This document shows positions 1-32,555 of a DNA stretch of 32,555 bases, one piece after another (position 1 is the first letter of the stretch; each line of letters starts with the position of its first letter). The notes beneath the pieces are model-generated. The model worked only from the letters and a program-made list of their open reading frames with translations, was not told the DNA's origin and did not search any database. Origin of the DNA: Planctomycetales bacterium (lineage in GTDB: Bacteria; Planctomycetota; Planctomycetia; Isosphaerales; Isosphaeraceae); contig DAIDHX010000098.1 of assembly GCA_027451885.1 (NCBI GenBank), positions 1 through 32,555 on the forward strand, in the 5' to 3' direction. The position numbers and the translations under genes are program-made.

Positions 1-978
1 GGAGCGGGCCGTCTCGGCGATCGCGAGCGCGAAATCGTCCCCCGAAACCTGCTGCGCGGCCGTGACCAGGGTGTGGAAATCGGGGGTGAGCTGGCGGCCG
101 ATGAGCGCGAGGTTGCGCACATATTTAAAATAGATTGTAAGTGCCTGCGGCGTGAGCCGCTCGGCCGCGCGCGGGTGGGTTCGACGCAGCCGTTCCCGGG
201 CGTCGAGCACGAGCTCCTTGACGCCGTCGACGGAGAGATTGTCGTCGGGTTCGAGCGTGCGCCTGCCGCGCTCATAGAGGCCGGTGATGTACGGCAGCTC
301 GCCCAGCACAAAGAGGAGTGTACTGGGATCCACGGGATAGGCGGCCGTGGGCCGGGGGGGCGCATCGGGCGTGGGCGCGGGCAGGTTGCGGGAATAGGCG
401 TCCTTGATCCAGGGCCAGTCGAGGATCGAGCAGACGAAAAGGATGCGCTTCTTGCGGGCTTCGAGCGCGTGGAGCTGCCTGGCCATCCAGGCGATGCGTG
501 CGCGGGTTTGGGGGTGCTCGGGGGCGGCCACGGCCGGCAAGAGCGCCGCGGCAAAGCGCTCCAGGCTCACCCGCTTGAGTGCATAAGGATCGGGGAACTC
601 GCCGGTCACGGCCACGAACCCCGAGGTCTCAAGATCGATGAACGCACGCTCGATCCGTTCCTCGGCCGCGACTCGCAGCGCGGCGATCACACCCTGGCAG
701 GGATCGATGGGAACGTAGCTGTAGCCGCGATCACCCGCCTCATCCTCGCTATCCGGCTGGACGACGATCGAAATCTCCGGCAGCCCCGCCACCGCGGTTT
801 CCACGTCCTCCTGAAACGAAGGAGGCAAGGGGACGGCCAGGCAATCGTAGTCCACGCGGAGCAGCTCGTCCCGCACCACAACCGCGCAATCCCCCGCGCC
901 ATGGATGATCGGCAACACCCGAATCCGTGGCGAAAGCGCCAGGAATTCCTCAGTCGAGCCTGGCTCCGGGTCCGGCAT
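1..978 (-). CDS. Conserved hypothetical protein, possibly EreA/TIKI/DUF5682-like (3' end outside window)
   Basis: The frame is open for 326 codons from an ATG at 978 down to base 1 with no stop, so the C-terminus lies outside the window. The start is supported by a perfect AGGAGG (986-991) seven bases upstream. I do not recognise the family with certainty. The N-terminus has a beta strand ending in an HG pair (residues 26-27, RVLPIIHGAGD), then D45 and a second strand running into VPLPPSF. Around residues 160-190 there is an R..WMA helix followed by a strand (ILFVCSILDW). This order resembles the TIKI/TraB/erythromycin-esterase superfamily and DUF5682 proteins (strand with HG, later RE..MA helix, then a strand with a catalytic His). 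The last His appears to be Asp187 here. DUF5682 genes often sit in MoxR-ATPase clusters, and a MoxR-type ATPase is encoded at 4756-5736, though three + strand genes intervene. Coding is secure; the superfamily link is inference. Confidence 0.72.
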   Translation of the reverse strand, partial: MPDPEPGSTEEFLALSPRIRVLPIIHGAGDCAVVVRDELLRVDYDCLAVPLPPSFQEDVETAVAGLPEISIVVQPDSEDEAGDRGYSYVPIDPCQGVIAALRVAAEERIERAFIDLETSGFVAVTGEFPDPYALKRVSLERFAAALLPAVAAPEHPQTRARIAWMARQLHALEARKKRILFVCSILDWPWIKDAYSRNLPAPTPDAPPRPTAAYPVDPSTLLFVLGELPYITGLYERGRRTLEPDDNLSVDGVKELVLDARERLRRTHPRAAERLTPQALTIYFKYVRNLALIGRQLTPDFHTLVTAAQQVSGDDFALAIAETARS

Positions 979-985
979 TCCCTGT

Positions 986-991
986 CCTCCT
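986..991 (-). promoter_or_regulatory. Shine-Dalgarno AGGAGG of the gene starting at 978
   Basis: A perfect AGGAGG on the minus strand with seven bases to the ATG at 978. It fixes the start and rules out the overlapping ATG-initiated frame that begins just upstream, whose product is arginine-rich and resembles no protein. Confidence 0.75.
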
Positions 992-1121
992 CATGCCCCT
1001 TGCAATTCACTGGCCGATCACAGCCAGGCGGGCTCGACCCCGATGGCTCGGCGTTCTATTCTAGCTTGGCAGGAGCCCGGCGGCGAAGACCGGGACGCCC
1101 AGGCAGTTGGGATTGTGCTCG

Positions 1122-1982
1122 ATGACACCAATCCGGCAATGGCTCTCCCGTGTTTTTCCACCGCTGCCGATCCGTGGCAAGCTCTGGACGTACGTGATCT
1201 TACTGTCAGCGTACGGCCTGGGTGTGAGTATTGCCATCGACCAGGGCCATCTGCCGCCGATCGAGTGGGGCGCGGAATCGACGGTCCTGAACGGCCTGGT
1301 GCTCGGCTTCTTCATTAGCTTTCGAAACACCCATGCCTATGACCGCTGGTGGGAAGCGCGCAAGCTCTGGGGCCAGCTTACCAACGAATCGCGCAACCTT
1401 TGCCTCAAGATCCAGGCGCTGCCGGAAATCCGCGATTCCGAGCGTGAGTCGCTGGGCCGGCTGGTGATTGATTTCGCCTGGGCGCTGCTCGAGCATTTGC
1501 GGAAATCGGACCCTGCGCAGCCATCGGCGGCCGATCCGGCCGCGGCGGCGCCTGAGCATCGCCCCAGCCGCATCGCCGCCCAGATCGCCACCCAGATCCA
1601 GCAGCTCCGGGCGCGAGGCGCCATCGATTCGTTCAATGTCCTTTGGCTCAACGACGAGCTGCGCAACTTCATGCAAGTCTGCGGCGCCTGCGAACGCATT
1701 CGAACCACGCCGCTCTCGAGCTCTTACCGCGCACTCCTGCGGCACGGGCTGGCCATCTATCTGGCCATCGCACCCTTCTATCTGATCGAGGACACCGGGC
1801 TGTCCGGCTTTCCAATCTTCGTTCTCGCCGCCTATTTCTTGCTGGGCATCGAGCTCGTGGCCGAGGACATCGAGGAACCCTTCGGCGAAGGCGGAGAGAA
1901 CCTGCCGCTCGAACGGTATTGCACCACGATCGAGCGTTCCACACGCGAGCTGCTCGGCCTCGCTCCACCGCACGCGGAGTAA
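1122..1982 (+). CDS. Bestrophin-family (RFP-TM, YneE-like) chloride channel
   Basis: A 286-residue integral membrane protein, within the usual 280-310 of bacterial bestrophins, which form pentameric anion channels in the cytoplasmic membrane. Hydrophobic helices lie at about 22-39 and 53-67. The family signature follows at 67-80: FRNTHAYDRWWEAR, with the conserved Arg, Asn, Tyr, Arg and Trp-Trp-Glu. The C-terminal third has two more hydrophobic segments (IYLAIAPFYL and FPIFVLAAYFLLGIEL) and then the conserved EDIEEPFG, which in bestrophins sits at the cytoplasmic Ca-clasp and neck region. I chose ATG 1122. An in-frame TTG at 1107 would add five residues, and neither start has a strong Shine-Dalgarno. 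It appears monocistronic and divergent from the gene at 1-978. The transported ion is inferred from the family only. Confidence 0.9.
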   Translation: MTPIRQWLSRVFPPLPIRGKLWTYVILLSAYGLGVSIAIDQGHLPPIEWGAESTVLNGLVLGFFISFRNTHAYDRWWEARKLWGQLTNESRNLCLKIQALPEIRDSERESLGRLVIDFAWALLEHLRKSDPAQPSAADPAAAAPEHRPSRIAAQIATQIQQLRARGAIDSFNVLWLNDELRNFMQVCGACERIRTTPLSSSYRALLRHGLAIYLAIAPFYLIEDTGLSGFPIFVLAAYFLLGIELVAEDIEEPFGEGGENLPLERYCTTIERSTRELLGLAPPHAE

Positions 1983-2515
1983 GTGACAGCCACGCGGCCA
2001 GCAGGCTCAAGAGCAAGCCCTGGCCATGCACCCAGACCAAATCGATCCCGAACAGGCGCGGCAGTGGAACCGGTCCCGATCCGCGAACGATTCCTCACAA
2101 TCGTGCGACAGATCGAAGACCGGCCCCACCGTCAACCGCGCAGGGCCGGCGTGCATCCAGGGGAGGCCGACCCAGCGAGGATTGCGGGAATTGATGCCGC
2201 CCGCCGAGACGGGCGAAACCTCTCCCTCGGCTCAATGAGCGACAATTGCCGCGACCTGGGCCCGCCTTTTTGCTGAATTCAGATTTAGCCTTCATTTTCC
2301 GACTGAAGTGAACCTGTTTGGCGACGATCCGGGCCTTTCCAGGGGTGATTGACGCCTACCGAAACGTGGTGATCGTGCGACACATGGCGGGGCCCGCCCG
2401 GGCCATCCCCAGGTCGTGCACGAGCTTTTCTTGCATGTACTTACGCAGGTGCCAGGCGCGGGGCCACCGCGCCCTTTTCGACGTCCGCGCATCGGGTGCG
2501 CGGAGGAGGCGGTCA
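1983..2515. other. Gene-poor gap; no convincing gene
   Basis: This 533-base stretch separates the bestrophin gene from the STAS-FHA-STAS gene. Short + frames at 1983-2276 and 2026-2238 give Arg/Pro/Ser-rich products without recognisable motifs or ribosome sites and were not called. On the minus strand a 56-codon frame (2356-2526) ends in a protein-like helix-rich stretch around AWHLRKYMQEKLVHDLGMA. It could be the remnant of a longer gene such as a transposase tail, but I cannot assign it. The region 2265-2310 is relatively AT-rich (tgctgaattcagatttagcc and beyond) and may hold a promoter for the downstream gene. No hairpin terminator is obvious. Confidence 0.5.
2502..2509 (+). promoter_or_regulatory. 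Shine-Dalgarno GGAGGAGG deciding the start at 2516
   Basis: GGAGGAGG lies six bases before ATG 2516. The frame stays open upstream to a TTG at 2318, but those 66 extra codons encode a Cys/Arg-rich stretch with no domain character. The strong ribosome site therefore favours the shorter 518-residue protein. Confidence 0.7.
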
Positions 2516-4072
2516 ATGTCGAGCATGGGGCTCGCGATTCCACTGGGCGAGGCGAATCACGTTGTTTCCACGCCCGCGCTCGCCGCGGAGGCGCTTGGGC
2601 TCAAGCGCAGGATCGATCCGGAGCGTACGAGCTTCCAGCGGCTCGAGGAATGGATCTCATCGACGATCGACGCCGATGCCGTGCTGCCTGGACATGGCGG
2701 CTCGATCTGGAACCGGTTGATCAAGGGGCTGCCGGGCGCACGTCGGCGCGGGCCGGCCGCCGGCTCGGCAACGCGGAACCTGCCGCCGGTGTGGGCCCAC
2801 TTTCGCGTCGCTTACAAGCGAGGGATCACGATCGTCACTCTGGTTGACCGAAATCTCGTCAAGCCCGCTCGAGTCGAGGAGCTGCGGGCCGATTTGCTCG
2901 ATCTGATCGAGGCCGATAACCACCGCGTCGTCGTCGATTTCCGCGACGTCGAGCGGTTTTCGAGCTGGGTCGCGGCGATTCTGGTCGAGGCCGCCCGGCG
3001 CGCGGCCGCAAAGCCAGGCGGCATGCTCAAGGTCTGCGGAATCGACCCGCGCGACGCGCGTGTCTTCGCGATCGCGGGACCCAATCGGATCGTCTTCGCG
3101 GCCGACGAACCGGCCGCCCTGGACACCCCCTGGCCCGCCGATCCCGCTCCACCCGCGCTGCCGGTTGAGATCCTCGCCGCGCTGCTTTCCAGCGCGGATG
3201 CCCAGGCGATGGGCGAACAAGCCCCCACAACGCGTGTCCCTGCCACGCGCGACTCCACCCACGCCAGCCGGAGCAGGCTCACCCTGCTCATTCAGCTTGG
3301 CGGCAACAAACCGCGCCCGATCCCAGTGAACAAGGATCGCTACGTGGTCGGCCGCCAGCAAGGCTGCGACCTGCGAATCAACTCCCCCCTGATCAGCAAG
3401 CGGCACGCCGTGTTCCTCGCGCGCAACGGCCAGTACTTTGTGCAGGATCTCGCCAGTACGAACGGCACGATCGTCCGGGGCAAACCGCTCCGAAACGCCG
3501 AGATCCCGGTGCAACACGGTGATCGCGTGCAGATCGGTCCGGCGGTGTGCACGCTGCGTATCGAGCCGGTCGATCCCAGCAAGCGCGGCCGCTCGCTCGC
3601 TCACGATGCGTCACTGCCTGAGCTCGATTGCGCACCCGAGGATCCAGGCCCAACGCTCGCGTTTCCAACCTCCGGGCCAGACCGCGCGTTCCTCGAAGAA
3701 CGTTTCGCCTTCGAGCTGGTGCAAGACGCGCTCGTGGCCACGCCTCGGATGTCGAACCTGCTTGGCGATGAGGAAATCGACGCCCTCCGCGAAGCGCTCC
3801 GGCTCTCACGCCACGATGCCGGCTGCCTTCGCCTGGTGGTGAATCTCGAGAATATCGACCGCGTCGCGCCCCGGGCCATCGGCGTCCTGCTCGCGCATCA
3901 CCTGCGGCTGCATGATCAGGGGGGCGCGATGCGCATCTGCCAGGCCCGGGCGCGGGTGATGACCGTGCTGCACCAGGTGCGGCTCACCATGCTCGTGGAG
4001 TGTTACCCCTCGCTCGACCAGGCCGTGCTCGACGCCTGGCCGCGCGCAAGCGCGCCCGCCGCGCGCGAGTGA
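2516..4072 (+). CDS. STAS-FHA-STAS signalling protein (anti-anti-sigma-like domains flanking a phosphothreonine-binding domain)
   Basis: The 518-residue soluble protein has three regulatory modules. Residues 1-95 are unassigned. A STAS (SpoIIAA-like) domain spans about 97-205, with VVVDFRDVERFSSW matching the phospho-acceptor loop and Ser149/Ser150 at the acceptor position. An FHA domain spans about 255-350 with all hallmark residues: Gly279-Arg280, Ser294-x-x-His297 and Ser314-Thr-Asn316-Gly. A second STAS-like domain covers about 398-508, but its equivalent loop reads ENIDRVAPRAIG, with Ala-Pro where Ser is expected, so it cannot be phosphorylated there. STAS domains are controlled by Ser/Thr kinases of the SpoIIAB/RsbW type, and FHA domains bind phosphothreonine proteins. 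The combination suggests a scaffold linking a Hanks-type kinase to an anti-sigma partner switch. No kinase or sigma factor gene is nearby, so partners are unknown. Confidence 0.88.
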   Translation: MSSMGLAIPLGEANHVVSTPALAAEALGLKRRIDPERTSFQRLEEWISSTIDADAVLPGHGGSIWNRLIKGLPGARRRGPAAGSATRNLPPVWAHFRVAYKRGITIVTLVDRNLVKPARVEELRADLLDLIEADNHRVVVDFRDVERFSSWVAAILVEAARRAAAKPGGMLKVCGIDPRDARVFAIAGPNRIVFAADEPAALDTPWPADPAPPALPVEILAALLSSADAQAMGEQAPTTRVPATRDSTHASRSRLTLLIQLGGNKPRPIPVNKDRYVVGRQQGCDLRINSPLISKRHAVFLARNGQYFVQDLASTNGTIVRGKPLRNAEIPVQHGDRVQIGPAVCTLRIEPVDPSKRGRSLAHDASLPELDCAPEDPGPTLAFPTSGPDRAFLEERFAFELVQDALVATPRMSNLLGDEEIDALREALRLSRHDAGCLRLVVNLENIDRVAPRAIGVLLAHHLRLHDQGGAMRICQARARVMTVLHQVRLTMLVECYPSLDQAVLDAWPRASAPAARE

Positions 4073-4144
4073 ACCCCCGGCGCGAATCCTCTTGCTCGAG
4101 ATTGCCCCCACGTTCCCGCTTCGAATCCTGATTGGAGGGAGATC

Positions 4145-4789
4145 ATGACACGGCTCGGTCTGGCAGGATGGGAATCGCTTCTTGATCTATCACTTCATGA
4201 GATTTTAAGTGCGCTTTTAATTGGTAGTGCGATGGCCGTGGTACTCGGCGGCTGCTTCGCGCTTGCGCGCAAGCGGATCGCCGATGCGCCGCCGGTGGTT
4301 GGACTCATGGTGCTCGTGGCAAGCGCGCTTGCGATGGCGCTTACGCTGGGATTCATCAAGGAAAGGGAGCAGAATCCCTCGCTTCCGAGCGCAGGCGAGC
4401 GCGCGCTGTTCGCGGGGCAGCCCGCGCCTGCGCCGGCACCCCCTGGCGCGCCGTCCCACGGGCCCATGCCGGGATTTCCGCCGCGCCCGCACTGGCTCGC
4501 CCCGGGCAGCTTCCTCTCTGCCCAGATCATGCGCCTGGCGGACGCCAACGGCGACGGCCGGCTCTCTCACGAAGAAGCCAGGCAGACGCTTGAAACGCTG
4601 CTGAGCGAAGCGGCTGGCTCCGAGCAGGACTCGATGAGCCAGGGGGATCTTGAGGCAGCGATCAACAGGCAGCTCTTCCCAGCGCACGCGCGGCGGGGAG
4701 ACGGCGGCCCAGGCCGCGGCCCCGACAACGGGCGAGCCCATGCCGCGCGCCTGCGTCAATCGTCGGAATCGTCGTCGCGGTCAGGATGA
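4145..4789 (+). CDS. Small membrane protein with two TM helices and one EF-hand
   Basis: A 214-residue protein with a strong ribosome site (GGAGGGAGATC directly before ATG 4145). Transmembrane helices lie at about 20-41 and 50-71, followed by a Pro/Ala/Gly-rich linker (92-120). A helix leads into a textbook 12-residue EF-hand loop, [12 protein letters not shown], with ligands Asp133, Asn135, Asp137, Ser141 and Glu144. A second helix pair (147-177) follows but its loop is degenerate ([16 protein letters not shown]), so only one calcium site is credible. The tail is Gly/Arg/Ser-rich. EF-hand proteins are abundant in planctomycetes; the function here is unknown. The last 34 bases overlap the 3' end of the convergent MoxR gene. 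It lies 72 bases after the STAS-FHA-STAS gene and may be co-transcribed with it. Confidence 0.8.
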
Positions 4790-5736
4790 AGCGGATCGTC
4801 GGGTCCAAAGAACAGATCGCCAAGGCCCAGCGGCGACTGCTGACCGCCGAGCGATCCGCGCTTCTTGCGGGCCAGCCTGGCAAGGTCAAGCGCCTCCTCG
4901 CCGAGCACGCGCAGAAGCGCTTCACGCCAGGCGGTATCGCGGCTCATGGGGTGCGCGGGATCCTGAGCCATCCGCTTGATCGCGTAACGCAGGAGAGTGA
5001 TCCCATCGCGCGGCGAAAACTCCAGCTTGAGCTCGTGCGCCTGCTGGAGAAACTCAACGGTCAGCGCGAGCAGCGCGTCCTCCGCGAAGGGGAGATGATA
5101 CTTCAGAATCGCCATCTCGTCCCCGCGTGAGGGGAATCCAAGCGCGAGCGTGGGCTGCAAGCGCGAAAGAATGTAGTCGGGCACCTCGTAGGTTGACTCG
5201 TCCTCATTCATCGTGACGCAGACTCGGAAGGCGGGATCCGCCGGAATGCTGATGCCGGCCGCGACGCTTTCGACGTAGCGGCGATGGTCAAGCAAGGGGG
5301 CGAGGCTGGCCCATGACTTCTCGTTCATGCGGTTGCCCTCGTCGAGCACACACACGCCGCCCGTGAGCATGGCGGAAACAAGGGGGGAAGCGTGATAGGC
5401 GATCTTGCCGTTCTCAGCGAGCACGGGCGAGACGATGAGATCCTCGGGCCTCGTATCGGCGGTGCACTGGTTGATGAAGATGGGCTGTTTGCGTGTCCGG
5501 GCCGCGGCGGTGGCGAGGGTTGTCTTGCCGATCCCGGGCGGCCCAGTGAGCCGGGGAGAAAGCGGCAAGTCGCGCTCATCGACCACGAGCCAGCACGCCA
5601 GAAGCTGACGCAAGACCTCGCGTTGACCGATCCATTCCTCGTGGGAGCGGTCGGGCATCGCCAGCCGCAAGGGGACGCCATCCACATTCACAACACGAGG
5701 CGACGCGACCGGTTCGCTCGCCGGCTTACTGGCCAT
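4756..5736 (-). CDS. MoxR-type AAA+ ATPase (AAA_5 family)
   Basis: The 326-residue cytoplasmic ATPase has Walker A GPPGIGKT (65-72), Walker [10 protein letters not shown] (128-136; Asp132 and Glu133), sensor-1 Asn177 in VCVTMNEDE, and an arginine-finger candidate in ILSRLQP (Ser191-Arg192). MoxR proteins are chaperone-like ATPases that usually work with a von Willebrand factor A protein to mature or insert metal cofactors or assemble complexes. No VWA partner is visible in this window. The C-terminal lid region (about 215-290) is helical and the protein ends in an acidic tail rich in Asp. The start at 5736 has GAGAGG upstream. The final codons overlap the convergent EF-hand gene by 34 bases, so both acidic and basic tails are encoded by the same DNA. 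A role with the DUF5682-like protein at 1-978 is possible but unproven. Confidence 0.9.
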
Positions 5737-5906
5737 GGTCCGATGATCCTCTCACAGGTCCGCCGAGCGATTTGACTCCGAGGGCCGCTCAGTGGATCTG
5801 ATCCTACCCGCTCCGCGGCGCCGGGGCGAGTCAAACTCGGTTGCCCGTGATCCCAGGAGCCAGCGCCGCAACGCGCCCGAAGGCCATCGCCCCGAACCAG
5901 ATCAAC

Positions 5907-7748
5907 TCACGATGTGCTGGCGTCGCCTGAAAGCAGGCCGCGATTGCTCGTTACCAGCAAGCCGATGTAATCCACCGGGTTCGAGTCTCCGTTGAGCGTA
6001 CCAACCGCGATCACACAGACCCCCGCTCCGTCGGGCGCGGAATTGCCGCTGAAGGAATTCCCGCTGATTCCCAGGTCCGTCACGCCGCTGGCATCGATCG
6101 CGCCGCCAACCGCGGCCGCGGTGTTATCCGTGAAGCTGCTATTCGTGACCGCGAGCGATCCAGACGCCGCGCCCAGAATGGCGCCACCTTCTTTTGCCAT
6201 ATTATCCGTGAATACGATCATGTTAACATTTATAGACTCACCGTAGAGTGCGGCGAGGGCTCCGCCGGCGATCTGGGCGGAATTGCCCTCGAAAGTGGTC
6301 TGGGACACGGTGAAATCCGTGTCCCGCAGGCTATAAACCGCCCCCGCCAGCGAGCCCGAGGAATTCCCCTTGAAGGTACTGCCAGAGACCGTGAACGACC
6401 CGTTGGAGATGGACGCGATCGCGCCGCCGTCGAGGCCTGCGCTTTCGCTTTCAAACTCGCAGCCGCTCACCCGCCCCGAGCCCAGGTTCTGGCCCAGGAT
6501 CCCGCCGCCGACGCTCGATGCCGTGTCGTTGCTGAAGCGGCAATCGCTCACGGCGAACGCCTGGGCGCCCACCACGCCGAGCGCGCCTCCAGAAGGCGCC
6601 AGGTTGCCGCTGAACGAACATACGCGGAGCATCGCCTGCTGGTCGTTCGTGGAACCAAACGCCCCACCCGAGTCGGTCGCCGAGTTCGCGGTGAATCGTG
6701 AATACGCGACATCCACCCCCGCGCCGTTCTCGCTGAAAATCGCGCCGCCGTCAAACCCAGCCGAGTTGTTCTCAAAGCTGCTCAGGAAGACGGAGGCGGC
6801 CTTCACGGCGGAGCTTTCGATCGCGCCGCCGTCGATCCCCGCGCTGTTGCCCGCGAAGTCGCTCCAGGCGACCAGCAGCCGCCCCGTGCTCTCAATCCCC
6901 CCGCCCATGCCCTCCGACGCCGTGTTCTGCTCAAATCCGCTCGCAAGGACCGTCGCGAACCCGCTGCTCCAGATTGCTCCTGCTTCATACTGGCTCGCGT
7001 TGCCGCTGAACGTGCAGGCGGAAACCGCCAGTAATCCCGAGTTATTGATCGCGCCCCCCTGCGAGACCTGCACGCTGAGATTGGCGCAATTGCCCGTGAA
7101 GCTGGTTCCGCTCACCACAAGGATCCCGGCATTATCAATCGCGCCGCCCGCGCTTGCGCGATTGGACGCGAACGCCGATCCATCCACCCGCAGCTCACCC
7201 TGGTTCTCGATCGCTCCGCCCTTGCCAGAAGCATTGTTATTGGATACCACCATGTTTTCAAGTGTAAGATTACCAAGGTTCAGGATCGCGCCGCCCGAAC
7301 CGTCAAAGCTCGCCGTGCCGGCGGGATTGGCCGCGACGCCGTTGCCGCCCACGAGATTAAGATTGATCATATGCACGTTTGAACCAAGAGCGATTTCGAA
7401 AATCCGTGACGCGCCCGCGTCTGAGATCGAAGGCGGCTGCGGCGACTCGCCGCGGATGGTGATGTTCTGGCTCAGAACCAGTTCGCCCTGGGTGAGCACG
7501 ATGGGGCCAGGGATCTGCGAGGTAAGCAGGATGGTGTCGCCGCGCTGGGCGTGATCGACGGCGTAGCGGAGCGTGCCGACCTCGCTTGCGACGTCCGCAT
7601 TGCTGGTCACGGTCAACGTTGAGAGCAAGGATCGGGCTTCCAGGCCGAGACACGCCGGGCGGAACGCTGCGCGACGCCGCGTCCGGCGCGAGTTGACACG
7701 GCGGGAGCGGACCAGCCGGTGCAGCGTGAATGGCAGGCTCGTTGGCAT
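5907..7748 (-). CDS. Exported GGAI/FxxN-repeat parallel beta-helix protein (Pmp-like)
   Basis: The 613-residue protein starts with a basic leader (RRTRRRAAFRP, residues 21-31) followed by GLEARSLLS (35-43). That is the planctomycete extracellular-protein signature usually seen as LExRxLLS, followed here by the customary strand and GTLRYAVDHA. From about residue 140 on it consists of some fifteen repeats of roughly 30 residues, built from a GGAI turn (nine exact copies, plus GGAL, GGGI and AGAI variants) and FxxN (FTGN, FSGN, FENN and others). These are the same two motifs that define chlamydial polymorphic membrane proteins, and they fold as a right-handed beta-helix. There is no C-terminal autotransporter barrel. 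I chose the start at 7748 because the signature follows it at the usual distance; the frame is open to 8003, but the extension is not protein-like. Likely a surface or secreted adhesin-like protein; ligand unknown. Confidence 0.85.
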   Translation of the reverse strand: MPTSLPFTLHRLVRSRRVNSRRTRRRAAFRPACLGLEARSLLSTLTVTSNADVASEVGTLRYAVDHAQRGDTILLTSQIPGPIVLTQGELVLSQNITIRGESPQPPSISDAGASRIFEIALGSNVHMINLNLVGGNGVAANPAGTASFDGSGGAILNLGNLTLENMVVSNNNASGKGGAIENQGELRVDGSAFASNRASAGGAIDNAGILVVSGTSFTGNCANLSVQVSQGGAINNSGLLAVSACTFSGNASQYEAGAIWSSGFATVLASGFEQNTASEGMGGGIESTGRLLVAWSDFAGNSAGIDGGAIESSAVKAASVFLSSFENNSAGFDGGAIFSENGAGVDVAYSRFTANSATDSGGAFGSTNDQQAMLRVCSFSGNLAPSGGALGVVGAQAFAVSDCRFSNDTASSVGGGILGQNLGSGRVSGCEFESESAGLDGGAIASISNGSFTVSGSTFKGNSSGSLAGAVYSLRDTDFTVSQTTFEGNSAQIAGGALAALYGESINVNMIVFTDNMAKEGGAILGAASGSLAVTNSSFTDNTAAAVGGAIDASGVTDLGISGNSFSGNSAPDGAGVCVIAVGTLNGDSNPVDYIGLLVTSNRGLLSGDASTS

Positions 7749-8194
7749 GGTGGATCCCCCGAGTGGTGGGGCGTCATTCGCCTGGAGGGTGACGAGGCGG
7801 GGCATGGTCCGGGTCGGCGCGGTTTGCTCGCATACGCCGCCGCCTTCAAAACCGTAGGCCAGGGCGCGTCTGATTTCCTGGGACGTGGTCGTAAGAAGAC
7901 GGTCGTTTCGCGATGGCGACGTGCGCTTCTGCCAGGCAGCGGCGCGGACCCTTTCAAGCCGCGGGCTGGGCCTGTGCACGCCGATGCTTGCTGCGGCATC
8001 CACCCCGGCCTGGATGGCGGACCGGCGGCCGCCAGGCCGTCACAAGGAGACGGTCGCCAATCAAGAAGTGCGCGGCCGATTCAAACCGGGAAGACAAAGG
8101 CGGATTGCCGCCTGCCACGGCTCGCGATACCCTCAAAGTCCCATTCACAGAATCGTCACAGGGATGCGCGCGCTCGATCCGCGGAGGATACACC
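7749..8194. other. Divergent intergenic region with no gene seen
   Basis: These 446 bases separate the beta-helix gene (-) from the DUF502 gene (+). Both neighbouring frames run open into the region, but with Arg/Pro-rich products lacking domain features. Ribosome sites and N-terminal signatures place the true starts at 7748 and 8195. The region should hold both promoters, but I could not identify a confident -35/-10 pair. I see no RNA gene or repeat. Confidence 0.5.
8183..8187 (+). promoter_or_regulatory. Shine-Dalgarno GGAGG for the DUF502 gene
   Basis: GGAGG lies seven bases before ATG 8195. It decides that start over the long upstream extension of the frame, which opens at 7913. Confidence 0.7.
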
Positions 8195-8977
8195 ATGCCC
8201 GAGGCAGCAACTCTTGAACGGCCCGGATCTGGACCCAAACCCTCGAATTTCCCCTCGCCCGGGCGCTGGTTTTCCAACCAGTTCGCCCTGATCCGCTCCC
8301 GGCTTCTGGGTGGCCTGCTCGTCGCGGCCCCCGTGGTGATCACGTGCTGGATCGTCTACTGGATCTTCATCACGCTCGCCCGCTTCCTGCTCGACCCGCT
8401 CGCCATGCTGGCTCAGAGCGTGCACAACACGCTGCGCGAAAGCTCCGCGCTTCAGGAAGCGCAAATCCCGGACTGGTGGTACCGTATCGCCTCGCCCATC
8501 CTGGCGATCCTGCTCGTGCTCTGCGTGCTTTACTTTCTGGGCCTCATGGTGCGGTCCTGGCTCTATCGCACGGTGGATGGGCTGTTTCTCAAGGCCCCGA
8601 TCGTCGCCACCATCTACCGCGCTGTACGCAACCTGGTCGACACCCTGGGAGAACGATTACAGGGCAAAAACGACCCCAGACGCGTGGTGCTGGTGGCGTT
8701 CCCGCACGCCGGAATCCGCTCGCTGGGGGTGGTCACCAACTCGATCCGCGACGACGCCACCGGGCACAATATCCTGGCGGTCTGTGTACTTACGGGCGTC
8801 ATGCCGCCCACCGGATTCACGCTCTTTGTGCCGGAATCAGACGTTGTCGAGCTGGGCTGGACCGTGAACGACGCGGTTCAGACGATCATGTCGGGCGGGA
8901 TTCTGGTTCCCGGGTCGATTCCATTCTCGCAGCCGAACTCGGGCGCAGCGGCGAAGGTTGACACTGCCCCAGGCTGA
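8195..8977 (+). CDS. DUF502 family inner-membrane protein
   Basis: A 260-residue protein of the DUF502 family. Residues about 38-65 (LLGGLLVAAPVVITCWIVYWIF) form the first membrane helix, and about 98-120 (ILAILLVLCVLYFLGLMV) the second. Next come the family features LKAPIVATIYRAVRNLVDTL, a soluble domain with RRVVLVAFPHAGIRSLGVVTN, the PPTGFTLFVP motif and a terminal SGGI(L)VP segment. Function is unknown; in plants distant homologues are the COV (continuous vascular ring) membrane proteins. The start at ATG 8195 is set by GGAGG seven bases upstream. The gene is convergent with groEL, with a long hairpin between them (9006-9037). Family assignment is from motif recognition. Confidence 0.9.
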   Translation: MPEAATLERPGSGPKPSNFPSPGRWFSNQFALIRSRLLGGLLVAAPVVITCWIVYWIFITLARFLLDPLAMLAQSVHNTLRESSALQEAQIPDWWYRIASPILAILLVLCVLYFLGLMVRSWLYRTVDGLFLKAPIVATIYRAVRNLVDTLGERLQGKNDPRRVVLVAFPHAGIRSLGVVTNSIRDDATGHNILAVCVLTGVMPPTGFTLFVPESDVVELGWTVNDAVQTIMSGGILVPGSIPFSQPNSGAAAKVDTAPG

Positions 8978-9005
8978 GCAGCAAGCTCAGCCTCAGCCGC
9001 GCAAC

Positions 9006-9037
9006 GAAGGAGGCTGAGCCGAAGCCCAGCCTCCTTC
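9006..9037. terminator. Hairpin between convergent DUF502 gene and groEL
   Basis: GAAGGAGGCT (9006-9015) pairs perfectly with AGCCTCCTTC (9028-9037), and G9016-C9027 extends the stem to 11 base pairs around a 10-base loop. It lies 28 bases after the DUF502 stop and 25 bases past the groEL stop, so it can act on both converging transcripts. There is no real T-run on either side, so intrinsic termination may be weak or assisted. Confidence 0.65.
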
Positions 9038-9062
9038 TTCGCGTGACGATCCCGTTTGAGGA

Positions 9063-10691
<1,629 letters not shown>

Positions 10692-10800
10692 ACGTTACCT
10701 GTCTCCCGATGGAATAGAGGTGTTTCGTGAGGATTCGACTCGCGTCATGTTTCGTGGCGGGGGGCGACTGGCACGCACCTACCCCGCGGAAACCGCAGGC

Positions 10801-11091
10801 TCAGCCAATCACCGCAAGGATGTCGTCCTCGCGCATGAGCAGGACCTTCTTGTCCCCTTCGATCTTGAACTCGTCGCCGGCGTACGAGGAGAACAGCACG
10901 TGCTCGCCAACCTTCACCTGAAGCTCGCGCCGCTTGCCGTCCTTCGTGATCCGGCCCTCGCCCACCGCGAGAACCTTCCCCTTCTGCGGCCTGTCCTTCG
11001 CCGTGTCCGGCAGCACAATGCCGCCCGCCGTCGTCTCCTTCGCCTCTTCTCGCTCGATCACAACCCGATCACCCAGCGGCTGCAGTTTCAT
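10801..11091 (-). CDS. groS: Co-chaperonin GroES (Cpn10)
   Basis: The 96-residue lid of the GroEL cage, of normal length. It begins with [37 protein letters not shown], which contains the mobile loop ([11 protein letters not shown]) that docks on GroEL. It continues with [11 protein letters not shown] and ends [14 protein letters not shown], all diagnostic. The ATG at 11091 is preceded by GGAGGAG nine bases upstream; the frame extends to 11292, but that extension is not conserved. groL follows 109 bases downstream. The leader carries an AT-rich island with a near-palindrome (11240-11253) but no CIRCE element. Confidence 0.97.
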
Positions 11092-11411
11092 CGAAACCGT
11101 CTCCTCCCTCGCAACTTGGCATGCCAGCGCCGGTCTTGCTCTCTGGACTTTCCCACCAGCGAGCGCGGACTGGCGTGAATTCGCTTGATGGCCAATCTCT
11201 CCATGCAAGCCGCGTGCCCGGCAAATAGCAAGACGCAACTTGCAACGTTGAAATATCTTATGGCGACACGCCGATTCCGTCTGCTGAACCATGATCCTGC
11301 CGACTCGCGGTTACGGCGTGATTCGGCTGCCAATTCGGCAGACGATTCCCTGGCTCAGGGTCGGCGGGCGCGGAGCTCGATGCTGGGAGATTTGGCCCGG
11401 CAGGGGTTCGA
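11092..11411. other. groES leader and 3' flank of the lipoprotein gene
   Basis: A 320-base stretch without a gene, upstream of groES and downstream of the lipoprotein gene, all on the minus strand. It includes the groES ribosome site, an AT-rich island at 11221-11265 that probably holds the groESL promoter, and a small hairpin CTGCC-aattc-GGCAG at 11327-11341. No CIRCE inverted repeat is present. Confidence 0.5.
11240..11253. promoter_or_regulatory. Candidate operator: near-perfect palindrome in groESL leader
   Basis: TTGCAACGTTGAAA is a 14-base palindrome with one mismatched pair (core CAACGTTG is perfect). It sits in the AT-rich island about 150 bases upstream of the groES start. This placement suits an operator or part of a heat-shock promoter, but it is not CIRCE. 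Assignment is inference. Confidence 0.3.
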
Positions 11412-11978
11412 TCAGCGCGTGTCGGGGCGGCCGCGCGTTCCGCGCCTGGGTCCCTGCGACTTGAGCTCGAAGCATGGAAGCTGATTGGGCCCTGGTTCCA
11501 CATGCGCTTTGAGCGTGGAGGTGGCTGGGTCGGCGTAGGCATTGCGGAGCGGGTCGGCGGCGGGTTTGGTCTTCGAGGCGGGAATGGTGGAGAGCAGCCC
11601 TTGCTCGATTTTGGACGCGGGCTGATTCACGATTCCAACCTGGTAATCTCCAGCGGCCGCGCCGTCCTCGGGTAAATAGGAGGTCAAGGCAAATTCACCC
11701 TGGGCGTTCGTGCGGCCTGTCGCGGTCTGGGTGTTCCGGCCTGGGTCCGGTTTGGCTGATCCACCCGCTTGATCCCGGGCCGGTTGAAAGATCACAAGCG
11801 CGCCCGAGAGAGGCTTGCCCTCGTAGGTCACGCAGCCCTTGACGGGATAGACCGGCAGCCGGGGCTCATTCCCCCGCTCGCAGGCAGTCGCGCAGACGAA
11901 AAGCCCGAGCAGGGTTGCCGGAATCAATCGCCGGGATCGGACGCGCCCAGCAGCATGAAAGACGGCCGCGCCGAGCAT
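11412..11978 (-). CDS. Planctomycete transthyretin/carboxypeptidase-regulatory-like lipoprotein
   Basis: A 188-residue exported protein. A basic N-terminus (GRVRSRR) and hydrophobic segment (LIPATLLGLFVCATAC) end in Cys33, a plausible lipobox although not a perfect one. The mature part begins with YPVKGCVTYEGKPLSGALVIFQP, the standard opening of planctomycete 'carboxypeptidase regulatory-like' beta-sandwich proteins. It has the matching GRTNAQGEFALTSYLPEDGAAAGDYQVGI later. Its ATG shares one base with the stop codon of the DUF1559 gene (TGATG at 11980-11976), so translation is probably coupled. This pairing of a DUF1559 pseudopilin with a small beta-sandwich lipoprotein recurs throughout the phylum. 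Likely located at the periplasmic face of a membrane; function unknown. Confidence 0.87.
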   Translation of the reverse strand: MLGAAVFHAAGRVRSRRLIPATLLGLFVCATACERGNEPRLPVYPVKGCVTYEGKPLSGALVIFQPARDQAGGSAKPDPGRNTQTATGRTNAQGEFALTSYLPEDGAAAGDYQVGIVNQPASKIEQGLLSTIPASKTKPAADPLRNAYADPATSTLKAHVEPGPNQLPCFELKSQGPRRGTRGRPDTR

Positions 11979-13003
11979 CAGTAAGAATCCGACGAGATCA
12001 CCTCGCCCCGGTTATAGCTAATGAGTGCCACAAAGACCGAGGGTGCGGTCGTCTGCTTGATAAAGTGCACCGAGCCATCCGCGAAGGCGTGATTGGCTCC
12101 GCCGGGGTGAAATGAATAGACCTCGTTATTGCTACTATAGTTTGTGTGGTAATTACTGCCGTCGCCGTCCGTGTAGAATTCGCTGTTATAGTCCGCCCAC
12201 CCCGCGCCTGAGACGATCTGATTGGGAGGTGCGTACGGCTGGACATCCCGGCCCTGGATCCAGTAATCGGGGCGGCCGGCGTCTTCCGACATCAGGACGG
12301 TGTTCGACGTTCCATCGGTCACATCGGCGAAGCGCCTGAGCGTGTTCCCTTTCAAAAGGCCGCGCACCACGCCCGCGGCTGGGTTGAACGGCACGTTATT
12401 GCGGGCCATCCAGCCCTCGTCGATGCCGTCATCAACCGCGTAATCCCCGGCGGCCAGCGTGAACACCTTGCCGGGAAAGAACATCTCCGTGAACGCGTCG
12501 AAGTATTCGGTCGTACGATATCCTGCCGGCGCGGAGGGGCAAATCATGAAATTGAGCTGGGTTCCGATCACCGTCGTGTTCTGGGGAAACGTGAAGGGGA
12601 CCGTGAAGTTATAGGCGTTGTAGACCTGGATTTCCTCGGTATAGGGGATCACAAACGGCACCCAGGAGTGCGTATTGATCGTCTGGCTGCAGACCTGGTT
12701 CATCTGGGGAGGGCAAGGCGGGATGAAGTCGGGAAACTGGTTGAGGTTTCCCGTCACTTCGAGCAGGTAAGTTGAGATCAACCAGGTCGGGATGAAGAAC
12801 TGGTTTGAGTTTTCGAAATTGTGATATCCAAGCGCAATTTGCTTAAGATTATTGATGCACTGGGCGCGGCGAGCGGCTTCACGCGCGGACTGAACCGCCG
12901 GTAGCAAAAGCGCGATCAGAACCGCGATGATCGCGATCACGACAAGCAGCTCGATGAGCGTGAACCCTCGTTTGGCCGACCCAGCGCGACGCTTCGGCGA
13001 CAT
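11978..13003 (-). CDS. DUF1559 (H-X9-DG) type II/IV pseudopilin-like protein
   Basis: The 341-residue protein has a class III signal peptide: basic [13 protein letters not shown], cleavage expected after Gly13, Phe14 at +1, Glu18 at +5, and the hydrophobic helix [21 protein letters not shown]. The motif [23 protein letters not shown] (41-63) and the C-terminal [12 protein letters not shown] (the H-X9-DG signature) define the DUF1559 family, which is massively expanded in planctomycetes. The start at ATG 13003 has GAGGG upstream; nine more residues would be gained from a GTG at 13030, but the prepilin leader length favours 13003. It probably assembles into, or is exported by, a type II/IV pilus-like machine. 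The lipoprotein gene overlaps its stop codon. Confidence 0.96.
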
Positions 13004-13346
13004 TGGCGTTCCCTCGTGGTGAGACCTCACGTTTTGAAATCGCGGTGGTATTTTAGGCGGGCGAAACGATCATTCCTTGAAGATTCGTCGAATATTTGAA
13101 TAAATCCTCAGGCCGCTTCTTTGCGGAACTGGCCTGCGACCTCTGCGAACGCGTGTGCATCCAGGCTGAGGGATCGCGCGTTTTCGCGGCTCGGATTACC
13201 AGCGTGAAGGGGGGATGGATTGCTGAGGGAGCCAGGCGCGGGGTCTGGCGCCCGCGGGGCTTTCCAGTGCGGTCTGGGCGGCCTACCCGCGCCCGGCCTG
13301 GCCGATACGATTGCAGATTCGCATGTACCGGCTTACCAGTATGTTA
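13004..13346. other. Intergenic, promoter region of the DUF1559 gene; no gene seen
   Basis: A 343-base gap on the minus-strand path. Bases 13030-13110 are much more AT-rich than the surroundings and include TAAAAT (minus strand, 13050-13055), a fair -10 candidate 47 bases upstream of the start. I found no good -35 at 17 bases. The remainder (13110-13346) has short open frames only, none convincing. A second AT-rich patch at 13336-13358 spans the end of the M19-like gene. Confidence 0.45.
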
Positions 13347-14324
13347 TCATATGCCTATGGTGCAACCTCGATCGAGAACGCGAAGGGCAGCGCCCTGTGC
13401 AAGTTCGAGCGCGGTTTGGGGGTCGAAGTTGGTTTTCAGCCAGTCGAGGATGGCCGAGGGATGGGCGAGCTCGGCCGGCACGCTCTTCGCGCCCAGCAGA
13501 TTCGCGCCGACGGCGATGCCGCGGGCGCCTGTCACACCCAGGTAAGGCAATTCCGCGAGCGTGTCGATCGCGTGCTTGAGCGGATTCGTTCCCTGGCCTT
13601 GATCGGGCCCTGGCTCGAGCCCGATCACGCAGCCGAGCGCGCGCAGGCCCGCCAGGGATTCGGACTCGCCGAGAAGCGGATCGTCGAGCGCGAGAGTGCC
13701 CAGCATCATGGGTAAGCGTGAGGCGCGTTCTGCGCTTGAGCGATACCAATCGAGGACCTGCGTGATTGAGGTGAGACTGAGCCGGGCGAGATCGAGAATC
13801 GGCCGGCCGCCGCCTTCGCCATCGGGCAGGCTGGCGAGGGCGCTGAGCGTATCGCGGCCGAGCGTCGTGAGGCCGCCGTGGTCAAAAAGCGGGTCTGGGC
13901 CAGCGCGTCCCGGCCAGGGGTCGGCGAGCAGAAAGACCCGGGCGCCGCGGTCGAAGAGTCGCGCCAGGGCTGGCAGATCGCCGGTTTCGCGAATGATCGC
14001 GCCCAGGCCGCCGACGGCGATGACGCCGTAGCAGAGCCGATCCCGGGGCGCGGAGGCGCGCCTGGCGAGATCATCGGGCCCGATGAGCAAACGGCCGGAG
14101 AATTCCGACTCGTAGCGTGTGATCAGGTTCGCGAGCTCAGCGAAGGGATCGGGGCGTGTCTCCCAGTCGGGCCGGGCGCAGACGAGCACGGCCTGGAGCA
14201 CGGCCTGGAGATAGCCTTCCATGCGGGCCTGCTGGGGCCTGGGCATCTTGCGCGAGGCATCGAGGATGGTGGTTTCGCCGGCGTACTGCCAGAACCAGGG
14301 GCAATGCAAATCAACGAGCTTCAT
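13347..14324 (-). CDS. Peptidase M19 (renal dipeptidase)-like protein, metal ligands mostly lost
   Basis: A 325-residue cytoplasmic protein that aligns by eye with membrane dipeptidases. MKLVDLHCPW matches the opening DxHxD strand, HGGLTTLGRDTLSALA (149-164) matches the GLTxFGrexvremn helix, ILDLARLS (177-184) matches the xiDlSHvs strand, and YLGVTGARGIAVGANLLG (261-278) matches the GidHvgiGsDfdG loop. The C-terminal helix LELAQGAALRVL matches the family ending GgNflRVl. In true M19 enzymes the zinc ligands include the HxD pair, a Glu and two His. Here HxD is HCP, DLSH is DLAR and the loop His is absent, so a dinuclear zinc site seems impossible. The start at ATG 14324 lies 16 bases after the stop of the upstream exported-protein gene, implying one operon. 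Relationship is inferred from motif order; activity as a dipeptidase is unlikely. Confidence 0.75.
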   Translation of the reverse strand: MKLVDLHCPWFWQYAGETTILDASRKMPRPQQARMEGYLQAVLQAVLVCARPDWETRPDPFAELANLITRYESEFSGRLLIGPDDLARRASAPRDRLCYGVIAVGGLGAIIRETGDLPALARLFDRGARVFLLADPWPGRAGPDPLFDHGGLTTLGRDTLSALASLPDGEGGGRPILDLARLSLTSITQVLDWYRSSAERASRLPMMLGTLALDDPLLGESESLAGLRALGCVIGLEPGPDQGQGTNPLKHAIDTLAELPYLGVTGARGIAVGANLLGAKSVPAELAHPSAILDWLKTNFDPQTALELAQGAALRVLDRGCTIGI

Positions 14325-14340
14325 GGGGGCAATCTTAGCG

Positions 14341-15906
14341 TCAGCGGCGGTTTTCCGCCTTGTGAATTGGCGCGGGGGGAATCGTTTCGAGGAAGGCGCG
14401 GACGCGTTTATGGAGGCCGGGCCAGATGATCTCGTCATGGGTTGCGCCTGGTTTGTTCCAGCCGAGCCAGAGCGCGGGGGGATCGGCCTCGAGCGCGGCC
14501 CTGCGCGCGGGGGACGCTTGCACGAGCTCCGGCAGGCATCGCGCGGGCCAGATCGCGGCGACGCGTGCTGGGTTCTTGCGATCGATCTCGGCGGTCCAGG
14601 CCGCGCCCGGAGCGCCTGGCTTACGCACCGCCGCGATGGCGTCCGCCCCCCACGCGATGCGCACGTCCGCGGCCTGATGATCCACCATCACAGGCTTGCC
14701 CCACGCCCGCCGCGTGTCCTTTTCGCGAACGCCTGGCACGGGTGCGCCGCCCAGGCGCTCTATGATCCTGGGCGCGCTTGTGCTGGCGAACAGGCGCGCG
14801 GACTTCTCGGCATCCAGATGCAGAACCAGAACCACGCCAGAGACAGCTCCTGGTTGATCTGGCTCGGCGGTGACGGCCACGGTCACGCCGCGGAGCCGGG
14901 GCCAAAGATCGAGCTCAAGATTGACTCCGGCCGCGAGCGCGGTGAAATCCAGCCGCGAACGGATCGAGGCAACGCCCTTGCGCGCGGGATCGAGCCGCTC
15001 GAGCCTGGCCAGGGTGTCGAACGCGCGATCGAGCGCCTTGCGATCGGGGCCGATGGGGAACGAAGCGAGAGCCATCAGATTGCGCTCGATGAGCTGCGCG
15101 GGCCAGCGTGCCGGGACCGTGCCCAGGGAGAGCTCGGCGGCCTGGGCGCCGCTGCCGTCGATCCGCAGGCGGGCCTGATCGTCTCGCAGGGTGAGGAGCG
15201 CATCGAGCTTCTCGAGCCCTGCCGCCTGCGCCAGCAGCGCCGCGCGGGCAAGATTGAGGCGGTCCGCGGGATCCGCCTGCAATCGAGCCAGGTCAACGTG
15301 CAGCGAAAGCCCCTCCGCGCGGGGAGGGTCATCGGCGTCCGAGCTCAGGGTGCGTGCGAGATCCGTGCGCAGGGAAGCGATCGCGACGCGGCTGCCGTCG
15401 GCGACGAAGAGCGCCGAGCCTGGCCCGGCGGTGCGGCCGACGCTGAGCGTGCGTCCGCGGAGAGCGAGCGGCTCGGCCTCCGCGCCGCCGGAGAGCCGCG
15501 CGGTCATGCAGAGTGCGGCCACAGCGCCGTCGTCGTCATGCGGCACCAGAATCCGCCAGCGGAGCGCAGGGGCGTTGGGGTCGATCCAGACACGGGCGCC
15601 GTTGAATGCGCGCCATTCGCTTGCCATTTCTGGGTTAAAGAGCGTGATCAGGGCCTCGACCGGTTTGCCGAGCCCATCTCCCCCCGCGCGTTTCCAGGCG
15701 GCGAGCGCGGCCGCGGGATGCGGCAGCCGCGCGCCATCGAAGAGCGCGAGCACGCGCCTGGCCTGTGCATCCGGCTGCATGAGCCGGATCACCACCGGAT
15801 CGGGCGCGGCGGGCTCGCCGGCTGCTGCCGCGTGGGGCGCAGCCGATGACAGCACCACAAGCGCAATCAGCGCCCCCCCGGGATGCCCTCTTCGGTCTCG
15901 ACTCAT
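14341..15906 (-). CDS. Exported hypothetical protein
   Basis: The 521-residue protein has a signal peptide: MSRDRRGHPGG, a hydrophobic core ALIALVVLSS, then AAPHAAAAGEPA with an AxA cleavage site near residue 26. A strong ribosome site (AAGGAG) precedes ATG 15906, and the longer open frame upstream can be ignored. I do not recognise a catalytic domain. The body alternates Ala/Leu/Arg-rich helices with strands and contains acidic clusters (PHDDDGA, SSDADDPP). Several stretches read like the planctomycete periplasmic proteins that score many substrates with repeated beta-strand/helix units, for example LRWRILVPHDDDGAV and GSALFVADGSRVAIASL, but no family can be named. It is co-oriented with and 16 bases from the M19-like gene, suggesting a shared transcript and possibly a shared process. 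Confidence 0.82.
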   Translation of the reverse strand: MSRDRRGHPGGALIALVVLSSAAPHAAAAGEPAAPDPVVIRLMQPDAQARRVLALFDGARLPHPAAALAAWKRAGGDGLGKPVEALITLFNPEMASEWRAFNGARVWIDPNAPALRWRILVPHDDDGAVAALCMTARLSGGAEAEPLALRGRTLSVGRTAGPGSALFVADGSRVAIASLRTDLARTLSSDADDPPRAEGLSLHVDLARLQADPADRLNLARAALLAQAAGLEKLDALLTLRDDQARLRIDGSGAQAAELSLGTVPARWPAQLIERNLMALASFPIGPDRKALDRAFDTLARLERLDPARKGVASIRSRLDFTALAAGVNLELDLWPRLRGVTVAVTAEPDQPGAVSGVVLVLHLDAEKSARLFASTSAPRIIERLGGAPVPGVREKDTRRAWGKPVMVDHQAADVRIAWGADAIAAVRKPGAPGAAWTAEIDRKNPARVAAIWPARCLPELVQASPARRAALEADPPALWLGWNKPGATHDEIIWPGLHKRVRAFLETIPPAPIHKAENRR

Positions 15907-16093
15907 GCCGTCTCCTTCAACGATCCTGGGTTGAGCCACCATTGTGCCATCCGGGGTCCAGCGCCCGGAAGCCTTACAGGGATCAGAGTGTGCGACTGGA
16001 TCTCGGCGGAGACGTCCGATCCTGGTACGATCACCGCTTGCACGCGGATGGGCGTAAGAGGACGGAGCAACCGGCAGCAGGAGCAATTGCAAC

Positions 16094-17305
16094 GTGCACG
16101 ACGCAACACAGGCGGTGGATGTGGCCGTAATCGGCGGTGGGATAGTGGGGCTTGCGGCCGCGTATCAGCTTTCGCGGCGCGTGCCGGGGCGGAAGATTGT
16201 TGTCTTGGAGAAGGAACAATCGCTTGCGCAACATCAAACGGGGCGCAACTCGGGCGTGATTCATTCTGGAGTGTATTACAAGCCGGGGTCGCTCAAGGCA
16301 CGGAACTGCCGCGAGGGCAAGCTTGCGTTGGAGTCGTTCTGCCAGGCCGAGGGGGTGGCGTATGAAACCTGCGGCAAGGTGATCGTGGCGGTTAATCACG
16401 CGGAGATCCCCGCGCTTCAGCGTATCTACGAGCGTGGCGTGGCCAACGGGGTCGAGTGCGCGCTGATCGGCCGGGAGCGGCTCAAGGAGCTCGAGCCGCA
16501 TGCGGCAGGCGTGGGCGCGCTGCACGTTCCCGAGGCCGGGATCGTCGATTACCCGGGCGTCTGCACGCGCCTGGCTGAGCGCATCCGCGAATCCGGCGGC
16601 GAGATCGTGCTGGGCGCACGCGTGCTGGGGGTCAATCCCGCGGGAGACGCGCTCGCCATCAGCACCACCGCGGGGGATCGGCTGGCGAAGCAGGTGGTAA
16701 ACTGCGCGGGGCTGCATTCCGACCGCGTCGCACGCATGACAGGCGCACAGCCCGACGCGCGAATCGTGCCCTTTCGTGGCGAGTATTATGAGCTCCACCC
16801 CTCCGCCCATCATCTTTGCAAGAACCTGATCTACCCGGTTCCAGACCCGCGCTTTCCGTTTCTGGGCGTGCATTTCACGCGGATGGTTTTGGGGGGCGTG
16901 GAATGCGGCCCGAACGCCGTGCTCGCGTTCGCGCGCGAAGGCTATCGCAAGTCCGACGTCAATCTCACCGACCTCGCCGATGCGCTTACCTATCCCGGAT
17001 TCCTGCGCATGGCAGCGCGGCACTGGCGGATGGGGCTCGGGGAAATCTGGCGGTCGATTTCCAAGCGAGCCTTTGTACGCGCGCTCCAGCGGCTGATTCC
17101 CGAGATCAAAAGCGACGATCTCGAGCCCGCCCCCGCCGGCGTGCGCGCCCAGGCCGTGACACGCGAAGGGGGTCTGGTCGACGACTTCCTGTTCGTGGAA
17201 AGCGAGCGCGTGCTCAACGTCTGCAATGCTCCCTCGCCGGCCGCGACCGCCTCCCTGGCCATCGGCCAGGCGATCGCCGAGCGCGTCGCCCCTCGGCTGC
17301 CCTAG
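16094..17305 (+). CDS. lhgO: L-2-hydroxyglutarate oxidase (FAD-dependent)
   Basis: A 403-residue flavoenzyme of the DAO/LhgO (YgaF) family, which oxidises L-2-hydroxyglutarate to 2-oxoglutarate and in E. coli passes electrons to the quinone pool. The FAD-binding Rossmann motif is [17 protein letters not shown] (10-26) followed by the acidic strand end VVLEKE. The family-specific [23 protein letters not shown] (47-69) follows. Also present are [53 protein letters not shown] and a C-terminal [19 protein letters not shown] with [14 protein letters not shown]. The start is GTG 16094, with AGGAG ten bases upstream. It is monocistronic, divergent from the exported-protein operon, and ends in a hairpin shared with the converging TAXI gene. 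Confidence 0.93.
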
Positions 17306-17314
17306 CCAAGGTGT

Positions 17315-17337
17315 GTTCCGCACCCCCTGTGCGGAAC
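17315..17337. terminator. Hairpin between convergent lhgO and TAXI receptor gene
   Basis: GTTCCGCAC (17315-17323) and GTGCGGAAC (17329-17337) form a perfect nine-base-pair stem with a five-base loop. It starts 10 bases after the lhgO stop and lies 47 bases past the stop of the converging gene. There is no T-run, so termination strength is uncertain. Confidence 0.6.
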
Positions 17338-17383
17338 CGCCCTTCCGTTCCGCTCCCGGGCGCAGCCAACGCAAGGGGCCTGG

Positions 17384-18949
17384 TCACGCCTCGGTATCGC
17401 TCGCCGAGTCTTGAAGTTTCGCGGGTTGGGCCGGACCGGCATGATTCTGCACCAGGTGCGGCTCAGCGGCGTGCGCGCCCTCGGCCGCCTGCTCCAGGCT
17501 GATCGCGCGCTGCCGCCTGGCGGCGATCCGACCCAGATGGTCGCGCGCGTCGCTCACGTGCGTGAGAAAGTTGGTCATCATGGTCTCGCCGTCCATTTCA
17601 CCGCGCGCGAAACGGGCGAGCGCCTCGACCTTCAAATGCCCGAGGTCGCGCTCCAGATGCTCGATCTCCTTGAGACTCACGGAGCCTGAGTCCGACATCT
17701 CAATCGCCATGCGTTCAAGCCGGCTCACCTTGGCGATGTAGGACTCAAAGCTGCGCTCGCTGGCAAAACGGAAGCGCTGTTTGACCCACTGCCGGACGAA
17801 GACGAGCCCGCCCAGCAAGGGTGCGCCCACGGTCGCCCACTGCGCGAGTGTGTTCAGGATGTCGCCCGTGAGCAGCGGCCGAGACCGAGCGAGGTAGGCG
17901 AGCGAGCCCGAGTGCCAGGGGAGCTCGGGGGGCTCCTCGAGCCTGTGCATGTCGAGCGGGGGCCGGATCAAGCGTGCATACCGCGTGTGGAACAGCACCT
18001 CGAGCAAGCGATCGACCACGTCGGATTTGACGTTCTCGTTGGCGATCAGAAGCGCGGTCATACCCAGGGTATGCAGCGGTTGCGGCGGCACGGCCGGGTC
18101 CGCGGCGTAGGTGAACGCGGGCACGACCGCGTCGGGAATATGCTCCTTGCGCACGCGGAGGGGAGCATCCACGTCTGCGCTGTCCTCGATCGGATGATCC
18201 ACGCCTTCCGAGACAGCGCGGAGGGCAAAGGCATCGTGAAACGGCAGTGGGATGAGCCGGTAACGATCCTGAGCCACGAGCTGGGAGACCACCGGCGAGG
18301 GGATCGTCGCCGTGAGAAAAAAGACATCCGGCAAAGCGTCGGGGGTGCTGTCGGCGACTTTCTTGGGGTCGGCTTCGCTGGCGATGGTGTAATCGCCGCG
18401 ATCGAGATGAAGCCCGGCGAACTCGAGCACATCGCGTGCCAGCCAGTAAGCGCCTGTGTCGGGCCCGCCGCCCAGGTAGATGCGCATGCCCCGAAGCGAA
18501 CCCAGGTGATCCTGGATTTTGGCCGCGTGCTCCTTCTTGACCAGCAGATGCAAGGGCAGGACGTGGAGCGAAACAACCTGCCGCAGGTGCTTGTAGTTGG
18601 TGAAATCGATGCCGCCGGGAACGATGCCGAGATCGGCCTGACCATTTTCGACGGCTTCGATCGCCTCGGCCGATCCCTTGGTGTCGATTGAGCGGATCCA
18701 GAGCTGATGCTTGGTGGCGAGGAGGGCGAGGTTTTCGAACGCGTCCTTGCGCGGCCAGTCGGACTTGCCCGCGGCCACGGTGATCACGGCGAGGCTGCCG
18801 CGCTTGCCCCAGTGCATCTGCATGGCGGCGGCCGTGCCGAAGGCCATGATCGCCAGGCCGGCGAGGATCCAGCCCCGCGCCGACCGGCCCTTGAGCCACC
18901 GAATGATCGCGGGGCGCCTGGCTGGCGGTTCCGGCGGTTGCGTGCTCAT
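17384..18949 (-). CDS. TAXI-type solute receptor with two TM helices and cytoplasmic helical tail
   Basis: The 521-residue protein starts with a cytoplasmic basic segment and a signal-anchor helix (about 26-43). A TAXI (TRAP-associated extracytoplasmic immunogenic) binding domain spans 52-360. It is recognisable by TVAAGKSDWP, GSAEAIEAVENGQADLGIVPGG, SLRGMRIYLGGGPDTGAYWLARDVLEFAGL, DVFFLTATIPSPVVSQL and a late LIANENVKSDVVDRLLEVLF. A second helix (366-387) returns to the cytoplasm, followed by a charged, probably coiled-coil tail (398-485: SRLERMAIEM, LKEIEHLERDLGHLKVEALARF). Ordinary TAXI proteins are free periplasmic receptors for TRAP permeases, but no DctQ/DctM-like gene is near, and this one is anchored at both ends. 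It therefore looks like a ligand sensor, or a receptor with an unlinked partner. ATG 18949 has GAGGG upstream. Confidence 0.85.
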   Translation of the reverse strand: MSTQPPEPPARRPAIIRWLKGRSARGWILAGLAIMAFGTAAAMQMHWGKRGSLAVITVAAGKSDWPRKDAFENLALLATKHQLWIRSIDTKGSAEAIEAVENGQADLGIVPGGIDFTNYKHLRQVVSLHVLPLHLLVKKEHAAKIQDHLGSLRGMRIYLGGGPDTGAYWLARDVLEFAGLHLDRGDYTIASEADPKKVADSTPDALPDVFFLTATIPSPVVSQLVAQDRYRLIPLPFHDAFALRAVSEGVDHPIEDSADVDAPLRVRKEHIPDAVVPAFTYAADPAVPPQPLHTLGMTALLIANENVKSDVVDRLLEVLFHTRYARLIRPPLDMHRLEEPPELPWHSGSLAYLARSRPLLTGDILNTLAQWATVGAPLLGGLVFVRQWVKQRFRFASERSFESYIAKVSRLERMAIEMSDSGSVSLKEIEHLERDLGHLKVEALARFARGEMDGETMMTNFLTHVSDARDHLGRIAARRQRAISLEQAAEGAHAAEPHLVQNHAGPAQPAKLQDSASDTEA

Positions 18950-19077
18950 TGTCTTGCCCTCGTGACCCAGGAACTTCGCGGCTTCCCCTTGCTTGCAAAT
19001 TCAGGATAGCGATCCCCTCACGGCACGCCAGCCCGAATGCGCCCCGCGCCTGGGAATGCGCGTTTGAGGCGGGTCGC

Positions 19078-19992
19078 TCAGGGCGCGGCGGGGGGCGAGA
19101 GCGTGCTAAACCCCTCGCGGCCGATGAGCACGCGGCCGCGGCCCAGCACGCTCGCCATGATGTCGCGCACTTGCCAGAGCACATCGAGCTGGGTCCAGGA
19201 CTCGAAGCCAGCCGCGATCAGGCGCTCGACCAGACTCGTGCGCCTGGTCCGCGCGCCCGCGGGAGAGCCGTCGCCGATCAGGTAATGATCGAGAATCACG
19301 CGATCGCATGCGGCCTCGAGTCGAGCGGCGAAGGCAAGGGGATCGAGCAGCGGCAAGAGCGGGCTCAACGTCGCCTGAGTCAAGACCCCCCGGGCTCGAA
19401 AACGCTCGAGCACAGCGATGCGTTTGGCGGGCGAGCAGGCGTGCGGCGGAAAGCCCTCGATCCGCTCGCGATCGGTTTCGATGGTGATCGACACCCAGAG
19501 CCGTGTCCTCGCCGCCAGCCTCTCGATGAGCTCGGCGTCGCGCTCGATCAAGGTGTGATGGGTCTGGATCACAAGCGCGTCCGGCGGCCGGTCGAGCATC
19601 TCCTCGAGCAGGCCCCGCGTGAGACCAAGCCGGGCCTCTTGCGGGACGTACGGATCGGTTGCGCTGCTCATGAAGATTGCGAGACGCGCGCCTTCGCCGC
19701 GCTTGCGCAGGCGGTCGTGGTCGGCCCGGTACGCCTCGCGCACCCGCAGCTTCGCGCCATAGAGCCCCCAGCGCCGGCCGCGAACCACCCAGGCGCTGTG
19801 CTGGGCGTAACAGAACACGCCGCAGAGCGACCCCGCAAACGCACAACCCGAATACGCGTTGAGCGTGTGCGTGAACCCGGGCGCGAGGTAGCCTCCGGTC
19901 GGCGTCAGGATCGAGCGGTTCTCGATCCATGCGAACCCGCCGCGCGGACCCGCCGCCTCAGGCGCCATGTCACCGGCCCCGGTCGGCGGCAT
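19078..19992 (-). CDS. Radical SAM protein, SplB-like (COG1533), with unusual Cys spacing
   Basis: A 304-residue protein related to the spore-photoproduct-lyase-like radical SAM group. The segment THTLNAYSGCAFAGSLCGVFCYAQH (41-65) holds the expected N-Y-x-GC start and CYA end of the cluster loop, but the cysteines are Cys50, Cys57 and Cys61 (C-x6-C-x3-C) instead of the canonical C-x3-C-x2-C. The next strands fit the family: AIFMSSATDPYVPQEARLGLTRGLLEEML, DALVIQTHHTLIERD, VSITIETDRERIEGF with CSPAKRIAVLERFRARGVLTQATLSPLLPL. It starts inside the 3' end of the dehydrogenase gene (AGAGG before ATG 19992, overlap 23 bases). The next ATG, at 19968, lies one base after that gene's stop, so coupling is expected with either start. 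The substrate is unknown. Confidence 0.87.
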   Translation of the reverse strand: MPPTGAGDMAPEAAGPRGGFAWIENRSILTPTGGYLAPGFTHTLNAYSGCAFAGSLCGVFCYAQHSAWVVRGRRWGLYGAKLRVREAYRADHDRLRKRGEGARLAIFMSSATDPYVPQEARLGLTRGLLEEMLDRPPDALVIQTHHTLIERDAELIERLAARTRLWVSITIETDRERIEGFPPHACSPAKRIAVLERFRARGVLTQATLSPLLPLLDPLAFAARLEAACDRVILDHYLIGDGSPAGARTRRTSLVERLIAAGFESWTQLDVLWQVRDIMASVLGRGRVLIGREGFSTLSPPAAP

Positions 19993-22900
19993 GGGACTCG
20001 GCCTCTTGCTCCAGACGATGGATCGTGTTGTTGATCACACCCTGCACCGGTTCGCCCGAAACGGCCCTGAGATCAAACGCGATTTCCATGCACCAGGTGG
20101 GCTTGAGGTCCGCGATCGCAAGCCGCACGCCGCGGCCGTCCGCGGTCAGCCGCGCCTGCGTCACCCGGCTTGCTTTCTCGTTGATATGGTCCGAGCCGTA
20201 TTTCGCGGACCGGATGAGCCCCCATGTCTTGACCTTGAACCGGTCGGGAGCAACACTCGCGGGATCGATCGCGGTGGTGAAGCGGATCTCCATCTCGCCC
20301 TGCCGCGCCTCGAGCCCAATGGGGGCGTCGATCGGCTTGCCCGTGGCGCGGACGCGGAAAAAGCCGCCAGGCGAGGTGCGGTCGCCGGCCCAGGCGTAGA
20401 GCCCGCACACATAAAGCTGGCCGTTCGTGGGATGGAACCGCCCGCGCATGACGCCGGTGGGAAACGCGGGGATCGGCAAGGCGCACATGCCCCCCTGCAT
20501 GAGGTCGCCAACCTGCTGCCGCAGCACCACAAACACCTTGCCGTTGCCGTAGGACAGGCAGAGAAGCGAACCCGCCAGGGGCGCCCAGGCCGAGTTTTTG
20601 CTCGTGACCCAGAGCGGCTCCGCCGGCGAGCGATCGAATGCGTTCGTGATCCAGCAGATGGGGGGCGTCATCGCGCTATCGGCTGAGCTTTTCACATCAT
20701 GATAACCCCACATGTTGCCATGGAACGTCCCCTTGCGGACCCATTCGACGGCGTTTTTGGGGAGCCAGAAGCCTTCCTGATCGGTGACGAAGAAGGTGCC
20801 GTCGGGATTCAGGCAGACGCCGTTCGGCGCGCGGAAGCCGGTGGCCAGGATCTCGGTTGATGCGCCGTCGGGCGTGACCTTGAGCAGCGTGCCGTGCTGG
20901 GGCACGACGGCCTCGAGCCCGTGCCGCGCGGCCCTGGCGTAATAGAAATTGCCCGCGGCGTCGGTCTGGAGGTCGAGCGCGAATTCGTGGAAGTGGTCGG
21001 TGACCTGGTGGTCGCTGTTGAAGGTCTCGTAGAAATCGGTCTCGCCGTCGCCGTTGGAGTCGTGCAGGCGGACGATTTGATCACGGCAGCAAACGTGGAT
21101 GACGCCGCCCACGATGCGGATTCCGAGCGGCTGGAACATGCCGGAGGCGATCCTGCGCCAGGAGAGGCCGTTTTCGGGCTGGTCGATTCCGCGTGCGATC
21201 CAGACATCGCCGTCCCAGGTGCAAAGGGCGGCGCTCCGGCCATCGGGGAAGAAATCGAGCCCGGAGACGCGCATCTGGGCAAGCCACGGGTTGGTGATGG
21301 GAAGTGGGAGCACATCGATCGCGAACGCCCCATCCGCGCTGCCAAGAGCGGCCTGCGTGGAGATGGTCTCCGGCCAGAGCGCTTTGCCGCCGTGCGTGAG
21401 CGGCTCGAGCGGCTCGGGCGCGGGCTGGGCCTGCGCGATCGCGGCGAGGTCGGTTCGCCCCTTGCGCGCCAGCACGATCTTCACCCCGCGCACGCGGTCC
21501 GCCCCCGGCAAAACGAGCAGCTTGACGCCGTCCTGATCCTCGAAGTGGTCGACCGCGCTTTCGGGCGCGAGCACAACGTCCGATTCAGGACCCGCAACCT
21601 TGAGCGCAAGCTGATCCCGGCTGGGACCGATCTCGAGCGTGCGCGTGATCACAGGCGGAGCGCCCGCCGCCAGCCCAGACACAAGACCGTACGTCTCGAG
21701 AACCCGCGTCGACCCCACGGTATAAGCCAGGATCACTCGCGCGCCATGGCGGTACTGGCCCAGGAACCGGCCCCAGGAACGCTCGAGCGGGCCATAGCGC
21801 CTGCCGTCCCGGCCGCGGAGTCGCGTGTCGCCAAAATCTCGGCTTCCGGGCCGTGCCCAGCCGACGCCGCTTTCGAGCTGCTCTTGCACGGTCCCGACGA
21901 TGCGGGGATGAACCTGGTGCTTGCCGTTGAAATTGATGCCGTTCCAGTCGATGAAGCCCTGGCCCGTCCAGCCGGCGGCCATGCGGAGCGTGTCCTCATC
22001 GAAGATCGCCCATGCCTGGCCGCGTGACACGCCCCCTTGCCCCGCGTCGAGCCGGATCGCGATCCCCTTGTAGGCGAAGTTGCGCGCATTCCGGCCGATC
22101 TCATAGGTGGCCGTGAGGGTGGGGCCGTAGTCCATGGCCGACCAGGGCTCGATCTTGCTCGGCGCGGGGCCGCGCGTGGTCCCGCGCGGGAGCGACGCCA
22201 GATACGTTTCATCAATCGCGCGATACCACTTCGGACCACGCTCCTTGAGAAACGTCTCGCGGATGTAGTGGATGACATCGTACTTTTGCGAGGGGACCAT
22301 CCAGGTCTGGGGCGGCATCTGACCCAGGCCCTCGGTGATCGTGCGATACATGCGATAGGGATCACCGCCGGTCTTGAGCTCCGCGGCGGCGAACCTGGGC
22401 GCGGTGGGGAGCGAGCCCGCGCGGGTGCGGTCGCCGTGGCAATTCACGCACACCCGCTCGTAAGTCGCCGCGCCACGCTCCAGGCTCTTCTCGTCGAGCG
22501 AGCGCAAAAGCCCCGCATGGTCGAGCGCACGCTCATATTCCGGCAGGGGCACGGCCAGAAGCGCTGGGTCCGGCTTCAGCTCTCGCGCACGGGCTGGACC
22601 ATTCTCGGCGATCTCATACACATAACGCACCAGGTCGAGGAACTCGTCACGCGAAGTCAGGCTCGCCACCAGGGCCTCGGGCATGATCGATGGTCCGTCC
22701 GAGCGCCTGCCCTCGATCTCATTTTTCGGGATCGATACCGGCTGCCCATCGCCCCGCAACAGGTCGCGGATCACAACCGCGTCCGCCCTGTCTTCCGCGA
22801 GCAGCCCCGCGAACGCCTTGCCCTCGCGGGTGATCACCGTCACGGTTTCGTAGCCCCTGGCGATCGTTTTCGAGGGCTCGAGGATCGATGTGACGATCTC

Positions 22901-23155
22901 AGCGTCGCTGCGCGTCTTGCCCAGCCGGGTGAGGTCGGGGCCGAGGGGTGCGCTCCGGGGCTCGAGATGGTCGTGGCATTTCGCGCACAGGAGCGCTGGC
23001 CTGTAAAAGAGGATCGCGCCGCGTTTCGCGTCGCCGAATTTGCGGGCGTCGGCGGCGATCGCCTGGGGATCTTCCTCGCGCAGCCGCGGCTCGAGCCCCG
23101 CCGCGCCCGCGCCCGCCTGCGCTGCCATCACAAGCCAGAGCCAGATCGTATGCAT
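19970..23155 (-). CDS. PVC-type two-heme membrane-bound dehydrogenase with beta-propeller
   Basis: A 1061-residue exported protein with a short signal peptide (HTIWLWLVMAAQAGAGAAG). The first cytochrome c domain has CAKCH (57-61). The PVC heme-binding module follows, with SILEPSKTIARGYETVTVITREGK and IPKNEIE...SIMPEALVASLT, the arrangement found in planctomycete 'putative heme-binding' proteins. The second cytochrome c domain has CVNCH (236-240) and a QMPPQTWM axial-Met candidate. The centre (about 320-570) carries a DUF6797-like part (GGVSRGQAWAIFDEDTLRMAAGWTG, WNGINFNGKHQVHP). The C-terminal part (about 620-1000) is a six-bladed glucose-sorbosone-dehydrogenase-like propeller (DGRSAALCTWDGDVWIARG, FRAPNGVCLNPDGTFFVTDQEGFW, VMRGRFHPTNGQLYVCGL). 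Such enzymes are thought to oxidise sugars or polysaccharide fragments and pass electrons to hemes, but the substrate is unproven. The radical SAM gene overlaps its 3' end. Confidence 0.93.
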   Translation of the reverse strand: MHTIWLWLVMAAQAGAGAAGLEPRLREEDPQAIAADARKFGDAKRGAILFYRPALLCAKCHDHLEPRSAPLGPDLTRLGKTRSDAEIVTSILEPSKTIARGYETVTVITREGKAFAGLLAEDRADAVVIRDLLRGDGQPVSIPKNEIEGRRSDGPSIMPEALVASLTSRDEFLDLVRYVYEIAENGPARARELKPDPALLAVPLPEYERALDHAGLLRSLDEKSLERGAATYERVCVNCHGDRTRAGSLPTAPRFAAAELKTGGDPYRMYRTITEGLGQMPPQTWMVPSQKYDVIHYIRETFLKERGPKWYRAIDETYLASLPRGTTRGPAPSKIEPWSAMDYGPTLTATYEIGRNARNFAYKGIAIRLDAGQGGVSRGQAWAIFDEDTLRMAAGWTGQGFIDWNGINFNGKHQVHPRIVGTVQEQLESGVGWARPGSRDFGDTRLRGRDGRRYGPLERSWGRFLGQYRHGARVILAYTVGSTRVLETYGLVSGLAAGAPPVITRTLEIGPSRDQLALKVAGPESDVVLAPESAVDHFEDQDGVKLLVLPGADRVRGVKIVLARKGRTDLAAIAQAQPAPEPLEPLTHGGKALWPETISTQAALGSADGAFAIDVLPLPITNPWLAQMRVSGLDFFPDGRSAALCTWDGDVWIARGIDQPENGLSWRRIASGMFQPLGIRIVGGVIHVCCRDQIVRLHDSNGDGETDFYETFNSDHQVTDHFHEFALDLQTDAAGNFYYARAARHGLEAVVPQHGTLLKVTPDGASTEILATGFRAPNGVCLNPDGTFFVTDQEGFWLPKNAVEWVRKGTFHGNMWGYHDVKSSADSAMTPPICWITNAFDRSPAEPLWVTSKNSAWAPLAGSLLCLSYGNGKVFVVLRQQVGDLMQGGMCALPIPAFPTGVMRGRFHPTNGQLYVCGLYAWAGDRTSPGGFFRVRATGKPIDAPIGLEARQGEMEIRFTTAIDPASVAPDRFKVKTWGLIRSAKYGSDHINEKASRVTQARLTADGRGVRLAIADLKPTWCMEIAFDLRAVSGEPVQGVINNTIHRLEQEAESHAADRGR

Positions 23156-23250
23156 GGATTTCGTTCGTTCCTCGCGGTGCCTGGGGCGAGTCAGGATCCA
23201 GAACTTATCCTAAGCCATTGGCGATCGAGAATGCAGGGACCGGAGCGAGA

Positions 23251-24198
23251 TCATCTCATGCGTAGCCGTTTGATCGCCAGCCTGACCGCGCCCTGGACGG
23301 GTTCGGGGACGAGCCTGAGGCTGGGATTGTAGCCCTGGCGGGCAAGCTCGGCGATGAGCGCGTTTTGGACTGGTTCGGCGGCGAGCAAGAAGCCTCCCGC
23401 GGCGGCGACGTCCAGCGGCCCTGACTCGAATCCGGCTGCGCGTGCGGCGGCGGCGGTGATTTCAGCCAGGGCAATTCCTGCGGGGACGAGCAATCGCGCG
23501 GCATCGCCAGGCGCCTGCGCGCAGGCCGCGAGCACGGCGGGAACAAGCGCGGCGATCCCCGCGCGGGTCATGGAAGGGTCATAAAGCGCGGTCACGATTC
23601 CGGCCGGATCATCGACGCCGAGCGCATGGGTGAGCGCGTGGGCGAGCGGATCGTGGGGCGTGGGCGTGGGCTCTCGGCCGTCGTGCCTGCGTGTCACAAG
23701 CGCGAGCGCATCGAGCACGAGCCTGTAACCGCTCCCCTCGTCGCCGATTAAATGTCCCCAGCCTCCTGCGCGGGTGGTTCGGCCATCGGGCGCGCGGGCG
23801 ACGGCGATCGATCCCGTCCCCGCGATCACGCCCGCGCCAAAGCCCTGCTCGGTTCCGGCCGCGACCACAAGCACGCCATCGTTGACGGCCACAAGCTCGC
23901 TCGCCCAGTTCAGCTCGGCATTCCAGCGCGCGAGCATGCCGCGCTCTTGCGGGCGATCAAAACCAGCGAGTCCCAAACAGGCCACGGCGACGGCCGCGCG
24001 TGCCACGCTGGCGTCATGGAAGGCGGCGGCGATCGCGGTCTCGATGGCTGCGCACGCCGCGGCCGCGCCCACGGCCTTGGCGTTCGACGGGCCGGCTGAG
24101 CCGCGCCCGATCACATCGCCGTCCGCCTGCGCCAGCCAGGCGTCGGTGCCGCTGCCGCCGCCGTCGACTCCGATCACAAGCGGGCGCTCCGCGCTCAT
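23251..24198 (-). CDS. N-acetylglucosamine/N-acetylmuramic acid kinase-like (BadF/BadG/BcrA/BcrD family)
   Basis: A 315-residue ASKHA-fold sugar kinase. Phosphate-1 motif VIGVDGGGSGTDAWLA (8-23), the NAKAVG segment, the catalytic-loop region ACLGLAGFDRP, AVNDGVLVVAAG, phosphate-2 GAGVIAGTGSIAVAR and GGWGHLIGDEGSGYRL are all typical of GlcNAc kinases and of the MurK group, which phosphorylates both GlcNAc and MurNAc. The ATG overlaps the murQ stop by four bases (ATGA, 24195-24198), so the two are translationally coupled. With MurQ, which acts on MurNAc-6-phosphate, this kinase plausibly supplies the substrate from imported amino sugars of peptidoglycan. Specificity between GlcNAc and MurNAc cannot be read from sequence. 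Confidence 0.9.
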   Translation of the reverse strand: MSAERPLVIGVDGGGSGTDAWLAQADGDVIGRGSAGPSNAKAVGAAAACAAIETAIAAAFHDASVARAAVAVACLGLAGFDRPQERGMLARWNAELNWASELVAVNDGVLVVAAGTEQGFGAGVIAGTGSIAVARAPDGRTTRAGGWGHLIGDEGSGYRLVLDALALVTRRHDGREPTPTPHDPLAHALTHALGVDDPAGIVTALYDPSMTRAGIAALVPAVLAACAQAPGDAARLLVPAGIALAEITAAAARAAGFESGPLDVAAAGGFLLAAEPVQNALIAELARQGYNPSLRLVPEPVQGAVRLAIKRLRMR

Positions 24199-25133
24199 GA
24201 TTCCAGCGCCTGCTCAAGCGCAGCGCGCACCTGCCCGCCGGCGCGCACCAGCAGCGCACCCGCCTGCTCCGCACTGACGCCGGCAAGCGCGACCACAAGC
24301 GCCCGCTTGAGCTCGCCGGCGCACTCCGCCAGGATGCGAGCCGCGGTCGCCTCGTCGACTCCCGCGATCTCGCGCACGATCCGCCGGCTGCGAATCCGCA
24401 GCTTCTCATTCAACGGCCGCAGGTCAATCATGCGGTTGCCCAGCGTCTTGCCGATGCGCACCATCGCGCCCGTCGAGATCATGTTGAGCACCATCTTGGT
24501 GGCCGTGCCCGCCTTGAGACGCGTCGAACCGGCGAGGATTTCAGGCCCCACGAGCGCCGCGATCTCGAGATCCACCTCCGCGCCCAGCAAGCTCGGGCGC
24601 TGGCACGTGAGCCCGGCGGTCCGCGCGCCTTGCGACTTCGCCTCCCGCGCTGCGCCCAGAACATAGGGCGTGCGGCCCGAACTCGCGATCCCAAGCACGA
24701 AGTCGCGCGCGTTCACGCCCAGGTCGCGCAGCGCCTGCGCGCCGGCCCCGGGATCGTCCTCGGCCCCTTCGACCGCCTGTGTCAAGGCACGCTGGCCGCC
24801 GGCGATCAATCCCACGACCATGGCGGGATCAATGCCGAACGTCGGCGGGCATTCCGAGGCGTCCAGCACGCCCAGCCGGCCCGACGTCCCCGCCCCCGCG
24901 TAAATAATCCTGCCCCCCTGACGCAGCGCATCCGCGGCCCACTCAATGGCCTGGGCGATCTCCGGCAGCACTCGCTCCACCGCGCGCGCAACCCCGGCGT
25001 CCTCAGCATTCATGAGGCTGGCGATCTCGAGGGCCGAAAGCGCGTCCAGCCGCTCCGAACGCGGATTGCGAGCCTCGGTGAGCAGAGAGTCCTCGAGCGT
25101 CATCTCACCCTGCGCTTGATCGACCCGCGACAT
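24195..25133 (-). CDS. murQ: N-acetylmuramic acid 6-phosphate etherase
   Basis: The 312-residue SIS-domain enzyme cleaves the D-lactyl ether of MurNAc-6-phosphate, giving GlcNAc-6-phosphate and D-lactate. Diagnostic stretches are LLTEARNPRSERLD, GRIIYAGAGTSGRLGVLDASECPPTFG (catalytic Glu94 in the ECPP motif), and AVEGAEDD, with Glu125 at the 31-residue spacing seen between E. coli Glu83 and Glu114. Also present are GIASSGRTPYV, EILAGSTRLKAGTATKMVLNMIS and the C-terminal helical UBA-like domain. I placed the start at ATG 25133, 16 bases after the STAS gene stop; ATG 25103 (MTLEDSLLTEARNP) is an equally reasonable start, and neither has a strong ribosome site. It is the middle gene of STAS-murQ-kinase. 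Its presence supports peptidoglycan turnover in this planctomycete. Confidence 0.95.
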   Translation of the reverse strand: MSRVDQAQGEMTLEDSLLTEARNPRSERLDALSALEIASLMNAEDAGVARAVERVLPEIAQAIEWAADALRQGGRIIYAGAGTSGRLGVLDASECPPTFGIDPAMVVGLIAGGQRALTQAVEGAEDDPGAGAQALRDLGVNARDFVLGIASSGRTPYVLGAAREAKSQGARTAGLTCQRPSLLGAEVDLEIAALVGPEILAGSTRLKAGTATKMVLNMISTGAMVRIGKTLGNRMIDLRPLNEKLRIRSRRIVREIAGVDEATAARILAECAGELKRALVVALAGVSAEQAGALLVRAGGQVRAALEQALES

Positions 25134-25149
25134 GCCCGGTACCAGCCGA

Positions 25150-25518
25150 TCAGCTCGTGCCGAGCGCATGGATCGCGGCCGACTCGCTGTCGCACACCTC
25201 CGCGACCTGGGCAAGACCAACAATATCCGCACCCACCTTCACGGCCGGCGCCATGCCGCAGATCACCACGCGCCGACCCTCGTTCTTCGCCTTCAGTGCC
25301 AGCTTGAACAGCACCGCGAACCCGGTACTGCTCAGGAACTCAACCTTGTGAAGGTTGACCACCACCTTCTTCGCCCAGTCCTGGGCGGTGACGAGCTCGA
25401 GCTCGCCGCCGAGCTCCTGCGCCAGCTTGGGCCCCTGCAAATCCCGAGTGCGGATCTCCACCACCGCCACGTCCTTCACCATCTCCACACCAAGATGCTG
25501 AAACCCAGGTTCGGCCAT
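25150..25518 (-). CDS. STAS-domain protein (anti-anti-sigma factor-like)
   Basis: A 122-residue single STAS domain of SpoIIAA/RsbV type and normal length. Strand VAVVEIRTRDLQGP, strand KVVVNLHKVEFLSSTGFAVLF and VVICGMAPAVKVGADIVGLAQVAEVCDSESAAIHAL give the expected order. Ser63 or Ser64 in FLSSTG fills the phospho-acceptor position, so it could be switched by an RsbW-like kinase. The start at ATG 25518 has GGAG seven bases upstream; the upstream extension to 25605 is not domain-like. It is the first gene of the operon with murQ and the sugar kinase, with 16 bases to murQ. No anti-sigma kinase or sigma factor gene is in the window. Confidence 0.9.
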   Translation of the reverse strand: MAEPGFQHLGVEMVKDVAVVEIRTRDLQGPKLAQELGGELELVTAQDWAKKVVVNLHKVEFLSSTGFAVLFKLALKAKNEGRRVVICGMAPAVKVGADIVGLAQVAEVCDSESAAIHALGTS

Positions 25519-25693
25519 GTGCAGCTCCAGGGAAACGACCAGCGCAAGCCAACAAGGCCAGGCGCGATGATCCATCGTACCACGCGTTCCAAGCCTGGGG
25601 GGCAAACGCGCGCGAACGTGAGATGGAATCCGTCGGCCTGGCTCCGCTTTTTGGGTGCGTGAGGGAGCGACCGGAAGCGATCGCGGCGGGGGA

Positions 25694-26821
25694 TCAGCCC
25701 GCGCCGCTGGTCACAATGATGCTCACCTTGATCTTCAGCTCTTGCGCCTTGGGATGGGTCGTCTTGAGAACGATCTCGTCATCAATCCAGCCCAGCGGAG
25801 TGTTGGGCGGAACGGTGGCGGTCAACCGGTAGCGGCTCTTGTCCTTATCGGACTCAAGCGGCGTGATCGCGATGTCAAGATTCTTCGGCTTGTGGGCGAC
25901 CGTGAAGTCAATCTTACCCCCCCCACGCGCCAGCAACGTCAAGTCGCGCGTGGCCCCCTGCTTGCTGATCACGTTGGGAATCCGAAGCTGCTCCGGAATT
26001 ACACTGATCGGCCCGGTCACAATCCCGGTCATCGAGATCTTGAGCTCGGGCTGCAAGGGGTGGTCCGTATCCAGTACGATCTCGTCCAGAAAGCGCCCAA
26101 TCGGCATGCCCGGCTGGATCTCCACCTCGATCCGGTAGCCAAGCTTGGAGTTGAAGACCTTCTGCTCCTCGATGTCGAACGGAAGCGCCTTGGCCGAGAT
26201 CAGGTTGGGCCTCGAGGTCTTGATCCCCTTGACCTTGGTCTCGGGCCGGTCGCGGGAGAGCACGCCCACGCGGGCGATCTTCTTTTCCTCATTCGAGAAC
26301 GGCTGGAGCGTGATCATCTGCGGCGGCATCACAATCAACGGCGGAAACACAAGCCCCTTGACCACAAGCTGGAATGTGGGCTTGGCGGGGTCGTTGGTGC
26401 CGAAGGTGGCGGACTGCGAGTAATGATTCTCACGCATCCGGGTTTCCCAGGTGAGGGTGATCTTGGTCTCCTCACCGGTCTTCAGCTTCTTGATGGGCTT
26501 CTTGGTGCCGGGGTCGGCGTTCTTGGGGATCTCCAGCTCGGCGACCGTGCAGGAGCACGTGGGCTTACCTTCGAGCCACAGCTCAAGCTCGCCCGGACCG
26601 ACATTCTTGACGGTCCAGAAGTGGCTGGCCTTGTCGCGCTGAGACATCGTGCCGAAGTCAAACACCAGCTCCTGCGGAATCTCGACCTTGGGCGCGGGGC
26701 CCGTCGGCTTGGGAACCGCGGCGGCCAGGTCGGTGTCAGTCTCAGGCACATACTGGACGAGGAACGTCGCGGCCGCGGAAAGCGCGATCACGATAACTAT
26801 CAAACTGATCCATCGCGTCAT
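25694..26821 (-). CDS. DUF1573 family membrane-anchored protein
   Basis: The 375-residue protein has an N-terminal signal-anchor (about 5-23, ISLIVIVIALSAAATFLVQYV) and at least one clear DUF1573 domain: LVFDFGTMSQRDKASHFWTVKNVGPGELEL (52-81), then KPTCSCTVAELE with Cys89 and Cys91, and a closing strand. Two or more immunoglobulin-like repeats follow, each ending with an 'ELKI' strand (FLDEIVLDTDHPLQPELKISMTG and WIDDEIVLKTTHPKAQELKIKVSIIV). DUF1573 beta-sandwiches are common in Bacteroidetes and Planctomycetes, usually at the cell surface; their role is unknown. ATG 26821 has AAGG nine bases upstream. A promoter candidate and a 14-base palindrome lie in its leader (26883-26943). Confidence 0.92.
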   Translation of the reverse strand: MTRWISLIVIVIALSAAATFLVQYVPETDTDLAAAVPKPTGPAPKVEIPQELVFDFGTMSQRDKASHFWTVKNVGPGELELWLEGKPTCSCTVAELEIPKNADPGTKKPIKKLKTGEETKITLTWETRMRENHYSQSATFGTNDPAKPTFQLVVKGLVFPPLIVMPPQMITLQPFSNEEKKIARVGVLSRDRPETKVKGIKTSRPNLISAKALPFDIEEQKVFNSKLGYRIEVEIQPGMPIGRFLDEIVLDTDHPLQPELKISMTGIVTGPISVIPEQLRIPNVISKQGATRDLTLLARGGGKIDFTVAHKPKNLDIAITPLESDKDKSRYRLTATVPPNTPLGWIDDEIVLKTTHPKAQELKIKVSIIVTSGAG

Positions 26822-26882
26822 GATGACAAACCTTCCCCCTGGGAACCCTGCGATCGGCTGTACGAATGATTTCGGGACGGAT

Positions 26883-26896
26883 CACGAGCGCTCGTG
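26883..26896. promoter_or_regulatory. Perfect 14-base palindrome, candidate operator upstream of the DUF1573 gene
   Basis: CACGAGCGCTCGTG is self-complementary without mismatches. It lies 62-75 bases upstream of the DUF1573 start and just downstream of the promoter candidate at 26914-26943, where a repressor dimer would block transcription. It has no loop, so it is a poor terminator. The binding protein is unknown. Confidence 0.45.
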
Positions 26897-26913
26897 TTGC
26901 CTCGCTCTGAGTT

Positions 26914-26943
26914 ATCTTACGGACTTGGCGAGCGAGACGGCAA
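26914..26943 (-). promoter_or_regulatory. Candidate sigma-70-type promoter of the DUF1573 gene
   Basis: On the minus strand TTGCCG (26938-26943) and TAAGAT (26914-26919) are separated by 18 bases, each matching four of six consensus positions. Transcription would start near 26907, about 85 bases before the start codon. Prediction by eye only. Confidence 0.35.
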
Positions 26944-27048
26944 GCGGACGCGTGGCAATGGGTTGTACATGCTGCTTCGCCCGCATCGCGTCGCGGGGCC
27001 GAGATCATGCACGGCACAGGTTGCGTGTTGAAGGCGCTAGGGAGTCCT

Positions 27049-27933
27049 TCACGCGTCGACCGTCGCGGGCCGCCGCCCGGCGAGATTCACCCCGCGCCCT
27101 TGCCCGTGATGAAAGAAACGGGGATCGCGGCCCAGGTCCTCGATGGCCTCGAGCCCCGCGCGCTCGAACCAGCCGGCCACCTCCTGGGTCGTATGCCGCG
27201 AAAGATACCGGGGCGCGTACCAATCGAGCGTGTCGCAGACACGGACCTCGGGGTCGGGATGCATCGAGACCCCGATGGTGGCGACATGGAGCGCCACGCC
27301 CGCACGCTCGACCACACGCGACCGGCTTGCCATCATCCTGCGCTTGAGGCCGCCGATCGGGGCCAGAATCCGGCAGAGCGGCAGCAGAATCGCAAGCGGC
27401 AAGCGGGTCGTCACCAGGCGCTGGAGGTCCATGACCCACTCGATCAGCGGGCGCTCGCGCGGATAGACCCAGACCACAATCCGGCCGCCCGGCCTGAGCA
27501 AGCGCGCGAGCGACGCGAACGTGGCCGCGGGATCGGGCGTATGGTCGATCACCCCCAGGGAGTAGATGTGGTCGAAGCTTCCCGGTGCGAACGGCGGGCG
27601 CAAAAGATCGCCGCGCACGACGGCCGCCGCGGAGTGCTGCTCCGCGACCGCGCGCGCAGCCTCAACGGCGAGGCTCAAGTCGAGCCCCACCACGAGCCCG
27701 GGAGCCTGCTCGGCCGCGACGCGCAGATATCTCCCCATGCCGCAGCCGGCGTCGAGCACAATCCGCCCCGCCAGATCCGCCGGCTCAAGCCCCGTATGAT
27801 TGCGAAACGTCGCCCGATCCTCCTCGGGCCGGACAATGCGGAACCGGTTCCACTGGAGCGAGTAGGTCGACTTGGTGCGTTCCTGGTCTGGGGCTTCGGT
27901 CATGCGCCCGCCATCCACTGGGTCTTCGGTCAT
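27049..27933 (-). CDS. Class I SAM-dependent methyltransferase
   Basis: A 294-residue cytoplasmic methyltransferase (Methyltransf_11/25 type). Motif I is IVLDAGCGMGRYL (58-70), followed by the acidic loop VVGLDLS (81-87), motif II VVRGDLLRPPFAPGSFDHIYSLGVIDHTPDP and motif III RLLRPGGRIVVWVYP. An additional helical insert (about 159-215, with LPLAILLPLCRILAPIGG) and the phrase CDTLDWYAPRYLSRHTTQEVAGWFERAGL place it with methyltransferases associated with surface glycolipids or O-antigen-like modification, but the substrate is unknown. The start is ATG 27933, overlapping the tsaB stop as ATGA. A second in-frame ATG ten codons later (27903) lies at the same position in the second copy of a duplicated junction, and the true start could be either. 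Confidence 0.9.
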   Translation of the reverse strand: MTEDPVDGGRMTEAPDQERTKSTYSLQWNRFRIVRPEEDRATFRNHTGLEPADLAGRIVLDAGCGMGRYLRVAAEQAPGLVVGLDLSLAVEAARAVAEQHSAAAVVRGDLLRPPFAPGSFDHIYSLGVIDHTPDPAATFASLARLLRPGGRIVVWVYPRERPLIEWVMDLQRLVTTRLPLAILLPLCRILAPIGGLKRRMMASRSRVVERAGVALHVATIGVSMHPDPEVRVCDTLDWYAPRYLSRHTTQEVAGWFERAGLEAIEDLGRDPRFFHHGQGRGVNLAGRRPATVDA

Positions 27934-27943
27934 GCGCCCGCCA
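27894..27943. repeat. Tandem duplication of the tsaB stop / methyltransferase start junction
   Basis: The 20 bases at 27894-27913 (CTTCGGTCATGCGCCCGCCA) recur exactly at 27924-27943, a period of 30 bases. Each copy contains CAT with TCA, that is the ATG of the methyltransferase overlapping a TGA in the tsaB frame. The period is ten codons, so both reading frames survive. Confidence 0.9.
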
Positions 27944-28646
27944 CCCCTGGAGCGGCGATCGCTCCCTCATGCTTCGACTCCGCGGCGCTTTTGCGCATGT
28001 AATACGGCTCGAGCGTCCAGAAGTCAGGCCCGCGAAGCCCTGCTTCAGGCGTAAGGGCCAGATCCAGGAGCGTCTCCCAGCGCGGGTGGTTGCTCACGCT
28101 CGGATCGAGCGGCACCCGGCCCTCGAGCCGGGCGCGAATCCGAGCCGCCTCAAGCGCGGGGCCGAGCACGAGCTCCGATCCCACGCCGGTCTCGACCCAT
28201 GCCTCCAGCGGCTCGAGCCGCGTCGGCCCCTGGCATTCCAAAGGCACATCCGGCGCCTCTCTGGCGAAGTCCGCCACGTACAGATCCCCGCGCTGGGCGT
28301 CCGCGATCACAGTCACCCGCAACACCCCCCCAGGCGCATTCGCCGCCACCGCCTCCAGGCTATTAACACCCACAAGCTCCGCGCCCGACACATAGGCCAG
28401 CGTCTTCGCCGCCGTCACCCCGATCCGCAATCCCGTGTACGAACCCGGACCCAAACCCACTCCGATCCGCCCAAGCCCCCTGAGCGCAATCCCACATTCC
28501 ACCAGAACCGCCTGGATCGCCGGCACCAAATCTCGCCCGTGACGGCGATCGCCCGCCGTCCTCGCCCCCGCGCGAGCCCCCGCTCCACTCCGCACCCCAA
28601 TCACCGCGATCTCCGTCGAGGAATCCAGCACCAACACGTCAGCCAT
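27930..28646 (-). CDS. tsaB: tRNA threonylcarbamoyladenosine biosynthesis protein TsaB
   Basis: The 238-residue ASKHA-fold protein partners TsaD and TsaE in forming the t6A37 base of tRNAs that read ANN codons. MADVLVLDSSTEIAVIG opens the first strand, and GLGPGSYTGLRIGVTAAKTLAYVSGAELVGVNSLEAV (65-101) is the family hallmark. DAQRGDLYVADF and the C-terminal LEPYYMRKSAAESKH also match, with the usual 'LEPxYxRxSxAE' ending. The start at ATG 28646 follows GAGGGG. A 14-residue extension to 28688 is possible but begins in non-conserved sequence. The stop overlaps the ATG of the methyltransferase (ATGA, 27930-27933), and the junction is tandemly duplicated. Confidence 0.95.
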   Translation of the reverse strand: MADVLVLDSSTEIAVIGVRSGAGARAGARTAGDRRHGRDLVPAIQAVLVECGIALRGLGRIGVGLGPGSYTGLRIGVTAAKTLAYVSGAELVGVNSLEAVAANAPGGVLRVTVIADAQRGDLYVADFAREAPDVPLECQGPTRLEPLEAWVETGVGSELVLGPALEAARIRARLEGRVPLDPSVSNHPRWETLLDLALTPEAGLRGPDFWTLEPYYMRKSAAESKHEGAIAAPGVAGA

Positions 28647-28723
28647 GCACCTGTGCCCCCCTCGCAAAAACACCATGAACGCGTGCACTTGACCGAATCG
28701 GGTTCTTCGCCCTATCCTTTTTG

Positions 28724-28757
28724 AATGTTGTCCATTAGACTAAAAAAGGACAACATT
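28724..28757. promoter_or_regulatory. Nested inverted repeat between divergent tsaB and metallophosphoesterase
   Basis: AATGTTGTCC (28724-28733) and GGACAACATT (28748-28757) are perfect inverted arms of 10 bases. Inside the 14-base spacer TTAG-A-CTAA (28735-28743) is itself palindromic. The surroundings are AT-rich (cctttttg, taaaaaa), unlike the genome average. The element sits 78 bases upstream of the tsaB start and 103 bases upstream of the metallophosphoesterase, where an operator for one or both divergent units would lie. It could also fold as an RNA hairpin. Confidence 0.55.
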
Positions 28758-28860
28758 TGGATCGAGCCAGCTCGGATCAGACCCCCTTACTGGAATGACC
28801 CTACGCCCTGGCCAGACTCCAAAGTGATTCTCACGGATTGGTTTTTGTGGGGGTTTTCCG

Positions 28861-29697
28861 GTGCTCCGCGCGTTGATCAGTGATATCCACGGCAATCTTG
28901 AAGCCCTGGAGGTGGTCCTCGCCGACATTCAAGCCCTCGGGGTGAAAGAGATCTTCTGCCTTGGCGATATCGTCGGTTACGGCCCAAACCCTCGCGAATG
29001 CATTGATCGAGTAATGGAAACGTGCTCGCTCACGATCCTGGGGAATCACGACCAGGGCGTGATGTTTGATCCCGAAGGCTTCAACATCGGTGCTGAGAAA
29101 GCCATTTTCTGGACCCGGGAACAGCTTGACTCCTCCCGCGATCGCCAGCAACGCGAACAGCGCTGGGATTTCCTGATCAACCTGCCGCGTACCCACAAGA
29201 TGGGGCCGTATCTTTTTGTACACGGCTCGCCCCGCAATCCCCTCTCCGAGTATGTTTTCCCCGAGGATATTTACAACCATCGCAAGATGGAGCGGCTGTT
29301 CCAGCTCATCGGCCGCTACTGCTTCCAGGGGCATACGCACGTACCGGGGATTTTTACTGAGAATCATCAATTCTTCGCCCCCGAGGAGATTGATTACGAG
29401 TACGCTCTGGGCGAAGGCAAGATCATGGTCAACGTCGGTTCGGTGGGGCAGCCTCGGGACGGCGATAATCGCGCCTGTTATGTCCTACTGGAAGATGGGT
29501 TGCCAGAAACGTATTCGAACGGCCTGGCCGACCCCATGAGTACGTCGACAACGACAACCGCCGGCCTCGCCGCACCCGTCGGGGCGAAGGTGGTCTACCG
29601 CCGTTTGCCGTACGATTTTGAAACCACCATCAAGAAAATTCATGAAATCAGCGATCTCGAACCGTTTCTTGGCGACCGCTTGCGGCAGGGACGCTAG
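28861..29697 (+). CDS. Calcineurin-like metallophosphoesterase (YfcE/MJ0936 type)
   Basis: The 278-residue protein has the whole metal-binding set: Asp8 and His10 in LISDIHGN, Asp36 in LGDIVGYGP, Asn62-His63 in LGNHD, His121 in VHGSP and His158/His160 in GHTH. These bind two divalent metals for phosphodiester or phosphomonoester hydrolysis. The [10 protein letters not shown] phrase is typical of the group often annotated as YfcE-like or diadenosine tetraphosphatase-like. A Thr/Ser-rich linker (about 219-241, with TSTTTT) precedes the last strand and helix, an insertion I would not expect in the compact family. The start is GTG 28861, preceded by a G-rich tract (tgtggggg). It lies 150 bases upstream of yidC on the same strand. 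The substrate is unknown. Confidence 0.9.
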
Positions 29698-29847
29698 TTC
29701 GGTGATCGCCTTCCCAGCGAAATCGCTCTTGCCGGGTTGGGCCGTGCGCCCTGCTTCGGCCGCTCCCATCAGGGGCGGCAGGCGCAATCCATCCGAATTC
29801 GCCTCCGGCCTTGAGACGATCCCCGCTGGCTCAAGGATCGCCCCCCG

Positions 29848-32130
29848 ATGAATAATGAGAAGCGCCTGATTCTTTTCTTCGCGCTCGTTTCGATCTGGTT
29901 CATGGTTGCTCCGGCCGTGTTTCGCTTCTTTGGGATTGAGCTTGCGCCCAAGCGTCCCGTGAAGCCCCCGGCCAACGCCGCGGCCGAAGCCGACAAGAAG
30001 GCCGATCCCAACAAGAAGGCCGAGCCCGACCAGAAGGGCGAACCGGGCAAGGTGGAAACGGCGCAGGGAGCGCAGGCGACGAAGTCGGCCGAGGTCGCCC
30101 AGGCCAGGCCCACCGACTCATCCAAACCTGCCCCCGAGCTCAAGGCCAGGCCCGAGCCCAGGGTCGAGGTCGTAAAGCCCACCGAGCTCGAGCTTGGCGG
30201 GCTGCTCGATCATGAACCGGTCGGCTACCGGCTCCAGGTGGGTCTCGAGCAAAAAGGGGCAGGGATTCGCTCGATCCTGTCCTCGCGTTATGACGAGGAC
30301 TTCGGCGAGCGCAAGCGGATCAAGCTGCCGCTCGAGCTCGTGCGGCGAGACGCCGTTTGGCCGCCGTCGCTGGCGCTCACCCTCAACGTGCCGCTCGTCC
30401 GCGCGGATCAGAAACAACGTCCCGCCGAGCCGGCCGACCCCCTGGCGGACGATCCCGCCCGTTCGATCCCGGTCGAGGTTGAGGACACGCTCGACAGCGT
30501 GGTCTGGGAGGTCGTGCGCGACGACAAGGGAACAATCAAGCGCTCCGTGACCCGCACCGATCGCGCCACCGGCGCCAAGGTCGAGGGACAGGCAATCGCC
30601 TTCCGCACCACGTCCAGCCAGGGGGTGGTCATTACCAAGACGTTCCGGCTCTGGCAGGAAAGCGACTCGGTCGAGCTCGAGCTCCGCTTCGAAAGCCCCA
30701 CGCAAACGCAGAAGATCGTGTACAACCTCCTCGGCCCTCACGGCATTCGCATCGAGGGGGAATGGTACACGAGCACCTTCCGCGACCTGGTCTTCGGGCA
30801 GCTTAGCCCGAGCGGCGTCGAGATCGCCACTTACTCCGCGGCTGACGTTGTGGGCGCGACCGGCAAGCCGATCGAGAACATGACGCTCCCCATCCGGTTC
30901 GGCGGCATCGAGAACCAGTATTTCGCCACCCTGCTCGCGCCCTACCCGCCACCCGCGAAGCCCGAGGATCGCTGGGACGACAAGACCACCGCCTTCGTGC
31001 TCCACAAGGACGCCGAGGCGCCTCACAAGTCCGAGATCGGGCTCAAGATCACCTCACGCCCCGTGGAGGTCGCGCCCGATCACCCCGTCACCCACACCTA
31101 CCAGGTCTACGCCGGACCCAAGATCGAACACAACCTCACCGCCGTGGGCGCGGAGGGGCTCGCCTCGTATCGCAAGAGCTCGATCATCCCCTTCGCCAAC
31201 TACATCGCCCGCGTCGTGATCACCCCGGCACTGGGGATCATGTACGACCTCACGGAGCGGATCTCTCGGCTCTTCGGCGGCAGCCGCGGCAATTATGGCG
31301 TCGCGATTATTCTGCTCACGATGGTGGTGCGCGGCCTGATGTTCCCCATCGGCCGCAAACAGGCCCTCGCCGCCCAGAAAATGCAAACGCTCCAGCCGCT
31401 GCTCAAGGACCTGCAAGAACGCTACAAGGACGACAAGGAACGCCTCACACGCGAGACCTTCGCCCTCTACAAAAAGCACGGCGTGAACCCCGTGGCCGGC
31501 TGCCTGCCCGCGCTCATCCAGCTCCCGATCTTCGTCGGACTCTGGCAGGCGCTCAACACCAGCTTCATGCTACGGCACTCGCCCTTTTTGTGGATCCAGG
31601 ATCTTGCCGCGCCCGACATGCTCTTCCGGTTCCCGTTCGACCTCCCCACCTTCGGCAACTGGATCAACCTGGGCAACTGGTTCAACGTGCTGCCGTTCCT
31701 GGTGGTCGGCCTGATGCTGGTCCAGACCAAGCTCTTCTCGCCGCCGGCCACCACGCCCGAGGCGGTGCAGCAACAGAAGGTCATGAAGTTCATGATGGTC
31801 TTCATGGGCTTCATGTTCTACAAGGTCCCTTCCGGCCTGGGCCTCTACTTCATCACGAGCAGCCTGTGGGCGATTTGCGAGCGTTTGCTCCTGCCCAGGA
31901 TCTCACACGCGCGTGATGCAGCCAGGCCGGGAGACGATACCGCCCCAGGGGTCAAGGGGCAGGACGGCGAACTGGCGGACGACAAGCCCAAGGGCAAGTT
32001 CGGCCAGTTGTGGGACAAGCTGCTTGAAGAGGCGCGGAAGGACAGCACGTACCGCAAGGTTACGGACGAATCGAACGGAGACGGCAGCCGCGACCGCTCG
32101 AAGCCGCGTGCCCGCCCCCGCAAGCGTTAG
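29848..32130 (+). CDS. yidC: Membrane protein insertase YidC
   Basis: The 760-residue protein inserts and folds inner-membrane proteins with or without SecYEG. N-terminal MNNEKRLILFFALVSIWFMVAP is the first helix. A 60-residue Lys/Glu/Pro/Ala-rich linker (about 41-105, with repeats such as DKKADPNKKAEPDQK) leads to the periplasmic beta-supersandwich (about 110-425). The core follows: IARVVITPALGIMYDLTERI (about 452-471) and YGVAIILLTMVVRGLMFPIG (482-501) with the conserved hydrophilic-groove Arg495. A coiled cytoplasmic hairpin (KMQTLQPLLKDLQERYKDDKERL) and AGCLPALIQLPIFVGLWQAL come next, then two closing helices through KVPSGLGLYFITSSLW. The tail is long and Lys/Arg-rich. The protein is longer than E. 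coli YidC (548), because of the linker and tail. mnmE follows 20 bases downstream. Confidence 0.97.
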   Translation: MNNEKRLILFFALVSIWFMVAPAVFRFFGIELAPKRPVKPPANAAAEADKKADPNKKAEPDQKGEPGKVETAQGAQATKSAEVAQARPTDSSKPAPELKARPEPRVEVVKPTELELGGLLDHEPVGYRLQVGLEQKGAGIRSILSSRYDEDFGERKRIKLPLELVRRDAVWPPSLALTLNVPLVRADQKQRPAEPADPLADDPARSIPVEVEDTLDSVVWEVVRDDKGTIKRSVTRTDRATGAKVEGQAIAFRTTSSQGVVITKTFRLWQESDSVELELRFESPTQTQKIVYNLLGPHGIRIEGEWYTSTFRDLVFGQLSPSGVEIATYSAADVVGATGKPIENMTLPIRFGGIENQYFATLLAPYPPPAKPEDRWDDKTTAFVLHKDAEAPHKSEIGLKITSRPVEVAPDHPVTHTYQVYAGPKIEHNLTAVGAEGLASYRKSSIIPFANYIARVVITPALGIMYDLTERISRLFGGSRGNYGVAIILLTMVVRGLMFPIGRKQALAAQKMQTLQPLLKDLQERYKDDKERLTRETFALYKKHGVNPVAGCLPALIQLPIFVGLWQALNTSFMLRHSPFLWIQDLAAPDMLFRFPFDLPTFGNWINLGNWFNVLPFLVVGLMLVQTKLFSPPATTPEAVQQQKVMKFMMVFMGFMFYKVPSGLGLYFITSSLWAICERLLLPRISHARDAARPGDDTAPGVKGQDGELADDKPKGKFGQLWDKLLEEARKDSTYRKVTDESNGDGSRDRSKPRARPRKR

Positions 32131-32150
32131 GGATCGTCCCCAGGCCGACC

Positions 32151-32555
32151 ATGCCCGCCGCGCTCGACCAGCACGACACCATCGCGGCCCCAGCCACTGC
32201 CCCGGGCGCGGGCGTGCGGGCCGTGGTGCGGCTCTCCGGTCCCCGCGCGATCCCCATCGCGACCGCGCTCCTGGGTGAACACGACCTGCGTCCAACGCGC
32301 GCCCAGCTTCTGACCGGCTCGATCACCCTCGAGGGCCTGCGCCCGCGCATCCCCGCGCTCGTGATGCTCTGGCTCGCACCCCGCTCCTACACCGGGCAGG
32401 ACGTCGCCGAAATCCACCTGCCCGGCTCTGCGCCGCTCGTCGAGCGGATCCTCACCGCACTCTATTCTCAAGGCGCCCGTCCCGCAGAACCGGGCGAGTT
32501 CACCCTCCGTGCCTTCCTGGCAGGGAAGCTCGACCTCACGCAGGCCGAGGCCGTG
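32151..32555 (+). CDS. mnmE: tRNA modification GTPase MnmE (TrmE), N-terminal part, cut by window end
   Basis: This is the first 135 codons of MnmE, which with MnmG installs carboxymethylaminomethyl groups at U34 of several tRNAs. The N-terminal formyl-THF-binding domain is recognisable: DTIAAPATAPGAGVRAVVRLSGP (9-31), APRSYTGQDVAEIH (76-89) and ARPAEPGEFTLRAFLAGKLDLTQAEAV (109-135). The usual EIHCHGG is EIHLPGS here (87-93). The GTPase domain and the C-terminal Cys lie outside the window. It starts 20 bases after the yidC stop, so the two are likely one transcript; yidC-mnmE adjacency is ancestral in bacteria. Confidence 0.94.
   Translation, partial: MPAALDQHDTIAAPATAPGAGVRAVVRLSGPRAIPIATALLGEHDLRPTRAQLLTGSITLEGLRPRIPALVMLWLAPRSYTGQDVAEIHLPGSAPLVERILTALYSQGARPAEPGEFTLRAFLAGKLDLTQAEAV

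Follow-up and report, generated by a model that had tools for sequence, protein, structure and literature searches.

Introduction

The known SpoIIAA and RsbV proteins each consist of one small STAS domain whose acceptor loop reads D-S-[ST]-G. In B. subtilis the phosphorylated residue of SpoIIAA is Ser58 (PMC3517971). RsbS has one acceptor as well, Ser59, which is phosphorylated by RsbT (PMC6760441). Among proteins that recognize phosphothreonine through an FHA domain, GarA, OdhI and DgcB each take a tail of the same protein as ligand, and a hydrophobic residue at +3 is important for this (PMC6733907). In DgcB of Bdellovibrio, an FHA-GGDEF protein, the FHA domain has been proposed to read a phosphopeptide of the same protein and so gate the output domain. 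The stressosome proteins RsbR and RsbS are not known to carry an FHA domain.

Here we analyze a gene for a 518-residue protein that combines these modules in the order STAS-FHA-STAS. The gene lies in a 32,555-nucleotide stretch of planctomycete DNA, referred to as the window. A preliminary description of the window knew of no described system with this order, and a search confined to the open full-text literature likewise found none. While the parts are known, their combination, its conservation and a motif in one linker appear to be new. We tentatively view the product as a STAS-based scaffold or switch of the Isosphaeraceae that is gated by its FHA domain, a reading that we consider quite possible though short of probable, with a mechanism that we infer.

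Two STAS domains flank an FHA domain

The coding sequence (2516-4072, + strand) is preceded by a Shine-Dalgarno-like GGAGGAGG (2502-2509, +), identified by inspection 5' of the ATG. The start, MSS..IPL, is common to the protein and its two same-genus orthologues, and both features indicate that the open reading frame proposed earlier is real. Residues 41-52 (2636-2671, +) contain a conserved motif, [RK]-x-E-[DE]-W-[IV], modeled as a low-confidence helix, and its tryptophan, W46, is kept in 25/25 orthologues.

Pfam searches, run on separate segments of the protein, returned the order STAS, FHA, STAS. STAS1 (residues 93-207; 2792-3136, +) matched STAS (E = 1e-6) and STAS_2 (E = 1.9e-8) with scores of 28.9 and 34.8 bits, above both curated cut-offs (PF01740/PF13466), and also matched SpoIIAA and RsbS profiles. 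STAS2 (residues 396-508; 3701-4039, +) matched STAS (E = 1.6e-5) with 25.1 bits, above the PF01740 cut-off of 22.6 and below the PF13466 cut-off of 29.2, and matched SpoIIAA profiles. For profiles of either half, the best solved structure was SpoIIAA. Scores fell below the NCBIfam cut-offs for anti-sigma factor antagonists (TIGR00377, 50.7 versus 53.45 bits; TIGR02886, 37.1 versus 114.75 bits).

Structure prediction, with the superposition on SpoIIAA that the preliminary description had recommended, gave the same picture. Folded alone, STAS1 yielded a confident model (pLDDT 87.8) with Z = 14.8 to SpoIIAA (1th8_B), and the predicted fold of STAS2 reached Z = 16.5 to the same chain. The full-length model had a mean pLDDT of 61.8 and a pTM of 0.42; the FHA and STAS2 portions of it fit known structures well, but the placement of domains relative to each other is poor and the model is therefore uninformative on linker docking. 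The preliminary description had named the lack of a STAS fold at residues 97-205 or 398-508 as the result that would overturn it; Pfam, SpoIIAA profiles and fold superposition instead support a STAS domain in both regions. Its claim of two STAS-like domains around a complete FHA domain is thus borne out by HMMs and predicted folds alike.

The FHA domain (residues 253-351; 3272-3568, +) matched PF00498 with E = 1.1e-19 and 71 bits against a cut-off of 20.7. The phosphothreonine-site residues that had been listed for it, R280, S294, H297 and N316, are present and invariant in 29/29 aligned proteins. Among solved structures, the domain comes closest in sequence to TB39.8 (FhaA), OdhI and GarA and in predicted fold to GarA, TB39.8, OdhI, EmbR and DgcB, with Z of about 17 to OdhI, GarA and EmbR. 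The score for the OdhI equivalog of NCBIfam was 35.8 bits, short of the 200-bit cut-off.

A profile-profile comparison aligned STAS1 with STAS2 at 99.1% probability over the whole domain, including the closing tryptophan, and on this sequence evidence the two are mutually homologous. Together with a domain order that is kept in 25 genomes, this match argues that the STAS architecture is not a chance resemblance.

The domain order recurs in the Isosphaeraceae

A search for the domain order across Planctomycetes, as the preliminary description had advised, was made with an alignment profile. Matches were obtained in 26 of 45 Isosphaeraceae genomes, comprising 25 full STAS-FHA-STAS genes and one clipped at a contig end; Paludisphaera soli and Aquisphaera insulae are among the species that have the gene. 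Across 392 sampled genomes of the phylum, the window's own genome gave the only full-length match. The other matches listed in that sample centered on the FHA part, and no STAS domain was found in the open reading frames retrieved for them.

Variant orders also occur: one genus contributes four genomes with FHA-STAS-FHA-STAS (loci L138-L141), two genomes have FHA-STAS-FHA (L110 and L044) and one has FHA-STAS (L111). Taken with the homology of STAS1 and STAS2, these arrangements suggest that FHA-STAS units have been shuffled or lost.

The gene is missing from 19 of the 45 family genomes, some of them incomplete, so it is not essential. Such patchiness could be expected of a degenerate relic without a switching role, retained for other reasons, but the three domains and the phosphothreonine site are strongly conserved among orthologues of 28-60% identity, and we regard this explanation as very improbable.

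A conserved serine asymmetry between the STAS domains

The preliminary description had reported Ser149/150 in the acceptor loop of the first STAS domain and Ala-Pro in the second, and the loops read accordingly, as FSSW at residues 148-151 of STAS1 (S149-S150, 2960-2965, +) and VAPR at residues 450-453 of STAS2 (A451-P452, 3866-3871, +). In the HMMER alignment it is S150, not S149, that lies opposite the acceptor Ser58 of SpoIIAA, and in the predicted STAS1 model S150 opens helix 2. Across the orthologues, 24 of 25 have Ser at position 150 and the remaining one has Cys, position 149 varies (S10 G8 A4 T3) and position 151 is mostly Trp. On the alignment and this conservation, we rejected S149 as the acceptor in favor of S150.

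The STAS2 counterpart, position 452, is not Ser in 24/25 orthologues (G12 R8 P2 N2 S1). Its neighbor, position 451, is Ser or Thr in 22/25 (S18 T4 A2 P1), so that the description of STAS2 as not phosphorylatable holds strictly mainly in the window's genus. Judged from the residue counts at 150 and 452, the Ser asymmetry between STAS1 and STAS2 is conserved, although STAS2 often carries a hydroxyl residue at the preceding position. In the FHA-STAS-FHA-STAS relatives, Ser occupies the acceptor position of both STAS domains. Neither loop of the STAS-FHA-STAS protein has the canonical D-S-[ST]-G form: STAS1 is without its Asp and Gly, the place of the Asp being taken by S/G/A/T, and STAS2 is without its Ser.

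The main rival to an FHA-gated switch is a scaffold that does without Ser switching. Here the STAS domains would do no more than assemble, either with one another or with further STAS proteins, in a stressosome-like manner, S150 would serve as a helix cap, and the FHA domain would recruit phosphorylated clients. The non-canonical acceptor loop of STAS1 is consistent with such a scaffold, as are the nearness of its predicted fold to stressosome proteins too (RsbS 6jhk, Z = 13.6), a conservation that spans the whole of STAS2 at a level slightly above that of STAS1, and the lack of a partner-switch operon at the loci compared. However, a pure cap could be Thr, Asp or Asn, none of which occurs at position 150, where Ser is kept in all but one orthologue even though the adjacent residue varies freely. 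We judge this rival to be somewhat unlikely.

A candidate FHA self-ligand in the FHA-STAS2 linker

The linker between the FHA domain and STAS2 is on average the least conserved stretch of the protein. Within it we found a feature that the preliminary description had missed, T380-L-A-F383 (3653-3664, +), a candidate phosphothreonine self-ligand of the FHA domain. The pattern T-x-x-[FLMVIY] is present in 21/25 FHA-STAS2 linkers, compared with 10.7 in shuffled sequences, and 0 of 2000 shuffles scored as high; Thr occupies the aligned linker column in 21/25, and T-x-x-hydrophobic is missing from 4/25. In the same shuffle comparison, neither shifted spacings, nor Ser replacing Thr, nor the STAS1-FHA linker gave such an enrichment. 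The excess persists when the sequences are dereplicated at 45-60% identity, with a shuffle frequency of about 0.003 to 0.03, which makes the enrichment only moderately significant. The pattern was spotted on the same sequences before it was tested and is accordingly a lead, not proof. Given the recurrence of T-x-x-hydrophobic next to the FHA domain, a self-ligand at this position is plausible by analogy with those of GarA, OdhI and DgcB.

Gene neighborhood and signaling genes

Downstream and convergent with the STAS-FHA-STAS gene lies a gene for a MoxR-like AAA ATPase (4756-5736, -; Pfam AAA_5, 8.9e-21), and the same convergent arrangement is found in 10 of 11 loci of the closer clade. The ATPase gene is a conserved neighbor in this clade, and any joint action of its product with the STAS-FHA-STAS protein would be hypothetical. 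In several genomes a conserved divergent open reading frame lies upstream, for example at 1-990 (-) of the window and at 5652-7637 (-) of locus L093. It encodes 620-660 residues when complete, the window copy being clipped by the contig start, and it gave no Pfam match. Another candidate for a conserved upstream neighbor, Gene A (73-1122, +), was discarded as it looks like the antisense of the minus-strand frame at 1-990. Next to the STAS-FHA-STAS gene, the conserved neighborhoods showed no gene for a kinase, a phosphatase, or an RsbW-like or anti-sigma protein.

Two further genes flank the locus in the window. A Bestrophin-like gene upstream (1107-1982, +; PF25539, 7.8e-58) was found at the related locus L052 and in no other neighborhood compared. 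A 698-residue open reading frame (5907-8003, -) encodes Chlamydia-type polymorphic membrane protein repeats (PF02415, 1.2e-20) and had a tblastn match in none of the related neighborhoods compared. We also considered a role in anti-phage defense, for which PADLOC gave no match to the STAS-FHA-STAS protein.

Five genomes of three genera carry the gene in an array with pyrB, pyrC, a NYN/YacP-like gene, sucC and sucD (names assigned by eye). Along with the nearness of the FHA domain to GarA and OdhI, this array would fit a metabolic regulator of the GarA/OdhI kind, in which the ligand of the FHA domain is a metabolic enzyme or the protein's own phosphothreonine and the STAS domains serve dimerization or ligand binding. 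However, the array is clade-specific and sucC lies elsewhere in the ten genomes searched, so we rejected a general link to sucCD/pyrBC, and a regulator of this kind needs neither the conserved Ser asymmetry nor two STAS domains. We consider it quite improbable.

The mapping of Hanks-type kinases and RsbW-like proteins that had been suggested for the window's genome returned 79 Pkinase match stretches (representing fewer genes, since some open reading frames give two) and three clear HATPase_c_2 proteins. Six SpoIIE domains were also found, two of them sharing an open frame with an FHA domain, and a STAS gene adjoins SpoIIE. Both kinds of circuitry therefore exist in this genome. The frames that join FHA and a SpoIIE phosphatase lie at C52:30606-34012 and C312:15986-17548 of the genome (G000), the former with a Hanks-type kinase gene just upstream. 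Within the window, a second, single-domain STAS gene (25153-25605, -; PF01740, 9.4e-10) lies about 21 kb from the STAS-FHA-STAS gene and adjoins a SIS-domain gene.

Discussion

The protein shares with SpoIIAA and RsbV the STAS fold in both of its halves and a Ser, S150, at the acceptor position Ser58; it differs in having two STAS domains and an FHA domain, a non-canonical loop and a gene outside any sigma operon. With RsbR and RsbS it shares STAS modules and a similar predicted fold, in which S150 corresponds to Ser59 of RsbS, but no RsbT-type gene neighbors its own. GarA, OdhI and FhaA (TB39.8) provide the closest FHA sequences and folds, in proteins unlike this one with its two STAS domains. 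The T-x-x-hydrophobic motif in the tails of GarA and OdhI has a counterpart in the FHA-STAS2 linker, although theirs is in an N-terminal tail and the one described here is C-terminal to the FHA domain. In DgcB the output domain is GGDEF, whereas here it would be STAS, and FHA self-binding is putative.

From these comparisons we infer how an FHA-gated STAS protein may work. One of the many Hanks-type kinases would phosphorylate T380 of the linker or a client protein, and the FHA domain would bind that phosphothreonine, whether within one chain or on another copy of the protein, as in GarA, OdhI and DgcB. Binding could mask or re-position the neighboring STAS faces and so lead to capture or release of a partner, which might be a GHKL-type kinase or a different STAS protein. 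A second switch, driven by Ser phosphorylation, may reside at S150 of STAS1, while STAS2 would supply the fixed or structural face.

The preliminary description had proposed a partner-switch scaffold gated by phosphothreonine recognition, with one switchable and one constitutive STAS face. The parts of it that find support are both STAS folds, the intact phosphothreonine site and the conserved Ser asymmetry; S150 would be a putative phosphorylation site, STAS2 a hypothetical constitutive face and an RsbW- or RsbT-like kinase a hypothetical partner. A simple partner switch fares less well, given the non-canonical STAS1 loop, the predominance of Ser or Thr at position 451 and the absence of a kinase, phosphatase or anti-sigma gene among the neighbors seen. 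We consider unlikely the most specific version, in which a Hanks-type kinase phosphorylates the protein's own linker and the FHA domain reads this mark to control STAS partner switching through one Ser-switchable and one fixed face, which would make it a bacterial switch of a class not described before.

Hanks-type Thr kinases with their FHA readers, on the one hand, and STAS partner switching, on the other, are usually studied as separate systems, and the STAS-FHA-STAS protein may connect these two phosphorylation systems. If so, a conserved single protein joining both would give them a concrete meeting place, open to testing, in the Isosphaeraceae, a family whose signaling is poorly understood and in which the window's genome is rich in both systems.
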